Part shown: one piece after another, positions 1-64,000 of the stretch
How positions within the stretch are numbered: the first letter of the stretch is position 1
Layout: every line of letters begins with the position of its first letter
Assembly (NCBI GenBank): GCA_017640785.1
Contig: JAEPPZ010000005.1
Span: 1-64,000, forward strand
Source of the DNA: Balneola sp.
Lineage (GTDB): Bacteria; Bacteroidota; Rhodothermia; Balneolales; Balneolaceae
Length of the DNA stretch: 64,000 nucleotides
Reading direction: 5' to 3'
Position numbers and translations under genes: made by a program
Notes under the pieces: generated by a model
Seen by the model: the letters and a program-made list of their open reading frames with translations, nothing else
What the model was told of the DNA's origin: nothing
Database searches by the model: none

Positions 1-25
1 GAACGGGACAAAAGATCAAGCCGAA

Positions 26-179
26 GTATTTAAGACGGGTTCACTGATCCTACGCTGAATAATCCTAAAGGTCTTCGTGCATTCTGAGAAAATTACTACA
101 CTCTTCACCAGAAAGGATTATTCCTGCTTCGCAGACGCATCCGGATCACGCTCTCTTCTCCGTCTTAAATACTAAGGGC
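26..179. repeat. Dispersed palindromic intergenic repeat, copy 1
   Basis: The segment is bounded by a perfect 13-bp inverted repeat at 26-38 and 160-172 (GTATTTAAGACGG and its complement). Its core at 58-179 recurs in inverted orientation at 26905-27025, with a 31-nt block (104-134) identical to 26950-26980. It also holds a hairpin around CCTGCTTCGCAG. No open reading frame explains the conservation, so it is probably a structured non-coding or miniature mobile repeat. The rest of 180-358 is AT-rich leader for the downstream lipoprotein, with no feature I can name. Confidence 0.75.
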
Positions 180-358
180 GAATTTTTCTACGATTATCAA
201 TATTAAACTGTCAAAGAATTACGTAACATCTGCACCGTTGACTGTTATTTGAAATTTGTTTTTTGATTTTTTTAAAAAGGATTGGGGGTATTCAATTCTA
301 CTCGTGTACTAAAGACAAATGACACAAATGTCTTTAACAAAACAAAAGAGAAATCACT

Positions 359-1258
359 ATGAAATCTTTACAAAACATATCAAAACTAACACTATTGGGC
401 TTAAGCCTTTTAGTAACCTTTGCAGCTTGTTCTGCGGTAAACAATGATGTTGACACCCTTTCGGATGAAGACATCGAACTGGCTACACAAATTATCGGAG
501 AGTCTGTATCTGATGAGAACTCCGGAATTATGAGTAGTATGTATGATGCCGTTTCTACGGTTGGCGATGATGGCATTTCTTATGGAAGTGATCATAAAAA
601 AGTTGACCCGGATGGCAGAAGCGGAAGAGGAAGAGAAAACAATTATTCCTATTCTTATGATCCTGATACCGGCACACATACTATAGAATATAATCGTAGT
701 GTAAATCATGGGGACTTCAGTAAAAATATAGCACTACTGAATACTTATATCTTCAAATCTACTGAAGGTGATTTTATAGCGCGCCCAAGAGCTAATGCAG
801 ATTCTATTGAAAGCGTAGATTTTACAGGAAATAAATCAGGTTCTGTAAATTCTCGAAGAGGAAGTTCAGAATTCGCCCGTGCAGATACTTTCGCTATTGC
901 CGGCTTACACAGCACTAGTTCGATAGTAAGTATTGACGGAACTCATCACGGAGAAGGAAGTGCTTCAGGCTTTACCAGAGACAGCGTTGAGGTATCCAGA
1001 GATTTTACTGTAGACATTGAATTCCTGAATGTTGAAATCGAAAAAGATACCGTTGAAGCTAATGGTAACCTGGAACAAGGTGTAACCGGAACACTTAATT
1101 ACAGCATAGTTTTAAACAAATCTTTTGGTGATGAAGCTGATACTCAAGTAATTGAAGGTACTATTGAATTAGAAGGAGATGGAACTGCCCTGTTAAGATT
1201 CAAAAAAGTAGCCAAAGTTGTTCGATTCTCACTTAAAGACGGATCAACACAAGATTAA
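359..1258 (+). CDS. Exported lipoprotein of unknown function
   Basis: The 299-residue product begins with a basic, hydrophobic signal sequence ending in a lipobox (TFAAC), giving a predicted lipidated Cys24, so the mature protein should sit in the outer or inner membrane facing the periplasm or surface. The first 100 residues after the cysteine are rich in Asp, Ser, Gly and Tyr and look flexible. The remainder is beta-rich (alternating Val, Thr and Ile), and I recognise no domain. It precedes a FecR/TonB-receptor pair but is separated from them by a strong terminator, so a joint role is only a guess. The first in-frame ATG after a long untranslated leader was taken as start. Confidence 0.75.
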   Translation: MKSLQNISKLTLLGLSLLVTFAACSAVNNDVDTLSDEDIELATQIIGESVSDENSGIMSSMYDAVSTVGDDGISYGSDHKKVDPDGRSGRGRENNYSYSYDPDTGTHTIEYNRSVNHGDFSKNIALLNTYIFKSTEGDFIARPRANADSIESVDFTGNKSGSVNSRRGSSEFARADTFAIAGLHSTSSIVSIDGTHHGEGSASGFTRDSVEVSRDFTVDIEFLNVEIEKDTVEANGNLEQGVTGTLNYSIVLNKSFGDEADTQVIEGTIELEGDGTALLRFKKVAKVVRFSLKDGSTQD

Positions 1259-1274
1259 AATACTAACCAACATG

Positions 1275-1311
1275 AACTGCAGGTTGATGATTTAACCTGC
1301 AGTTCTTTTAT
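1275..1311 (+). terminator. Rho-independent terminator after the lipoprotein gene
   Basis: A perfect 11-bp stem, AACTGCAGGTT (1275-1285) with its complement (1294-1304), encloses an 8-nt loop and is followed by CTTTTAT. It lies 16 nt after the lipoprotein stop and only about 10 nt before the FecR start, so FecR expression needs read-through or a promoter overlapping the hairpin. Confidence 0.8.
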
Positions 1312-1320
1312 ATTAGAATC

Positions 1321-2292
1321 ATGGAAACTAAAGACCTTTTACCTGAAAACGATCAAGACCTGCTGTTGGCTAAACAGTTGGATTCTGCGTTACAATCGGG
1401 TGAAGGTTTTTCAAGTATTCAGGACCCATTGATTCAATCTCTTTTAGCTTACCAAAATAAAGAACATGCTCAAATTGACACTTTAATTTCAGAATCTTCT
1501 GAAATGTGGGATAAAGTGTTTTCAGAAACAAAACCACAAAAGAAAGCCAGGATCACATCACTTTCAACCCGAAAAACGAATACATGGGCTTGGGCAACAG
1601 CAGCTACTGTATTGCTTGCAGCCTTCCTTGGAATTTTTTGGTTCACAAATTTAGATAATCCGGTTTTAGTTGCTCAAAGTGGAAATGCCATTGAATCGGT
1701 AATATTAGCAGATGGGTCTCAAGTGTCTCTAAGGCCGTATTCATCTCTCTACGAAATCGAATTATCAGATTCAAAAAGATCTTATGAACTTGAAGGAGAA
1801 GCCTTTTTTGTAGTTGCTAAAGACGCCAACAAACCTTTTTCAGTTGCTTCAGATAATGGAATTGTTACCGTATTGGGAACGCAATTCAATCTGAGCACAT
1901 GGGGAAATGAGACAAAATTGTTTCTTGAAGAAGGAAGTGTGAGACTCTCCGATCTCCATCAAAATTCCATCGTTCTTAACCCGGGTGAAAAAGCCACTAT
2001 ATCTCAGAACTTATTAAGCAATGCATCTCCGGGAGACGCTGAAGAATTTAAAGACTGGCTGAATGACGAAATTGTTTTAAATAGCACTCCTGTTTCGCAG
2101 GTAATAAACGAACTTGAACATCATTTTAAAGCAACCATTGATATTTCAGGTATGCAAAATACATCAGAACCTATATCCGGTACTATTGCATTAGATGAGC
2201 TTTCCACTACACTCAATGACTTGGGTGTAATTTTAGGCGGCACATTCAGAGAAGTAAATTCAAATAGCTTTACGTTTATTCCTTTAAATTAA
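1321..2292 (+). CDS. FecR-family anti-sigma factor
   Basis: This 323-residue protein has the FecR layout: a cytoplasmic N-terminal region (1-85), one membrane segment (about 89-109), then a periplasmic FecR domain with the ILADGSQVSL motif (about 128-137) and a C-terminal domain of the DUF4974 type (about 245-315). Family members hold an ECF sigma factor inactive until a TonB receptor with an STN domain signals across the periplasm. The adjacent receptor gene, 6 bp downstream, carries such a domain. No ECF sigma gene is in the window; it may lie upstream of base 1 or elsewhere. Confidence 0.9.
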   Translation: METKDLLPENDQDLLLAKQLDSALQSGEGFSSIQDPLIQSLLAYQNKEHAQIDTLISESSEMWDKVFSETKPQKKARITSLSTRKTNTWAWATAATVLLAAFLGIFWFTNLDNPVLVAQSGNAIESVILADGSQVSLRPYSSLYEIELSDSKRSYELEGEAFFVVAKDANKPFSVASDNGIVTVLGTQFNLSTWGNETKLFLEEGSVRLSDLHQNSIVLNPGEKATISQNLLSNASPGDAEEFKDWLNDEIVLNSTPVSQVINELEHHFKATIDISGMQNTSEPISGTIALDELSTTLNDLGVILGGTFREVNSNSFTFIPLN

Positions 2293-2298
2293 GGTTTC

Positions 2299-4911
2299 AT
2301 GAAAACCTTATTAAAAATAACTTTCTTTCTTTTTTGGGCGGGAACTGTAAACCAAAGCTTTGCACAGAACTCTTCTTCTCCAAAAACCCTGTTAGAATTA
2401 ATCAGTTCTATTGAACAGACTTCAGACATGAGATTTCTGTACCGGGAAGCACTGGTGAGTAATATAAATGTCACCGTTTCTTCTGACTCCCCTACTCTTT
2501 ATGAAGATCTCAGGTCTCAACTTCTGGAATTTAATATCGGGCTTCAGGTAAACTCTGAAAGAAACCAAGCCTTGCTTTTCAAAACCGGAAATAAACAAAA
2601 CAAACAAGAAGTTGTTATATCCGGATATGTAGTAGATGCTGAAACCGGAGATCGATTGCCATACTCTACCATATCCTGGTTCGAGAATGGTGAAATTACT
2701 GGTGTAGCTTCCTCAACTTCAGGCACCTTTCACGCCCGCATAAATTCTTCCGGATCATCGATTCCTCTTTTATTCTCCTTTGTCGGATACGAATCGAAAC
2801 GGGTAGATTTCGACATCTCTTCGAAATCTGAATTAACTGATATTGCTGTACGATTACGACCAAGACTTTATGGCGGCAGCGAGATCATAGTTAATGGAAA
2901 CGCTTTATTCAGTCCATCAGATACTGTATTCAGTAGTTTAATTGAAGCCGGATCTTTTAGTCCGTTAGGAGATAACAACTCTGCAAAAGCTTTACAATCG
3001 CTTCCGTCGGTACTTGCGGGGCCGGCCATCCAGGATGGTTTAAATGTCAGAGGCAGTTCATCAGACGGCTTTCGGGTATTACTGGATGGAATCACACTTT
3101 ATAACCAAAGCCATTTATTCGGATTGCTGGATGGTCTTAATGCAGATGTACTCAGAACCAGTGGTTTCTTTTATGATGTCACACCGGCTCAATTTCGGGC
3201 GCCGCTTGGTGGCACACTTACCTTTTTAACCAAAACCGGTAACCTGCAAAATTATGAAAGTTCAGTTGGCCTCAGTAACACCGCCTTAAGCGCCACTTTG
3301 GAAGGGCCTATAGTTTTGGGAAAATCCAGTTTCTTGTTTTCAGGTCGCCATTCTTACATCGATGATCTAAACTGGTTTAACAATCAGGGAATCATAAGAT
3401 ACGGGCTGGATATAGATCGCAATTATGACTTTCAAAGTGATACTGTCCGCAAATTTGTAGATCGGAATGTACAAAATATAAGTGGTAATGCTTTTTTCTA
3501 CGACTTACATGGTAAGTTGTATTTCGAAACTACTTCGGGTTCACAATTGATTGCAAGTATGTACTTCGGAAAGGATGAAGCCAATCAATCCTATGATCGA
3601 CGATTTCAGCAACAATCTGAAGAATTCAATACGAATAATGAGTGGTCGAGCAAAATGGTTAAGCTGGCTTATAACACTCAACTTCAACATGATATAAATT
3701 CTGAAAGCAGCATAGGGTTCAGCGATTATTATTCAAACTATCTGAAAGAGGATAACGACTTCCGAAGGCCTGAAAACGACAATAACAATCAAAACGCGAC
3801 TATTGAGATCTTACCGTTCAATTTAGAAAATGAACTTCATGAATTTCAGATCAACCAGAGATTCAGTAGATCCTTTGAACACTTTGGATTAGATTTTGGA
3901 GTCACTTACAGCGATTTCGAAGTTCTATATACTGAATTAAGTCCGCGTAACCAATCCTTTCGAAGCAGACGAACAAGTCAGTTACTGGACATATTCAGTC
4001 AGTTTGATTTTGCAAATTCTACCGAAGCTCATGTCAGTTTAGGAAGCAGGTTATATTATTTCAGCAATGGAAAATATTTAAAGTGGTCTCCAAGAATTAA
4101 AGCGCAGTTCTTACCGGAATCAGCAGTTTCATTTGGACTAGGCTATAGCAAAAACTATCAGTTCTTACATCAATTGGATTTTTTGACTGTAAACAGCACT
4201 GATTTTTGGGTTATGACTAACAATGAGCAGCCTCCTTCTTCAGTAAGCTATTTTACTTCAAATATAAGATTGCGACCTTCAAATTCCCTTTTCTTACAGG
4301 TTGAAGGCTATTATAAACTTTTTGACAATCTTCGAATTCACAGCTTAGCCGATCATTTTATTTCATCCTTTTTTGATGAAGATGATACAAACCCATTCCT
4401 TTTTAATAATACAGGAGTTGGTAAGGGTATTGAATTTCTCCTGAAGAAACGATTCTCCAAATTCAGCCTTTCGTCCACCTACACTCTGGCTTCTACCGAA
4501 CTTGAGAATTTACTGATCAATGACGGCAAACCTTTTCATCCTTCTTATGACCGGACACATCAGTTTTCTTTGATTGGTGATTTTGATCTTTCTAATGGAC
4601 TGAGTTTTTATGCCTCCTGGAATTTTGCAACGGGGACTCCAAATAATGTGCTTTCAAGAGATGAACAAACAGAAACCAGGATCGGGGATTACTCAAGGCT
4701 GGATGTTTCTCTTAAATATATTCTCAGTACAGGAAATACCGAAAAAGCTGAATTCTTATTTTCTGTTTATAATCTGTTAAATACTCGAAACCCCTGGTAT
4801 TCTGATTTTAAAGCAGGCAGAAGCACAAACAATAACCGAATTATACCCGGTTTGACTACCGTTTATGATCTGGGAATTCAACCCAGTTTCAGAGCAAAGC
4901 TGTATTTTTAA
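2299..4911 (+). CDS. TonB-dependent outer-membrane receptor with STN signalling domain
   Basis: The 870-residue precursor has a signal peptide ending at SFAQ (about residue 23), then an STN-like domain (about 30-95), a carboxypeptidase-regulatory-like beta sandwich (about 105-190, starting VVISGYVVDAETG), a plug (about 215-320, with LNVRGSSSDGF), and a 22-strand-type barrel ending in aromatic LYF, as is usual for BAM substrates. It imports an unknown ligand using ExbBD/TonB energy. The STN domain and the FecR gene directly upstream imply it also signals its own induction. It ends in a 4-bp convergent overlap with the histidine kinase gene. Confidence 0.92.
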   Translation: MKTLLKITFFLFWAGTVNQSFAQNSSSPKTLLELISSIEQTSDMRFLYREALVSNINVTVSSDSPTLYEDLRSQLLEFNIGLQVNSERNQALLFKTGNKQNKQEVVISGYVVDAETGDRLPYSTISWFENGEITGVASSTSGTFHARINSSGSSIPLLFSFVGYESKRVDFDISSKSELTDIAVRLRPRLYGGSEIIVNGNALFSPSDTVFSSLIEAGSFSPLGDNNSAKALQSLPSVLAGPAIQDGLNVRGSSSDGFRVLLDGITLYNQSHLFGLLDGLNADVLRTSGFFYDVTPAQFRAPLGGTLTFLTKTGNLQNYESSVGLSNTALSATLEGPIVLGKSSFLFSGRHSYIDDLNWFNNQGIIRYGLDIDRNYDFQSDTVRKFVDRNVQNISGNAFFYDLHGKLYFETTSGSQLIASMYFGKDEANQSYDRRFQQQSEEFNTNNEWSSKMVKLAYNTQLQHDINSESSIGFSDYYSNYLKEDNDFRRPENDNNNQNATIEILPFNLENELHEFQINQRFSRSFEHFGLDFGVTYSDFEVLYTELSPRNQSFRSRRTSQLLDIFSQFDFANSTEAHVSLGSRLYYFSNGKYLKWSPRIKAQFLPESAVSFGLGYSKNYQFLHQLDFLTVNSTDFWVMTNNEQPPSSVSYFTSNIRLRPSNSLFLQVEGYYKLFDNLRIHSLADHFISSFFDEDDTNPFLFNNTGVGKGIEFLLKKRFSKFSLSSTYTLASTELENLLINDGKPFHPSYDRTHQFSLIGDFDLSNGLSFYASWNFATGTPNNVLSRDEQTETRIGDYSRLDVSLKYILSTGNTEKAEFLFSVYNLLNTRNPWYSDFKAGRSTNNNRIIPGLTTVYDLGIQPSFRAKLYF

Positions 4912-6272
4912 AATCTTAACCTAAAAACTGTTTTCCCTTTTTCTGACTCCAGCAGATACAAACTCCCGTTGTGCAGCCTCATAATTTGTCTGGATAAACT
5001 TAACCCGATTCCTGAACCCCCTTCCGGAGAGTTCTTGCTTGTTGTATAGAATGGAACGAAAATTTTCTCTGCTGATGACTCCTTGATACCCGGCCCATTG
5101 TCCTGAACATCTATAAAAGCATGTCCGGATTCATCAATGCCACCTTTTAAGATCACTTTCGGATCCTGCCTGTTTTTCAAAACCTTGAATGCATTTTTTA
5201 CAACGTTGATCAAAGATTGTTCTATCAACTGGCTGTCAGCAACTACTTCAATAGAGTCAGATTCGAATTCAGTTTCAACCGTTATGGATCTGGAAAGAGC
5301 TTCTCCTTTCATTAAATTTTTAACTCTGTCAACGATTTCTTTCAGGTGTACAACATCAAAATCAGGACTTGGAATTTGTGTAATGTTCCGGTACGAATCC
5401 ACAAACCTCATTAAACCTAGACTTCTTTTGTTGATCGTCTGAAGAGCCTCCTTTACATCTTCCATTGTTTCTTCGGATATATCCTTATTCCCTTCTTCGC
5501 TCAATAAATTACCCGCCAACATTGTATTTACTGTATCAGACAAAGAAGCAATTGGTGTAATGGAATTCATGATCTCATGAGCTAAAACCTGAGTTAAGTT
5601 TTGCCAGGCTTCCATTTCTTTTTCTTCCAGCTCAGATGAAATGTTACTTAAAGAAATGATCTTATAAAGGTCTCCTTTTACTCTAAACTCGGTAGCAAAA
5701 ATAGCGATCTGAGATTCTCTGTTTTTTATGGATGTTCTTACCAAAGTTCTGGCTCCGCCTTTCAGATCCTGAACTGCTTCAAATAAAGGCTCACTGATCT
5801 TTTTAAGTTGAGATACATTTCTTAATACTGCTGTCCCTAATATTTTCTTTGCAGCCGTATTGAATAATTCTATTTCACCATCCTTATTGAAAGAAAATAA
5901 TCCAATCCCGATATGCTGGACCACCGTTTCCAGATATTGATAGCTCTCTTCTCCTTTGGCTCTTTCCCGATTAAATTTTTCTATGATATTGTTGAAAACA
6001 GAGTTCAGTGATTCCAGTGATTCTCCATATCCTTTATTAGAAAAAGACTGTGAGAAATCATTATAACTGATAGCTTCAAAAAATCGCTTAAGATTCTTAT
6101 TTGTTATCTCAACATATCTGATAAGATTTATAACCTGAAGTACAACTACTACAGCTATCAGCGCTAAACTCACATAGTATTGGGTGTTTAATGCTATATA
6201 AGCTCCAACCAAAAGAACTATAAACAGAAATAATACTCTAAAAATAATTCCTACTCTCAGACTTCTAAGCAT
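4908..6272 (-). CDS. NtrY-like sensor histidine kinase
   Basis: The 454-residue inner-membrane kinase has two closely spaced N-terminal membrane helices (about 9-28 and 31-51), a HAMP-like linker, a PAS domain (about 110-215), a phospho-acceptor His232 in LAHEIMNS, an N box (NVVKNA) and G boxes (DNGPGI, GGSGIGLSLS). The very short extracytoplasmic loop suggests sensing in the membrane or cytoplasm. It lies 11 bp downstream of the sigma-54 activator gene on the same strand, so the two form an operon and a cognate pair. The likely output is the efflux locus on the opposite strand. Confidence 0.92.
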   Translation of the reverse strand: MLRSLRVGIIFRVLFLFIVLLVGAYIALNTQYYVSLALIAVVVVLQVINLIRYVEITNKNLKRFFEAISYNDFSQSFSNKGYGESLESLNSVFNNIIEKFNRERAKGEESYQYLETVVQHIGIGLFSFNKDGEIELFNTAAKKILGTAVLRNVSQLKKISEPLFEAVQDLKGGARTLVRTSIKNRESQIAIFATEFRVKGDLYKIISLSNISSELEEKEMEAWQNLTQVLAHEIMNSITPIASLSDTVNTMLAGNLLSEEGNKDISEETMEDVKEALQTINKRSLGLMRFVDSYRNITQIPSPDFDVVHLKEIVDRVKNLMKGEALSRSITVETEFESDSIEVVADSQLIEQSLINVVKNAFKVLKNRQDPKVILKGGIDESGHAFIDVQDNGPGIKESSAEKIFVPFYTTSKNSPEGGSGIGLSLSRQIMRLHNGSLYLLESEKGKTVFRLRF

Positions 6273-6283
6273 TATGAATCTCT

Positions 6284-7660
6284 TTAAAGTCCATATTTGT
6301 CCATCCTTCTGTAAAGTGACGCCCTGGTCAGACCGAGTTCGTCTGCTGCTTTAGAAATATTGCCTTCATGTTTCTTTAGTGCCTTACGAAGAACCATTTT
6401 TTCAACTTCTTCCAGATTGTAATCTTCAAAAACAACTTGTTCGCTATCACTTATTTCCTGCGTTAAAAGAAAGTCAGAAGGTTGCAGTATTGCGGATTCA
6501 CTCATAATAACAGCACGTTCAGTAGCATGCTGAAGTTCCCGCACATTCCCTGGCCAACTGTGTTTCTCCAGCTTTACTATAGTTTCTTTTGAACATCCAT
6601 TTACATCTTTCTTGTATTTTTTTGAATACAATTTTATGAAATGATCTGTTAATGCTTCAATGTCTTCAATCCGGTCTCTTAGCGGAGGTAGTTGGATTTC
6701 TATAGTGTTGATCCTGAATAAAAGGTCTTGGCGGAAAGTAGAATCAGTCACCATTTCCTTTAATGACTGATTAGTTGCACATACTAATCGTATATCGATT
6801 TCTTTTGATTTTGCGGAGCCAACCCTGTTTACCTTTCTGTTTTGTAATACGGTAAGAAGTTTAGACTGAAGTGGCACCGGAAGATTTCCGATTTCATCCA
6901 GAAATAAAGTCCCTCCGTTGGCAAGCTCAAATCTCCCTGCTTTGTCTTCTTTAGCATCTGTAAATGCCCCTTTCACATAACCGAATAATTCACTTTCAAA
7001 AAGAGATTCTGTGATTGCTCCCATATCCACATTCATAAATACATTTTCATGGCGAGCTGATCTTCTGTGAAGTGCTCTGGCGATCATTTCTTTTCCGGTT
7101 CCGTTTTCTCCAAGAATTAACACATTGGCATCAGTTGCTGCCACTTTCTCAATGGTATTGAATACATTAAGCATTGCGGGACTTCTTCCGATGATATCCC
7201 GATAATGATGATCTATATCGCTGTTTATCTGTTTTTGTGTCTCTTTTAATTCTGCAACTTCTCTTTTTGAATCGGTAAGCTGCATTGCAGACATTACCGT
7301 TGTGAGGAGCTTTTCATTCTTCCAGGGCTTTAATACAAAATCGGTGGCTCCTGCTTTTACGGCTTGTACCGCTTTGTCAATATCACCATAAGCAGTTATA
7401 AGAATTACTGCAATGGAAGGATCTATTTCCAAAATTTTTTGCAGCCAGAAAAACCCTTCCTTTCCGCTACTCACATCTTCGGTGAAATTCATATCTAACA
7501 AAATCAGATCGTATCTGTTGTTTTTCAGAAGTGTCGGAATAGAATTCGGATCCTTTTCAGTTTCTATGGATTTCACATGTTGTTTCAAAAACAATCGAGC
7601 TGCCTGTAAAACATCGGCATCATCATCTACCACTAAAATCTTTCCTTTCTTGGAGGTCAT
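6284..7660 (-). CDS. Sigma-54-dependent response regulator, NtrC family
   Basis: This 458-residue regulator has a receiver domain (about 5-125; acidic DDD at 12-14, phospho-acceptor Asp56, Lys111), an AAA+ domain (about 155-385) with Walker A GENGTGKE at 184-191 and Walker B TLFLDEIG at 251-258, and a Fis-type helix-turn-helix at the C-terminus. The sigma-54 contact loop reads GAFTDA (231-236) where the consensus is GAFTGA; the Asp variant occurs in functional family members. It is first in an operon with the kinase. A palindromic operator and sigma-54-like promoter in the divergent region make the adaptor gene its probable target. Confidence 0.95.
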   Translation of the reverse strand: MTSKKGKILVVDDDADVLQAARLFLKQHVKSIETEKDPNSIPTLLKNNRYDLILLDMNFTEDVSSGKEGFFWLQKILEIDPSIAVILITAYGDIDKAVQAVKAGATDFVLKPWKNEKLLTTVMSAMQLTDSKREVAELKETQKQINSDIDHHYRDIIGRSPAMLNVFNTIEKVAATDANVLILGENGTGKEMIARALHRRSARHENVFMNVDMGAITESLFESELFGYVKGAFTDAKEDKAGRFELANGGTLFLDEIGNLPVPLQSKLLTVLQNRKVNRVGSAKSKEIDIRLVCATNQSLKEMVTDSTFRQDLLFRINTIEIQLPPLRDRIEDIEALTDHFIKLYSKKYKKDVNGCSKETIVKLEKHSWPGNVRELQHATERAVIMSESAILQPSDFLLTQEISDSEQVVFEDYNLEEVEKMVLRKALKKHEGNISKAADELGLTRASLYRRMDKYGL

Positions 7661-7766
7661 ATCAATTTGTTAGTTCATATCCTTTTATCAAATACTGTAC
7701 CTAAAATGAATTCTTTTCTTAAAATCGGTTCCGGTTTATATAAAGTGAATAGCCAAAAAATTCAGG

Positions 7767-7807
7767 TGTTCGATATCGAACAGTAAGTGTATCAAAATGA
7801 ACAGTAA
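7767..7807. promoter_or_regulatory. Putative upstream activating sequence for the NtrC-type regulator
   Basis: A perfect 16-bp palindrome, TGTTCGATATCGAACA (7767-7782), is followed by a second half site. GAACAGTAA occurs at 7778-7786 and again at 7799-7807, 21 bp apart, which is two helical turns. It lies about 75-90 bp upstream of the sigma-54-like promoter, a typical enhancer distance, and between the regulator gene and the divergent adaptor gene. The assignment to this regulator is inference. Confidence 0.6.
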
Positions 7808-7855
7808 AATCCTACTAAAGCCTCAAAAACACTGATCTGAAGAGTTTCAGATGCT

Positions 7856-7873
7856 TTGGCACAGTAGTTGACA
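7856..7873 (+). promoter_or_regulatory. Sigma-54-like -24/-12 promoter of the efflux operon
   Basis: TTGGCAC followed by TTGACA places GG (7858-7859) exactly 10 nt before GA (7870-7871), against the consensus TTGGCACG-N4-TTGCA with GG-N10-GC. The -24 half is perfect and the -12 half has one change (GA for GC). It is about 50 nt upstream of the adaptor start, suiting transcription initiation near 7883. Confidence 0.55.
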
Positions 7874-7921
7874 TTATATAGAAAAGAAAACTTTCACTTT
7901 AAAAGAGTTTAAAAACAGCCC

Positions 7922-9178
7922 ATGGGAATGGACAAGAAAATTGAAAAGAAAAAGTGGACGCCTAAAAGGATTGGTCTAATTGTTATCGTTTTAGCCTTCA
8001 TTGGATTTACTATCTACAGCTTTGCTTATATGGATTTCAGATCCACTCTCAATGTTGAAAAAGAGAAGCTGACTATTTCTACTGTTGCTGAAAATTCGTT
8101 TCAGGAGTTTATTCAGGTCTCGGGAACTGTTCAACCAATTCGTACCATTTTTCTGGATGCACTGGAAGGCGGTGTGATCAAATCCGTTAATCTGGAATCC
8201 GGAACCAATGTAGAAAGAGGTGACACCATCGCTGTTTTAACAAATTCCTCTCTCCAACTAAGCGTACTTCAACAGGAAGCAAGTCTTTATGATCAGATCA
8301 ACAACGTCAGAAATTCCCGTTTGAATCTGGAGCAAAACAATCTTCGGTTGAAAGAACAATTGATCAGTGTAGAAAATCAATTGAACCTTGCTAAGCCTGA
8401 ATTTGAAAGACAAAAATCTTTGTATGAGAAAAGCCTCACTTCGGAACAAGAATTTCAACAGGCTAAAGAAAATTATGAGTATCAGAAGAAGAGATATGAA
8501 ATAAGCTCCGAGTCCTTTAAACGTGATTCAGTTCAAACAAGATCACAACTAAGACAACTTGATGAATCTGAAAAACGAATGTTCAGAAGTCTGGATGGAG
8601 TTCAGGCTATACTTGAAAATCTGATCGTGACCGCTCCTATTAAAGGGCAACTTACCACTGTTGAATTACAACAAGGTCAATCAATTAACAGAGGCGAAAG
8701 AATTGGACAGGTCGACATTTTAGATAATTATAAGATCAGAGTTGGTGTGGATGAATTTCATTTGTCCAGAATTACTACCGGTCTGGAAGGCTCTTTCAAT
8801 TTTGCCGGCCAAACCCATGAATTGGTTATTACGAAAGTTTATCCGGTTATCAATAATGGCCAATTTCAGGTTGATATGGAATTTGTGAATGAGGCGCCGT
8901 CCGGATTAAGAAGAGGTCAAACTGCAAGAATCCGTCTCGAACTTGGAGAATCCTCAAATGCTTTGCTTCTCCCAAGAGGCGGTTTTTATCAAACCTCGGG
9001 AGGAAATTGGGTCTTTAAATTGAATGAGGATGGCACTCAGGCAGTGAAGCAAAATATTCGCTTGGGTCGTCTTAACCCTGAGTATTACGAAGTGTTGTCG
9101 GGATTAGAATCGGGCGATGAAGTAATTACATCAAGCTATGATACTTTTGGAGATAATGAGGTTTTGGAATTGAATTAA
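7922..9178 (+). CDS. Efflux periplasmic adaptor, MacA/HlyD family
   Basis: The 418-residue adaptor has a basic N-terminus, a single membrane anchor (about 17-36), a biotinyl-lipoyl-like hairpin domain, a long coiled-coil (about 115-210, Gln/Glu/Leu rich) and a beta-barrel/membrane-proximal C-terminal half. Such proteins link an inner-membrane ABC transporter to an outer-membrane exit duct. It is the first gene of the ABC locus, directly after the sigma-54-like promoter. Normally it would be followed closely by the ATPase gene; here 517 bp carrying an inserted four-helix-bundle gene intervene. An alternative ATG lies 6 nt downstream. Confidence 0.9.
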   Translation: MGMDKKIEKKKWTPKRIGLIVIVLAFIGFTIYSFAYMDFRSTLNVEKEKLTISTVAENSFQEFIQVSGTVQPIRTIFLDALEGGVIKSVNLESGTNVERGDTIAVLTNSSLQLSVLQQEASLYDQINNVRNSRLNLEQNNLRLKEQLISVENQLNLAKPEFERQKSLYEKSLTSEQEFQQAKENYEYQKKRYEISSESFKRDSVQTRSQLRQLDESEKRMFRSLDGVQAILENLIVTAPIKGQLTTVELQQGQSINRGERIGQVDILDNYKIRVGVDEFHLSRITTGLEGSFNFAGQTHELVITKVYPVINNGQFQVDMEFVNEAPSGLRRGQTARIRLELGESSNALLLPRGGFYQTSGGNWVFKLNEDGTQAVKQNIRLGRLNPEYYEVLSGLESGDEVITSSYDTFGDNEVLELN

Positions 9179-9614
9179 CAGCTATTAGCTGACAGCATTT
9201 AGCTGTTAGTTCTTTGTACTTGTTGATGAAGCGAAGTTAACATCTTCATTACTTCATCAACAGAAACAGATAGTTCTTTACACATTTTGTTTGAAATATA
9301 GTTTAAGTCTCTGGCCAGAATTATTTGATATCTCAATTCTGATGCAGAGCCTAATGAAATATTTAAAAAATGAGCCATTTGAGATTGACTGGTTCGTCCG
9401 CATCCCTCAGCAATGTTTGTTGGGATAGAAGATGAAGACCTTCGAATTTGGCTTGTTAGCCCGTAAATCTCTGATCTTGGAAAATCGGAGGTAAGCTCAT
9501 AGACAGATAACGTTAACTCATGGCTTTTTTGCCATACTAAAAGACTTTTAAAATCACGCGTAAGAATAATATTTACTTGGTTACTAAAAGCTGTTAGCTG
9601 TCCGCTAATAGCTG
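9179..9614. mobile_element. Inverted-repeat-bounded element carrying a four-helix-bundle gene
   Basis: The segment starts at the base after the adaptor stop codon and is bounded by 18-bp inverted repeats, CAGCTATTAGCTGACAGC (9179-9196) and its near-complement (9597-9614), matching at 17 of 18 positions. The inner flanks also carry AGCTGTTAG motifs. The only gene inside is the opposite-strand four-helix-bundle gene. It separates adaptor and ATPase genes that are normally contiguous, so it looks inserted. I see no transposase and no convincing target duplication. Confidence 0.6.
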
Positions 9615-9681
9615 ACTGCTTTAACCAAGTAAGACACACTAAACCAAATTCCTTACAAAAATTTAAACAAATACTTAACAC
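9199..9681 (-). CDS. Four-helix-bundle protein (S23/IVS-encoded family)
   Basis: Residues about 42-160 match the four-helix-bundle family found in 23S rRNA intervening sequences and as the Avd accessory protein of diversity-generating retroelements: DFKSLLVWQKSHELTLSVYE, then SQIRRSSSSIPTNIAEG and the LGSASELRYQ helix. The function of free-standing members is unknown. The open frame begins at a GTG outside the bounding repeat; within the element itself there is no ATG, GTG or TTG before the conserved domain (ATT codons occur near residue 38). It may therefore start at a rare codon, start outside, or be decaying. The stop codon lies next to the left repeat. Confidence 0.7.
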   Translation of the reverse strand: MLSICLNFCKEFGLVCLTWLKQSAISGQLTAFSNQVNIILTRDFKSLLVWQKSHELTLSVYELTSDFPRSEIYGLTSQIRRSSSSIPTNIAEGCGRTSQSQMAHFLNISLGSASELRYQIILARDLNYISNKMCKELSVSVDEVMKMLTSLHQQVQRTNS

Positions 9682-9695
9682 AAACTAACTGAACA

Positions 9696-10385
9696 ATGAT
9701 ACAAGCAAGAAATCTAAAAAAGGTCTACTCAACAGAAGAAGTAGAAACAACCGCTTTGAACAACGTGAACATCGAGATCAAAGAAGGTGAATTCGTTGCT
9801 ATAATGGGACCATCCGGTTGTGGAAAATCCACTTTGCTGAATATTATGGGTTTATTGGATAATCCCAGTGACGGCGAATATCATTTTCTGGGACATGATG
9901 TTTCTAACAGAACGGAAAGAGAACGAGCTCAACTTCGAAAAGGAAATATTGGATTTATCTTTCAAAGCTTTAACCTGATCGACGAGCTTACCGTGTTCGA
10001 AAATGTTGAATTACCTCTTCTCTATCTGGGGATGTCTGCTGATGAACGAAAAGAAAAAGCAGAAGCTGCTTTGGAAAGAATGAGCATGATGCACCGCCGG
10101 AATCATTTTCCTCAACAATTATCCGGTGGACAGCAGCAACGTGTAGCCATTGCCCGTGCAGTAGTAGCAAATGCTAAACTGATCCTTGCCGATGAGCCTA
10201 CCGGTAATCTGGATTCCGATCACGGTAATGAAGTAATGAAAGTACTTGCAGAGCTAAATGAGCAAGGAACGACAATCGTAATGGTAACTCACTCCCCTCA
10301 TGATGCCGACTTTGCAATGCGTGTAATCCACTTGTTCGATGGACATGTAGTTACTGAAAATATGCAGGAAGGCTTCCACGTCTAA
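9696..10385 (+). CDS. ABC transporter ATP-binding protein, MacB/LolD type
   Basis: The 229-residue ATPase has Walker [10 protein letters not shown] (38-46), Q-loop [13 protein letters not shown], signature LSGGQQQR, Walker B LILADEPT with GNLDS D-loop, and the switch His in VTHSP. It belongs to the MacB/LolD/FtsE branch that drives mechanotransmission permeases rather than cytoplasm-to-outside pumping. It is followed 20 bp later by the first of four consecutive permeases. The upstream gene on this strand is the adaptor, beyond the inserted element. Confidence 0.95.
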
Positions 10386-10405
10386 AACTATTAAATGAAT
10401 CTGTC

Positions 10406-12865
10406 ATGCTTAAGAATTATATAAAAATCGCCCTTCGTAGTCTCTTTAAACAAAAGATGTACTCCTTTATCAATATTTCTGGGTTGGCTTTAGGAGTTGC
10501 TTGCTGTGCGTTGATCCTGCTCTATACAACAAATGAATGGAGTTTTGATGAATTCCACTCCAAGTCGGATCGGATATATCGTGCATGGACATTGGAAGAC
10601 TATGGCGAAGGTGATATTTATTTCAATACAGTAACGCCATTTGTATTAAAACCCACTCTTGAGCAAAGTATACCTGAAGTTGAACAAATAGCCCGACGAT
10701 ATGTATTCAATGATCTGGTTAAACGATCTGAATCTGATGAGTCTTTTTCAACTTCAATACAGGCGGTAGACCCGGAATTCTTTTCCATTTTTGATTTTGA
10801 ACTATTGAGAGGCGACTCTGAACAGCTTTTTTCAGGGCTGAATGAAGTTGTACTTACACCGGAATTGGCAAACCAATACTTCGAAGATGAAGATCCATTA
10901 CAAAAAACTCTTTTAATAATGATGGGAGGTGAATTCCAAGCATTTACTGTTACCGGGATAATAGAAGAGCCTCCAACTAATTCCAGTATTCAATACGAAT
11001 TGCTTATCCCGATGGAAAAGGCTAAGACGATTCTAAACCCAAACTCACTACTGAATTGGTACAGCGTTACTCCTGAAACTTACGTGCTTCTAAATGAACA
11101 AGCTGATTTGCCTTCTGTAAAAGCAAAATTCCCTGCGATGATGCAGCAAGCACTTGGAGAGGATTATAATGAAGGAGAATATGAAGTTGGGCTCCAGCCT
11201 ATTACTGATATTCATTTAAATACAGAATTTCCGGTTGGAATTGCATCCGTAAGTGATCCGACCTACTCCTACATTTTAGGAGCCATTGCTCTTTTAATAC
11301 TCATTATTGCATGTGTCAATTTTATGACCTTATCCATAAGCCGGTCTACTTCAAGAGCAAAAGAAGTCGGGATCAGAAAAACGATTGGTGCAGAACGGCA
11401 TCATCTTATGTACCAGTTTTGGGGAGAGGCGCTGTTAATGACTGTATTTTCAGTTGGTTTGGGTGCTCTTATTTCTGAGATTTTGCTTCCTTACTTCAAT
11501 CAACTATCCGGGACACATCTTTCACTTCAGCTAAGTATTGACAGTATTCTACTCTATTCAGGTCTGGCTATTTTCATCAGTTTAATTGCTGGTATTTATC
11601 CTGCACTTGTTCTGTCAAACTTTAAGCCAATTGAAGTACTCAAAGGCAAGCTTCAGATAAAAGGAGATAAAAGTCTTTTCAGAAAAGGAATGGTTGTATT
11701 CCAATTCACTATTTCCATTTTTCTGATCTCCTGCACTCTTATGGTCAATAAGCAGCTGGATTTCCTTCGTTCAAAAGATCTGGGCTTCCAAAAAGAACAA
11801 GTAGTGATCCTGCAGACGGATCTCAAACTTGGACCTCAAATGGGACTTTCAAGAATTACACAAGAATCTGCTCGTAAAAAGGAACTCCTTAAAAGCCAAC
11901 TCTCCGGGAATTCAAATTTTCTGGATCTGGCTTCTTCCGTTTTCACTCCTGCAGAGCAAGGCTGGATTGGAGTTGATTTTAAAGATGCTGATCAACAGAC
12001 AAGACGAATGAATATCAATTTTGTTGATGCTGATTACCTGAATATGATGGGGATTGAAGTAATAGCAGGTAGAAGTTTTTCAGATGAAATTACTTCAGAT
12101 GAGCGCAGAGCTATTATTGTAAATCAGGCGTTGGTAGATGATTATGGATGGGAAAATGCAATTGGCAAAAAACTTCCGGGAAGTAATTTTGAAGACCACG
12201 AGATCATAGGTGTAGTTGAAAACTTCAATTATCAATCCTTACGGACTGCTGTTGAACCTTTAGCTTTGTCTATCAACCCTTCTCTGCTATTAAGCGGTAT
12301 TGCAAATATTGGTTTTTTCAACTCTCCTTCACCTAGAATTTCATTAAGAATAAGTTCCGAAAACATCCCCCAAACGATCAGAGAATTGGAACAAACCTGG
12401 GCGGCTGTGTCACCCGGAGCTCCATTTGATTTTCAATTTCTGGATAATTCTATTGACAGTCAGTATCGCCAGGAAGAAAGATTGCAAAAAATAGCAATAT
12501 CAGGTTCAGCTCTTGCTATCATTATTGCTTGTCTCGGTCTTTTTGGTCTCGCTTCGCTAATGATCTCGAGAAGAGTTAAAGAGATTGGTATCCGAAAAGT
12601 TCTTGGTGCTTCTGCTGCCAGCATTACCCTTTTAGTTAATAAAGAGTTTACGATCCTGGTACTTGTATCCATTCTTTTAGCTGTACCGATGGCCTGGTAT
12701 GCTATTGGTGTTTGGCTTGATGATTTTGCTTACAAAGCTGACATGGGATTTTGGACGTATCTGTTAGCAGGTGGAATTGCAATTTCTATCTCCTGGGTTA
12801 CAATTAGCATCCAATCTATTAAAGCTGCACAGGTAAATCCGGTTAAGAGTCTTAAATCCGAATAA
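10406..12865 (+). CDS. FtsX/MacB-type ABC permease 1
   Basis: The 819-residue permease opens with the motif common to its paralogues here (MLKNYIKIALRSL), a first membrane helix (about 20-41), a large MacB-type periplasmic domain, and three FtsX helices (about 290-410). A second helix, second periplasmic domain and second FtsX triplet end at 819. The two coupling segments, EVGIRKTIGA and EIGIRKVLGA, contact the ATPase. The duplicated eight-helix architecture means one chain may form a complete permease half-pair. The substrate cannot be read from sequence; lipoprotein, peptide or antimicrobial export are known for relatives. Confidence 0.9.
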   Translation: MLKNYIKIALRSLFKQKMYSFINISGLALGVACCALILLYTTNEWSFDEFHSKSDRIYRAWTLEDYGEGDIYFNTVTPFVLKPTLEQSIPEVEQIARRYVFNDLVKRSESDESFSTSIQAVDPEFFSIFDFELLRGDSEQLFSGLNEVVLTPELANQYFEDEDPLQKTLLIMMGGEFQAFTVTGIIEEPPTNSSIQYELLIPMEKAKTILNPNSLLNWYSVTPETYVLLNEQADLPSVKAKFPAMMQQALGEDYNEGEYEVGLQPITDIHLNTEFPVGIASVSDPTYSYILGAIALLILIIACVNFMTLSISRSTSRAKEVGIRKTIGAERHHLMYQFWGEALLMTVFSVGLGALISEILLPYFNQLSGTHLSLQLSIDSILLYSGLAIFISLIAGIYPALVLSNFKPIEVLKGKLQIKGDKSLFRKGMVVFQFTISIFLISCTLMVNKQLDFLRSKDLGFQKEQVVILQTDLKLGPQMGLSRITQESARKKELLKSQLSGNSNFLDLASSVFTPAEQGWIGVDFKDADQQTRRMNINFVDADYLNMMGIEVIAGRSFSDEITSDERRAIIVNQALVDDYGWENAIGKKLPGSNFEDHEIIGVVENFNYQSLRTAVEPLALSINPSLLLSGIANIGFFNSPSPRISLRISSENIPQTIRELEQTWAAVSPGAPFDFQFLDNSIDSQYRQEERLQKIAISGSALAIIIACLGLFGLASLMISRRVKEIGIRKVLGASAASITLLVNKEFTILVLVSILLAVPMAWYAIGVWLDDFAYKADMGFWTYLLAGGIAISISWVTISIQSIKAAQVNPVKSLKSE

Positions 12866-12877
12866 GGTGAATCAATC

Positions 12878-15289
12878 ATGTTCAAAAACTATATAAAAAT
12901 TGCGTTTAGAAATCTCTTAAAGAATAAGAGCCAAACTTTCATCAATGTTGGCGGACTAACACTTGGTATCATCTGTGCTATTGTCATTTTTCTGATTATT
13001 CAGTTTGATCTCAGTTTCGATAAATGGCATGACGATTCCGATAGAATTTATCGAGTAGTTAGACACGAAACTGAATTCGGAAAAAGTGTTTACTATCGGG
13101 GAGGTCCATATCCACTTGCTGAAGCTGTCAGAAATGATGTTACCGGTATAAAGTATTCCACTTTAGTTTTTAATAACCTTGCTAACGAACCGATCATATC
13201 ATATTACGACAATGGCAATCTTGTTAAGAAGTTAAAAGAAAGTGATTTCGCTTTTGTTGATCCCGATTACTTCAACATCCTAACTTATACATGGTTATCA
13301 GGAAATCCTGAAACTGCTATTAAAAATCCAAATACTGCTGTTGTTACTCAAAGCTTTGCTATGAAGCTGTTTGGCACAACTGATGTTTTAGGTAAATCAG
13401 TAGTCTTTAATGGTGGAACAGCCGCAGATATTGAAATCACAGGCGTTGTAAAAGACATGCCTGAAAACTCCGATTTCCCTTTCACATTTATTGGTGCGAA
13501 TTCAACCATGGACAGAAATGGAGATACTGCAGAAAACCCAAGTTGGGGAAGTAACTCAAGCTCGATGCAAACTTACGTCAAGTTGGAGTCCGGCATTACC
13601 GAAGAGCAAGTTAATGAGCAACTTGAAGCACTGATCGTAAAATACAGAAGCGAGGAAGTTGCAGCTGAGTTAGATCTTTTTTTACAACCACTTTCCGAAA
13701 TTCATTTTGACAGCCGTTTCAATAATTATAATGGACGCGTTATAGAAAAGAGCATGTTGTTAGCTCTTGGCATAATTGGTCTTTTTTTACTGATTGCAGC
13801 TTGTATCAATTTCATAAATCTAAATACGGCAATAGCTGTAAGCAGATCGAAAGAAGTAGGCTTACGAAAGACCTTAGGTGGAACAAAATCTCAATTAATG
13901 CTTCACTTTTTTGGAGAAACAGCATTTATAACACTAATAGCTTTAGCTTTGGGAGTTGGCTTATCAGAGATTGTTCTTCAAAATATCTCCCCTATTTTAG
14001 GATTTTCTCCTGAGATGAACCTCTTATCTAATGTTGAATTACAACTCTTCATTGTTTCAATATTCCTGCTGGTAACTTTGATGGCTGGCTGGTATCCGGC
14101 TCAACATCTCTCCAATTTTAATCCGATAGAAGCCATACGAAACAAGATCCAGTCAAACTATGGGAAAGGTCTTACTCTAAGAAGAGGATTGATCGTTGTA
14201 CAATTTACCATTACTCAGGTACTAATTATTTGTACACTGATAATAGCTTCCCAGATAAGGTATTTTAAAAATCAGGATTTAGGTTTTGAAAAAGATGCCG
14301 TTGTTCATGTCCCCATTCAAAATGAGGATATGCCGATTCTTAATGTTTTCAAAAGCTCATTATTGAATAAAACTACTATTCAAAATGTCAGCTTCTCCAA
14401 CACCGGGACAACAAGTAACAGTGTTTGGGGTGGAAATTATATTATGATCGAAGACTCCATCAGGCACGAAAATTCAGGTCAGGTTAAATTTATCGATGAA
14501 AACTTTATTGACACCTATGGACTCACCTTGCTGGCGGGCACGAATATACAACCGTCTGATACTGTTAACGCTTATATAGTAAATCAATCATTTGCGAAAG
14601 AAGTTGGGTATGGTGACAACCTTTCCGGCTTGATCGGAAAAACAACTTCCATGTGGGGAACAGAAGCTCCGATTGTTGGAGTAGTTAAAGACTTTAATAC
14701 CCAATCTTTACATGAAGGGTTATCCCCTGTTTTATTGGCTCCCAGAAAAAGCTTCTTTCTATCTGCCATTAAAATTAACACTACCAGAACTAAAGAAGCT
14801 TTGGCTGATATTGAAAAAGCTTTTAATACAGCGTTCCCGGATCTGGTTTTTGAATATTCCTTTCTGGATGAAACGATAGAAAGCATGTATGAAGATGAAC
14901 AACGTACAGCCAAGATCATGAATGCATTTACTTTAATTGCAATCATAATTGGTTCTTTGGGACTATTCGGGCTTGTTTCTTACATGTCTACAACCAGAAC
15001 AAAAGAAATAGGTGTTCGAAAAGTATTGGGTGCAAACCTACTGGATATTCTAAAATTATTTGGAACAGAACTGGCTCTTTTAACAGGAATCTCGTTTGTG
15101 ATAGCAGCCCCTGTTTCATGGTATTTAATGAGAAACTGGCTTGAAGATTTTGCTTATAAAATAGAGCTCGGAATAGGAATCTTTCTACTCGCACTTTCGG
15201 CAATCTTATTGATATCTGTATTAACCATAGGATATAAGTCGCTCAGAGCTGCTCTTGCCAATCCGATTGAATCTCTAAAAAGCGAATAG
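12878..15289 (+). CDS. FtsX/MacB-type ABC permease 2
   Basis: The 803-residue paralogue of its neighbours starts 12 bp after permease 1 with MFKNYIKIAFRNLLKNK. It has the same duplicated layout: helix, periplasmic domain, FtsX triplet, then the set repeated. The coupling segments are EVGLRKTLGG and EIGVRKVLGA. Its periplasmic domains differ most from the siblings, suggesting a different partner or ligand while the ATPase-contacting parts stay conserved. It ends with the shared NPIESLKSE tail. It is clearly part of the same operon. Confidence 0.9.
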   Translation: MFKNYIKIAFRNLLKNKSQTFINVGGLTLGIICAIVIFLIIQFDLSFDKWHDDSDRIYRVVRHETEFGKSVYYRGGPYPLAEAVRNDVTGIKYSTLVFNNLANEPIISYYDNGNLVKKLKESDFAFVDPDYFNILTYTWLSGNPETAIKNPNTAVVTQSFAMKLFGTTDVLGKSVVFNGGTAADIEITGVVKDMPENSDFPFTFIGANSTMDRNGDTAENPSWGSNSSSMQTYVKLESGITEEQVNEQLEALIVKYRSEEVAAELDLFLQPLSEIHFDSRFNNYNGRVIEKSMLLALGIIGLFLLIAACINFINLNTAIAVSRSKEVGLRKTLGGTKSQLMLHFFGETAFITLIALALGVGLSEIVLQNISPILGFSPEMNLLSNVELQLFIVSIFLLVTLMAGWYPAQHLSNFNPIEAIRNKIQSNYGKGLTLRRGLIVVQFTITQVLIICTLIIASQIRYFKNQDLGFEKDAVVHVPIQNEDMPILNVFKSSLLNKTTIQNVSFSNTGTTSNSVWGGNYIMIEDSIRHENSGQVKFIDENFIDTYGLTLLAGTNIQPSDTVNAYIVNQSFAKEVGYGDNLSGLIGKTTSMWGTEAPIVGVVKDFNTQSLHEGLSPVLLAPRKSFFLSAIKINTTRTKEALADIEKAFNTAFPDLVFEYSFLDETIESMYEDEQRTAKIMNAFTLIAIIIGSLGLFGLVSYMSTTRTKEIGVRKVLGANLLDILKLFGTELALLTGISFVIAAPVSWYLMRNWLEDFAYKIELGIGIFLLALSAILLISVLTIGYKSLRAALANPIESLKSE

Positions 15290-15297
15290 GAGTCACT

Positions 15298-17754
15298 ATG
15301 TTTAGAAATTACATCAAAATAGCATTCCGGACACTTCGTAACCACAAACTTTATTCGTTGATAAATATCTTCGGACTGACACTTGGGATTAGTTGCTGTA
15401 TTTTAATTTATCTTTTTATTCAAAATGAGTTCAGTTATGACAAATTCCATGATAACGCTGAAAACATTTATCGCATCGAGGAAATAAATTACTATGCTCC
15501 TAAGGCTAGTATTGAACCAAATCCCTTTTTTGATACCCGATCTCCCGAAAATGTTCGGAAATCTCCCTGGTTACCTATGCCACTGGGGCCGGCACTAAAA
15601 GGCCGCATCCCGGAAATTGAAAAATATTCCAGATTTGATCAAAATAGCTATATCGTAGCTAGCGTAAACCAATCATTTGAAGAAGAAATAAGTTTTGTTG
15701 AATCTACTTTCTTTGAGGTTTTTTCATTTCCGTTAATACAAGGCGCTCCGGAATCTGTTCTTTCAGAACCAAATGATATGGTAATAACACCGCAAATTGC
15801 GGATAAGTACTTTGGTGATGTTGATCCCATAGGAAAAAATCTTACGCTTTTATTGAGTAATACAGAACATATTTTCACTGTAAAAGGTATTGCAGAACCG
15901 TCTCCTGTAAATTCCAGTATACAATACAGCGTAGTTGTTAGAATTGAAAATAAGCCCGGCTATGAAAGGAATATGAGCCGATGGAACAGTTTCAATACGC
16001 CACTTTTTGTACAACTGTCTCCCACTGCTAACATCACTGAGTTTGAAGAAAAATTAAATCAGTTTGCTGAAGAAAGATGGTCGGAAGATTGGCCTGAAGA
16101 CAGAGCCAGAAGAGGTCTTCCTGAAGATGCAACCGTATTTGAATTTGAAGCTTCTCAAATTACTAAAATTCATTTAGATGCCGGAGCAGAATGGTTTGGA
16201 GTAAGTAATCCTATGTACTCCTACATACTTGGTATGATTGCAGTTCTAATATTAATAATTGCCTGCATAAATTATGTTACTTTAACATTATCAAGATCTT
16301 CTTCCAGGGTTAAAGAGGTAGGAGTGAGAAAATCCTCGGGTGCTCTGAGAAATCAAATAGCTATACAATTCTGGAGCGAAACACAACTTCTTACAGTTTT
16401 TGCGATGATAGCCGGAATCGGATTAGCAGAATTAGCACTCCCCTTTTTCAATGAATTATCAGGAAAAAATCTCGCTATAAATTATGCTGAAAACGCCGGT
16501 TTTCTGGGATCTCTTTTAGGAATTACTTTATTAACAGGCTTAATAGCCGGGAGTTACCCTGCCATAATACTTTCGAGCTTTGAACCGGTAAAAGTTTTAA
16601 AAGGCTTAAATAGTTTTCAGTTTAAACCTCGACTTATAAAAGGGTTGTTGGTTGTACAATACAGCCTTTCCATCTTTCTAATCATAAGCTCCGTTATAAT
16701 GTTTCAGCAACTAGATTTTGTGAGCTCAAAAGACCTTGGCTACAATCAGGAACAGGTAGTTTTTATTAACACTCACAAAGGCTGGAGTGAAGAAGGAACT
16801 GCACTTATGCAGTTATATCGTGAACAGCTTAATGGCGTTCCCGCAATTGAATTGGTAAGCGGTATGACTCCTTCATTTACTCGCGGAAGCAACAGATATG
16901 GCTTTGAAATAGATGGAGAAAACAAAAGGTCCTATATCTATTATATAGATGACAAGATTGTCCCCACTCTTGGTTTTGAACTAACACAGGGCAGAAACCT
17001 ATCCATTGAAAGACCGGCAGATATCAACAACTCAATTGTTATAAATGAAGCATTTGTTGCTGAAATGCGTTGGGAAGATCCTATTGGCAAATTAGTGCCC
17101 TGGAAAGGTGAAGACAATCCATCCACAGTGGTAGGAGTAGTAAAAGATTTTCATTTCCAGTCGTTGGAAGTTGAAATTGAGCCTATGTTATTTCATATGG
17201 ATCCGGAACAAGGTGGCATTGCTGATATAGCAGTTCGAATTAAACCCGGAATGATTTCTGAAGCTCTACCGGAGTTAAGAAGAGTTTGGGCCGATGTGTC
17301 TCCCGGAATTCCGTTTGACTACTGGTTTTTGGACGATGCCGTAGCAAATCAATACCAAGAATATAAACGATGGCTCTCGATAATGTCCGCCTCTACTTTT
17401 ATTGCAATTTTAATAGCATGTATGGGGCTTTTTGCATTAGCAAGTTTAACAGCTTCCACTCGGATTAAAGAAATTGGAATCCGTAAAGTACTAGGAGCAG
17501 GCGTAGATCAGATAATATACCTTCTTAACAAAGATGTACTCAAATTGATTTTTGTCTCAATTGTTATTGCCACTCCAGTTTCATGGTTAATTATGGATAA
17601 ATGGCTTTCCGATTTTGCATATCGAATTTCAATTAATTTCGGAGTTTTCGGGATATCTGCAATTGTAACTCTCACTATCGCTATGCTTTCTGTAAGCTAT
17701 CATTCCATAAAAGCAGCTCTGTCCAATCCGGTTGAATCCCTGAAAAGCGAGTAA
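15298..17754 (+). CDS. FtsX/MacB-type ABC permease 3
   Basis: The 818-residue duplicated FtsX permease starts 8 bp after permease 2 (MFRNYIKIAFRTLRNHK). Coupling segments EVGVRKSSGA and EIGIRKVLGA flank the two FtsX triplets; the first departs from the usual KTIG/KTLG form. The C-terminal tail NPVESLKSE matches the sibling genes. Its first periplasmic domain carries an acidic, tryptophan-rich insertion (around residues 250-280, ERWSEDWPEDRARR) absent from the siblings. Membrane location and ATPase dependence follow from the family; substrate unknown. Confidence 0.9.
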   Translation: MFRNYIKIAFRTLRNHKLYSLINIFGLTLGISCCILIYLFIQNEFSYDKFHDNAENIYRIEEINYYAPKASIEPNPFFDTRSPENVRKSPWLPMPLGPALKGRIPEIEKYSRFDQNSYIVASVNQSFEEEISFVESTFFEVFSFPLIQGAPESVLSEPNDMVITPQIADKYFGDVDPIGKNLTLLLSNTEHIFTVKGIAEPSPVNSSIQYSVVVRIENKPGYERNMSRWNSFNTPLFVQLSPTANITEFEEKLNQFAEERWSEDWPEDRARRGLPEDATVFEFEASQITKIHLDAGAEWFGVSNPMYSYILGMIAVLILIIACINYVTLTLSRSSSRVKEVGVRKSSGALRNQIAIQFWSETQLLTVFAMIAGIGLAELALPFFNELSGKNLAINYAENAGFLGSLLGITLLTGLIAGSYPAIILSSFEPVKVLKGLNSFQFKPRLIKGLLVVQYSLSIFLIISSVIMFQQLDFVSSKDLGYNQEQVVFINTHKGWSEEGTALMQLYREQLNGVPAIELVSGMTPSFTRGSNRYGFEIDGENKRSYIYYIDDKIVPTLGFELTQGRNLSIERPADINNSIVINEAFVAEMRWEDPIGKLVPWKGEDNPSTVVGVVKDFHFQSLEVEIEPMLFHMDPEQGGIADIAVRIKPGMISEALPELRRVWADVSPGIPFDYWFLDDAVANQYQEYKRWLSIMSASTFIAILIACMGLFALASLTASTRIKEIGIRKVLGAGVDQIIYLLNKDVLKLIFVSIVIATPVSWLIMDKWLSDFAYRISINFGVFGISAIVTLTIAMLSVSYHSIKAALSNPVESLKSE

Positions 17755-17762
17755 AAGTCATC

Positions 17763-20224
17763 ATGATTAGAAATTACTTCAAAATTGCACTGCGTAATCT
17801 TAAGAAATACAAGATAGATTCCTTTATTAGTTTATCAGGGCTGGCTATCGGTCTTTGTTGTTGTATCATCCTTATCATGTATGTTCGATTTGAATGGTCT
17901 TATGACAATTTTCATACTGACAAGAGCTCTATTTATCGACTTACGGAACGGACGGTTAATTCCAGAAATAATCAGATTAGACATAACACAATTCATCCCT
18001 ATCCTCAATCCATAGCATTGAAGGAAGAATTCCCGGAAATTAAATCTCTTATTAACATCTCCGGAGGAAGTGCCCAGTTCCTAAAAGATGGGAAATATAT
18101 ATTAGAACCCATAAAATTTGCAGACCCTGAGTTCCTTTCTGAATTTACTTTTCCTCTGATCTTTGGAGATTCAAAAACTGCTCTCAGCAATCTCGACAAT
18201 ATTGTGATCACCGAATCAGCTGCAAAGAAGTACTTCGGAAAAAAAAACGCAGTTGGAGAATTAATGACAATCCGTTTGAGAGATGAACCCAAAGATTTCA
18301 TGGTTTCAGGAATCGCAAAAGACATTCCTGCTAATTCAAGCATTCAATTTAATTTTCTCCTTCCATTTGATAATCAGATTATTAGTGCTCCACCAGAAGA
18401 ACAAAAAACCTTAAGAGAAAATTGGTATATCGGTTTTTTGGAAACCTGGATCACGTTAAAAGAAGGTGCTACTAAGGAAGATCTCGAAGCTAAGTTTCCG
18501 GCATTTCTGGAACGCCATTATGGAAGTAGCTGGGTTGAACGAGATCAGATTAAATATGGACTTCAGCCTTTATCACAAGTCTATTTTAATGAAAACTATC
18601 GTTCCGGGGTTACACAAAGTTCAAATAAGACATACTCACTCATTCTTGGAAGCATTGCTCTCGTCATTCTCTTGATTGCGGGAATCAATTTCATGTCACT
18701 TACTTTAAGTCGATACACTTCCCGATATCACGAGATCGGTATTCGAAAAACTGTAGGAGCCATCAGACATCAGATCAAATTTCAAATTATCGGAGAAGTT
18801 TTTATAACCTGTTCTTTTGCAATTATCCTTGGAATAGTTTTAGCTGAATTATTAGCTCCTTTTTCCGATGTTTTGTTTCAAAAAGAACTTGACCTCAGCC
18901 TTATTTCTGACCCGGTTCTGTGGATATCTGTACTTGGGCTTTTAGTAATTTTGACTCTTATCACAAGCTTATACCCTGCTGTAAAGATCTCAGGAGAAAA
19001 TGCCACCTCTCTTTTTCAGATGACAGATCTGCACAAAAAATTCCAATGCTGATCAAAGGACTAATAGTCGTTCAATTCGGGCTTGCAATAACCCTTATGA
19101 TCGGCACTTATGTGATGCAAGGTCAGATCAATTTTATCCTGAATAAAGATCTGGGCTTTAATCCTGAAAATGTAGTTGCTGTGGAAATTAATTCTGAGCT
19201 CCAAAATGCGTTAAAGATCGGACAACTTTATTCTGAGGAAGCACAAAGAATTCCGGGTGTACTTTCAACCTCAATAACCGCCGGACATTACCGGGATTAT
19301 TCTGAATATGGAGTAGTTGATATCGGTATGGCGCAAATGAAATCTGCTACAACACTTTCTCAACTTGGAGACGGAATCCCTTCTGAGGCTGTTGATGCTC
19401 AGTATCTTCAAACAATGGATATCGAATTACTGAAAGGAGTAAATTTTTCAAAACAAGCTAATACCTTTCCTTCTGACGAGGTAATTGTTAATCAGGCTTT
19501 TGTTGACGCTATGGGTTGGGATAATCCGATTGGGCAAATCCTTGAAGATAAACCTGAAAATCAGGGTTGGGTTGGACCATTTGACGGGAAAAAAGTAATT
19601 GGGGTTATCGAAAACTATCATTTTAAAAGTCTGTACGATCCACTTCAACCAATGGTTCTTCAACATATTGAAGCAGCTGACCAAAATCCCGGTACTATCC
19701 TCATTCGTCTTTCTTCAGATAGAATGTCGGAAACAATTTCTAATCTGAAATCACTGTGGAATTCCATTGCCGAACAAGAAGCCTTTAATTTGGCTTTTAT
19801 GGATGATATGGTTCAACGCCAGTATAATGAAGAGATTCGTTGGAATCGTATTATCCGAATCTCATCTATGGCTTCTATTTTATTGGCTTGTTTTGGACTT
19901 TTCGGCTTGTCAGCATTAGTAGCACAAAGACGGATTAAGGAAATTGGAATCCGAAAAGTTTTCGGAGCCTCTATAAAGAATATTCTCGTTCTGATTTCCA
20001 AAGATTTTGTTCTATTAGTCGTTTGTGGATTTGCTATTTCAGCACCTGTAGCTTGGTATTTGAGTAATCAATGGCTTACCGGTTTTAGTTACAAAATTGA
20101 CCTTGATGCTCTTCCCTTTTTATACGGAGGGTTAACTGTCCTTTTAATAGCCTTAACAACCGTAAGCTGGCAATCCGTAAAAGCAGCACTCCAAAATCCA
20201 GTAGAAAATCTTAGAAATGAATAA
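17763..20224 (+). pseudogene. FtsX/MacB-type ABC permease 4, single-base frameshift at A6
   Basis: The N-terminal half reads in one frame from 17763 until a stop at 19050-19052; the C-terminal half, starting with IPMLIKGLIVVQFGL, continues in another frame to 20224. The switch falls at a run of six A at 19035-19040. One extra A would give DLHKKIPMLIKG and a single protein of 820 residues, the same length as the siblings (803-820), with both coupling segments (EIGIRKTVGA, EIGIRKVFGA) intact. Both halves remain free of other lesions. The cause is a recent mutation, a sequencing error in a homopolymer, or slippage; the sequence cannot decide. Confidence 0.85.
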
Positions 20225-20230
20225 GGATAC

Positions 20231-20917
20231 ATGATCAAACTCAGAAACATAGACCGATACATCGACAAAAGACTTCAGCGAAACTTCATTCTTAAAGGTA
20301 TTGATCTGGATATCGCTGAAGGAGATTTTGTAAGTATCATGGGGCCCAGCGGAGCCGGAAAGTCCACATTGCTTAATATCATCGGTTTTCTGGATGATGC
20401 CAATGAAGGTGAGTATTATTTTTTGGATGAACCTGTTCACGGTCTGAATGAAAAGCAGAAATCAGAGTATCATCGATCCTATATTGGTTTTGTTTTTCAG
20501 GCGTATCATTTGATTGACGAGCTTACTGTTTATGAAAATATTGAAATGCCCCTCCTCTATCGAAAAGTAAAAGGCAGTCAGCGCAAAAGCATGGTCGCGG
20601 ATATGCTGGATCGATTTAATATTGTCGCAAAAAAAGATCTGTTTCCAAATCAACTCTCCGGTGGACAACAACAACTGGTTGGAGTAGCAAGAGCTTTGAT
20701 CGGAAGCCCTAAACTCATCTTAGCTGACGAACCAACCGGTAATCTCCATTCGGATCAAAGCAAAGAGATCATGGAAACCTTTAAGAAATTAAACAAAGAA
20801 GACGGGGTTACCATTATTCAGGTAACTCATTCTGATGAAATGGCGACGTATGGAGATCGAATCATCAATCTTCAGGATGGTGCTGTCACTGAAAACAATC
20901 CTTATGAGGAGGAATGA
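20231..20917 (+). CDS. Second ABC transporter ATP-binding protein of the efflux locus
   Basis: The 228-residue MacB/LolD-type ATPase has Walker A GPSGAGKST (38-46), Q-loop FVFQAYHLIDELT, signature LSGGQQQ, Walker B LILADEPT, and the switch His in VTHSD. Two departures from the first ATPase of the locus stand out: Leu replaces the Arg after the signature (QQQLVGVARA) and the D-loop reads GNLHS rather than GNLDS. It sits 6 bp after the frameshifted permease and is directly followed by a small gene at 20920. It is probably active, possibly as a partner of the first ATPase. Confidence 0.92.
   Translation: MIKLRNIDRYIDKRLQRNFILKGIDLDIAEGDFVSIMGPSGAGKSTLLNIIGFLDDANEGEYYFLDEPVHGLNEKQKSEYHRSYIGFVFQAYHLIDELTVYENIEMPLLYRKVKGSQRKSMVADMLDRFNIVAKKDLFPNQLSGGQQQLVGVARALIGSPKLILADEPTGNLHSDQSKEIMETFKKLNKEDGVTIIQVTHSDEMATYGDRIINLQDGAVTENNPYEEE
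20907..20912 (+). promoter_or_regulatory. Strong Shine-Dalgarno deciding the start of the 90-residue gene
   Basis: AGGAGG lies at 20907-20912, inside the end of the ATPase gene. It is 1 nt from the ATG at 20914, too close to use, and 7 nt from the ATG at 20920, which is ideal. The start of the next gene is therefore placed at 20920. So strong a site is unusual in this window. Confidence 0.8.
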
Positions 20918-20919
20918 TC

Positions 20920-21192
20920 ATGCAAAACGTAAGAGTTCAATTCACTATACCTAATGTAGAAAAAGTTGCTAACCTTAATATTCATGTGAATGGAGAGCAG
21001 AGGAGCCTTAAATTTCGGGTTGAAACATTCGACTGGGATTCTGATAATGGCAGTTCAGAAGATCTGGTAAATATTCTGAGAGACCGAATCCAAAATTATG
21101 ATTCTCAATGGGAATTATATCATATTGGTGCTCCGCAAGAACATAGCATACCGGTTACATTTCGATTCAATGAAAAAAATTCTGAGAACTAA
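20920..21192 (+). CDS. Small conserved-looking protein of unknown function
   Basis: A 90-residue soluble protein (MQNVRVQFTIPNVE...) with no signal peptide or membrane segment. Alternating hydrophobic residues suggest a small alpha/beta fold, with an acidic centre (about residues 38-50, WDSDNGSSEDL). I do not recognise it. It begins 2 bp after the ATPase stop behind a near-perfect Shine-Dalgarno and overlaps the following hydrolase gene by 23 bp, so it is translationally coupled at both ends. That tight packing, not homology, is the reason to believe it is real and functionally linked to the ATPase or hydrolase. Confidence 0.75.
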   Translation: MQNVRVQFTIPNVEKVANLNIHVNGEQRSLKFRVETFDWDSDNGSSEDLVNILRDRIQNYDSQWELYHIGAPQEHSIPVTFRFNEKNSEN

Positions 21193-22210
21193 ATTTTATT
21201 TACAAATAAGCATTCTCTTTTTGGGATTCTGCTTTTTCGTGAATACGGAACTGAAAAGTCAGTCTGTCGAAAGACCTGATCTGAATGCCATTTTCCAAAA
21301 AGCCGATCAAATTGAACGGGTTCGGACTCTTATAATTCATCAAAAGGGCGAAACACTGGAAGAAAAGTCCTTTGATGGAAGAAATCTCAGCCATCCTTTT
21401 AATATTAAGTCTGCCTCAAAAAGTATTATAGGTTTATTAACCGGAATTGCCATTGAAAAGGGGTTCATCCCTTCCATCGAAGAACCTATAAAAACATATT
21501 TCCCTGATTATTTTGAAGAAAATCCGGATTCCCTTAAAGAATCTATTACCATCCGTAATTTACTCACCATGCAAACAGGTTTGAGATCAACAAGCTCCGG
21601 CAACTATGGCGCATGGGTAATTAGTGATAATTGGGTCGAATATGCTCTGGATCAGAATTTCGTATCACAAATAGATGGAAGAATGGTATATAGTACCGGG
21701 ACTTCTCATCTGTTGTCTGTAATTATTTCGAAAGCGAGCGGAATACCCACAAAAGCTTTTGCTGAAAAATACTTATTCGGCCCAATGAATATTCGTGTAG
21801 GCGGTTGGGATAAAGATCCACAGGGAAATTATATGGGTGGTAATAACCTCGCTTTAAAACCTGCTGATCTGGTCAAGATTGGTCAATTAATGCTGGACGA
21901 TGGGGCATATAACGGCGAACAACTTATCTCAAAAGACTGGATTCGGGATTCTTTTGGAACTTATACCTACAGTAATTACAATCCTTATGGCTACGGATAT
22001 CAATGGTGGAATCAAAAAATAGGGAGATACCAAACTTTTTTTGCCTGGGGAAATGGCGGTCAGTATATATTTATAATTCCCGAACTTGAAACGGTAGTTG
22101 TGATCACTTCTTCAACTGCAACTACTGATCGCAGAAGAATCTATAAAGCTCCGATCTTTGACCTTGTTCAGTTTGATATAATCCCATTTCTGGAATCGCG
22201 CATCAATTAA
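21170..22210 (+). CDS. Exported serine hydrolase, class C beta-lactamase/PBP4-like
   Basis: From the ATG at 21170 the product is 346 residues with a signal segment (about 8-26, ending near ELKSQS). The fold motifs are SASK (81-84, catalytic Ser81 and Lys84), YST (in MVYSTGTSH) and a C-terminal WGNGGQ box in place of KTG. The family contains beta-lactamases, D-aminopeptidases and esterases, so the substrate is open; with this motif set it is probably an esterase or peptidase-like enzyme in the periplasm. A longer frame from 21098 exists, but its first 24 residues precede the signal peptide and are not credible. Confidence 0.85.
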   Translation: MKKILRTKFYLQISILFLGFCFFVNTELKSQSVERPDLNAIFQKADQIERVRTLIIHQKGETLEEKSFDGRNLSHPFNIKSASKSIIGLLTGIAIEKGFIPSIEEPIKTYFPDYFEENPDSLKESITIRNLLTMQTGLRSTSSGNYGAWVISDNWVEYALDQNFVSQIDGRMVYSTGTSHLLSVIISKASGIPTKAFAEKYLFGPMNIRVGGWDKDPQGNYMGGNNLALKPADLVKIGQLMLDDGAYNGEQLISKDWIRDSFGTYTYSNYNPYGYGYQWWNQKIGRYQTFFAWGNGGQYIFIIPELETVVVITSSTATTDRRRIYKAPIFDLVQFDIIPFLESRIN

Positions 22211-22419
22211 AATGAACTTTTAAAACCTAAAAACACTTCTTAATCTGAATCTGGTTTTTCAAATTGTTTTTGTGTTATCCTAGTTTTAATAATTTGTAAC
22301 AATTTGAACCTGATTTACTCTATTACCTGTACGAGAATAAACTTCTCCGGGGAACAAAAAAATAATGGCTTAGGTGTTTGTAGCAAATTTTCTGAGTTGC
22401 TGTCTGGCAGGATTCATGC

Positions 22420-24882
22420 ATGTTTAAAAACTATATTAAAATTGCTATAAGAAATCTCCTTAAAAATAAGGTGTATTCTCTTATAAATATTTTAGGTCTT
22501 TCTATTGGTCTGGCAACAAGCCTTCTGATATTGTTGTATGTAGTAAATGAATGGAGTTATGATCTGTTTCATAGTAAATCTGAACGTCTTTTTCGTGTTG
22601 TTCAAACAATGGAATCTGAAACCAATGTTGAAGAAGATGCCACTACACCTTTTCTTTTGGGGCCCGTTTTAGACGCTGAATTCCCGGATCGGATCGAAAA
22701 ATCTGTTCGGTTTTATAATCTTCAGGAAACATCACACACCTTCAGAAACAAGCAAAAAGGAGTCTCATTCAAAGAGAGTAATTTCTATTTCGTTGATTCT
22801 ACTTTTTTTGACGTCTTTTCTGCTGAACTTCTTAGAGGAAGCCCAACTGAGGTTTTAAAAAATCCCGGTTCACTTGTAATCAGTGAAGAGCTTTCTGAAA
22901 AATACTTTGGGAATGAAGACCCTGTTGGTAAAACGCTCAACTATAAGGGAGTAATTGACCTCACAGTTACAGGAGTTATGAAGCCCTGGCCTGATCGATC
23001 TCATATGGAAATCGATCTCGTTGCCTCATTTAGCAGTCTTAATCAAATATACAGCGCTGATCAGGAATATGACCAAAACTGGCTTTGGAACCCTGTCTGG
23101 ACTTATCTTCTGTTGAAAGAAGAAACCGATCCTGTTGATCTGGAAACTCAGTTCACTCCTATCAAAGAAAATTATTTCTACGCTTATTCTGGTTGGCCGG
23201 TTGGTGAAACCATTTCGCTTTCGTTACAACCTATCTCTGATATTCATTTATACTCAGACCTGAATCAGGAAATGGAAGTGAACAGCTCCGATCTTTATCT
23301 GTATATCTTATTAGTCGTTGCCGGGTTCATTTTGGCCATAGCATGTATAAACTTTATGAATTTATCTACTGCCCGATCTCTGGAACGAAGTCGGGAAGTT
23401 GGAATGAGAAAAGTTCTTGGTGGCTACAGAAAACAATTGTTTTATCAGTTTATTGGTGAGTCATTCCTGATCTGCCTGATCGCTATTGTAATCGGTCTTT
23501 TACTGGTTTTTGCCTCCCTTCCATACTTTGGAGAGATGGTTGGAATAGAACTTTCTTTAAACCTTTTCTCGCATTTTGCAGTTATACCCGGTCTTTTACT
23601 CCTCACTGTTTTTGTAGGCTTATTTGCCGGATCTTATCCTGCTATATATCTTTCCTCTTTTGAACCTGTGGATGTTCTTAAGGGTTCGGCTGTACAAGGA
23701 AAGAAAAGTGCTCTATTCCGTAAAATATTGGTCACATTTCAGTTTACCCTTTCAATAATTTTGATAATTGGCACTGCTGTTATTTATAAACAGATCCAGT
23801 TTATCCAAGATAAAGACCTTGGTTTTGATGAAAGTTCTGTTGTATTACTGCCTACCAAACAAAATCTGGTAGCCTGGGAATTTGAGACTTTTAAGGAACA
23901 GGTACTTTCTTTTTCACAGATCGAATCAATTACAGGTTTAAGTAAAATTATAGGCTCTGAAAAACAGGAAAATTATCACGTTGTTCCTGAAAAATTTGGA
24001 GAAAGCAATGATGAATTGAATCTGGCATTTCATACCACTCACGATCTTGTAGAAACATTTGATTTGAAATTAATTGCCGGTCGGTCTTTCTCCAAAGATT
24101 TTGCAACTGATGCTGAGCAGGCGGTACTGATCAATCGCAAAATGCTGGAAAAGCTGGAGCTGAATAACCCGGATGAAGCGTTAGGTGAAGTTTTCTACTT
24201 TTATCCCAAAGACGGGGGAAGGAAAGCTAAATCAGTGATCGGCGTTTTGGAAGACTTCAATTACGCCTCACTTAAAAAAGAAATTGAACCTCTTACTATT
24301 TCATTGGTCGAGGGTACTATCCCTTTTTTGGGTTACATAGAACACACTGCTGTGGAAATTGCTCCCGGAAACCCGAGAGAAGCACTTGCACATATAGAGA
24401 AAGTATGGAAAGAAATTAACCCGATAGATCCATTTGAATTTCAGTTTCTTGATGATCGTTTAGCTGAGATCTATGAAACGGAGAAAACCATGAGTTTACT
24501 TTCTCTGGCATTTTCGATACTCTGTATTTTTATCGCTTCGCTTGGCTTACTTGGCCTTGCATCTTACTCTGCTCAACTTAAAGAAAAAGAGATCGGAATA
24601 AGGAAAAGTCTCGGAGCTTCTGTTACTGATATCGTTAAATTATTGTCCAAAGATTTCCTGACTCTTATTGCAATTGCTAATCTCATTGCCTGGCCATTCA
24701 CATATTTAATAGCTCAGAATTGGCTGGAAAATTTTCCGTATCGATTTGATATCACTTTCACCCTGCCCATCATTTTTATTGGTTCAGGTATTTTTATAAT
24801 GATCATAGCTTTGGCTACCATAAGCTATCATGCATTAAAAGCTGCTCTTGTAAACCCTGTTGATGCAATTCAAAATAATTAG
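22420..24882 (+). CDS. FtsX/MacB-type ABC permease 5
   Basis: The 820-residue fifth permease paralogue of the locus has the same start (MFKNYIKIAIRNLLKNK), duplicated periplasmic and FtsX domains, and coupling segments EVGMRKVLGG and EIGIRKSLGA. Its tail, NPVDAIQNN, departs from the SLKSE ending of permeases 1-3. It stands alone after a 209-bp gap containing no gene or clear terminator, so it may have its own promoter. It would have to borrow one of the two ATPases encoded upstream, since none is adjacent. Confidence 0.9.
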   Translation: MFKNYIKIAIRNLLKNKVYSLINILGLSIGLATSLLILLYVVNEWSYDLFHSKSERLFRVVQTMESETNVEEDATTPFLLGPVLDAEFPDRIEKSVRFYNLQETSHTFRNKQKGVSFKESNFYFVDSTFFDVFSAELLRGSPTEVLKNPGSLVISEELSEKYFGNEDPVGKTLNYKGVIDLTVTGVMKPWPDRSHMEIDLVASFSSLNQIYSADQEYDQNWLWNPVWTYLLLKEETDPVDLETQFTPIKENYFYAYSGWPVGETISLSLQPISDIHLYSDLNQEMEVNSSDLYLYILLVVAGFILAIACINFMNLSTARSLERSREVGMRKVLGGYRKQLFYQFIGESFLICLIAIVIGLLLVFASLPYFGEMVGIELSLNLFSHFAVIPGLLLLTVFVGLFAGSYPAIYLSSFEPVDVLKGSAVQGKKSALFRKILVTFQFTLSIILIIGTAVIYKQIQFIQDKDLGFDESSVVLLPTKQNLVAWEFETFKEQVLSFSQIESITGLSKIIGSEKQENYHVVPEKFGESNDELNLAFHTTHDLVETFDLKLIAGRSFSKDFATDAEQAVLINRKMLEKLELNNPDEALGEVFYFYPKDGGRKAKSVIGVLEDFNYASLKKEIEPLTISLVEGTIPFLGYIEHTAVEIAPGNPREALAHIEKVWKEINPIDPFEFQFLDDRLAEIYETEKTMSLLSLAFSILCIFIASLGLLGLASYSAQLKEKEIGIRKSLGASVTDIVKLLSKDFLTLIAIANLIAWPFTYLIAQNWLENFPYRFDITFTLPIIFIGSGIFIMIIALATISYHALKAALVNPVDAIQNN

Positions 24883-24935
24883 GGCGACAGTATTACTTCC
24901 GGAAATAGTTTTTCTTTTTATGATTAAGTTCAGAG

Positions 24936-25814
24936 ATGGCAAATAAACTATCTCTTACTGCATCATACATTGCTGTAAAGTTTTACGGGCTTACATTAAA
25001 TCCCAAAATTGCTTCTTATTTCACCCCTTTTACAATCAGTTTCTATGAAAAGGTAGTGTCTTATTTGCCAGCTAAACTGAGCTGGAATCAAACAGCATTC
25101 CGCGTACGTTTTTGGAGAAACTTCTTTGTCTGGTGGGAAGAACTGCTGCTTCCCGGAGACCTGATGCACATCATTTCCAGAAAATATTATGTCGAGCATG
25201 CTGTTCGGAAAGCCATTAATGAGGGCTGTGAGCAACTTGTAGTTCTCGGTTCGGGATTTGATCATAACGGAGCATTATTTGCCTCTGAAAATATACCATC
25301 TTTCGAGATAGACACTCATTCCATGATAGAGCATAAACGAAAAATGCTTACTCAAAATGGTTTTAATTCAGAATTCCTGAACTTGTGCCCGATCGACCCC
25401 GCTAACCAAAACATAAAAGAAGTGCTTTCAGAAACAGGGGAATTTGACCCCAACAGAAAAACCGTTTTTCTTGCGGAAGGCTTCTTCGATTATTTATCCA
25501 TCGAGAGCACACGGGTTATACTGGAAAACATAACTGATTTGTGTTCTGATCTAAAACTGATCAGTACTTTTTTTGATCTCGGTGAATTGAACTTCTTCCA
25601 TCGGTTTATGTTTACGAGCGGAGTAGCTATGGTCGGTGAAACATTAAAACTTCCTCTTAACAGGAAAGAGTATATATCTCTATTGAATGAGTATGATCTT
25701 AAAGTTGAAAATGAAACGAACTATTCAAAGATTGAACTGGAACTGATCTCAAAAATGGATATTGACCTTCCTGTACTTAAAGGATTCTATATTATGGAAA
25801 GCACAAAATATTGA
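24936..25814 (+). CDS. Class I SAM-dependent methyltransferase, PPM/leucine carboxyl methyltransferase-like
   Basis: The 292-residue protein shows the SAM-binding glycine loop VVLGSGFDHNG (about 101-111), an acidic residue in FEIDTHS for the ribose, and the FLAEGFFDYLS motif typical of the PPM/LCMT-like family often found beside secondary metabolism or unknown pathways. Its natural substrate (carboxylate or phospholipid-like) is not deducible. It follows permease 5 by 53 bp and abuts the convergent mtgA gene with no gap. Possibly co-transcribed with the permease; a functional link is not shown. Confidence 0.8.
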   Translation: MANKLSLTASYIAVKFYGLTLNPKIASYFTPFTISFYEKVVSYLPAKLSWNQTAFRVRFWRNFFVWWEELLLPGDLMHIISRKYYVEHAVRKAINEGCEQLVVLGSGFDHNGALFASENIPSFEIDTHSMIEHKRKMLTQNGFNSEFLNLCPIDPANQNIKEVLSETGEFDPNRKTVFLAEGFFDYLSIESTRVILENITDLCSDLKLISTFFDLGELNFFHRFMFTSGVAMVGETLKLPLNRKEYISLLNEYDLKVENETNYSKIELELISKMDIDLPVLKGFYIMESTKY

Positions 25815-26765
25815 TCAGAATCTGAATTCCCGTTTCTTTACAGAATCAGTAGCCGAACTGTCCGGTTTTTCAGTTCTATCAGAACTTATCCCGCTTAGTG
25901 AAAGCCCTGCTCTGGAAATCTGAATTCTGTTTATAAATGGAGCATCAAAAGTAAAAGAAGAATCTGATTGTACCGAATCTTGCACAACTTCAGGTACAGG
26001 ATAATTGTAATAAGCAATTCCACTTAGGTTCATCATATTCTTGAGTATCCAATCCTTTCTTTCCTTCACATAAGGAGAAGCAGGTTCCACTCTCATCCTT
26101 TTCGGGTTAGGAAGAACAGCCGCCATACGCGCCGACTCATCGTCTTTCAAAAATTCAGCTTCTTTATCAAAAAAGTGATCCGATGCTTTGCCTATTCCAT
26201 ATACACCCGGACCAAATTCAGCAATATTCAAATAGATTTCCAACACACGTTCTTTTCCCCAAAGCGCATCTATGGTTAAAGCCAGTCCCGCTTCTACACC
26301 TTTTCTCACAAAGTTCTTATCGCTGCTCAAGAAAAGATTTTTAGCAACTTGTTGAGTGATGGTACTGGCTCCACGAACTCTCTCCCCTTTTTCCATTTCC
26401 TGATAGGCTTCAGCTATCGCCACCAGATCAATTCCGGGGTGCTCCCAAAATTTCTGATCTTCTGATGCCACAACTGCCCATTTAATATTTTGTGGAATAT
26501 CTTCATACTCTACCCATCTTTCTTTCAGACTGTATCTTTCCACTCCGATCTCTTCCCAGTCTTCCTGAAGAGTAAATGCCGTGAAAGATGGATTTACCCA
26601 TTTAAGAGAAAACAGTATTAAAAAAGAAATTACAGCAAGACCGACTAAGCTGACCGAAGCCCACTTTATCGTCTTTTTGGTATAAACCCAAGTTTTTGAA
26701 GCAATTTCCTTAAGATCGGTTTTTTGCTCCTCATTTTTCGAATGTTCAAAATCTATGTAATCCAT
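25815..26765 (-). CDS. mtgA: Monofunctional peptidoglycan glycosyltransferase
   Basis: The 316-residue enzyme has a cytoplasmic tail, one membrane anchor (about 35-54), and a GT51 domain with the catalytic ASEDQKFWEHPG motif, then RGASTITQQVAKNLFL, KERVLEIYLN and the GVYGIGKASDHFF helix. It polymerises lipid II glycan strands on the outer face of the inner membrane and lacks a transpeptidase domain. The C-terminal 60 residues, proline/serine rich with DSSFTFDAPF, extend beyond the usual length of about 240 and have no obvious fold. The gene is convergent with the methyltransferase gene. Confidence 0.93.
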   Translation of the reverse strand: MDYIDFEHSKNEEQKTDLKEIASKTWVYTKKTIKWASVSLVGLAVISFLILFSLKWVNPSFTAFTLQEDWEEIGVERYSLKERWVEYEDIPQNIKWAVVASEDQKFWEHPGIDLVAIAEAYQEMEKGERVRGASTITQQVAKNLFLSSDKNFVRKGVEAGLALTIDALWGKERVLEIYLNIAEFGPGVYGIGKASDHFFDKEAEFLKDDESARMAAVLPNPKRMRVEPASPYVKERKDWILKNMMNLSGIAYYNYPVPEVVQDSVQSDSSFTFDAPFINRIQISRAGLSLSGISSDRTEKPDSSATDSVKKREFRF

Positions 26766-26904
26766 ACCCTCTTATAGATCTGTTAACGGATTTTGTTCTG
26801 TGATTTAACGTTTTTGATTGAACTTTATGTAAACAAAATGGGGTATCCTTGGAGATCTTAAATAATTCGTTCCCAATTTAGTAATGATAGTTCGAAGAAT
26901 CATT

Positions 26905-27082
26905 GCCCTTAGTGTTTAAGACGGAGAAGTGAGCGTGATCCGGAGGCGCCTGCGAAGCAGGAATAATCCTTTCTGGTGAAAAATTTAGAACTGCATCTGA
27001 TCGAACGAAGACCTTTAGGATTATTTCCGCTAACTCCATCACCCCGCTTTCAGCGAAATGATGGAAAGCTACTTCTCCGTCT
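26905..27082. repeat. Dispersed palindromic intergenic repeat, copy 2
   Basis: This is the inverted copy of the repeat at 26-179. It is bounded by a perfect 12-bp inverted repeat, AGACGGAGAAGT at 26919-26930 and its complement at 27071-27082. The shared core is 26905-27025, including the 31-nt identical block at 26950-26980. It fills most of the 370-bp gap between mtgA and rmuC; the remainder holds no gene. Confidence 0.8.
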
Positions 27083-27135
27083 GTCGGGCTTTGCACGGCT
27101 GACGGATTTTGGTTACTGAGATAAGAATGAGAGTT

Positions 27136-28443
27136 TTACTCCTGCTTCTTCATCGACTCAGGGAGTTGTTTAGTTGCTTTAGCTCCCAATTCTTTAAGCA
27201 TTTCTACCTGACGAATAACATTACCACTTCCTTCTGATAAACGAGACTTCGCTTCATCATAACTCTTTTGAGTCTGTTCAATTCGATGTCCTACCTCTTC
27301 AAGGCTTTCAGCAAAAAGCACAAACTTATCATACAACGCTCCACCTCTGTCAGCAATCTCCAGAGCGTACTTGTTTTGCCTGTCACGCTTCCATATGGTA
27401 TTAATGGTAAAGAGTGTAGCCAGCAACGTTGACGGGCTCACGATCACTATATTCTTTTCGAACGCTTCATTATACAAATTCGGCTCGCTTTGCAATGCGG
27501 CTGCAAATGCGGGCTCTACTGGAATGAATAGTAACACGAAATCAGGGGTTTTATCAGCATAAATTTGAGGATAGTTTTTATCACTTAAACCTTTCACATG
27601 AGTCCGGATTGAAAGTACGTGCTGCTTCAGCGCGGATTGTGCTTCTGTTTCACCGTCAGCTGAGGTAAATCGTTCAAATGCAGTTAATGATACCTTGGAA
27701 TCCACGATCAGGAATTTCTCGTCCGGAAGTTTAACGACTACATCCGGCTGTAATCTTCTGCCGTCATCGGTGGTTTCGCTTTGTTGAGTAAAATATTCTT
27801 CATCCTTACGTAATCCGGATTTCTCCAGAATACTGGCCAGTACTACTTCTCCCCAATTTCCTTGTGCCTTGGAATCTCCTTTTAAAGCTTTGGTCAGATT
27901 TTTAGCGTCTTCACTCATTTGCTGATTGAGCTGAACCATGTTTTTGATCTGTTCACGTAATCCAGATCGCTCCTGCGTTCCTTTTTCGTACGTCTCCTCT
28001 ACTTTCTTTTTGAACTCTTCCAGTTTGAGCCCAAGCGGATTCAATATTTGATCTAAACTCTCTTTATTCTGTTTACTAAATTTCTCTGATTTTTCATCCA
28101 GTATCTTATTAGCCAGGTTTTCGAACTGAATTTTCAGCTGTTCCTGCATGTTCGCCAATTCACCTTTCTGCTCAGCCAGTTTTTCCTGAAGTGAACTGTA
28201 ATCAGATTTTAAACCGGCAAGTTGTCGATCCAGATTAGCGCTTCTGTCTCTTTCTTCTTTTAGCTGAGTTTCTTTTTCCTGCTGAAGAGCTTCCAGCTTT
28301 TGTTCGGTTTCGGAGAGCTGCTCATCCAGATTCGAATTCCTTTCTTCCAGTCTGGAAGTCTCTGATTTCGATTTAAAATGAGCAATAAAAAATCCTGCGG
28401 TTGCTCCTACTGCCAATGCTATAACTGCTAAAACGTAATCCAT
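27136..28443 (-). CDS. rmuC: DNA recombination protein RmuC
   Basis: The 435-residue protein has an N-terminal membrane anchor (about 3-20), a long Gln/Glu/Lys-rich coiled coil (about 25-135) and the conserved RmuC nuclease-like domain: GNWGEVVLASILEKSGL, then QPDVVVKLP, LIVDSKVSL and FVLLFIPVEPAF. RmuC limits inversion between short inverted repeats in E. coli. It shares one base with the preceding NADH dehydrogenase gene (TAATG arrangement), implying translational coupling. Its C-terminus is short and basic. Confidence 0.95.
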   Translation of the reverse strand: MDYVLAVIALAVGATAGFFIAHFKSKSETSRLEERNSNLDEQLSETEQKLEALQQEKETQLKEERDRSANLDRQLAGLKSDYSSLQEKLAEQKGELANMQEQLKIQFENLANKILDEKSEKFSKQNKESLDQILNPLGLKLEEFKKKVEETYEKGTQERSGLREQIKNMVQLNQQMSEDAKNLTKALKGDSKAQGNWGEVVLASILEKSGLRKDEEYFTQQSETTDDGRRLQPDVVVKLPDEKFLIVDSKVSLTAFERFTSADGETEAQSALKQHVLSIRTHVKGLSDKNYPQIYADKTPDFVLLFIPVEPAFAAALQSEPNLYNEAFEKNIVIVSPSTLLATLFTINTIWKRDRQNKYALEIADRGGALYDKFVLFAESLEEVGHRIEQTQKSYDEAKSRLSEGSGNVIRQVEMLKELGAKATKQLPESMKKQE

Positions 28444-29726
28444 TAATCTTTTTCTCTGTTTTTAAAAGGGCGAATTATCAGGCGAATCCCTTTATCGTAA
28501 GTTATGTAATTTTGAGTCCAGTTAATTAAAGCAACAACTCTGTTTCTGAATCCTACCAGAGCCATCAAGTGTACGAACATCCAGACCAACCATGCTAATA
28601 TTCCATCAAAGAAAAACCTCCCGACTTCTGCCACAGCTTTGTTTCTCCCTATCGTAGCCATCGAACCTTTATCAGAATAAGAAAACGGTGTCATTTCTTG
28701 TCCCTTTGCCAAATTATTCAGATTTTTTGCTAACAAACCTCCCTGTTGTATAGCCGTTTGAGCTACCATAGGATCGCCATTTGGAGTTTCTTCAGATTTC
28801 ATCAAACAAACATCTCCGATACAATAGATCTCATCATAACCTTCAACTCTATTATATTGATCAACAAGAACCCTTCCCCGCTCGATAGATTTTGAATCTA
28901 AGCCATCAATTAAATTTCCTGAAACTCCCGCAGCCCAAACTAATGTTTTTGAAGGCAGTTCTTTATTATTAGTTTTTACGGTTGAACCATCAAAGTTTTC
29001 AACTTTGGTATTTAGCCAAACGTTAACGCCCATTTTGGTTAAATACTCTTTGGCTTTTTCGCCGGCTTTGGGATTCATTGTTCCCAGAAGCGAGTCAGTT
29101 GCCTCAACCAAATGAACATTCATTCTTCTTAAATCAAGATCAGGATAGTCTTTGGGTAAAACATGTTTTTTTAATTCTGCTAAAGCCCCTGAAAGCTCAA
29201 CTCCTGTAGGACCGCCACCAACCACCACATAATTCATTAAACGCTCCCTTTCCTCCAGATCACTTGTTAAAAGAGAGGCTTCACAATTTTCCAGAATCAA
29301 GCTCCTAAGATTCAAAGCATCCGTTACTGATTTAAGCGCCATGCTTTTCTCTTCAATCACTTTATTTCCAAAGTAGTTTGTTTTGCTCCCTGTGGCTATT
29401 ATCAGGAAATCATAATTAATTGGTCCAGCTTCGGTGACAAGTCGTTTATTTTCTGAATCAATTCTAAGTGCCTTGGTATTTCTGAAATAGAATTCTGATT
29501 TTTTCCAGAGGATTTTTCGAAGAGGATATGCTATGGAGTCCGGCTCCAGTCCCGAGGTTGCAACCTGATATAATAAGGGCTGAAAATTATGATAGTTATT
29601 TTTGTCTATAAGCACTACCTGATAATATTTTGAAGAGATTTGGTTCAGTATCTTCAAACCACCAAAACCACCTCCTATTACTACAACTCTCTTTAAGTTT
29701 GATTCAGGAATATTAAGTGCTGACAT
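28443..29726 (-). CDS. ndh: Type II NADH dehydrogenase (NDH-2 family FAD oxidoreductase)
   Basis: The 427-residue flavoprotein has an N-terminal FAD-binding loop, VVVIGGGFGGLKI, a second dinucleotide loop, YVVVGGGPTGVELSG, for NADH, the IYCIGDVCL FAD motif near residue 300, and the AQTAIQQGGLLAKN quinone-site segment. The C-terminal region (FDGILAWLVWMFVHLM) is hydrophobic and serves as membrane contact, as in NDH-2. It oxidises NADH and reduces quinone without pumping protons. It lies 5 bp downstream of the hydrolase gene and its stop overlaps the rmuC start. Confidence 0.92.
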   Translation of the reverse strand: MSALNIPESNLKRVVVIGGGFGGLKILNQISSKYYQVVLIDKNNYHNFQPLLYQVATSGLEPDSIAYPLRKILWKKSEFYFRNTKALRIDSENKRLVTEAGPINYDFLIIATGSKTNYFGNKVIEEKSMALKSVTDALNLRSLILENCEASLLTSDLEERERLMNYVVVGGGPTGVELSGALAELKKHVLPKDYPDLDLRRMNVHLVEATDSLLGTMNPKAGEKAKEYLTKMGVNVWLNTKVENFDGSTVKTNNKELPSKTLVWAAGVSGNLIDGLDSKSIERGRVLVDQYNRVEGYDEIYCIGDVCLMKSEETPNGDPMVAQTAIQQGGLLAKNLNNLAKGQEMTPFSYSDKGSMATIGRNKAVAEVGRFFFDGILAWLVWMFVHLMALVGFRNRVVALINWTQNYITYDKGIRLIIRPFKNREKD

Positions 29727-29731
29727 TTTAA

Positions 29732-30547
29732 CTACATGTTTTTTAATATTTCAGGTGTTTTTCTCCGAACTTCATTATTGAAAAAAAGTCCGTTATGTCT
29801 TTGTCCTTCCAACATATAATGTTGATCGTTTCCATCCAAGAATTGATTTAATTTTATTGCTCTTTCTACAGGCAACACCTGATCATTTTCTGCATAAAAA
29901 ACAGTAATGGGTTCCTCGATCTTTTGCAGAGCCAGATCTGTTCTTAATGGATATCGAACCAAAAATGAAGGCAGAAAAGGGTACGCTGCATTTTTCATAT
30001 CCACCATGCTGTAATAAGGAGTCCACAATATTAGTCCTTTTGGATCATTAGCTGCCGCAACTTGCGCCGCAATTCCCGAACCCATTGAATATCCCAATAT
30101 AAAAATAGATGATTCATCATATTCTTTAACCATCTCAGAATAAAGGATCTTCATATCCCCAACCAGATCATCTTCATTTTTCAGCCGCCCTGTACTTTTC
30201 CCAAAACCGCGGTAATCAGGATACAGAACATCATATCCTTCGTTCATAAATAGACTAAACTTCGCCGGACTTGTATCATTATTTCCTGCATTTCCATGAA
30301 AGTAGATCACTAGTCCTTTGGCTGAATCCTCTACTTTTGCGTGTATAGCATGAATTTGAGCATTATCGGTGGTTTCAAAAAAGCGCTCTTCGAAATCGAA
30401 ATCATAGCTATAAGTATGATCTGCTGGTAATGGGCGCGGACTGAATAGAATTGAATTCTGAATGTTATAGAAATAAACACACACTGCAACATACAAAATA
30501 CAAAGTGTGATAGAAGTAGCTAGTATTGATTTTTTTGTCTTTGACAT
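29732..30547 (-). CDS. Membrane-anchored alpha/beta hydrolase, Bem46/ABHD-like
   Basis: The 271-residue protein has an N-terminal membrane segment (about 9-29) followed by an alpha/beta-hydrolase domain: oxyanion segment YFHGNAGN, YPDYRGFGKS, nucleophile elbow GYSMGSG, acid Asp in AENDQVLP and catalytic His in GQRHNGLF. The order and spacing fit the YfhR/Bem46 family of serine hydrolases. The substrate is unknown, perhaps a lipid or short ester. It leads a small operon with the NADH dehydrogenase and rmuC. Confidence 0.88.
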   Translation of the reverse strand: MSKTKKSILATSITLCILYVAVCVYFYNIQNSILFSPRPLPADHTYSYDFDFEERFFETTDNAQIHAIHAKVEDSAKGLVIYFHGNAGNNDTSPAKFSLFMNEGYDVLYPDYRGFGKSTGRLKNEDDLVGDMKILYSEMVKEYDESSIFILGYSMGSGIAAQVAAANDPKGLILWTPYYSMVDMKNAAYPFLPSFLVRYPLRTDLALQKIEEPITVFYAENDQVLPVERAIKLNQFLDGNDQHYMLEGQRHNGLFFNNEVRRKTPEILKNM

Positions 30548-30635
30548 GGAAGACTTTTGAGTTCTTTTGAAGCTACAAATACCAACCGAAAGAAGTTCGA
30601 TAATTTGTAATTGCTGTAGTATTTATTAAACGCTA

Positions 30636-30745
30636 AGGTCATCCTGAACTCGTTTCAGGATCTTTGTGAAGCCTATATCTAAAACATTGGCAGATTTATA
30701 ACCAGAGACACACCTTAAGATCCCGAAATAAATTCGGGATGACCT
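30636..30745. repeat. Two-arm palindromic intergenic repeat
   Basis: Two hairpins face each other: ATCCTGAACTCGTTTCAGGAT (30641-30661, 21 nt of a 28-nt arm at 30636-30663) and TCCCGAAATAAATTCGGGA (30721-30739, in the arm 30718-30745). The outer ends AGGTCATC and GATGACCT also pair, so the whole unit is palindromic. Repeats opening with GGTCATCCTGAA are common between genes in Bacteroidota and other phyla. It occupies the 275-bp gap before the hydrolase gene; nothing else is visible there. Confidence 0.75.
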
Positions 30746-30822
30746 GCTTGCAATGTTTAGATTGGTATAAATAAATTTTTCTACTAATTATATGATATCT
30801 AAATGGATAACCATATAACAAC

Positions 30823-31356
30823 TCAATTAAAAACCATCTGATAATATCCTTTATGCATATATGTTGTGACAACTGTCAACATAGAAAGTCCGATCTTTAT
30901 CTGAGAATTCACTTCCTCATGTTCATAATTTCGGGCGAGTAAAGATTGGCCGCAAACGAATAGCTCCACTCCGGCTTCTTTTAACTCATCAATAAGTTTC
31001 AGGTTTGGATTATCAAGCTCGTATTTCTTTTGATATGCTTCGTTATTCAGGATCACATCCGTAGCACCACCATGTATTGCAACAGCCACATTCAGGTTTT
31101 CAGCTTTCACGCCACCTAATCCATGAAGGTTCAACATTCTGGCAACATTATTGAGTCCGGGATTTATGCTTTCTTTGTCTCTCTGCAGAGTTTTGAGATC
31201 TACCACGATCTTATATTCAATTTCTGAATCGGGATTTACAGCATCTTCAATTTCATATATGGTGCCATAGTTTTTAATGATAGGATTGGCTCCTTTCTGG
31301 GCAAATGAGGCTACTGAAAAGATCAGAGCAACAAAAAAAGTAATTAAGTATTTCAT
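30823..31356 (-). CDS. Exported DsrE-family protein
   Basis: The 177-residue precursor has a signal peptide (MKYLITFFVALIFSVASFAQ) and a DsrE/DsrF-like Rossmann domain. Characteristic are VAVAIHGGA, an insert ending ELKEAGVELFVCGQSL, where the Cys corresponds to the conserved active-site position, and a C-terminal segment predicted to be the final strand. Cytoplasmic relatives relay sulfur; exported ones are common in Bacteroidota with unclear purpose, perhaps thiol chemistry. The gene is preceded by the palindrome-rich gap and a GCTGTTAGC hairpin. Confidence 0.85.
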   Translation of the reverse strand: MKYLITFFVALIFSVASFAQKGANPIIKNYGTIYEIEDAVNPDSEIEYKIVVDLKTLQRDKESINPGLNNVARMLNLHGLGGVKAENLNVAVAIHGGATDVILNNEAYQKKYELDNPNLKLIDELKEAGVELFVCGQSLLARNYEHEEVNSQIKIGLSMLTVVTTYMHKGYYQMVFN

Positions 31357-31370
31357 GTCTATAAGTTTAA

Positions 31371-31431
31371 GCTGTTAGCACTTAGCCGTTAGCCAATTCG
31401 AAGCATTTGCTAACGGCTATCAGCTAAAAGC
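31371..31431. repeat. GCTGTTAGC-type hairpin repeat
   Basis: TAGCCGTTAGC (31383-31393) pairs perfectly with GCTAACGGCTA (31409-31419) around a 15-nt loop, and flanking GCTGTTAGC and GCTAAAAGC extend the stem imperfectly. The word GCTGTTAGC also occurs in the flanks of the four-helix-bundle element at 9179-9614, so it may be a miniature relative. It sits between the DsrE-like gene start and the DUF3095 gene end. Confidence 0.6.
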
Positions 31432-31453
31432 ATATTTGATTAAATTTCAGGTT

Positions 31454-32614
31454 CTAGTTACTTCCAAATTTTGTCTTTAATACTCCGGCTGCTTTAGTAT
31501 ATCCACCATCTCCTCCATCCACAAAATGTATATGTTGATCTTTTCGATCTCTCACATAGCAAGACATAATGCTTTCTTTACTCCGATGTGTACCAAACTG
31601 AATCTCTCCATCAGATTCCATCTTATTCAGAAATTTTTCCAATTCATCGTGCTGAGTTTTCAACCCGGATATGACTGTATTTAGTCGCCCATCAAGTACT
31701 AACGTATCTGTTAGCTCTATAAGCGTATTCAGATATTCTTGTCCTTCTTCATTGAATCGCAGATAAAACTTACCAACAGCGGTAGAGAATGTTCTCTTCA
31801 GAAAAAACTTAAAATTTCTGGAGCCGTGCTTTATTTTCATTTCTGAGTTTATTCGATCCAGAGTAGCGTTCAGGCTTAATCCTGCGATACTGATCGGGCT
31901 TCTTTTTTTGTGTGACCCATAAATTTTCTCAATTTTTTCCAACACTTTCTTATACACAGGCCCCTGATCGTCTCTGTCGCAGGCGTTTACCAATAAACAT
32001 AAAATTTCATGTTGATCTTGGGGTGGCTTAATTCGGTCCCACCTGCATTCCATTCCTTCCAGATTTAATATATTCTTCAGCACTTCAGGCGACTTATAAG
32101 AATCGTTTTCTCCTTTTATAATTCTTTCCACATAATGAAGACCGCCTCCAAGAATGACCGGTATAGAAAGATGTTCATTGATCTTTCCTTTAGCCAGCTT
32201 CAGCTTATATCCTTTTTCATATACTTCCGACACAAGCATGTTTCCTACCCGCAAAAAAAGATCGAAATTATCAAAACTGTTGTGCTGATGTTCATTCAGA
32301 GCGTTCAGGCAATCTTCCAGTATTTCCGACGGAACCAAAAGAGTGGCTCCATCTCCTCCGAAAAAGAATGGAATCGTAATTTTAGCTTCGTGCGCTATAT
32401 TTAAAACCGCAATAATACTTCCGGTGGCGATCAGATTCACCACTTCATGCTTTCCTGAATTTATCGATTGTGTAGAATCTAAAATATCTGTTAAAATAAC
32501 GTGCCAATCAGATGGCACATCCGCGAACAGTTCTTCTTTCTGCAACAATGAACCGGTGGATTGTCTGTATTCGGTAAGCTCGGAATAAAACTGAGAGTTG
32601 CTCTTGATATTCAT
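31454..32614 (-). CDS. DUF3095 family protein (class III cyclase-like fold)
   Basis: From the ATG at 32614 the product is 386 residues. It matches DUF3095 in the opening SDWHVILTDILDSTQSI and the PFFFGGDGATLLVP segment. These two acidic motifs resemble the metal-binding aspartates of class III nucleotidyl cyclases and GGDEF enzymes, so a nucleotide-processing function is plausible but untested. A frame extended to a TTG at 32650 exists; the internal ATG is preferred. It has no signal peptide. It lies beside deoB and a GAF/degenerate GGDEF gene on the same strand. Confidence 0.85.
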   Translation of the reverse strand: MNIKSNSQFYSELTEYRQSTGSLLQKEELFADVPSDWHVILTDILDSTQSINSGKHEVVNLIATGSIIAVLNIAHEAKITIPFFFGGDGATLLVPSEILEDCLNALNEHQHNSFDNFDLFLRVGNMLVSEVYEKGYKLKLAKGKINEHLSIPVILGGGLHYVERIIKGENDSYKSPEVLKNILNLEGMECRWDRIKPPQDQHEILCLLVNACDRDDQGPVYKKVLEKIEKIYGSHKKRSPISIAGLSLNATLDRINSEMKIKHGSRNFKFFLKRTFSTAVGKFYLRFNEEGQEYLNTLIELTDTLVLDGRLNTVISGLKTQHDELEKFLNKMESDGEIQFGTHRSKESIMSCYVRDRKDQHIHFVDGGDGGYTKAAGVLKTKFGSN

Positions 32615-32674
32615 TACCTCAGAGGGTAGGAAATTCTGAAAAGAATGCAAAGAAGGCTTTCATGAAAACCAGAT

Positions 32675-33862
32675 TTACTTTAGAAAACTCTTTCCCGGAA
32701 ATGAAGACTTGATCTCAAAAAAATCAGCAACGGAAACAGCAACGTCCGCAAAAGTATCTCGGATTCCTAGACTTGTAGTTCCATCAGACGGGTTATCCGT
32801 CAGATGGAGGGTTTTGCTTTTTGGATACACCAACAAAGGCACAAATTCACGTGAATGATCGGTGGAATTGGAACACGGGTCATTACCATGATCGCCCGTA
32901 ATTACAAGCACATCATCTTCCTTTAGCTTTGATAAAATTGCCGGAAGTGCTCTGTCGAATTCTTCCAGACTATTGCCAAAACCTTCAGGATCCAGTCTGT
33001 GACCATATAACTGATCGGTATCAATCAAGTTTACAAAAACAAAGCTATTTTTGACTGCTGACATCGCCGAAAGCAGCTGAGATATTCCTTCCGCATTATT
33101 TTTGGTTTTGCGGTATTGCGAAAACCCTTTTCCCGCAAAAAGATCTACTACTTTGCCGATGGAGTAAGTCTTAATTCCATTTGCCTGTAGCACTTCGTTA
33201 ATATTATTCTCAGGAGGAATTGCAGAATAGTCTTTTCGCTGGTCAGAAATTCGATCGTACGGATACGTTCCGGTAAAGGGTCTTGCTATAACTCTGCCAA
33301 CTTCATGTTCTCCAACACAAATTTCCTTTCTGGCGAATTCACACCATTCATAAAGCATTTCAACAGAGGCCACATCCTCATGACAAGCAACCTGAAAAAC
33401 ACTGTCTGCAGATGTATATACAATTGGATATCCGGTTTTAATATGTTCCTCACCATAATCTCGAATTACATCTGTACCTGAATAAGGCAGATTACACAGA
33501 GCTTTCTCTACTCCAATTCCTTTACAAAATCTCTCTACTACATCTTCAGGAAATCCATTCGGGTACGTTGGAAATGGTTTTTCGAGATGAATACCTGCTA
33601 TTTCCCAATGTCCTGTTGTGGAATCTTTACCTGCTGAAACTTCCCTCATTTTTCCAAAAGTCGCAGTCGGATTTTCTTCTTCAGGAACTGATGACAAAGG
33701 AATAATATTTCCAATTCCCATCTTGCCCAGATTCGGAAGTTTACATTGAGTTTCTTCACTCACATTACCAAGCGTGTTCATTCCTTCGTCGCCGTAAAGA
33801 TGAGCATCTTCCTGAGCGCCGACACCTAATCCATCAACTATTATGAGATAAAAATTTCCCAT
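32675..33862 (-). CDS. deoB: Phosphopentomutase
   Basis: The 395-residue enzyme of the alkaline-phosphatase superfamily converts ribose-1-phosphate and ribose-5-phosphate (and the deoxy forms) in nucleoside salvage. Evidence: metal-binding Asp9 in FYLIIVDGLGVGA, the GKDSTTGHWE motif with the phosphorylated Thr, YTSADSVFQ, LIDTDQLYGHR and TGDHGNDP near the C-terminus. The length equals the family norm. Its start overlaps the stop of the upstream GAF gene by one base (TAATG), so the two are translationally coupled. Confidence 0.96.
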   Translation of the reverse strand: MGNFYLIIVDGLGVGAQEDAHLYGDEGMNTLGNVSEETQCKLPNLGKMGIGNIIPLSSVPEEENPTATFGKMREVSAGKDSTTGHWEIAGIHLEKPFPTYPNGFPEDVVERFCKGIGVEKALCNLPYSGTDVIRDYGEEHIKTGYPIVYTSADSVFQVACHEDVASVEMLYEWCEFARKEICVGEHEVGRVIARPFTGTYPYDRISDQRKDYSAIPPENNINEVLQANGIKTYSIGKVVDLFAGKGFSQYRKTKNNAEGISQLLSAMSAVKNSFVFVNLIDTDQLYGHRLDPEGFGNSLEEFDRALPAILSKLKEDDVLVITGDHGNDPCSNSTDHSREFVPLLVYPKSKTLHLTDNPSDGTTSLGIRDTFADVAVSVADFFEIKSSFPGKSFLK

Positions 33863-35325
33863 TAAGCTACAACTGCCACCACTTCAGAATCATTTACAGC
33901 TTCTGCATGTGCTTTTTTCGCTTTCGTAAGAACCTGATAAGAGTTTGAGCAATCCTCACTCAGCTGCGTTAATCCTATTTTAAACCTGATATTTATGGTG
34001 TGTCCGTTCGAGAGCCTGAGTCCGTGTGCAAGGCGAGTTTTAAATTTCTCTATCCATGCTTCAACAGCGTCTTCTTTATCACTTTGGATGATGAAACTAT
34101 ACACGTAATCCGAGTTAAAGCCAATAAATCCCGGAAAACCATATACACTTGGATTCAGAAACCGAACAAAGTCTTCCTGTATCTTCTGAAGCTCTTCGAG
34201 TCGGAATTTAGTTCGCAAAGCTGAAATATCATCCGGAGAAATCAAGCCAAACCATGTTTTGGTTCTGGAAGCACTTCCTGTTCTCTTTAATTCTGTGTCA
34301 ACTGTTGCTTCCCATAACTCCGGCATATATGCGTCGAAGCTATGTGTGAGCAGGTCAGTGGTCATTGATGCTTTATTGAGCGTAGCCTGAATAGTTAAGC
34401 TTGCAACACGAACTAAATTTGAAAGTTTATGTTTGGTGGAATCTTTAAATGACAGTGGATCTTCATCACTCACAACTACCACCGCCTGCCTACGGTCATG
34501 TATTACAACAGGAATTGCATAACTAGCCCCTTCTGTAATTCCTTCTCCGCTGGAAATTCGCTTGGGGTTATTATTGAAGTGCATCGAAAATACCGGCTCA
34601 CCTTTTTCTAGTGCGTCGTAAGCAACACTTTTGTCCTCAACTTTGAGTCCAATTTTACCAGGTTTAGCTGACTTTTCTGAATTCAAAACAACATTCCAGG
34701 TATCCATTCCATGACAAAGCAATGAAACGTTTCCCTTGGGAATACAACTTTGCATTTCATTCAGCATAGTTTTCAAAATTTCTACTTTATGCTGACGGGG
34801 ATTGAACTTCGAAAGAGATTTTTCATACACTTCCCATTCTTTCTGTTGCTCATGCAGATCTACCACTTCCAGATAGGTATCCAAAACATTTACAAGAGCA
34901 TTGTTATATGAAAGTATCTGATCTTTGATCCGCTCTACTTCAATATCCAGATCGCTTTCAAGAACTGTAATTGCAACTGTTTCTCCTTTGTTTCTGAATG
35001 GTACCAGCACCATGGTTTTAGCCTGCACAAAATCGAAATAATGCATCAACTTACCTTTGGCAATATCCTCGCCTACTTTAAGGACGGTAATTTCTTCGAT
35101 CTCTTTATAGTCGTTCAGAAAATGATGATCAAAATTCACGCGATCCTGAAACATCACATTTGGCAAAACTGTGCTGTTTGTTTCCCATACAAATTGTTGC
35201 CTGGAATGATTTACCCAGCACATGTACGTAAGCTGCACTCTGGTTGAAGTTCTCAACAAGTGTACCAGATCTTCCATAATCTGTTTAAATTCCCGTAGTG
35301 CTTTATCCTGCCTGTCTAATGCCAT
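33862..35325 (-). CDS. GAF-domain protein with a degenerate GGDEF-like C-terminus
   Basis: The 487-residue soluble protein has an N-terminal GAF-like domain (about 10-135), a second GAF-like domain (about 190-310) and a C-terminal region (about 340-480) with GGDEF-domain architecture. At the position of the GG(D/E)EF signature it reads IGFNSDYVY, and the usual late motif appears as FKIGLTQL then AKKAHAEAV, so it is not expected to make cyclic di-GMP. It could sense a ligand and signal by interaction. It is coupled to deoB and near the DUF3095 gene. Confidence 0.7.
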   Translation of the reverse strand: MALDRQDKALREFKQIMEDLVHLLRTSTRVQLTYMCWVNHSRQQFVWETNSTVLPNVMFQDRVNFDHHFLNDYKEIEEITVLKVGEDIAKGKLMHYFDFVQAKTMVLVPFRNKGETVAITVLESDLDIEVERIKDQILSYNNALVNVLDTYLEVVDLHEQQKEWEVYEKSLSKFNPRQHKVEILKTMLNEMQSCIPKGNVSLLCHGMDTWNVVLNSEKSAKPGKIGLKVEDKSVAYDALEKGEPVFSMHFNNNPKRISSGEGITEGASYAIPVVIHDRRQAVVVVSDEDPLSFKDSTKHKLSNLVRVASLTIQATLNKASMTTDLLTHSFDAYMPELWEATVDTELKRTGSASRTKTWFGLISPDDISALRTKFRLEELQKIQEDFVRFLNPSVYGFPGFIGFNSDYVYSFIIQSDKEDAVEAWIEKFKTRLAHGLRLSNGHTINIRFKIGLTQLSEDCSNSYQVLTKAKKAHAEAVNDSEVVAVVA

Positions 35326-35383
35326 CTAAATTCCGTAGAAATTGATTTTAAAATACAATATACAAATCATAATAGTTAGTATT

Positions 35384-35486
35384 AACCCACCCCTCAATCC
35401 CCTCCGGTGGAGGGGAAGCTCTTTGTTATAAATTGACCTATTTAAAAAAGTCTTCCTCTCCACGGAGAGGAAACAAAGGAGAGGGT
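35384..35486. repeat. Two-arm CCCTCC/GGAGGG palindromic repeat
   Basis: The left arm contains the hairpin CCCCTCCGGTGGAGGGG (35399-35415) and the right arm CCTCTCCACGGAGAGG (35455-35470). Outer ACCC and GGGT, plus GGAAG against CTTCC, pair between arms, so the two halves are inverted copies. It lies in the gap between the oligopeptidase end and the GAF gene start. GC-rich hairpins stand out against the AT-rich surroundings. Confidence 0.75.
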
Positions 35487-35499
35487 CATTTTATTCGTG

Positions 35500-37293
35500 T
35501 TATTTGTTTTTTGAGATTTGCTTATTCAACTCTTCCGCTTCTTCGATCATCATCTCTAGCGACTTCAACCCTTTGTTCCAAAAATTCGGATCAGTAATAT
35601 CTAATCCCATTTTTGCTACTAATTCGTGTGGCCATTCTGATCCACCTGCGCTTAGCAGTTCCATATATTTATCAGCGAAACCATCAGGGCGTTCTGTAAA
35701 CTCCTGATACAAAGCCATCACCAGTAACTCACCGAATGCATACGCATACACATAACCCGGAGTGTGTAAAAAGTGAGGAATATAGCTCCACCATATCCCA
35801 TATTCATCAGTTAAAGTAACCGAATCACCGTATAATTTTTCCTGTTGCTCCATCCACAATTCTGAAAAACGCTCGGTAGTTAATTCGCCTTCTTCTCTTC
35901 GGGCAGTATGAATAGCATCTTCAAATCTGTTCATAGAGATCTGTCGGAATACCGTTGCAATGGTATCATCAATTTTACCGGTGATCAGTGCCAGCTTTTC
36001 TTTTGGATCTTTGATCTCCTTCAACAATTTCTGAAAAACCAACATCTCACCAAAAACTGACGCCGTTTCCGCAGTAGTAAGTGGCGTTCCGGCCTGCAAC
36101 GGACCTTGTTGTCTTGATAGATATTGGTGAACTCCATGCCCTAACTCATGAGCTAATGTCTGAACATCTCTGATCTTCCCGTCAAAATTCATGAATACAT
36201 ACGGGTGAACCGATGGAACTGTGCTTGCTGAATACGCGCCTCCTCTTTTACCTGGTTTTATAGCTGCATCGATCCAGTTTTTCTCAAAGAACTTTTTGGT
36301 GATCTCCCCCATTTCAGGATGAAATTTTGTATAAGCGTCCAACACCATTTCTTTGGCTTCATCCCACGAAATCGTTTCTTCATTTTGGATGATAGGAGCA
36401 TAGCGATCGTAATCCTTCATTTCATCCAAACCAAGCAAGTCAGTTTTTAACTTGTAGTATCTTTGAACCAGATCGTAATTTGATGTAACTGCTTCAACCA
36501 AAGCTTCTACTGTCTCATCATCAGTTTCGTTGGCAAGATTTCTGGATGAAACCCAGCTTTTATAATTTCTGAAGCGATCGTTGGTAGATTTATCTGCAAG
36601 AACAGTGTTAAAGATAAAAGTCAGTGTTCTGCTCAGATCGTTAAATGTTTCTGTAAGCGCTGCATGAGCTTTTTTTCTGATCTTTTGATCTCCTTCATGA
36701 AGTTTACTTAGTGCTTCCTGTTCAGTCAGCGATTCACCGTCAATATGAAATTCTGCAGCGCCGAGTGTTTCGTCAAAGAAACGAACCCAAGCACTTCGGC
36801 CGGTCACCGACTTAGCAGACATAATCTGTTCCTGTTGCTCTTCCAGAACATGCTTTTTGTAGCGTCTTGAAGAATCCAGATAATGAGAATAGAACGAAAG
36901 CTGAGGATCATTGATCAAAGCCTGTGCTTTTTCCTTATCCACTTTCAGCCATTCCACATCAAAGAAAACCAGTTTTTGACTAAGCTCAGAAGAGAGCTCA
37001 TTCGACTCTTGTACTAACTTTCCGTAATCAGAATTAGAAGTGTTGGTACTCCATTGCAGATAAGCGAACGATCCGATCTTCCCTCCTTTATCCTGAATTG
37101 CTTCATATTCCTGAAGCAATTCTTTAAACTCAGCAGCTGAAAGTGAATCTATTTTACCCTTGTATTTATCAGCAAACTTATCGGCAGCTGCCAACACCTC
37201 TTTTTTATCTTTTTGTAATTGAGGATCGTCTGAAGATTTGTAAAGATCACTCAAGTCCCAGTTAATTTTTTCTGCGCCGTTTTCAGCCTTCAT
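35500..37293 (-). CDS. pepF: Oligoendopeptidase F, M3B metallopeptidase
   Basis: The 597-residue cytoplasmic zinc peptidase contains the HEXXH motif in LAHELGHGVHQ, with the third ligand in a downstream glutamate (FGEMLVFQ), plus the M3B-typical WSYIPHFLHTPGYVYAYAFGELL near the active site. It degrades short peptides. The ATG at 37293 is chosen; an in-frame TTG 15 nt upstream adds only five residues. It is a single gene on this strand, divergent from kgd, with the two-arm repeat downstream. Confidence 0.95.
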   Translation of the reverse strand: MKAENGAEKINWDLSDLYKSSDDPQLQKDKKEVLAAADKFADKYKGKIDSLSAAEFKELLQEYEAIQDKGGKIGSFAYLQWSTNTSNSDYGKLVQESNELSSELSQKLVFFDVEWLKVDKEKAQALINDPQLSFYSHYLDSSRRYKKHVLEEQQEQIMSAKSVTGRSAWVRFFDETLGAAEFHIDGESLTEQEALSKLHEGDQKIRKKAHAALTETFNDLSRTLTFIFNTVLADKSTNDRFRNYKSWVSSRNLANETDDETVEALVEAVTSNYDLVQRYYKLKTDLLGLDEMKDYDRYAPIIQNEETISWDEAKEMVLDAYTKFHPEMGEITKKFFEKNWIDAAIKPGKRGGAYSASTVPSVHPYVFMNFDGKIRDVQTLAHELGHGVHQYLSRQQGPLQAGTPLTTAETASVFGEMLVFQKLLKEIKDPKEKLALITGKIDDTIATVFRQISMNRFEDAIHTARREEGELTTERFSELWMEQQEKLYGDSVTLTDEYGIWWSYIPHFLHTPGYVYAYAFGELLVMALYQEFTERPDGFADKYMELLSAGGSEWPHELVAKMGLDITDPNFWNKGLKSLEMMIEEAEELNKQISKNK

Positions 37294-37474
37294 ACAGGTT
37301 TTTCTCAAAGATTAAATGTAAGCTTTGAATATAGCAGTTGTAGGATGGGAATTAAAGGGTTAGTTGAGAAACTATTCCTTAAAAATCTTTGTGTTTACCT
37401 ATGACGATAATCAACAGAAGAAATATCGTTTTTTAAGATTGTAATCCTTAATTTTAAGCGCTTTTTAAATTTTC

Positions 37475-37486
37475 TTCGATATCGAA
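37475..37486. promoter_or_regulatory. TTCGATATCGAA palindrome upstream of the oxoglutarate dehydrogenase
   Basis: This perfect 12-bp palindrome is identical to the core of the operator-like palindrome at 7767-7782 and lies about 70 bp before the kgd start. No sigma-54 promoter follows it. It may be a shared regulator site or coincidence. The remaining 264-bp gap between pepF and kgd shows no other gene. Confidence 0.35.
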
Positions 37487-37557
37487 CAAATTATTTATCA
37501 GCATAAACAAACAGATTCATTTAGTTGCATACAAAATCCGCACGAGGTTAACACCCA

Positions 37558-40500
37558 TTGAAATCTCTTGAAGCCGTCTTCGGTCCTAACTCTGCTCTGG
37601 TAGAAGAACTTTACGATCAGTATAAAGAAAACCCTAATTCAGTACCTGCGCATTGGCGAAATTTTTTCGATGAGCATGATGGTAAATCAACCAATGGCTC
37701 CTCAGCTGAGAGCAGTGCTTCTGCAGTTGAAGCTCCTCCTCAGCCAAAAGCAAAACCGGCTCCCAAAAAACCGGAGGCAAGTTCAGGCGCTCCAAAAAAT
37801 GCTGAGCTGGAAAAAATTAAAGGTGTAGCTACAAAGATCGTTGAGAATATGGATCTCAGTTTAGAGGTTCCAACAGCTACTTCTTTGAGAGTGCTTCCTG
37901 TAAAAATGATGATCGAAGACAGAACTATCATCAACACGCATTTGCTTCAGCGCAATGAACCAAAAGCATCTTTTACGCATTTTATTGCATGGGCTATTAT
38001 CAAAGCTCTGGACGAATTTCCTTCTGTAAACAATGCTTACCATTTTGATGGTGACAATCATTTTAAAGTTGTTCCTGATCAGGTAAATCTTGGAATTGCG
38101 ATCGATCTTCCTAATAAAGACGGTTCCAGAAACCTTGTAGTACCTAATCTAAAAGGCGTAAATAAAATGAACTTTAAGGAGTTCTTACACGCTTACGCTG
38201 AATTGATAAATAAAGCCAGAAACGGCAAACTGCAAATTGACGATTATCAGGGAACAACGATAAGTATCACAAATCCCGGGACTATCGGAACCGTTTCTTC
38301 TGTTCCAAGATTGATGCAAGGACAAGGTGCAATTATTGCAACCGGTGCTATCGACTACCCTGCTGAATATCAGTCGATGTCGAAAGAAATACTGAACCAA
38401 CTTGGAATCAGTAAAGTAATGACGGTGACTTGTACATACGATCACCGCGTGATTCAGGGAGCAGAATCAGGTTCGTTCCTAAAAAAGATCAATGATCTGC
38501 TTACGGGACAGGAAAATTTTTATGAAGAAATTTTCAGCGACCTTGAAATTCCTTACGAGCCGATTCCTTATTCTACGGATACTTATTCAGGTCCTTTTGG
38601 TGGAAAATCTGACTCTCTGGAATATGACAGACGTGCTATCGGTGTTTGGAGATTGATCAATATGTACCGCATGCGTGGTCATGTTCTTTCTGATCTTGAT
38701 CCGCTCGGTAAAGATCCTAAATATGTTCCGGAACTGGATCTGGAATATTACGGACTTTCATTATGGGATTTGGATCGTGAATTTTATTGTGGTGGATTCG
38801 GCGGTAAAGAAAAAGCTCCTCTTCGCGAGATCGTAAAACTTCTGCGTGATACCTATTGCGGTAATATCGGTGCGGATTATATGCACTTGCTTGACCTTGA
38901 AGAGCGTCGCTGGTTACGAAACACAATGGAATCCAGTGCCAATAAAGCTGATCTTGATAAGGATGATAAAAAACAGATCCTGCACAAGCTTAATCAGGCT
39001 ATGGCTTTTGAAGAGTTTCTTCATAAAAAGTACATCGGTCACAAGCGTTTTTCATTAGAAGGTGCCGACACATTGATCCCAATGATTCACTTCATGCTGA
39101 ACCGTTCTGCTGAAAGTGGTATTGAAAAGGCATTTTTCGGAATGGCACACCGCGGAAGATTGAATATGCTGGTGAACATCATGAATAAGCCATACCATAG
39201 AGTATTCGCGGAATTTGAAGGCAGTGTGGATCCGGATTCTATTCAGGGATCAGGCGATGTTAAATATCACCTGGGAACAAAAGGCGTTCACAAAGCTGCA
39301 GAGGGTAAAGAAGTTCAACTGGAACTCATGCCAAACCCAAGTCATCTAGAAGCAGTTGATCCTGTTGTTGAAGGTGCTGTAAGAGCGATGCAGGATCACT
39401 ATGATGGTGAAAACGCCGAGAAGAAGATCTTACCTGTACTTATGCATGGTGATGCAGCATTTGCAGGACAGGGTGTTGTTCCTGAAACATTGAATATGTC
39501 CCAGCTGGAAGGATATAAAACGGGCGGAACTATTCATATTATCATCAACAACCAAATCGGATTTACTACCCTTCCTAAAGACGGACGTTCTACTGAGTAT
39601 GCTTCTGATCTGGCCAAAATGATCTTAGCTCCAATCTTCCATGTAAATGGTGATAAGCCGGAAGCAGCAGTTCATGCTATTCAAATGGCTGTTGATTACC
39701 GACAGAAGTTCGGAAAAGATGTAATTATTGATTTGATCGGATACAGAAAACATGGTCATAATGAAGGTGACGAACCTGCGTTTACACAACCGGGCATGTA
39801 TAAAGAAATTAACGATCATCCTCCGGTAAGAGACCTTTACACTCAGTTCTTAGTGAAAAACGGTGAGCTCACAGAAGATGAGACACAGGAGATCTTTGAT
39901 GAATTTGATAAGCTTCTTCTAGAAGCCTTTGAAGACGCCAAAAAATCACCGAATGTAGATATCACTGAAGATATATTCGATCGAACTGAAACAGATCAGA
40001 AAAACCGTACCAAGTTTCCGGATACCACTTACTCTGTGGACGAGCTAAAAGATATTGCAGTTAAAATTAATACTGTACCTAAAGACTTTGATGCAAATCC
40101 AAAGCTTCTGAAACAATTAGCAAAAAGAGCAGATATTGTTGAGAAGAATGAGAAGAAAATTGATTGGGGATTTGCTGAAGCACTTTCATTTGGTTCCATT
40201 TTGAAATCCGGAAGAACCATTCGTATTACCGGACAGGATGTGGAAAGAGGAACTTTCTCTCACCGTCATTCTGTATTACACGGAACTGAAACAAACCAGA
40301 CTTTCACCCCATTAAATAACCTGTCTGATGACCAGGGATATTTCCATGTTCACAACAGTTTATTGAGTGAATATGCCGCGATGGGTTTTGAATTCGGTTA
40401 CAGTGCACAAGAAAAAGATGCACTTGTTATATGGGAAGCTCAGTTTGGTGATTTTGTGAACGGAGCTCAAATTATTATTGATCAATTCCTTTCCTCCAGC

Positions 40501-41178
40501 GAAGCAAAATGGGGACAAACCACTTCATTGGTTTTAAATCTCCCTCATGGATATGAAGGTCAGGGACCTGAGCATTCATCGGCAAGATTGGAGCGTTTTC
40601 TTCAGCTTTGTGCCGAAGATAACATGCAGGTAATGAATCTGACCACTCCGGCTCAGTATTTCCATATGTTGAGAAAACAAACTTTCCAGGAAGCAAAAAA
40701 GCCGGCAGTTCTGATGACACCAAAAAGTTTGCTTCGTCACCCGATGGCAACCTCAAATACTCAGGAACTTGCGAAAGGAAAATTCCAACCATTTATTTCT
40801 GATACTGAAGTTACCGATGCTGAACGTTTGGTTATCTGCTCCGGAAAAGTGTACTACGATCTGCTTAAATATCGTCAGGATAATGATATTAAAGATGTAG
40901 CTATCGCTCGTTTGGAACAGTTCTACCCTTTCCCTGATGATGATATATCAGAGCAGCTGAAAACTTTCAAAAATGTGAAAGAAATTGTTTGGTGTCAGGA
41001 AGAACCTAAGAACATGGGAGCATGGTCATTTGTAGCCCCTCGTTTTGTAGAGCTTCTTGAAAAGGGACAAACTCTTACATATGCTGGTCGTCAGGCATCT
41101 GCATCTCCTGCAGCCGGACAAAAGAAAATACATGAAGCTGAGCAAAATGCTTTAGTTGAAGACGCATTGAAGAGATAA
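37558..41178 (+). CDS. kgd: Fused 2-oxoglutarate dehydrogenase E1 with succinyltransferase (E2) domain
   Basis: The 1206-residue TCA-cycle enzyme has an E1 N-terminal helix (1-40, ending AHWRNFFDEH), an Ala/Pro/Lys linker (about 50-85), an E2 acyltransferase domain (about 85-330, ending in TYDHRVIQGAESG, the catalytic His motif) and a full thiamine-diphosphate E1 region (about 370-1206) with GDAAFAGQGVV and MAHRGRLNMLV. This is the mycobacterial KGD architecture; the linker holds no lipoyl domain, so lipoyl transfer must use another protein. The start is a TTG with GAGG about 10 nt upstream. A terminator follows the stop. Confidence 0.93.
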   Translation: MKSLEAVFGPNSALVEELYDQYKENPNSVPAHWRNFFDEHDGKSTNGSSAESSASAVEAPPQPKAKPAPKKPEASSGAPKNAELEKIKGVATKIVENMDLSLEVPTATSLRVLPVKMMIEDRTIINTHLLQRNEPKASFTHFIAWAIIKALDEFPSVNNAYHFDGDNHFKVVPDQVNLGIAIDLPNKDGSRNLVVPNLKGVNKMNFKEFLHAYAELINKARNGKLQIDDYQGTTISITNPGTIGTVSSVPRLMQGQGAIIATGAIDYPAEYQSMSKEILNQLGISKVMTVTCTYDHRVIQGAESGSFLKKINDLLTGQENFYEEIFSDLEIPYEPIPYSTDTYSGPFGGKSDSLEYDRRAIGVWRLINMYRMRGHVLSDLDPLGKDPKYVPELDLEYYGLSLWDLDREFYCGGFGGKEKAPLREIVKLLRDTYCGNIGADYMHLLDLEERRWLRNTMESSANKADLDKDDKKQILHKLNQAMAFEEFLHKKYIGHKRFSLEGADTLIPMIHFMLNRSAESGIEKAFFGMAHRGRLNMLVNIMNKPYHRVFAEFEGSVDPDSIQGSGDVKYHLGTKGVHKAAEGKEVQLELMPNPSHLEAVDPVVEGAVRAMQDHYDGENAEKKILPVLMHGDAAFAGQGVVPETLNMSQLEGYKTGGTIHIIINNQIGFTTLPKDGRSTEYASDLAKMILAPIFHVNGDKPEAAVHAIQMAVDYRQKFGKDVIIDLIGYRKHGHNEGDEPAFTQPGMYKEINDHPPVRDLYTQFLVKNGELTEDETQEIFDEFDKLLLEAFEDAKKSPNVDITEDIFDRTETDQKNRTKFPDTTYSVDELKDIAVKINTVPKDFDANPKLLKQLAKRADIVEKNEKKIDWGFAEALSFGSILKSGRTIRITGQDVERGTFSHRHSVLHGTETNQTFTPLNNLSDDQGYFHVHNSLLSEYAAMGFEFGYSAQEKDALVIWEAQFGDFVNGAQIIIDQFLSSSEAKWGQTTSLVLNLPHGYEGQGPEHSSARLERFLQLCAEDNMQVMNLTTPAQYFHMLRKQTFQEAKKPAVLMTPKSLLRHPMATSNTQELAKGKFQPFISDTEVTDAERLVICSGKVYYDLLKYRQDNDIKDVAIARLEQFYPFPDDDISEQLKTFKNVKEIVWCQEEPKNMGAWSFVAPRFVELLEKGQTLTYAGRQASASPAAGQKKIHEAEQNALVEDALKR

Positions 41179-41202
41179 CAACTCAGATCATGTTAAATAT
41201 TC

Positions 41203-41240
41203 AAGCCCGATAATTAATTTTATCGGGCTTTTTTTATTTT
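41203..41240 (+). terminator. Rho-independent terminator of the oxoglutarate dehydrogenase gene
   Basis: AAGCCCGATA (41203-41212) pairs with TATCGGGCTT (41221-41230) around an 8-nt AT loop and is followed by a run of T from 41231. It begins 24 nt after the stop codon. It is the clearest terminator in the window. Confidence 0.9.
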
Positions 41241-41294
41241 CTTCTTGACTCTCCACTAACGTCATGTCCTATCTTTGGAAAAAATCAGAGAATC

Positions 41295-41402
41295 ATGAGA
41301 ACATATTCAATTGGGGAACTGGCTAAACTGGCCGAAGTTTCAATCAGAACTCTTAGACATTATAATAAAACAAAGCTTATTGAACGAGCTAAGTATAATT
41401 AA
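41295..41402 (+). pseudogene. Truncated MerR-family regulator (N-terminal HTH only)
   Basis: A 35-codon frame encodes MRTYSIGELAKLAEV and continues SIRTLRHYN, the winged helix-turn-helix start of MerR regulators, then stops after LIERAKYN, where the family continues with a GYR-containing wing. Too short to bind DNA as a MerR dimer, it is probably a remnant. The following bases run directly into an inverted repeat (41409-41469), suggesting truncation by that repeat or a linked deletion. No downstream fragment of the regulator is seen. Confidence 0.75.
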
Positions 41403-41408
41403 AGTAAT

Positions 41409-41469
41409 CAACAACCAACGCCAATTACCCAATCACCAAGTTAAATAATTAATTGGTGATTGGTTGTTG
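41409..41469. repeat. Hairpin repeat at the end of the MerR remnant
   Basis: CAATCACCAA (41430-41439) pairs perfectly with TTGGTGATTG (41453-41462), and outer CAACAACCAA and TTGGTTGTTGG add an overlapping second pairing. It lies between the remnant and the T9SS nuclease gene end (41503). Together with the terminator and remnant it accounts for the 324-bp gap after kgd. Confidence 0.65.
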
Positions 41470-41502
41470 GATATCCTCTTTGTTGGAAGTTCTTCTGGTC
41501 TC

Positions 41503-44100
41503 TTACTTAATAAGAACCATTTTCTTAGTAAGACTCGCACCTGTTGCTGTTTCCAGTCTGTAAATATACACTCCTGAGGCAAGTGAGCTTGCATCAAATC
41601 TAACTTCCTGTGCACCGGCAGCCTGTCTTCCATTCACCAATGTAGCAACTTTTCTTCCTGTGATATCATACACACTCAAACTTACATTTGTTGAAGAATC
41701 CAGTGTATAACTAATTGTTGTGCTCGGGTTAAAAGGATTTGGATAATTTTGATTCAGAGAAACAGTAGTCGGGGTTTCAATAATCTCATAATCGTTACTT
41801 GTAAGAACACCGAACTTAAATCGCATCCAAACAGGAAAGTGATCCGAAGTAGTACTTAAGTAACTGCCAACATAAAATGGATTTTCAACTCTTTCTGTGC
41901 CTTCAAAATAGTCGTCGCTAAGTTCTGAAGTAAAGGTTATGTGATCTATAAACGAACCGCTTGACTGTGACCCAAACCCATTACTTTCAAGGTTCTTTGT
42001 TACGATGGTATATTCAGAATCATCATCGAAGTTTTTATATGGAGATGGGTTGTCATTAAATGTAGAACTCACAATCTCATCGTTATAATCACCCAACATT
42101 ATCACATTGTCGCTGGCTCTGTTTCTATCTAAATATTCTTTTAGCTCTCCGGAAGCTGCAACTCTTTGATCGTAAGACCCTTGGTCACCAAAAGCCTTTG
42201 CATGAATATTGAATGCGTATACCTCTTGTTGCTCATTATTGATATCAGCCATAAATCTGAACATTAATGGATAACGTCCGTTTGCCCAATTTGACTGTGT
42301 AAATCCATCGCTTGATGAAAGTGTTACACCTGAAAGAGAATCTATGCTACTTCTTTTAAATAGGAACGCTGTTTCCTGAGTTTGTGAGAAATTTGCAAGG
42401 AACCCGCCGTAATCTTCAAGACTATCAACCAGAGCATTAAATCTGTTAGGGCTTGATATTTCCTGAAGAGCGTAAATATCAGCATCAATGGTTTCAACTA
42501 CAGTGATCACATTTCGCAATTGCAGATCATCATCTTCAGGTCCGTTACCGGCATCTCCAAACCATTCAACATTCCAGGTAACTACATCCAGAGTTTGGTC
42601 TTTTGAAACTTCATCTCCCGGATAGCTTACTTCTTCAACACCCATGTCCTCAGTGAATCTTGGAAGTAATTGATAAGTACCTCCAAACTGACCAATGACA
42701 CCGATTATATTTGAAGGCTCGGTTGGAGCAATAGCATCTACAAGATTTGTGTTGTTATCGATTCTCATTTCTGCAGTTCCTACGCCATCAGCAATACCAT
42801 AGTTCTGATTTCCCTGAAAAGCACCGGAGTGATCAATGGTTACATTTTGAACAACTACTAACTGACCTTCGTTAGCTTCCATGTTAAGTTGCTCAAGATT
42901 TACAATTCTTGGTGTTACTTCCTTTTTCTCTACATCAAATACTTCGTAGACGATATTATCATCTTCCTCTGTATCTGAGATCTGGAGTAAAAAGTCTTCG
43001 TCCGCTCCCGGAACTCCACCTTTAAATACAGTTAATGGTCCGGATACCTGAATAGAATCTCCGATCTCGGCTGCTAAATGCAGTGGTTGCCAAAACACAG
43101 CAATACCTGCTGTTGCGTCCTGCATATATAACGGACCGCCAAATTGATTTGCTACGGTAACTCGTCCTGCAACAGTCACTCTAGTTCCAAGCGGAAGCTG
43201 ACGTGCATCAACTATAGAAATCACATCTCCATCTGCAAAACCTTCTCCACTCAGAGTAAGGGAAAAACTTGAAGCATTATCTGCATTACTGGTAATGGTA
43301 ATGTTTCCCTGAAATGTACCATCATTGGTTGGCTCAAAAGTCAGTGTAAGATCTGTGGTTTCGTTAAATGCCAGTGTACTGTCAGAAAGAGTTGATGATG
43401 AAAAACCTTCACCTGTCACTGTTACATCAGAAATAACAAGATCAGGATTTCCTGTGTTCTTGATTTCCATTGTTTTGGTAAGCTGCTTTCCTTCAAGTGT
43501 GGAACCAAAAGAAATTACATCAGAGTTATTCGCAGTGGCATTATCCACTAATACACTTATAGTTGCCTCTGCAGCCGCTTCCACATAATCAGTTATGCGA
43601 ATGTCGTCAATATTCATTCTGTCTGTTCCGGCCGACTGAATGAATTTAAATCGGATATTTCCTTCTACTTGTACAGGAATAGTATACTCAGTGAGCTCTG
43701 CCGGTGCGATAATTACATCGCCCACGTTGGTCCAGTTTGAACCTCCATCCGTTGAATACTGAACCTGAAGCGCTGCATCTTCAGAGTTATTTCCATAATG
43801 AGCGAGTTGGAAAGAAACTTCATCAGCACCGTTTGGCTTGTCGAATTGCATGAAGATGTTTCCCATCTTACCATTTCTCCTATCCATTCTAACACCTTGC
43901 GAACCGTTATACTTATCATTCGTTCCATTCCCAAGTAACGCATCATCTAAAAACCAGTTTCCGGTGGATAACGCAACTGTTTCTCCATTGTAAAAGCCTT
44001 TATCTCCACTATCAAAATTCTCAAAGAACTGAGCTTGACTTAATGAGGTTAATAATAAAGTTAGAAATAGAAGTGAAAATGAATAACGTAGTAATTTCAT
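41503..44100 (-). CDS. Exported endonuclease/exonuclease/phosphatase-family protein with T9SS sorting domain
   Basis: The 865-residue precursor has a signal peptide (ending SLSQAQ), an N-terminal jelly-roll-like region (about 25-175), a choice-of-anchor-D beta domain (about 180-285), an OB-like region (about 290-470), then an endonuclease/exonuclease/phosphatase domain (about 500-770: LDVVTWNVEW, DADIYALQEI, FNIHAKAFG, MLGDYNDE, DHFPVW). The C-terminus (about 785-865) is a type IX secretion sorting domain with SLNQNYPNPFNPSTT and ending KKMVLIK. It is thus a surface or secreted nuclease, possibly acquiring phosphate or nucleotides. The secretion machinery itself is not in the window. Confidence 0.93.
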   Translation of the reverse strand: MKLLRYSFSLLFLTLLLTSLSQAQFFENFDSGDKGFYNGETVALSTGNWFLDDALLGNGTNDKYNGSQGVRMDRRNGKMGNIFMQFDKPNGADEVSFQLAHYGNNSEDAALQVQYSTDGGSNWTNVGDVIIAPAELTEYTIPVQVEGNIRFKFIQSAGTDRMNIDDIRITDYVEAAAEATISVLVDNATANNSDVISFGSTLEGKQLTKTMEIKNTGNPDLVISDVTVTGEGFSSSTLSDSTLAFNETTDLTLTFEPTNDGTFQGNITITSNADNASSFSLTLSGEGFADGDVISIVDARQLPLGTRVTVAGRVTVANQFGGPLYMQDATAGIAVFWQPLHLAAEIGDSIQVSGPLTVFKGGVPGADEDFLLQISDTEEDDNIVYEVFDVEKKEVTPRIVNLEQLNMEANEGQLVVVQNVTIDHSGAFQGNQNYGIADGVGTAEMRIDNNTNLVDAIAPTEPSNIIGVIGQFGGTYQLLPRFTEDMGVEEVSYPGDEVSKDQTLDVVTWNVEWFGDAGNGPEDDDLQLRNVITVVETIDADIYALQEISSPNRFNALVDSLEDYGGFLANFSQTQETAFLFKRSSIDSLSGVTLSSSDGFTQSNWANGRYPLMFRFMADINNEQQEVYAFNIHAKAFGDQGSYDQRVAASGELKEYLDRNRASDNVIMLGDYNDEIVSSTFNDNPSPYKNFDDDSEYTIVTKNLESNGFGSQSSGSFIDHITFTSELSDDYFEGTERVENPFYVGSYLSTTSDHFPVWMRFKFGVLTSNDYEIIETPTTVSLNQNYPNPFNPSTTISYTLDSSTNVSLSVYDITGRKVATLVNGRQAAGAQEVRFDASSLASGVYIYRLETATGASLTKKMVLIK

Positions 44101-44210
44101 ATAAATTTTAAATGTGTATTGAAAACAGACTTAAAGATACCATTCTCATATTAACTCTGCGTAAAAATTAATGAATTAAAATATGAAGCTTAGTTTCTTT
44201 ACCTTCGTTT

Positions 44211-44645
44211 ATGAACTATTCTCAGATTATAATTTTCTTGTTTATTTCTGCAACTCTATGTGTCAGTTGTACCTCCACTACTCAAAAAGTACCGGATTAT
44301 TTGATTGGTTCTTTTCAGGATGAATACAATATTGAATACGAACTGTCTAAAAAACTATTTTTTCAGAAGCCGGGAACCAAGTTTCATATCCTTAAATGGA
44401 ATATTGATGATCAGTATTTTATAGCTCGAAATGATTCTCTTAATTCATATGATCCAAATTTATACTCTCGTATAGATTGGATGAAGTTTGAAGAAATGCA
44501 GCCATTCGAGTGGGGATTCTGTTTAACTGCTTATAATGCTGCTACTCCTGATTCAGCTGAGATTTCTGCTGTTCCTGACCGAGACAACCCTAAAACAGGC
44601 TGCAACGGTTATCCCTTTTCCAGAATGAAACCAAGCACAAAGTAG
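44211..44645 (+). CDS. Small lipoprotein of unknown function
   Basis: The 144-residue product has a short signal sequence with lipobox CVSC (Cys20) and a mature part rich in aromatic and charged residues: KFHILKWNIDDQYFIARND and FEWGFCLTAYNA. The mature region keeps two further cysteines, in GFCLTAY and KTGCNGY, that could form a disulfide. No domain recognised. It lies divergent from the T9SS nuclease gene, and is convergent with the M23 peptidase with a 45-bp gap. Confidence 0.65.
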   Translation: MNYSQIIIFLFISATLCVSCTSTTQKVPDYLIGSFQDEYNIEYELSKKLFFQKPGTKFHILKWNIDDQYFIARNDSLNSYDPNLYSRIDWMKFEEMQPFEWGFCLTAYNAATPDSAEISAVPDRDNPKTGCNGYPFSRMKPSTK

Positions 44646-44690
44646 TTTGGATCCTCTTTTCGAATTACTTTTTTAACTTGTCCTGACCTT

Positions 44691-45395
44691 CTACAGTCCC
44701 TGAAATAAATCTTTGTTAAGCTGTACTGAATCTTTCTTAACAAACTTAAATGGAGATGCAAAGGCTTCTTTCGGAGAACTTTCAGAAGATCTGTATAAAC
44801 CTCCGCCGGTTTCCAGAATTTCAACAGCTTTTAAAGATTCGTTTGCAGGACCCTCGTATATATATCCGTAAATATTCCTGTAAAGAACTACATGGACATG
44901 GCATCCTGTTGAATTTCCTGTGCTTCCAATTTTACCGATCAAATCTCCTTCATTTACATATTCTCCTTTAAAAGCTTCTAAAATTTCAAAATGAGCTGCC
45001 CTGAGTGCGAAAGTTGAATCTTTATCAGACTGAATGATCACCTGATTTCCATATCCCGTAAGTAAATGATTTGGGACTTCTGTTACAGTAGAATAGATCA
45101 CTTTCCCTGAAAAAGGAGCTCTGAACGGCTGCCCAAAGCATTCTGATTCAATAGGCAAAGAATAGTCTATTGCAAAATGATCAGATCCATTATGAGTAGC
45201 TTCTCCATGTCCTCTGGTTATCACCCACCCTTCAACTTCTGTGAATGGCCATTTAATTATTGATAGTTCAGGTGGTACAAAGGTATCTAACCCAATTGAA
45301 CCTGTTCTATTTACACTGGAATCATCCGAACAACTGATCAATAAAAAGATCACCGATAAAGTATAAAGCAATATATTTCGTACGCTTATTCTCAT
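44691..45395 (-). CDS. M23-family peptidase, lipoprotein
   Basis: The 234-residue precursor has a lipobox (LLISC, Cys22) and an M23/LytM domain. The zinc ligands are visible as HNGSDHFAIDY (first His and Asp) and HVHVVLY (last His), with AAHFEI in between as in active members. It should hydrolyse peptidoglycan cross-bridges in the periplasm or anchor to the outer membrane. All catalytic residues are kept, so it is not a degenerate activator type. Between 45396 and the next gene there is only an AT-rich divergent promoter region. Confidence 0.87.
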   Translation of the reverse strand: MRISVRNILLYTLSVIFLLISCSDDSSVNRTGSIGLDTFVPPELSIIKWPFTEVEGWVITRGHGEATHNGSDHFAIDYSLPIESECFGQPFRAPFSGKVIYSTVTEVPNHLLTGYGNQVIIQSDKDSTFALRAAHFEILEAFKGEYVNEGDLIGKIGSTGNSTGCHVHVVLYRNIYGYIYEGPANESLKAVEILETGGGLYRSSESSPKEAFASPFKFVKKDSVQLNKDLFQGL

Positions 45396-45499
45396 TCAGG
45401 AGATTTTATTATTTCACCAAAGTTTGTTATAGATTCCTTTTAAATATATTCTATAATAATAAATTAGAAAACATCTAAGCATCCAAATAAACCAATTGT

Positions 45500-46366
45500 A
45501 TGAAGAAAGTTGCTCTATTTTTATTCATTGCAGTACATCCCCTTTTTTCCTTTGCGCAAAACAGCACTGAGATCTATTTGTTTGAATTCACCTATAAAAA
45601 CAACTCTTATCAGCTGAATAACCCGATCAATGTTTCAGACAATGAAGGTTATGATAACCAACCTTCATTTACAGAGGACGGGAAATCCTTGCTTTATGCT
45701 TCAACCAGAAACGAACAAACAGATATTCTTTGGTATGATATTGAATCCGGCTCCAAAAGATGGATTTCAGATACTCCCGGTGGGGAATATTCTCCTGTTC
45801 TAATGTCTGATGGGGAACATATTTCTGCTGTTAGGCTTGATCCGGATGGCCTTCAGTTGTTATATAAATATTCAATTAAAGATGGCTCGTCAGAGGTATT
45901 GATTCCAAATTTAAAGATTGGATACTATTCATGGTTTTTAACTTCGCGTATTGTTGCTTTTGTACTTGGTGAGCCTGCTACACTTCAGGAAATTGATCTG
46001 GCACATAACGAAATTGTTGCTGTAGATGAAAACCCCGGTCGCTCCATACACTATATTCCGGCCACAAAAAGCTATAGTTATGTTGATAAATCGGACCCCG
46101 ATGATTGGAAAATAATGAAAGCTGTTCCAAATAATTCAGAATGGACGGAAGAGATTACTTCCACACTTCCCGGGTCTGAAGATATGGTTTGGTTAAATAT
46201 GCATACTATACTGATGGGTAAAGATGATAAAGTCTTTTATTTCGATACTCGATCTGAATCTACTAGTTGGAAACTATTTGCTGATCTTTCAGAATTTGGT
46301 CTTTCAGGAATTACGCGACTGGCTAAAAACGGAAATAAAATAGCCATAGTTGTAAACGGAAAATAG
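45500..46366 (+). CDS. Exported TolB/PD40-like beta-propeller protein
   Basis: The 288-residue protein has a signal peptide (ending SFAQ) and repeated PD40-like blades, the first at GYDNQPSFTEDGKSLLYAS and the next at GGEYSPVLMSDGEHIS. Such propellers mediate protein contacts in the periplasm, and many are fused to peptidases. Only four or five blades can be made out, fewer than a closed propeller usually has, so it may be incomplete or diverged. It ends directly in a terminator, making it a one-gene unit. Confidence 0.75.
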   Translation: MKKVALFLFIAVHPLFSFAQNSTEIYLFEFTYKNNSYQLNNPINVSDNEGYDNQPSFTEDGKSLLYASTRNEQTDILWYDIESGSKRWISDTPGGEYSPVLMSDGEHISAVRLDPDGLQLLYKYSIKDGSSEVLIPNLKIGYYSWFLTSRIVAFVLGEPATLQEIDLAHNEIVAVDENPGRSIHYIPATKSYSYVDKSDPDDWKIMKAVPNNSEWTEEITSTLPGSEDMVWLNMHTILMGKDDKVFYFDTRSESTSWKLFADLSEFGLSGITRLAKNGNKIAIVVNGK

Positions 46367-46383
46367 CTCCCGGCTATTTTTTA
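46360..46383 (+). terminator. Rho-independent terminator of the propeller gene
   Basis: AAAATAGC (46360-46367) pairs with GCTATTTT (46373-46380) around a TCCCG loop and is followed by further T residues. The stem starts within the last codon and stop of the gene. AT-rich stem, moderate strength. Confidence 0.65.
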
Positions 46384-46480
46384 AACACATTTTTACTTAT
46401 TCGGCTGTCTAATATTTAGCTAGTACGGTTTCAATAAGATATATTAGCCCCAACCTATAAAACTAACTAAAATCTCTAGA

Positions 46481-48166
46481 ATGAAAATACTACGAAAAAC
46501 ACTTTTTCGTCTGTTGTTCATTATTCCTCTAATAGGATTTACCAGCAATTTAAAAGCTCAAAGTGATCCTACCGGTGAATCACCAGCAACTCGCACTTAT
46601 GCGATCACAAATGCTACGATTGTTCAAGCTCCGGGTAAATTAATGGAAGAAGGCACTATTGTAATTACAGACGGGTTGATTACAGCTGTTGGAAAAAACA
46701 TAAATATCCCTGCTACTGCTGAAGTTATTGACGGAACAGATATGTTTATTTATTCTGGCTTTATTGACGGAATGTCGAATACAGGAGCTGAAAGACCTGC
46801 AAATCCGGAACGACCGGACAATTTATTCACTCCTGACCCTCCTAATTACTATGCAGGAATTACCCCTGAAAATCAGGTGATCGAACAGATCAAAGTGGAC
46901 GAAAACAGTATTGAAGCTATGCGGAAAGTTGGTTTCACAATTTCACATACAGTGCCCTACGGTAGAATGCTTCCGGGTTCAGGCGCTTTAATACTTCTCA
47001 GGGATGCTGACCATCCGGATAAATTGATCCTATCTGAAGGTTCTTCTCTTTATTCACAATTTTCAGGTGCTCCCGGTGCTTATCCCGGAAATACTTTAGG
47101 GATTATGGCGAAATTCAGAGACCTCTACAAAAATGCAGAGCTTTCTAAAAATCATTCGGAATTATATGCCTCAAATCCTGAGGGAATCGCTCGTCCAACC
47201 AGAGACAGAGTTTCAGAAGCTTTCTACCCTGTGATAGAAAAAAAACAACCTATTTTCTATAATGCATCAAATTCTTTGGAAGCTCGAAGAGCTATGCGAT
47301 TACAAAAGGAACTAGGGTTTAATTTGGTACTAGGAAATCTACAAGAAGGCTGGGATTTAGCAGACGAGATTAAAAGTACTAATACAAAAGTATTTATGTC
47401 GTTGGAGCTTCCAAAAGAACCCAAAAACAGCAAAGAAGAAGACAAATCAGACGAAGTTAAAAGACTTGAAGAGAGACGAATGGAGTTTTATAAAAAGTAT
47501 GTATCTCAATATGCTGAACTTCAAAAAGCCGGAATAAAATTCGGATTTTCTTCTATTGATGCTCGATCAAGCCAGTTAAAAGATAATTTACTTACAATTA
47601 TTGAACACGGATTAAGCGAAGATCAAGTTCTCGCTGCATTAACCACAAACTCTGCTGAGCTACTTGGTATTAGTAAAATTGCCGGAACTTTAGATGAAGG
47701 CAAGATCGGTAATTTAATTGTTTCCAAAGGTCCTTATTTCGAGAAAAAATCTCAGATCAAATACGTTTTTGTTGATGGAGAAAAGCATGAATATGACGTT
47801 AAAGATGGTTCAAAAGTAAAAGAAGGTGACGAAACCCCTGCTACTAATCTGGATGCTATTTTAGGAGCCTGGAATTACGAATTCACCACTCCTCAAGGAA
47901 CTCAAACAGGGAAATTCATTTTTACGAATGAGTCCGATATTCTAACAGGAACTATGACAAGCTCAGATGGAACTCCTGATACAGACCTTCAAAACATAAG
48001 TTTTTTAAACGGAGAACTTAGCTTTGATTTTTCTATCGATGCCGGCGGACAATCCGTAGACATTGTAGTAGTTGGTGTGGTAGATGGAAATAATTATGAA
48101 GCTGAAGCGAGTGTAGCTGCTTTCAATTTTACTTTCCCAATTCAAGCAACAAAAGATGAGGCTTAA
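46481..48166 (+). CDS. Exported amidohydrolase-fold protein lacking metal ligands, with C-terminal beta domain
   Basis: The 561-residue precursor has a signal peptide (ending NLKAQ), the small beta-sandwich start of amidohydrolases (ATIVQAPGKLMEEGTIVITDG) and a TIM-barrel body. The catalytic HxH is replaced at FIDGMSNTG, and the later His positions read IFYNASNSLEA and VLGNLQEGW, so no binuclear metal site is possible. An extra C-terminal domain of about 110 residues (LGAWNYEFTTPQG onward) is a lipocalin-like barrel. It is followed immediately by an intact amidohydrolase, suggesting a non-catalytic or substrate-binding partner. Confidence 0.85.
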   Translation: MKILRKTLFRLLFIIPLIGFTSNLKAQSDPTGESPATRTYAITNATIVQAPGKLMEEGTIVITDGLITAVGKNINIPATAEVIDGTDMFIYSGFIDGMSNTGAERPANPERPDNLFTPDPPNYYAGITPENQVIEQIKVDENSIEAMRKVGFTISHTVPYGRMLPGSGALILLRDADHPDKLILSEGSSLYSQFSGAPGAYPGNTLGIMAKFRDLYKNAELSKNHSELYASNPEGIARPTRDRVSEAFYPVIEKKQPIFYNASNSLEARRAMRLQKELGFNLVLGNLQEGWDLADEIKSTNTKVFMSLELPKEPKNSKEEDKSDEVKRLEERRMEFYKKYVSQYAELQKAGIKFGFSSIDARSSQLKDNLLTIIEHGLSEDQVLAALTTNSAELLGISKIAGTLDEGKIGNLIVSKGPYFEKKSQIKYVFVDGEKHEYDVKDGSKVKEGDETPATNLDAILGAWNYEFTTPQGTQTGKFIFTNESDILTGTMTSSDGTPDTDLQNISFLNGELSFDFSIDAGGQSVDIVVVGVVDGNNYEAEASVAAFNFTFPIQATKDEA

Positions 48167-48167
48167 A

Positions 48168-49544
48168 ATGAGATTAATAAATATGATAAAACTATCCTCC
48201 TTTTTGATGCTGTTTTTGTGTACTTCTGTATTACAAGCACAAACAAAAAAGGGTGATGTATTAATAAAGAATGGAACCGTAATAACTATTACAGACGGAA
48301 CTCTGGAAAACACAGATGTTCTGGTTCGCAATGGTAAAATCGACAGGATAGGTAAAAATCTTAAAGCGCCAAACGGCGTTGAAGAAGTTGATGCAACGGG
48401 TAAATTTGTAATGCCCGGGATTATTGACGCCCATTCGCATATCGCAGGAACTTCTATAAACGAAGGAACCAGCCAGGTTACTGCGGAAGTAAGCATGGAA
48501 GATGTAGTTGATCCTCTTGATGTAGGTATTTACAGAGCGCTTGCAGGTGGTGTAACATCTATTCATTTAATGCATGGTTCTGCAAACGTAATCGGCGGAC
48601 AAAATGAAACCTTGAAATTGCGTTGGGGAAGTACAAACCCTGAAGATCTTCGTTTTGAAGGCGCTCCCAGAACTATAAAGTTTGCCCTGGGTGAAAATCC
48701 AACTCGCGGCGGACGTTCACGAGGTATTCAACCTCAAAGTAGAATGGGCGTGGAAGCAATGCTCAGAAATACTTTTAATGATGCCATTAAATATCGCGAC
48801 GCATGGAATGCATACCGTTCAAACAAAAGCTCAAGAAAAGTAGCTCCTGAATACAGCCTGCGTATGGAAACAATGGTTGACATTCTGGAAGGCGAAGTTC
48901 TGGTTCATTGCCATTCCTATCGTGCTGATGAGATCTATATGCTGATGAAAGTCTTCTCTGATTTCGGTATCGAGAAATTAACTTTTCAACATGCAAACGA
49001 AGCGTATAAAGTAGCTCCTGAACTGGCTGAATTTGGAGCATCAGCTTCTGTGTTTTCTGACTGGTGGGCTTATAAGCTGGAAGTTTACTACTCCACTGCA
49101 TATAACGCAGCTATCCTGACTGAAAACGGAGTAACAACTTCGATCAATTCAGATTCAGGCGAGTTGATTCGTCACTTATTTCACGAAGCAGCTAAAACCC
49201 AAAAATACGGAGATCTTTCCGATAACGAAGCTTTAGCTTTAATCACTCTGAACCCGGCTAAACAATTGGGCATTGATAACAGAGTAGGTTCTTTGGAAAA
49301 AGGAAAAGATGCTGATATCGCTATTTTTGATAACCATCCGTTGTCGATTTATGCTGTACCACAAATGACTTTCGTGGACGGTGTAAAGTATTTTGATATC
49401 GAGAATGATGCTGCTGATCAGAGAATCTATATAGATCCTGAATCTACTGTTGAGGACGTTCAGATCCTTTACTCAAATGATCATGACAGATGCATGGAAG
49501 GTGCAAATGTTGTGAATTTCACTGACCTCTTTAATAACAAGTGA
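48168..49544 (+). CDS. Exported metal-dependent amidohydrolase
   Basis: The 458-residue precursor has a signal peptide (ending VLQAQ) and an imidazolonepropionase-like barrel. It keeps the HxH motif in MPGIIDAHSHIAG, further His ligands in LVHCHSYRADE and FQHANEAY, and the catalytic Asp in INSDSGELIRH. It is therefore the only active-looking member of the tandem triplet, hydrolysing an amide or similar bond of unknown substrate in the periplasm. The ATG at 48168, 1 bp after the previous stop and 7 nt from GAGG, is preferred over 48156. Confidence 0.88.
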   Translation: MRLINMIKLSSFLMLFLCTSVLQAQTKKGDVLIKNGTVITITDGTLENTDVLVRNGKIDRIGKNLKAPNGVEEVDATGKFVMPGIIDAHSHIAGTSINEGTSQVTAEVSMEDVVDPLDVGIYRALAGGVTSIHLMHGSANVIGGQNETLKLRWGSTNPEDLRFEGAPRTIKFALGENPTRGGRSRGIQPQSRMGVEAMLRNTFNDAIKYRDAWNAYRSNKSSRKVAPEYSLRMETMVDILEGEVLVHCHSYRADEIYMLMKVFSDFGIEKLTFQHANEAYKVAPELAEFGASASVFSDWWAYKLEVYYSTAYNAAILTENGVTTSINSDSGELIRHLFHEAAKTQKYGDLSDNEALALITLNPAKQLGIDNRVGSLEKGKDADIAIFDNHPLSIYAVPQMTFVDGVKYFDIENDAADQRIYIDPESTVEDVQILYSNDHDRCMEGANVVNFTDLFNNK

Positions 49545-49552
49545 GGAACCAA

Positions 49553-50866
49553 ATGAAAAAATTTATATCCATATTAAGTGTACTTGTACTGCTGCCATTA
49601 TTTGCCGTTGCGCAAAATGATGGGGGAATAGTACGAGCCGATAATTCAAAATTTGCATTGACCAATGCTAAGATCTATACCGTAACAAACGGAGTTATAG
49701 AAAATGGTACCATAATAATTAACAATGGTATTATTGAAGCTGTTGGAGCTGATATCAACATTCCGGGCGATGCTCAGGTTATTGATTATTCCGGACAGGA
49801 GATCTATCCGGGAATGATCGATTCAGGAACACGCCTTGGTCTATCCGAAATCGGCAGTATATCCGAAGCTAATGACTTCAGAGAATTTGGTGAAATAACT
49901 CCGAATATGCAGGCTTTAACCGCTGTTAATCCAAACTCTGTAGCAATTCCGGTTACAAGAGTTAGTGGTGTAACTTCAGCCTTAACTATGCCTGCCGGTG
50001 GACCACTTCCCGGAACAGCTGCTACTATCAGTCTTTTTGGTTATACTCCGGATCAAATGTTTGCAGGCTCTAAGGGTGTGGTCATGAACTTCCCTTCTAC
50101 TGCACAGCGCGGTTGGAGACGAAGAACTCCTGAACAGATCGAGAAAGCTCGTGAAAAAGCTCAGGAAACCATCAACGACGCTTTTGATAAAGCAGAATTA
50201 TATGCGAAGATCAAAGAATCAGATGATGCTCGCTACTATCCGGAGATGGAAGCTCTCGCTAAAGTTGTTAACGGAGAAGTATTACTTTATATAGAAGTAA
50301 ACTCAGCAAAAGACATCCTTAGTGCATTAGAATGGATTGAAGATCGCGGATACGAAAACGTGGTACTAACAGGTGTTGCTGAAGGCTGGCGAGTTGCTGA
50401 AGAAATAGCTGAAGCAGGACTTCCTGTTATTACAGGACCTGTGCTTTCAACTCCAACCCGTGGCTCTGATGCTTATGATACAGCTTATAAAAACCCGGGC
50501 TTGATGCAGAAAGCAGGAATCAAAGTTGCTCTGCGTACTATGGACACCGAGAATTCACGTAATCTTCCATACAATGCCGGTTTTGCAGCTACATACGGCA
50601 TGGGAAGAGAAGAAGCACTAAAAGCCATTACAATCAATGCTGCTGAGATCATGGGCGTGGGCGATCAGCTTGGATCCATCGAAGTTGGTAAGAAAGCAAA
50701 TATCTTTGTTTCTACCGGAGACCCTTTCCAGACATCGACTAAAATTCTGGATGTTTTCATCGACGGATATAAAATCCCGATGACAAGCAGACATACTGAA
50801 TTGTATGATGAGTTTCTAAACAGAACTCCGGGTGTTAACAAAAACCCAACTAAAGTGGATGGTTAA
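49553..50866 (+). CDS. Exported amidohydrolase-fold protein lacking metal ligands
   Basis: From the ATG at 49553 (GAGG 6 nt upstream; an in-frame GTG at 49541 overlaps the previous stop) the product is 437 residues with a signal peptide ending FAVAQ. It has the N-terminal sandwich and TIM-barrel outline but reads YPGMIDSGTRLG where HxH belongs, and VLLYIEVNS and VLTGVAEGW at the later His positions. It is thus a second inactive member. The three genes sit 1 and 8 bp apart and end in a terminator, forming one operon. Confidence 0.85.
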   Translation: MKKFISILSVLVLLPLFAVAQNDGGIVRADNSKFALTNAKIYTVTNGVIENGTIIINNGIIEAVGADINIPGDAQVIDYSGQEIYPGMIDSGTRLGLSEIGSISEANDFREFGEITPNMQALTAVNPNSVAIPVTRVSGVTSALTMPAGGPLPGTAATISLFGYTPDQMFAGSKGVVMNFPSTAQRGWRRRTPEQIEKAREKAQETINDAFDKAELYAKIKESDDARYYPEMEALAKVVNGEVLLYIEVNSAKDILSALEWIEDRGYENVVLTGVAEGWRVAEEIAEAGLPVITGPVLSTPTRGSDAYDTAYKNPGLMQKAGIKVALRTMDTENSRNLPYNAGFAATYGMGREEALKAITINAAEIMGVGDQLGSIEVGKKANIFVSTGDPFQTSTKILDVFIDGYKIPMTSRHTELYDEFLNRTPGVNKNPTKVDG

Positions 50867-50895
50867 GTAATTACCATCCTTTTATTGAAATTTGA

Positions 50896-50927
50896 AAAGG
50901 GGAATCTGATTGGATTCCCCTTTTTTG
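50896..50927 (+). terminator. Rho-independent terminator of the amidohydrolase operon
   Basis: GGGGAATC (50899-50906) pairs with GATTCCCC (50913-50920) around a 6-nt loop, preceded by AAAA and followed by six T. It closes the three-gene operon 30 nt after the last stop. Confidence 0.88.
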
Positions 50928-51027
50928 TTTGATGCCTAACTCTTAGTTAAATTAATTTCGTAACTGACTTTATAAATATTTCATAGTATTTAACATCTGA
51001 TAAATTCAATATTTAAAAACTTCTACC

Positions 51028-51399
51028 ATGGACTTCATGACAATCATAGTGCTTGCAATAGGATCATTAACATCACTAATCCTATTTAGTATGATCTACT
51101 TTGGAGCAAAGAACAGAAAGCAAATTGATAATCTTGGAAAAAATGTAAATAGCTCAACATCAGAGATGAAAAACAATCTGGAAAAAGTATTGAACTCGCT
51201 AAAAAGTAATCAAGAACAGCAAGAAAACATTTTATCTCGGTTACAAAATCTTGAGACTATTGTAACAAGCGAAGCTTGGGAGGCAATTAAAAAGAAAGAA
51301 GATCCAGAATATATAGACCTTTTACTTAAAGACGATGAAGAAGAGGAAATAAGTTCTGAAGAAAAAACTCAAAATATTGCTAAAAAAATCAAACACTAG
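51028..51399 (+). CDS. Small membrane-anchored coiled-coil protein
   Basis: The 123-residue protein has one N-terminal membrane helix (about 5-26), a charged Gln/Asn/Lys/Glu coiled-coil region (about 35-80) and a highly acidic tail (KDDEEEEISSEE) that ends in basic KKIKH. No enzymatic motif. Such proteins often act as membrane-tethered scaffolds; a role cannot be assigned. It lies in a single-gene position between the amidohydrolase terminator and a 91-bp intergenic repeat. Confidence 0.65.
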   Translation: MDFMTIIVLAIGSLTSLILFSMIYFGAKNRKQIDNLGKNVNSSTSEMKNNLEKVLNSLKSNQEQQENILSRLQNLETIVTSEAWEAIKKKEDPEYIDLLLKDDEEEEISSEEKTQNIAKKIKH

Positions 51400-51452
51400 A
51401 ATACTTATTTAAAAACTTACGCCCCAAAACTTTAGTTTTAACTTTCCATCTG

Positions 51453-51543
51453 CAAAGATCTCTTAAGTCTGAGACTTAAGAGTAGCAACTCACCAAGTTT
51501 GTAACTTGCATTACAGGTAATGGTTTTTAAATTATTACATGCC
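51453..51543. repeat. 91-bp REP-like repeat, copy A
   Basis: The sequence recurs in direct orientation at 54070-54160 with the same length. It contains a perfect 10-bp hairpin, CTCTTAAGTC with GACTTAAGAG (51460-51482), followed by CAAGTTTGTAACTTG and a tail ending CATGCC. The 178-bp gap around it holds no gene. Confidence 0.8.
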
Positions 51544-51577
51544 CAATGCTCATCAATAGTATGTTAAGCAACATAAA

Positions 51578-51958
51578 ATGAATCCAAAGCAAACCACATT
51601 TCTATTTTTTGCTACAGCTTCTGCCCTGTTGGCATGGATTGTTTCTTTTTCAGAGATTCAGTTTGTTCTTTTTTTCTTTCTCGGAATACTTTGGACGTTT
51701 TTTCTTAAAAAATCAGATTCAAAAAAGGAGACTTCAAGCTTCACTATTGTCAGATCAGAAGTGTTCGGAATATTAATCGGTTTAAGTGTTTCCTACATTA
51801 TTTGGTATTTAAGTGAAACACCAGAAGTTCGTAACACGGATTGGCTCGTTGGTTTAAAGGTAGGTGGTTTGATTTTTGTTTTTCAAACAGTATCTGCAAC
51901 TTTGGGTATCCTTGGCTACAATTTTACCACAACTTTAAAAAGTAAATCACAAACCTAG
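51578..51958 (+). CDS. Small integral membrane protein of unknown function
   Basis: The 126-residue protein has about four membrane helices (near 7-22, 26-43, 62-80, 92-115), with a short basic loop (KKSDSKKET) in the middle. No family recognised. It stands between the REP-like repeat and the M28 peptidase gene, and its stop codon lies in a short direct repeat (AAACCTAGCG at about 51954 and 51970). Composition and codon use look like its neighbours, so it is probably a real gene, but evidence is limited to coding character. Confidence 0.6.
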   Translation: MNPKQTTFLFFATASALLAWIVSFSEIQFVLFFFLGILWTFFLKKSDSKKETSSFTIVRSEVFGILIGLSVSYIIWYLSETPEVRNTDWLVGLKVGGLIFVFQTVSATLGILGYNFTTTLKSKSQT

Positions 51959-51975
51959 CGTCATACCCAAACCTA

Positions 51976-51996
51976 GCGCAAGCGTCTCGCTTGTGC
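51976..51996. repeat. GCGCAAGCG hairpin
   Basis: GCGCAAGCG (51976-51984) pairs with CGCTTGTGC (51988-51996), with one G-T pair, around a 3-nt loop TCT. It is much richer in GC than the flanking sequence and directly follows a repeated AAACCTAGCG word, consistent with a small REP-type palindrome between genes. Confidence 0.6.
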
Positions 51997-52089
51997 GGGT
52001 TGCAAATCCAGAATTGTTATCTTCCAATCACTTTTTAGGATAAATAATTTTAGTACTTTCATTTTCAATTTTCTACTCACTAAACTTTT

Positions 52090-53817
52090 ATGAAACTTAA
52101 GTCTCTTTCTCTGCTCGTTATAGCAGTCCTTTCTCTTTCCTGTACTAAGACAGATCAAGTTCACGCACCGTTAGTCCAGCCCTATTTTGAAATGACGGAT
52201 GCAGAATTTAATGCGGAACAAGCTTTTGAAACCGTTGCTTATATAGAACAGTACTTCCGTGTAGTTGGTAACGAAGGATTTAACAACAGCATTTATTTTG
52301 TGGAAGAACTTCTTAAAAATGAAGGTTTTGTTGAGGAGTCTGAAGCAGCTTCGAATGATCGTCTCACATACAGAATTGAAAAAAGAGAGCTAAACAGACC
52401 TACATGGGAACCTGTTTCCGGAATACTTGAATTAGGTAATGGTGAGCCCTTACTCAATTTTGATACGAACCGGAACATGATGGCTATCAATTCTTTTAGT
52501 TCAAAGGGTGTGGAGGAATATGAAGTTGTGAATGTTGGTGAAGGAAGAGATCTAAATTTTGATACCGACGTTAAAGGGAAAGTCGTGTTTGCAGAAACTT
52601 CAGTTCGCTATTTGTTCAACGAAGCAGTTGTAAAAAGAGGTGCTGCCGGAGTTCTTGCTTACAGAATGCCCGATTACACACAACCGGAGAAGAATCAAAC
52701 TTCCATTCAATTTTCAGGTATTTCATTGGATGAAGAAAAAGAATCATGGGGAATTTTACTTTCTTATGCGGCTAAAGAAAAACTTTTGGAAGCTCTCAAA
52801 AATGGAAATAGCTCGATAAAAATAGATCTGAGCACAAAGATCTATGAATCAGAAGAACTGACTATTGTTGCCGAACTAAAAGGAAATAAATATCCTGAAG
52901 ACCGCTTTGTATTCAGCGCACATGTTCAGGAACCGGGAGCAAACGATAATGCTTCGGGAGTTGGCGTTTTGGCTGAAGTTGCAAGCAGCAGTGCCCGATT
53001 ATTGAAAGCTGGCAAGATCGATCCGGAGAGAACAATAACCTACTTATTCGGAGATGAGATCGTATCTACAAATCGGTACATCACTGAAGATGAAGAAAGA
53101 GCAAAAACCATTAAATGGGGAATGAGTCTCGATATGGTTGGCCAAAATACCGATGTCACCGGCGGATCTTTTTTAATTGAAAAAATGCCCGATCCCGGAG
53201 CAATTTGGACTCGTGGAGATGAAAAACATTCAGAATGGGGTGGTCGACCACTAACTAAAGAAGAAATGACTCCTCATTACTTCAATGATTTTATTTTAAA
53301 CAGATTTCAGGAACAGGGAAAAGCAAAAGGTTGGATCGTGAATGTAAACCCCTATGAAGGCGGAAGTGATCATGTTCCGTTTTTGAGAAACGATATTCCA
53401 GGTTTATTACTGTGGCATTTTACAGATCAGTTTTATCACACTGATAATGACAGGATCGACAAAGTTTCGAAATCGACTCTTAAAAATGTGGGCACAGGTG
53501 CATTAGTAAGTGCGTTAACACTGACAGGAGATCAGAAAAAGGCCGCCACTTTAATTTTAAAAGAAACCACAAATGCTGCCATTGATCGTTTAAATGTTGA
53601 ATTTGAATTGAGTAAAATTGAAATCGCAAAAAATGGCGACCTTGAAAAGGAGATCGATATCTTAGAAACCTGGGCAGATTGGTATGTTAAATCAGTTGAG
53701 AGATCTTCCGACATCCTTACAAAAGATGATCCCATGTTTACCGAACAGATCAATGCTGCAACCCAAAAAATAATTTCGGAGAAAAATGCTCTGGTTGATT
53801 TTGTGAAAAACCTATAG
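52090..53817 (+). CDS. M28-family metallopeptidase lipoprotein
   Basis: The 575-residue protein has a lipobox (LSLSC, Cys18) and the M28 architecture with an inserted PA domain (about 140-235, before the metal-binding half). Zinc ligands can be followed as FSAHVQE (His), NDNASGVG (Asp), FGDEIVS (Glu), SLDMVGQ (Asp) and FYHTDND (His). HVQE replaces the usual HxD context, a notable variant. It is an exported aminopeptidase or carboxypeptidase of unknown specificity. A C-terminal helical tail of about 80 residues follows the catalytic part. Confidence 0.85.
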   Translation: MKLKSLSLLVIAVLSLSCTKTDQVHAPLVQPYFEMTDAEFNAEQAFETVAYIEQYFRVVGNEGFNNSIYFVEELLKNEGFVEESEAASNDRLTYRIEKRELNRPTWEPVSGILELGNGEPLLNFDTNRNMMAINSFSSKGVEEYEVVNVGEGRDLNFDTDVKGKVVFAETSVRYLFNEAVVKRGAAGVLAYRMPDYTQPEKNQTSIQFSGISLDEEKESWGILLSYAAKEKLLEALKNGNSSIKIDLSTKIYESEELTIVAELKGNKYPEDRFVFSAHVQEPGANDNASGVGVLAEVASSSARLLKAGKIDPERTITYLFGDEIVSTNRYITEDEERAKTIKWGMSLDMVGQNTDVTGGSFLIEKMPDPGAIWTRGDEKHSEWGGRPLTKEEMTPHYFNDFILNRFQEQGKAKGWIVNVNPYEGGSDHVPFLRNDIPGLLLWHFTDQFYHTDNDRIDKVSKSTLKNVGTGALVSALTLTGDQKKAATLILKETTNAAIDRLNVEFELSKIEIAKNGDLEKEIDILETWADWYVKSVERSSDILTKDDPMFTEQINAATQKIISEKNALVDFVKNL

Positions 53818-53860
53818 TTCTATTTTAAAGTAATAGATGAAGAGCCTGGAAGTTTAAAAC

Positions 53861-54091
53861 ATGCCTGAATTCACTGGTGGTCCATATCGTAAAAGAACCT
53901 GGCTTAGAAGTAACCTACCATGGTTTCTAATCAATCTTGGTGTTGCTAAGAAAGGAAAAGATTGCGAAAAGAAAGACGGTTCACATGAATGGTATAAAAT
54001 TGATAATCAAAGCAGCGGTTGTTACCATTGTGAAGTTGTTAAAACTGGCAAACTATGGCTCCAAGAAACCAAAGATCTCTTAAGTCTGTGA
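53861..54091 (+). CDS. Small Cys/His protein of unknown function
   Basis: The 76-residue protein is basic and aromatic (GGPYRKRTWLRSNLPWF) with cysteines and histidines spaced as DCEKKDGSHEWY and SGCYHCEVVKTGKLW, a pattern that resembles a zinc-binding knuckle. The last six residues (DLLSL region) and the stop codon are encoded by the second copy of the 91-bp repeat beginning at 54070, so the natural C-terminus may have been replaced. Family unknown to me. It follows the M28 gene by 43 bp. Confidence 0.6.
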   Translation: MPEFTGGPYRKRTWLRSNLPWFLINLGVAKKGKDCEKKDGSHEWYKIDNQSSGCYHCEVVKTGKLWLQETKDLLSL

Positions 54092-54160
54092 CTTAAGAGT
54101 AGCAGCTCAGCAAGTTTGCAACTTGCATTACCAGCTATAGTTTTTAAATTATGGCATGCC
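54070..54160. repeat. 91-bp REP-like repeat, copy B
   Basis: This is a direct copy of 51453-51543 with the same hairpins (CTCTTAAGTC and CAAGTTTGCAACTTG) and the same CATGCC end. Its left end overlaps the last codons of the 76-residue gene. Confidence 0.8.
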
Positions 54161-54299
54161 TTTCAAAATCCATAATCATCAACAAGCATAAGGATGGAAG
54201 TCACAGACTTCCATTATTTTTTTTTTCAAGTTACAAATTTGAAAGAGCCTAAGACTATTCGGCAGCGGAGCTACTGAACGAGACTTAACGTCTCAAAAA
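54161..54299. repeat. Cluster of small hairpins after copy B
   Basis: TGGAAGTC and GACTTCCA (54195-54213) form a perfect 8-bp hairpin, and GAGAC with GTCTC (54280-54294) a smaller one. No gene is present. The two words TAAGTCT and AGACTTA recur, as in the preceding repeat, so the region looks like decayed copies of it. Confidence 0.5.
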
Positions 54300-54731
54300 C
54301 TAGATCTTCTTAAAAGGGCAATACTCTGCTATATTTCTTTCGGTTTCGTAGAGCTTGACACTATAAAGTACTCCTCCTTCCGAAGAAGCTTCTTCTACTT
54401 CTTCTTTTAGCTCGTTATAAAATGCTTTAACCAGGTTTTCCGAACTTGGTAAGATTCCGTCCAAAAAAGGGACATCCAGATTCAGATTTTTGTGGTCGCA
54501 AGGTTCCACTATTTTTTCCTCTATGATCTGCTTTAAATCCGAAAGATCAATTATAAAACCGGTTTCAGGATTTGGCTCTCCTGCTACTGTTACTTCCATA
54601 ACATAATTATGTCCATGCCAGTTTGGATGATTGCACTTTCCAAAGGTCTTTTTGTTCCACTCATCACTTTTGGATGGATTATGCAACCGATGTGCAGCGT
54701 TAAAATGTGTTTTTCTTGTTACAAGTACCAA
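54300..54731 (-). CDS. queD: 6-carboxytetrahydropterin synthase (PTPS/QueD family)
   Basis: The 143-residue enzyme has the tunnelling-fold motifs HFNAAHRLHN (first zinc His), GKCNHPNWHGHNY (catalytic Cys and two zinc His) and a late VKLYETERN (substrate Glu). It converts dihydroneopterin triphosphate in queuosine precursor synthesis or, in a minority, in tetrahydropterin synthesis; the GKCN form resembles PTPS. The start is a TTG at 54731, because the conserved THFNAAH lies only eight residues in and no ATG precedes it. It is isolated from other queuosine genes. Confidence 0.88.
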   Translation of the reverse strand: MVLVTRKTHFNAAHRLHNPSKSDEWNKKTFGKCNHPNWHGHNYVMEVTVAGEPNPETGFIIDLSDLKQIIEEKIVEPCDHKNLNLDVPFLDGILPSSENLVKAFYNELKEEVEEASSEGGVLYSVKLYETERNIAEYCPFKKI

Positions 54732-54837
54732 AACTTACCCTTTTTTGATTTACTCACTTAACCGAATAGTAAGAACTTCGGTTCCCGAATTATATAGCTA
54801 ATAAAAGAAATTTACGGTATGAATCAGAAAAGTAATG

Positions 54838-54873
54838 ACAAAAAAAGAGAGCCCCGGTTTCATCAGAGCTCTC
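54838..54873 (-). terminator. Rho-independent terminator of the beta-helix/TonB receptor operon
   Basis: On the minus strand GAGAGC (from 54873) pairs with GCTCTC (54852-54847) around a 15-nt loop and is followed by T9 (A run at 54838-54846). It lies 65 nt past the stop of the beta-helix lipoprotein gene. Moderate stem, good U tract. Confidence 0.65.
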
Positions 54874-54938
54874 ATGTGATCAGCACACCTCACAATTTCT
54901 GTGAGACGTAATATGTAGAGTTAGCTACAAACTCTAAT

Positions 54939-56231
54939 TTAGTTGTCGTTCCAGCGAACCCAGTTTCCTGTTGCCCAGTTTGTGGAACCGAATGCTCCTA
55001 TATAAGTAGCACTTGAGTTAAAGAAACTATTACTTGGAGGAGTTGCACCTGTTACCGGGTTTGCAACTGTATAATCATAAGCAGCAGCATTTGTGAATCC
55101 CGGTGCTTGTTCCATTGTTACTGCTCCAAAATCAGTTGAGTCAGCAGCATTGTTGAAACCTTCATTATTCCAAACAATAGTGTTATCAATAGAAAGGTCG
55201 TTAGGGAACATAGCTCTGGTGTCATCTTCGATCTTGAAGTTCAAGCCATCAAAATCAGTAATGATGAAGTTTTCAAGAGTACCGTTGAATTCTTCTCTTA
55301 AACGCATACCGTAGTTTTTATCTTCAGCATCTTTGGTTGCACCATCTTGCTTCAATCCAACTAAAGTAACATTATAAAGTGTTGGGTTAGTTTCTCCACC
55401 TGAACCCAGTGTCTTAACACCATCAGACTCAAAACCATTATCTGCTCCGGCAACCTGAACACCCAACCAGAATTGACCATTTCCGTTCCAGCCTTCATCC
55501 ATATCGAAAGAATCATCATCGTTGAAAGAAGAGATCAGATATTTTGCGTTTACTGAGCCTCCGAACCACTCAAAACCGTCATCAGTACACTTGTAAACCT
55601 GTATGTATTCTAAAGTAGTGCCTGAACCTACTGAATAAAGACTTAAGCCGTTTAGCTCTGAACCTTCAGCGAAAGAGAAACCTACATATTCAATTCGAAC
55701 ATATTTAAGGATTCCACTGTCATCGTTATTGTTGGTACCACCATACTGAATTGCATCAGGAAGACCTTCAACTTCTCCTTTTCCGCCATCGATATTGTTG
55801 ATCCCTTCTCCGGCCAGCACGATGCCACCCCAGTCGCCCGGTAGTTTATTATCACGAGCTGAAGTAAATACTATTGGATTGTTTGCAGTTCCTTCAGCAA
55901 CTAATCTTCCACTAGACTTAGGTGTGTCAAAGTTTTCCGCATCTGCAGGAAGCGTGATAATTGCTCCTACTTTATCTACATCGTTGTTGTGATAGGTAAA
56001 ACTTACTTCGACTCCTGCATCAATAGTTAAAGTTACTCCGGGAAGTACGTAGTATTGTCCGGTTAATTCCTGATCTGTAGACCACCTTGTGTCTTCAGCG
56101 ATCACAGTGCCGGGTAGAGCTTCATAGATTGCCGGTAACTCAGTGTCTTGATCATTGCCGTTATTATCATTACAAGATGCGAATGATAATGCTAAAGCAA
56201 ACAGAGTTAGAAGCTTAAGATTAGATTTCAT
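54939..56231 (-). CDS. Exported beta-helix lipoprotein
   Basis: The 430-residue precursor has a lipobox (FASC, Cys20) and then a right-handed parallel beta-helix, recognisable by repeated turns such as GDWGGIVLAGEG, LKYVRIEYVG and LEYIQVYKCTDDGFEWFGG, with Asp/Asn-rich loops that resemble calcium sites. It is encoded 28 bp after a TonB receptor gene on the same strand, an arrangement like SusC/SusD pairs, though the fold differs from SusD. It probably sits on the cell surface and binds a ligand for the receptor. A function is not established. Confidence 0.83.
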   Translation of the reverse strand: MKSNLKLLTLFALALSFASCNDNNGNDQDTELPAIYEALPGTVIAEDTRWSTDQELTGQYYVLPGVTLTIDAGVEVSFTYHNNDVDKVGAIITLPADAENFDTPKSSGRLVAEGTANNPIVFTSARDNKLPGDWGGIVLAGEGINNIDGGKGEVEGLPDAIQYGGTNNNDDSGILKYVRIEYVGFSFAEGSELNGLSLYSVGSGTTLEYIQVYKCTDDGFEWFGGSVNAKYLISSFNDDDSFDMDEGWNGNGQFWLGVQVAGADNGFESDGVKTLGSGGETNPTLYNVTLVGLKQDGATKDAEDKNYGMRLREEFNGTLENFIITDFDGLNFKIEDDTRAMFPNDLSIDNTIVWNNEGFNNAADSTDFGAVTMEQAPGFTNAAAYDYTVANPVTGATPPSNSFFNSSATYIGAFGSTNWATGNWVRWNDN

Positions 56232-56259
56232 GATTTTTATATTGTTTTTTTGTTAAGTA

Positions 56260-58959
56260 TTAATTGAATGAATAGTTAAAACTGATTGAGAAACTGGTTC
56301 CGATCTCATATTGGTTAGTAATGATATCACCTTGTTGGAATACCACATTGTCACCCAAAATATTTTCTACACTTGCATTAACTGATGCATTACCGAAGTT
56401 TTTAGTAAAACTCAGATCCAGCTTATTAAAAGATTGCTCATACTCGTCATCAGGTTGTTCGTTATTTCCTACAGCAGAAATACGATCTCCAAACTTGTTG
56501 AATGACAGAGTCATTTCTGAATCAATTGCGGCAAAAAAGTAGAATGCATTCATATTAAGTGTGTATGGAGATTGCCCGTACATTGGTCTCTCTGCATTCG
56601 CCTGACGGCCTTCAAACTCTCCATCAGAATATTCAACAGCTGAAAGGATATAAGAAAAGTTACCACTCAGTCTCAGTTTCTCAGTGATGTTCTTTCTTCC
56701 TTCTAGTTCAACTCCATATAGATCTGCTGATTCTACATTATCGTAACGAACTTCATTATTCTGAGTAATTCGATTAAATATCTCGATTGGGTTTTCAAAT
56801 TTTTTGTAAAACATACTGAAGGCCAATAATTCACCAACATTAGGATATGTTTCTAGTCTAAGATCATAGTTATAGATCTTAGTTCGCTGAAGATCAGGAT
56901 TCCCAAAAACGGTTCTCCCTCCTAGTTCATCCTGAAAACTAAATTCTGATAGCTCTCTGAATTCAGGGCGAGCTAAAGTGATAGAGAATGCACTTCGTAG
57001 ATTTGTCTTATCGCTTGGTCTGAATGTTGCATTAAAAGCAGGTAAGAGATCGATCTCATTAACTAGAACATCACTATTTATAGACTGAGTTGAATTCTCT
57101 ACTCTCAACCCGGAAACGAAATTCCAGTTACTGCTTGGCGACCAATTTAAGGAGAAATATCCTGCAGCTAATTCCTGCTCACCATTGTATGAGTCTCTGG
57201 AGTTTGTACGCTCTGTAAGTAATAAACTTTCATTTAGGATATTTTCCGGAGTAAAAATTTCTTCTGGAGAAAGTGTTTTATCTATATCCGGTGCGTCTGA
57301 AGAAGGATTTGCATCATAGATCAATTTAAATGATTCAAAATCTCTGTCTTTGTATAAACCAAATCCTCCAACTTTTACACTTATTTTTTGAACCGGCTTA
57401 AACTCATAATCCAGCTTTGCAGAGTAGTTGTTATCATTTTGGAAAGAAAAGAAGTGAGAATTGCCTCGGAATGGCAATATTATTTCAAGATCACCGGCAT
57501 CTGTTCTAACATATTGAGTAGTTCTGCGATCCGGAAGGTCTCTTACTGCTTTCGAATAAGTTAATGATGCGTCTAGGCTGGATTCCAGAAAATCCGGGAA
57601 ATACGTTTCGAAAATTAAAGTGCTTGAATAGATCGCTCTCCTGTCAAACTCTGACAACGTTTGCTTGTTATCATTATCAAAGTTGTAGTATGATCCTTCT
57701 ACAGTCGAAAACAGATTGTCGGAGGAATTAGAGTACAAATTCTTGATACCGATCTTTGTTAATTCATTCGGCTTCATAAAAACGTTCAACATTCCATTCA
57801 AGCTGGTGTTTTCTTGCCCTGAATTTCTGATGTAATCAGACCCTAGTAATGTTTCACCGGTATTGTCATTAAAATTGTTGATATACCTTAAAGTCTCATT
57901 TGTTCTTGAATCAGTGCTGTATCTATAGCTTAAGTTGGATACTATACCGATCGGCATCTTGTCCTGATTGAACTGATTGCTGTAACTGAAACCAAATTTT
58001 TGACTGGGCAGAGACTGAATATTTTTAGAAGACCAAGAGTTACTAAGCTGGCCCACTACTTTTCCCGCTTCTTGCGAACTTGTAATTTGACTGTCTTCTA
58101 TCTCTTTAGGAAGGCTTCTGAAACCATTATCGTATCCTAAGAAATCAGTTCCACCACCGTTATAACCCAAATAGTTTTTGAAAGTTGAGTTAGTATTGAA
58201 CCCTGTAGTGTATGAGAAAGAAATGCTTGGATCGTTAGGAAATTCTTTCGTAATAATTTGTACAGAACCACCTGAAAACTCACCTGACTGATCCGGAGTG
58301 TAAGTTTTTTGTACTACAATATTATCAACAATACCGCTTGAAAGTATATCAACCGGTGCTTCCTTTTTATTCGGATTCGTGGAAGGAATTGGTGAGCCAT
58401 TCAATTGAACATTACTATATCTGTTACCAAGCCCACGAACGTAAACGTCCTTACCACCAATTACAGATACTCCTGAAACCCTCTTCATGGCTGAACCCAC
58501 GTTTCCGTCTGTTGAACGTGAAATCTCTTCAGAAGAAATTCCGTCCTGAACTGCTATAGCTTTTCTTTGTATTGAAAGTAGTCCGGCTTCACCACTTTTG
58601 ATCGCTTCTGCTGTAACTACAACTTCATCGAGGTCTGCTACATTTGTTTCCAATGCGATGTTGATAGATGTGGATTCACCTTCATAAACCACAATACCCG
58701 TAACTGTTTGAGTTGTATACGAAATATAGGATACTGTTAACGAATACGTTCCTGCTTCTAAATTACGAATTGAGAAATGACCGTCCAGATCGGTAGCTGC
58801 CCCTTTTGTAGTTCCGGTTATTCCTACGCTAGCGCCAATAATTGTCTCACCATTTTCGGCATCGACAATGGTCCCGGTTATTTGTCCGGTTCCTTGTGCA
58901 AAAACTGCAATGGAACATGTCCAGAGCAGTAAGGTTAAGAAGTGTTTTAAATTTTTCAT
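56260..58959 (-). CDS. TonB-dependent outer-membrane receptor
   Basis: From the ATG at 58959 the precursor is 899 residues: signal peptide (ending VFAQ), a carboxypeptidase-regulatory-like domain (about 25-110: ITGTIVDAENGETIIGASV), TonB plug (about 120-240: GVSVIGGKDVYVRGLGNRYSN) and a barrel ending in a polar-aromatic SFNYSFN. There is no STN domain, so it should not signal to an anti-sigma factor. A GTG frame extends upstream but would precede the signal peptide. It forms an operon with the beta-helix lipoprotein; the ligand is unknown. Confidence 0.9.
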   Translation of the reverse strand: MKNLKHFLTLLLWTCSIAVFAQGTGQITGTIVDAENGETIIGASVGITGTTKGAATDLDGHFSIRNLEAGTYSLTVSYISYTTQTVTGIVVYEGESTSINIALETNVADLDEVVVTAEAIKSGEAGLLSIQRKAIAVQDGISSEEISRSTDGNVGSAMKRVSGVSVIGGKDVYVRGLGNRYSNVQLNGSPIPSTNPNKKEAPVDILSSGIVDNIVVQKTYTPDQSGEFSGGSVQIITKEFPNDPSISFSYTTGFNTNSTFKNYLGYNGGGTDFLGYDNGFRSLPKEIEDSQITSSQEAGKVVGQLSNSWSSKNIQSLPSQKFGFSYSNQFNQDKMPIGIVSNLSYRYSTDSRTNETLRYINNFNDNTGETLLGSDYIRNSGQENTSLNGMLNVFMKPNELTKIGIKNLYSNSSDNLFSTVEGSYYNFDNDNKQTLSEFDRRAIYSSTLIFETYFPDFLESSLDASLTYSKAVRDLPDRRTTQYVRTDAGDLEIILPFRGNSHFFSFQNDNNYSAKLDYEFKPVQKISVKVGGFGLYKDRDFESFKLIYDANPSSDAPDIDKTLSPEEIFTPENILNESLLLTERTNSRDSYNGEQELAAGYFSLNWSPSSNWNFVSGLRVENSTQSINSDVLVNEIDLLPAFNATFRPSDKTNLRSAFSITLARPEFRELSEFSFQDELGGRTVFGNPDLQRTKIYNYDLRLETYPNVGELLAFSMFYKKFENPIEIFNRITQNNEVRYDNVESADLYGVELEGRKNITEKLRLSGNFSYILSAVEYSDGEFEGRQANAERPMYGQSPYTLNMNAFYFFAAIDSEMTLSFNKFGDRISAVGNNEQPDDEYEQSFNKLDLSFTKNFGNASVNASVENILGDNVVFQQGDIITNQYEIGTSFSISFNYSFN

Positions 58960-59117
58960 TGTGTGCTGATATTTTATTTTGATCACTCTATTTGGTGATC
59001 AAAAAATACCAACAGCACTTTGCTATACTATTACCAACAGTTTATGCTTTAATTACCGCTTTATTACCGGAATGTTAAGAAGCGATTGAAAAGCCAGTAA
59101 AAAGCTCCTGAGAGCAA

Positions 59118-61229
59118 TTAATCGGCTTTTTTTTCTGATTCCTCTTCTTTTTGATTATCTTTTTTTGAATCAGTTTCTGTTCCATTATTAGAACCTGTTT
59201 TTGAATCTTCAGTTTTATCTTCAGAATCAGAATCGGATTCAATTACATCATCTACAACTTCAGCATCAGGAGTAGTGTACTCTTCATAAGTAGTTTTTGT
59301 ATCGAAAGGTCTTTTCCCTATCAATTTCTCAAGATCAGATTGATAAAGCATTTCTTTTTCCAGCAATTCCTTAGCAAGAATTTCTAGTTCTTTCTTTTTT
59401 CCCTGAAGAAGTTTCTTTGTTCTTTGATAAGCTTCATCAATGATTTTCTTGACCTCTTCATCAATGATCTGAGCAGTAGACTCAGAATAAGGCTTCTGGA
59501 AGTTGTAGTCGCTTTGCTTGGAATCATAAAAAGATACATTTCCGATCTTATCATTCAAGCCATACACAGAAACCATGCTGTAAGCCATCTTTGTAATTCT
59601 TTCCAGATCACTTAAGGCTCCTGTAGATATCTTTCCGAAAACGATCTCTTCTGCGGCTCTACCACCTAAAGTCATGCACATTTCGTCCATTAACTGTTCG
59701 GTTTGATGCAGGAATTGTTCTTTAGGTAAATACTGAGCATAACCTAGTGCAGCCAATCCTCTCGGTACTATAGATACCTTTACTAACGGATTTGCATGTT
59801 CCAGATACCAACCTGCTACAGCATGACCTGCTTCATGATATGCAACGATCTTTTTCTCTTCAGGAGAAATGATCTTGTTCTTCTTCTCAAGCCCGCCTAT
59901 CACTCTGTCAATTGCGCTCTCGAAGTCATCCATGTCTACCGCCTTTTTATCCTTTCTGGCGGCAATTAAGGCAGCTTCATTACAAACATTAGCGATTTCA
60001 GCACCTGCAAAACCCGGTGTCTGCGCGGAAAGCTTCTTTGACTCAACTTCTTTACTAAGCTTAAGCGGCTTCAAGTGAACTTTAAAAATAGCTTCTCTTC
60101 CGTTTTTATCGGGCTTGTCAATACTGATCTGTCTGTCAAATCTACCAGGACGCAACAATGCGTTATCCAAAACATCAGGTCGGTTGGTAGCCGCAAGAAT
60201 GATCACACCAGAGTCTGTTGCAAACCCATCCATTTCTACAAGCAATGAGTTCAGAGTGTTTTCTCTTTCATCATTTGATCCCGGCATTTGACCTTTACCT
60301 CTGGATCTACCAATAGCATCTATCTCATCAATAAAAATAATACAAGGTGCTTTTTCTTTCGCTTGCTTGAAAAGATCACGAACTCTGGCAGCTCCTACAC
60401 CCACAAACATTTCCACAAAATCAGAACCTGACAATGAGAAAAACGGAACTTCAGCTTCACCTGCTACTGCTTTTGCAAGCAATGTTTTACCTGTTCCCGG
60501 AGCTCCAACCAATAGTGCTCCTTTTGGGATCTTACCACCAAGTTTTGTGTATTTAGACGGAGACTTTAGAAAATCTACAATTTCTTTTACTTCTTCTTTC
60601 GCTTCATCAAGTCCTGCCACATCTTTGAATGTTGTTTTTGTGTCAGTCTGCTTGTCATAAAGAGAAGCTTTGTTTTTACCGATGTTCAGAACCTGTTGTC
60701 CCGGATTCATTCTTCTCAGGATCAACACCCAGAAACCAATCGCTAATGCGATCATGATCAACCAAACAAAAACTCCGCTGAACCAATCTTCTTCAATAGT
60801 TACTTCATATTCTACATCATTGGCATCCAGAACGGGACGAATATCATCGCCGCGCAACATTGTAGTTCTGAATCTCAGGTAGGATTCATCTCCCCCCCCC
60901 AGATTAAAGCTATTGTTTTCTTCCTGAGCCGGAGCATTTACAATTCCTTCAGCAAGGGCTTTTTGAGTGTACTTTCCCTCTATGTATGAACCATTTTTAA
61001 TGAGTATCTCTTCAACGTACCCATTTTCAACGTGCTCCAGAAAAATGCTGTATTTGATATTATTGGTTACCTGAACGCCCGAGTAAATAAATTGAGCTAC
61101 AAGTAGAACTAAAAATATTACTAGAAATCCCCATGTCGGAAACTTTGGAGTTTTCGGCTTATCCTTTGAATTGGAATCTTTCTCAGGTGCTTTAATTTTC
61201 TTTTTTGGAGCGGATTTTTTATCTGCCAT
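59118..61229 (-). CDS. ftsH: ATP-dependent zinc metalloprotease FtsH
   Basis: The 703-residue inner-membrane protease has a lysine-rich N-terminus, membrane helices at about 33-52 and 148-170 around a periplasmic domain, an AAA+ domain with Walker [10 protein letters not shown], Walker [12 protein letters not shown] and SRH region [19 protein letters not shown], and the zinc-protease motif HEAGHAVAG. It degrades membrane and short-lived cytosolic proteins. A C-terminal tail of about 60 residues is very acidic with Lys. A nine-G tract (60892-60900) lies in the periplasmic region, at Leu110-Gly113. Confidence 0.97.
60892..60900. repeat. Nine-base C/G homopolymer inside ftsH
   Basis: Nine consecutive C on the plus strand encode the end of Leu110 and Gly111-113 of FtsH. 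Such tracts slip readily during replication or sequencing, and a change by one base would truncate an essential protease. Confidence 0.9.
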
Positions 61230-61340
61230 CTAAATGATATAAACTGATGTTAGTGAGTCTCAAATATACACATTAAATATATCTTTGAGGGGTCTGCTTA
61301 TTTAAACTAGGTTAAGTCAAAAAACGTGCCATAGGTTTTT

Positions 61341-62369
61341 TTATGACAAATCATCAAAAGAAATAACATCTCCTTCTGCTGTTTGCATTTTCATGCCATC
61401 TTCTTTGGGAACCATTCGCCCAACTACGGAGAAGTCTTTGAATTGTTCTACAAATTTCTCCACTTCTTTTTCGGGTAAGGTGAATACTATCTCGAGATCT
61501 TCCCCCCCGAACAAAGCATAACGATCTACATCTTCTTCCATTTCATCTGCTACATGTCGGGTTTCAACGGCAACCGGAATTGCTGCTTGATACAGGTAAG
61601 CTCCCAGATCTGACGCTGCGGCAATTTGGCTAACTTCATGAACCAAACCCTGAGTTAAATCAATCATAGAAGACGGAACAATACCGTTCTCTTTCAATGC
61701 TTCAATGAGATTCTTTCTAGCCGCAGGAACTAACTGACGCTTAACTACAAATTCATATTCTGAAAGATCCGGCTGAGCACCTTCGTTACCATGTTGTTCC
61801 CAAAATTTCTTTTCCCGCATTAAGATTCTAAGTCCTGCAATGGCAGCACCCAAGTCGCCCGTCACACAAATAGCATCTCCTTGTTTTGCTCCGGAGCGAT
61901 AGGTAACACTTTTTCCGTCCACTTCTCCATAAGCCGTGACCGTAATAACCATATTCGAGTGATTGGCAGTTATATCACCGCCAACAACTTCTACCTCATA
62001 ATCAAAACCGGCGGAATAAATCCCTTTATAAAGATCATCAATCATTTGAGTTGATTGACGATTGGGAACAGCTATATTTATTAAAACGGAAGTTGGGTTT
62101 CCATTCATTGCATAAATATCGCTGATAGCTGTGCTCACAATTTTATATCCCAAATGATGAAGGGGAGTGTATGTAATGTCAAAATGGACTCCCTCAACAA
62201 AAGTGTCAGAGGTGATTAAAGAATGAGTTTTACCATCTGTTTTCAAAACTGCTGCATCGTCCCCAATACCTTTGATAGTAGATTGATTTGTGTGAGAGTC
62301 ATAAGCTGTGATCTGTTTTATCAGACCTTCTCTTCCTACACTTTGTATACTTTTAAATTCCTGATCCAT
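61341..62369 (-). CDS. thiL: Thiamine-monophosphate kinase
   Basis: The 342-residue PurM-like kinase phosphorylates thiamine monophosphate to the diphosphate cofactor, also needed by the oxoglutarate dehydrogenase of this window. Motifs: KGIGDDAAVL (N-terminal metal and ATP site), EGVHFD, EVVGGDITAN, CVTGDLGAA and SMIDLTQGL. Length is normal. AGGAG stands 5-6 nt before the ATG, a good Shine-Dalgarno. It follows the ExbD operon but is separated from it by a terminator. Confidence 0.95.
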   Translation of the reverse strand: MDQEFKSIQSVGREGLIKQITAYDSHTNQSTIKGIGDDAAVLKTDGKTHSLITSDTFVEGVHFDITYTPLHHLGYKIVSTAISDIYAMNGNPTSVLINIAVPNRQSTQMIDDLYKGIYSAGFDYEVEVVGGDITANHSNMVITVTAYGEVDGKSVTYRSGAKQGDAICVTGDLGAAIAGLRILMREKKFWEQHGNEGAQPDLSEYEFVVKRQLVPAARKNLIEALKENGIVPSSMIDLTQGLVHEVSQIAAASDLGAYLYQAAIPVAVETRHVADEMEEDVDRYALFGGEDLEIVFTLPEKEVEKFVEQFKDFSVVGRMVPKEDGMKMQTAEGDVISFDDLS

Positions 62370-62389
62370 AATATCTCCTGTCCATTAAA

Positions 62390-62423
62390 TAAAAAAAGGC
62401 AACCATGAACTTCATGGATGCCT
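62390..62423 (-). terminator. Rho-independent terminator of the ExbB/ExbD operon
   Basis: On the minus strand GGCATCCATGAA pairs with TTCATGGTTGCC (one internal mismatch) and is followed by seven T (A run 62391-62397). It lies 20 nt after the stop of the last exbD gene and before thiL. Confidence 0.85.
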
Positions 62424-62443
62424 CAAATTTGCGTAAACCAGAA

Positions 62444-62899
62444 TTAGTTTCTGGTAGCCTCACTTTTAGTAGAATAATTAATTCTAAAAGTACTTGCTTG
62501 CTTCAACTCTTCTTGTACATCTGTTAATAGTCCGAATTCAGAACTTTCATCCACTCTAAGTGAAACGATCATTCTTTGTTCTTCTAACAATTTATCGTAC
62601 ATGATGGTTCTAATAGCACCAATATCTTCTTGTATTGAATCGTCGATCTGAACTTTATCATTACCAAGTTTATTATTTGGTAAGCGTTCAGGGCCAATAT
62701 AGATATAAGAAACTAATCTCTTTTCTTCTATCTTTTCAATATTAGTAGCTTTTGTTAGATCAATTTTAACCTTCAGAGTTACTTCTCTCAATACAGTGGT
62801 AACCATAAAGAAGAAAAGAAGCATAAATACCACATCGGGCATTGCAGAAGTTGGTACCTCTTGCTTTGTTCCGGCTTGTTTTTTCTTAAAATGTGCCAT
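62444..62899 (-). CDS. exbD: ExbD/TolR-family biopolymer transport protein (second copy)
   Basis: The 151-residue protein has a short cytoplasmic start, one membrane helix (about 19-38) with the key Asp of the AMPDVVFMLLFFFMVTT motif, and a periplasmic domain. With ExbB it forms the proton channel that powers TonB for the receptors in this window, or the Tol/gliding equivalents. It lies 5 bp after the first exbD gene. The helix is flanked by Lys-rich KKKQAG and the tail ends in a short polar stretch. Confidence 0.92.
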   Translation of the reverse strand: MAHFKKKQAGTKQEVPTSAMPDVVFMLLFFFMVTTVLREVTLKVKIDLTKATNIEKIEEKRLVSYIYIGPERLPNNKLGNDKVQIDDSIQEDIGAIRTIMYDKLLEEQRMIVSLRVDESSEFGLLTDVQEELKQASTFRINYSTKSEATRN

Positions 62900-62904
62900 T
62901 ATGT

Positions 62905-63444
62905 TTACTCCGGATCAGGTTCAGCGATTGAAATTTTCTTAGGATAAATATCATCTACGATATCTTTTTGTTCCTTGTTGAGTTGAGAATAATCTCTACC
63001 GAAGTTTTGATTCGCAGCTTCATTTCTAAGTGTAGCATACGCGCCAATCACTTCATCCAACATATCAATGTAGATCCTGTATGGTGTTTCACGTACTGTT
63101 TTCAATGAAACAATAGCAGCCTGAGGACTAATCGCTAACTCTTCACTCGCTTCAGGGTTCTTGATGAACTCAATGAGTTTAGCTTGAACTTCGTCAATTG
63201 GAGTTGGCTCGTCATCCATAGTTACCAAACCTGCATTGTTAACCAGGATCTTCATTAAGTTTCTTTCTTTAATTGGAGGTGGTTCCACCGTAGGATCAAG
63301 AGGTGGAGGAAGTACCATTCCGATTCCGGTATCTACGTTAATGGTAGTAGTAACCAGAAAGAAGATGAGTAAGAGAAAGGCAATATCCGCCATAGACGAA
63401 CCATTAATCTCAGCACTTTCTCTTTCACGTTTCTTTAATAGCAT
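62905..63444 (-). CDS. exbD: ExbD/TolR-family biopolymer transport protein (first copy)
   Basis: The 179-residue protein has its membrane helix at about 19-37 with the conserved Asp in SSMADIAFLLLIFFLVTT. A proline-rich segment (LPPPLDPTVEPPPIKE) follows the helix, and the periplasmic domain is longer than in the second copy. Two ExbD proteins after one ExbB is the rule in many Bacteroidota. It lies 10 bp after the 91-residue membrane protein gene, in the same operon. Confidence 0.93.
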   Translation of the reverse strand: MLLKKRERESAEINGSSMADIAFLLLIFFLVTTTINVDTGIGMVLPPPLDPTVEPPPIKERNLMKILVNNAGLVTMDDEPTPIDEVQAKLIEFIKNPEASEELAISPQAAIVSLKTVRETPYRIYIDMLDEVIGAYATLRNEAANQNFGRDYSQLNKEQKDIVDDIYPKKISIAEPDPE

Positions 63445-63454
63445 AATTGCTTAA

Positions 63455-63730
63455 TTAAAACTTGAATGTTCCACGAAGTCCGGTAAGGAAAATCGTTAAG
63501 ATCATTCCTCCCATCATTACGCCGGCAGTCATAACTGCAGCTTTAACTTCGTCTTGACCTAGTGAGAAATATGTAATTGCGAATACAACTACAGGCACCA
63601 GCATCAAAGCGATTCTCTTAAAATCTTGTTTTCCTTGTGTTAGGCTACGAATACCTGATATGATCATGGCTAGAATTCCACCCACGATCATTAATCCGGC
63701 AAGACCAACACTTATACTTACAATATTCAT
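63455..63730 (-). CDS. Small membrane protein in the ExbB/ExbD operon
   Basis: The 91-residue protein has three predicted membrane helices (about 5-25, 38-58 and 64-85) joined by short charged loops (TQGKQDFKR and GQDEVKAA). I do not know its function. It sits between exbB (36 bp upstream) and the first exbD (10 bp downstream) on the same strand, a place where small unknown membrane proteins occur in related genomes. It may modulate assembly of the proton channel. Confidence 0.7.
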   Translation of the reverse strand: MNIVSISVGLAGLMIVGGILAMIISGIRSLTQGKQDFKRIALMLVPVVVFAITYFSLGQDEVKAAVMTAGVMMGGMILTIFLTGLRGTFKF

Positions 63731-63766
63731 AATAATCTCCTATTTAACTTTTTTTGGTTGGGATTA

Positions 63767-64000
63767 TTATTCTGAATCTGCGCTGTCATCAACAGAAGGA
63801 GTAATCAAAGGCTTTCCTTCTTTAAGTAAAATGATAGAATCGATTAGAGTAATTGAACTTTCTTCCATTTCAGCGATCAAACGGTCAATTTTAGATACAC
63901 AATAGTTGTATCCGATTTGAAGGATGATACCCGCAATCAAACCACCGGCTGTTGTAAGAAGGGCTACTTTAATACCACCCGCTACAATACTTGGGGAAAT
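63767..64000 (-). CDS. exbB: ExbB/TolQ/MotA proton-channel protein, partial (C-terminal 77 residues)
   Basis: The frame enters from beyond the window end and stops at 63767. The visible part contains VALLTTAGGLIAGIILQIGYNY, the last membrane helix with the conserved TTAGG turn of ExbB/TolQ channels, followed by a cytoplasmic helix (KIDRLIAEMEES) and a polar tail ending DDSADSE. The N-terminal part and remaining helices are outside the window. It is the first gene of the ExbBD operon as read on this strand. Confidence 0.9.
   Translation of the reverse strand: MSPSIVAGGIKVALLTTAGGLIAGIILQIGYNYCVSKIDRLIAEMEESSITLIDSIILLKEGKPLITPSVDDSADSE

Follow-up and report, generated by a model that had tools for sequence, protein, structure and literature searches.

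A transposase-less S23 element with seven-base-repeat inverted arms in a Balneola efflux operon, and a possible route for its spread

The window analysed here is a stretch of 64,000 nucleotides from a Balneola sp. contig. It contains an efflux operon in which a 436-bp insert separates the periplasmic adaptor gene from the ATPase gene (Table 1). The left arm of the insert begins at position 9179 and directly abuts the TAA stop codon of the adaptor, with zero bases between them; the earlier note on this DNA, which placed the insert one base after the stop, was right as a coordinate. The terminal 18 nt (CAGCTATTAGCTGACAGC and CAGCTATTAGCGGACAGC) match in inverted orientation at 17 of 18 positions, as had been claimed, and the match extends to 32 nt on either side (9179–9210 and 9583–9614, 26/32). 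Local inverted alignment of the insert scores 17, compared with at most 13 in 100 shuffles, and the two ends pair with each other in the predicted fold. The right arm varies among congeners (G001, for example, has three AGCTAAT units), and its pairing with the left arm is still 25–26 of 32. The insert does not lie in a 23S rRNA helix and sits between two protein genes; an Rfam search of the window gave no match.

The only sizeable ORF of the insert belongs to the S23, or 23S rRNA intervening sequence (IVS), family. It matches PF05635 with 136.9 bits and TIGR02436 with 131.6 bits, both above the cut-offs, and these matches bear out the earlier reading of a sole four-helix-bundle gene on the opposite strand. 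The protein also matches the bAvd and DGR Avd models weakly, below their cut-offs, with 35 bits for the Avd profile NF033474. The usual ATG start codon is ACG here (codon 9559–9561) and ATG in the congeners G001, G002, and G004; the frame is open upstream of the ACG as far as a GTG at 9681. S23 has been described as a homopentamer (PMC4990558), and the PDB entries 2GSC and 2RLD, both members of the S23 family, have five chains each. The unit encodes PF05635 only, with no transposase and no Y1_Tnp (HUH) protein. A search of phage records for the window S23 found none.

Table 1. Coordinates of the insert, its parts, and the surrounding operon in the window
Feature	Position	Strand	Remarks
HlyD/RND-type periplasmic adaptor, host operon	7922..9178	+	Nearest named NCBIfam model DarC, under its cut-off
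Insert, 436 bp	9179-9614	S23 gene on minus strand	Between adaptor and ATPase genes
Left inverted arm	9179..9210	+	Degenerate heptads CAGCTAT TAGCTGA CAGCATT TAGCTGT TAGT; 81% complementary to 9583-9614
S23 / 23S rRNA-IVS four-helix-bundle gene	9199..9561	-	Core 9232-9546
Right inverted arm	9583..9614	-	Read inward CAGCTAT TAGCGGA CAGCTAA CAGCTTT TAGT
Promoter-like motif TGTAAGGA-N14-GTCTTA, upstream of window S23	9630..9657	-	Just outside right arm
ABC transporter ATP-binding protein, LolD/MacB/DarD-like, host operon	9696..10385	+	ORF and profile search
Two permease-like ORFs, host operon	10406-12865, 12878-15289 (10406..15289)	+	Identity judged from translation

The same point of the operon is occupied in different ways in related genomes. 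The congeners G001, G002, and G004 have the same S23 (98–100% amino acid identity), and the congener G007 has a different one (59%) beside an adaptor and an ATPase that are 99% identical. Other S23 genes are found there in G010, G020, and G025 (the last judged from translation), gene-less inverted sequences in G005, G018, and G028, and a tandem TGAACAT array in G012; the site is nearly empty in G003, G013, G021, and G031. The earlier note had proposed to look for empty sites between adaptor and ATPase; among the congeners, G003 and G005 have no S23 there. That note had described the insert as a unit of the protein family found in rRNA intervening sequences, inserted into the operon, a reading to be given up if no further copies existed and the arrangement were fixed in all relatives. 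The comparison supports an S23/IVS-family unit foreign to the operon: the site is polymorphic, with the unit present in some relatives and absent or replaced in others, and the source genome (G000) has 14 PF05635 genes, that is, 13 besides the window gene.

Three other S23 sites were compared among congeners. At the site of L013, the same point carries two S23 types (66% amino acid identity), a gene-less heptad hairpin within flanks that are 99–100% identical, or a 27-nt spacer (G006). In G001 and G002 (L168, L169), where this site has the second S23 type, the right half of the G007 gene-less hairpin is still present in the right flank, as though the S23 unit had inserted into the hairpin or taken its place. 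The L005 site shows a clean empty junction in G003, where the two genes abut; G000 is about 440 bases longer at this point. At the L011 site, the elements of G000 and G002 are 91.7% identical and both flanks 75%, and G000 and G007 have flanks that are 95–97% identical around unrelated contents. Across these sites, a congener may have the same element as the source genome, one with another S23, a hairpin of heptads without a gene, or no insert.

Most of the 14 S23 genes of the source genome lie within inverted arms of 20–40 nt, with an outer span of about 410–460 bp, and for most of the 12 elements that were measured, the distance from an arm to a flanking ORF is about 10 bases or less. Each arm pair has its own sequence, and what is common is the period: the arms of these 12 elements match themselves at lag 7 with a frequency of 0.516, where dinucleotide shuffles reach 0.314 (z 14.9); the z at lag 14 is 11.5. 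Since the arm sequence is specific to each element, the search for further copies with the same ends suggested earlier found no second full copy; the feature in common is the seven-base period. The window element has no other DNA-level match in its own genome. Near-identical paralogues, which would have served to define the ends and any target duplication, were not found, the sampled paralogues having at most about 68% DNA identity, so that recent intragenomic movement was not seen; neither a target-site duplication nor a single insertion rule was established. L013 and L015, whose proteins are 71% identical, have GAATATTGAACAAGGAAT heptads in common. Four different S23 elements (L003, L007, L012, L004) lie together in a stretch of about 6 kb in contig C14 (220758–226839), a cluster kept in several congeners.

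Heptads also occur without S23. Gene-less intergenic clusters with a period of seven are common in the source genome (24 in 400 kb, compared with 0–6 at lags 4–11), and its arms have matches at 19 further loci in 484 kb (mean of shuffled arms 2.05, maximum 5). The gene-less hairpins were considered as clean mobile copies, a reading that was rejected: the near-identical pairs in contig C10 belong to longer duplications (152–518 bp). In the same contig, two perfect long arrays, (ACATCCA)n and (CTCACTC)n, lie less than 1 kb apart and without S23 (L124:9344–9475 and 10263–10388, that is, C10:169344–169475 and 170263–170388).

Inverted ends made of seven-base repeats are the rule for the S23 family across many phyla. 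A profile search with a narrow alignment against 84,980 species genomes yielded 80 named S23 loci from Bacteroidota, candidate phyla, Acidobacteria, Planctomycetes, Verrucomicrobia, Clostridia, Proteobacteria, Nitrospirae, and others. None of the 80 contains 23S rRNA words, and the set is thus without rRNA-borne copies. Significant arms are present in 60 of the 75 usable loci, with a z of 33 at lag 7, 31 at lag 14, and at most 3.5 at every other lag; the control, comparably sized ORFs in the same DNA, has significant arms in 9 of 150. In another 33 S23 loci, most of them phylum-wide, the arm pairs are significant in 20 (lag-7 z 14.0). When all S23 loci are pooled, 104 of 141 have significant arms, with a best period of 7 in 78 and of 8 in 19, and 37 have none by the inverted-arm test; the median arm in this set measures 30 nt, or about four units. 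No paper stating a general S23-heptad rule was found in the open-licence literature.

The S23 genes of cyanobacterial plasmids have significant arms in all six cases examined. Those from Calothrix and Pseudanabaena plasmids, whose proteins share 55% and 51% identity with that of the window, have AGCTNNT heptads as in the window (p 0.001 each); the S23 of a Nostoc plasmid, also 51% identical, is without these heptads. In two cyanobacterial plasmids (L377, L380), S23 elements lie between cas6 and cas4 of two CRISPR loci, that is, between two genes of one operon.

The similarity of the arms follows that of the protein. Among pairs from different loci, the mean excess arm score is −0.3 below 30% S23 amino acid identity, 0.45 at 50–60%, 3.3 at 60–70%, and 11.4 at 70% or more, where the arms are alike in 92% of pairs. 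Arm similarity and protein identity are correlated (Mantel r 0.248, with none of 1000 permutations as high). At 60–70% amino acid identity, arm identity is 0.62–0.68 (0.46–0.47 when shuffled), compared with 0.42–0.46 at third codon positions, and the arms appear to be better kept than silent sites. Since arm similarity tracks S23 identity at unrelated loci, the arms belong to the unit and not to its target, and they travel with the gene. This linkage is partly due to common descent of the unit.

A promoter-like motif provides a further link between elements. In the window it lies outside the right arm, and the functional unit therefore probably extends past 9614. The form TGTAAGGA-N14/15-GTCTNA is found upstream of 6 of the 14 S23 genes of the source genome, which has 30 motif sites in total (L272–L301), compared with 3 for the reversed control. 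Beside the six S23 genes, the first genes downstream of the motif encode ComEC (PF03772, 2.5e-61), a ComEC-type MBL protein, YifB/ComM, RadC, and SSB; others encode an integron integrase (TIGR02249, 8e-130), GIY-YIG nucleases, Y1_Tnp/RAYT proteins, GxxExxY, and DUF559, and three are less clear. Across six genomes of the genus, the motif lies directly upstream and on the same strand in 27 of 71 S23 genes (about 40%), and the exact motif is absent from the remaining 60% or so. It is scarce upstream of S23 genes outside this bacterial family. Some elements have the motif inside their arms and others outside them, and the arms are therefore not always the outermost boundary.

The motif-bearing genes are probably a competence regulon that includes mobile genes, and gene content together with the shape of the motif suggests that it is probably read by an ECF-type sigma factor. 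Heptad arms were looked for on the other small motif genes and not found: GIY-YIG, RAYT, and DUF559 genes have inverted flanks of their own that are not heptads, and GxxExxY genes have none. The GIY-YIG, RAYT, and DUF559 motif genes (L276, L279, L281, L299, L274) each have their own class of inverted repeat, such as GGTCATCCTGAACTTGTTTCAGGATCTT at GIY-YIG. The radC gene (L295) itself lies between inverted heptad repeats that belong to the GAATATTGAACAAGG family. Within the open-licence literature, no paper was found linking S23 to competence genes, and nothing usable on S23 with competence or on the GIY-YIG transformation nuclease Ssn.

These observations can be accommodated in a model to which we would give an even chance, in which the insert is a transposase-less, IVS-like element whose S23 ring binds the element's own heptad arms, works like REP/RAYT pairs, and spreads by transformation. 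The element would be a free-standing relative of the 23S rRNA IVSs, with an S23 gene in an inverted-repeat loop and arms of four to five degenerate seven-base units. The S23 ring may bind its own arms, with each subunit taking one heptad, whenever the nucleic acid of the arms is single-stranded or folded into a hairpin; a heptad architecture that co-varies with S23 across phyla makes it a predicted ligand for the protein. If the shared motif is a competence promoter, S23 would be made in competent cells, and the motif thus proposes natural transformation as the route of spread. Incoming single-stranded transforming DNA that carries the element could then be recombined or inserted into the recipient, with S23 helping entry or exchange. 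The logic would be that of RAYT and REP hairpins, a non-enzymatic or unrecognised protein taking the role of the HUH transposase. The linkage of arms and gene, together with the shared motif, offers testable leads on movement. Several results count against the model: near-identical paralogues and a target-site duplication were not found, the arms do not form the outer limit of every element, the exact motif is missing from some 60% of S23 genes in the genus and from most beyond this bacterial family, 37 of the 141 loci have no significant arms, the linkage partly reflects descent, and near-identical gene-less hairpins in the genome belong to longer duplications.

Heptads could instead arise by slippage or template switching at replication hairpins, in the manner of the short tandemly repeated repetitive (STRR) sequences, with S23 genes as passengers and the polymorphism resulting from homologous recombination and deletion. 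Polymerase slippage has been proposed for 7-nt repeats (PMC4679880), and heptad arrays and hairpins without S23, including the perfect ones, are common in the source genome. We regard this account as unlikely: across loci, the arms co-diverge with the S23 protein and show stronger conservation than third codon positions, the period is fixed at 7 (or 8) nt with unrelated units in all phyla tested, and at the L013 site the entire contents, arms included, differ between near-identical flanks. An RNA-level IVS is quite improbable as well. Here the stem would be cut by RNase III, S23 would bind the released RNA in the way that Avd associates with its reverse transcriptase and RNA, and the element would spread through reverse transcription by an enzyme acting in trans. 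This explanation draws on the Coxiella 23S rRNA IVS (PMC4990558): it matches the insert in size, at 428 nt, RNase III cuts its 28-bp terminal stem, and it contains an S23 ORF and GACAGAT heptamers. It also draws on the relationship of S23 to DGR Avd, known from the literature (PMC10053308) and seen here in profile matches. Against it, the S23 gene of the window runs antisense to the operon, the motif of S23 genes is common to DNA-uptake genes, and PF00078 reverse transcriptases are absent from the source genome and five congeners with S23 copies (six of the eight genus genomes). Their absence also disfavours retro-mobility via a reverse transcriptase of the element's own.

The insert might also be a domesticated regulatory sequence, in which the hairpin and an antisense S23 transcript tune the efflux operon. 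Its position between adaptor and ATPase, the antisense promoter-like motif, and its conservation in three close congeners are consistent with such a role, which becomes very unlikely in view of the absence of the element from G003 and G005, the many different contents found there in family members, the presence of the same type of element in unrelated operons, and the ACG start codon in this genome. Least probable of all is an ordinary inverted-repeat transposon whose transposase lies elsewhere or was lost. Inverted ends, several copies per genome, and the clean empty junction at the L005 site would be expected of it; the element ends, however, have a period in common and no sequence, and neither a target duplication nor near-identical copies were found. 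A transposon with fixed terminal inverted repeats was rejected on these grounds, the arms not being common to elements and the unit having no transposase.

Returning to the transformation model, a more ambitious form can be drawn from it. S23 proteins would be ring readers of heptad arms, one subunit per heptad, and together with their arms they would constitute a bacteria-wide class of transposase-less mobile elements, ancestral to or the same as the rRNA IVSs, expressed in competent cells and inserted via natural transformation. This general form is tentative, and we consider it possible and on balance doubtful.

IVSs and S23 have been known for more than 25 years, and their function and route of movement are still unclear (PMC4990558). 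Like the 23S rRNA IVSs of Leptospira, Coxiella, and others, the elements described here enclose a PF05635 ORF as the loop between terminal inverted repeats, at a size of 410–460 bp compared with 428 nt in Coxiella. Strain-variable GACAGAT heptamers lie beside the ORF of the Coxiella IVS, and the origin of this IVS has been called unclear (PMC4990558). Unlike rRNA IVSs, elements of the window type lie between protein genes, and have element-specific heptad arms and their own promoter-like motif. With the Avd proteins of DGRs they have in common the fold superfamily, with a weak profile match, although the locus differs from a DGR in having no reverse transcriptase, template, or variable repeat. 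The stems of degenerate 7-nt units also resemble the STRR sequences of cyanobacteria and the P6b stem of the Nostoc trnL intron, where one heptad class has been replaced by another at the same site (PMC4476775). TAACTGA heptamers have been reported in Beggiatoaceae (PMC4679880). The arms of the cyanobacterial plasmid S23 genes are STRR-like, and no description of STRR sequences bounding an S23 gene was met in the papers found; heptad arms tie the IVSs to the unexplained heptanucleotide repeats of cyanobacteria and other bacteria.

The nearest mechanistic parallel may be the REP/RAYT pairs. Like REP sequences or REPINs with their RAYTs, the S23 elements consist of a small solitary gene family with matching hairpins, gene-less hairpins are found elsewhere, and protein and hairpin co-diverge; in the source genome, RAYT-like genes even stand under the same promoter motif as S23. 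In contrast to RAYT, S23 is a four-helix bundle without a known catalytic site, and its arms are period-7 repeats, whereas REP sequences are GTAG-tagged palindromes. Since the element encodes PF05635 only and no Y1_Tnp protein, it would work like a REP/RAYT system rather than be one.
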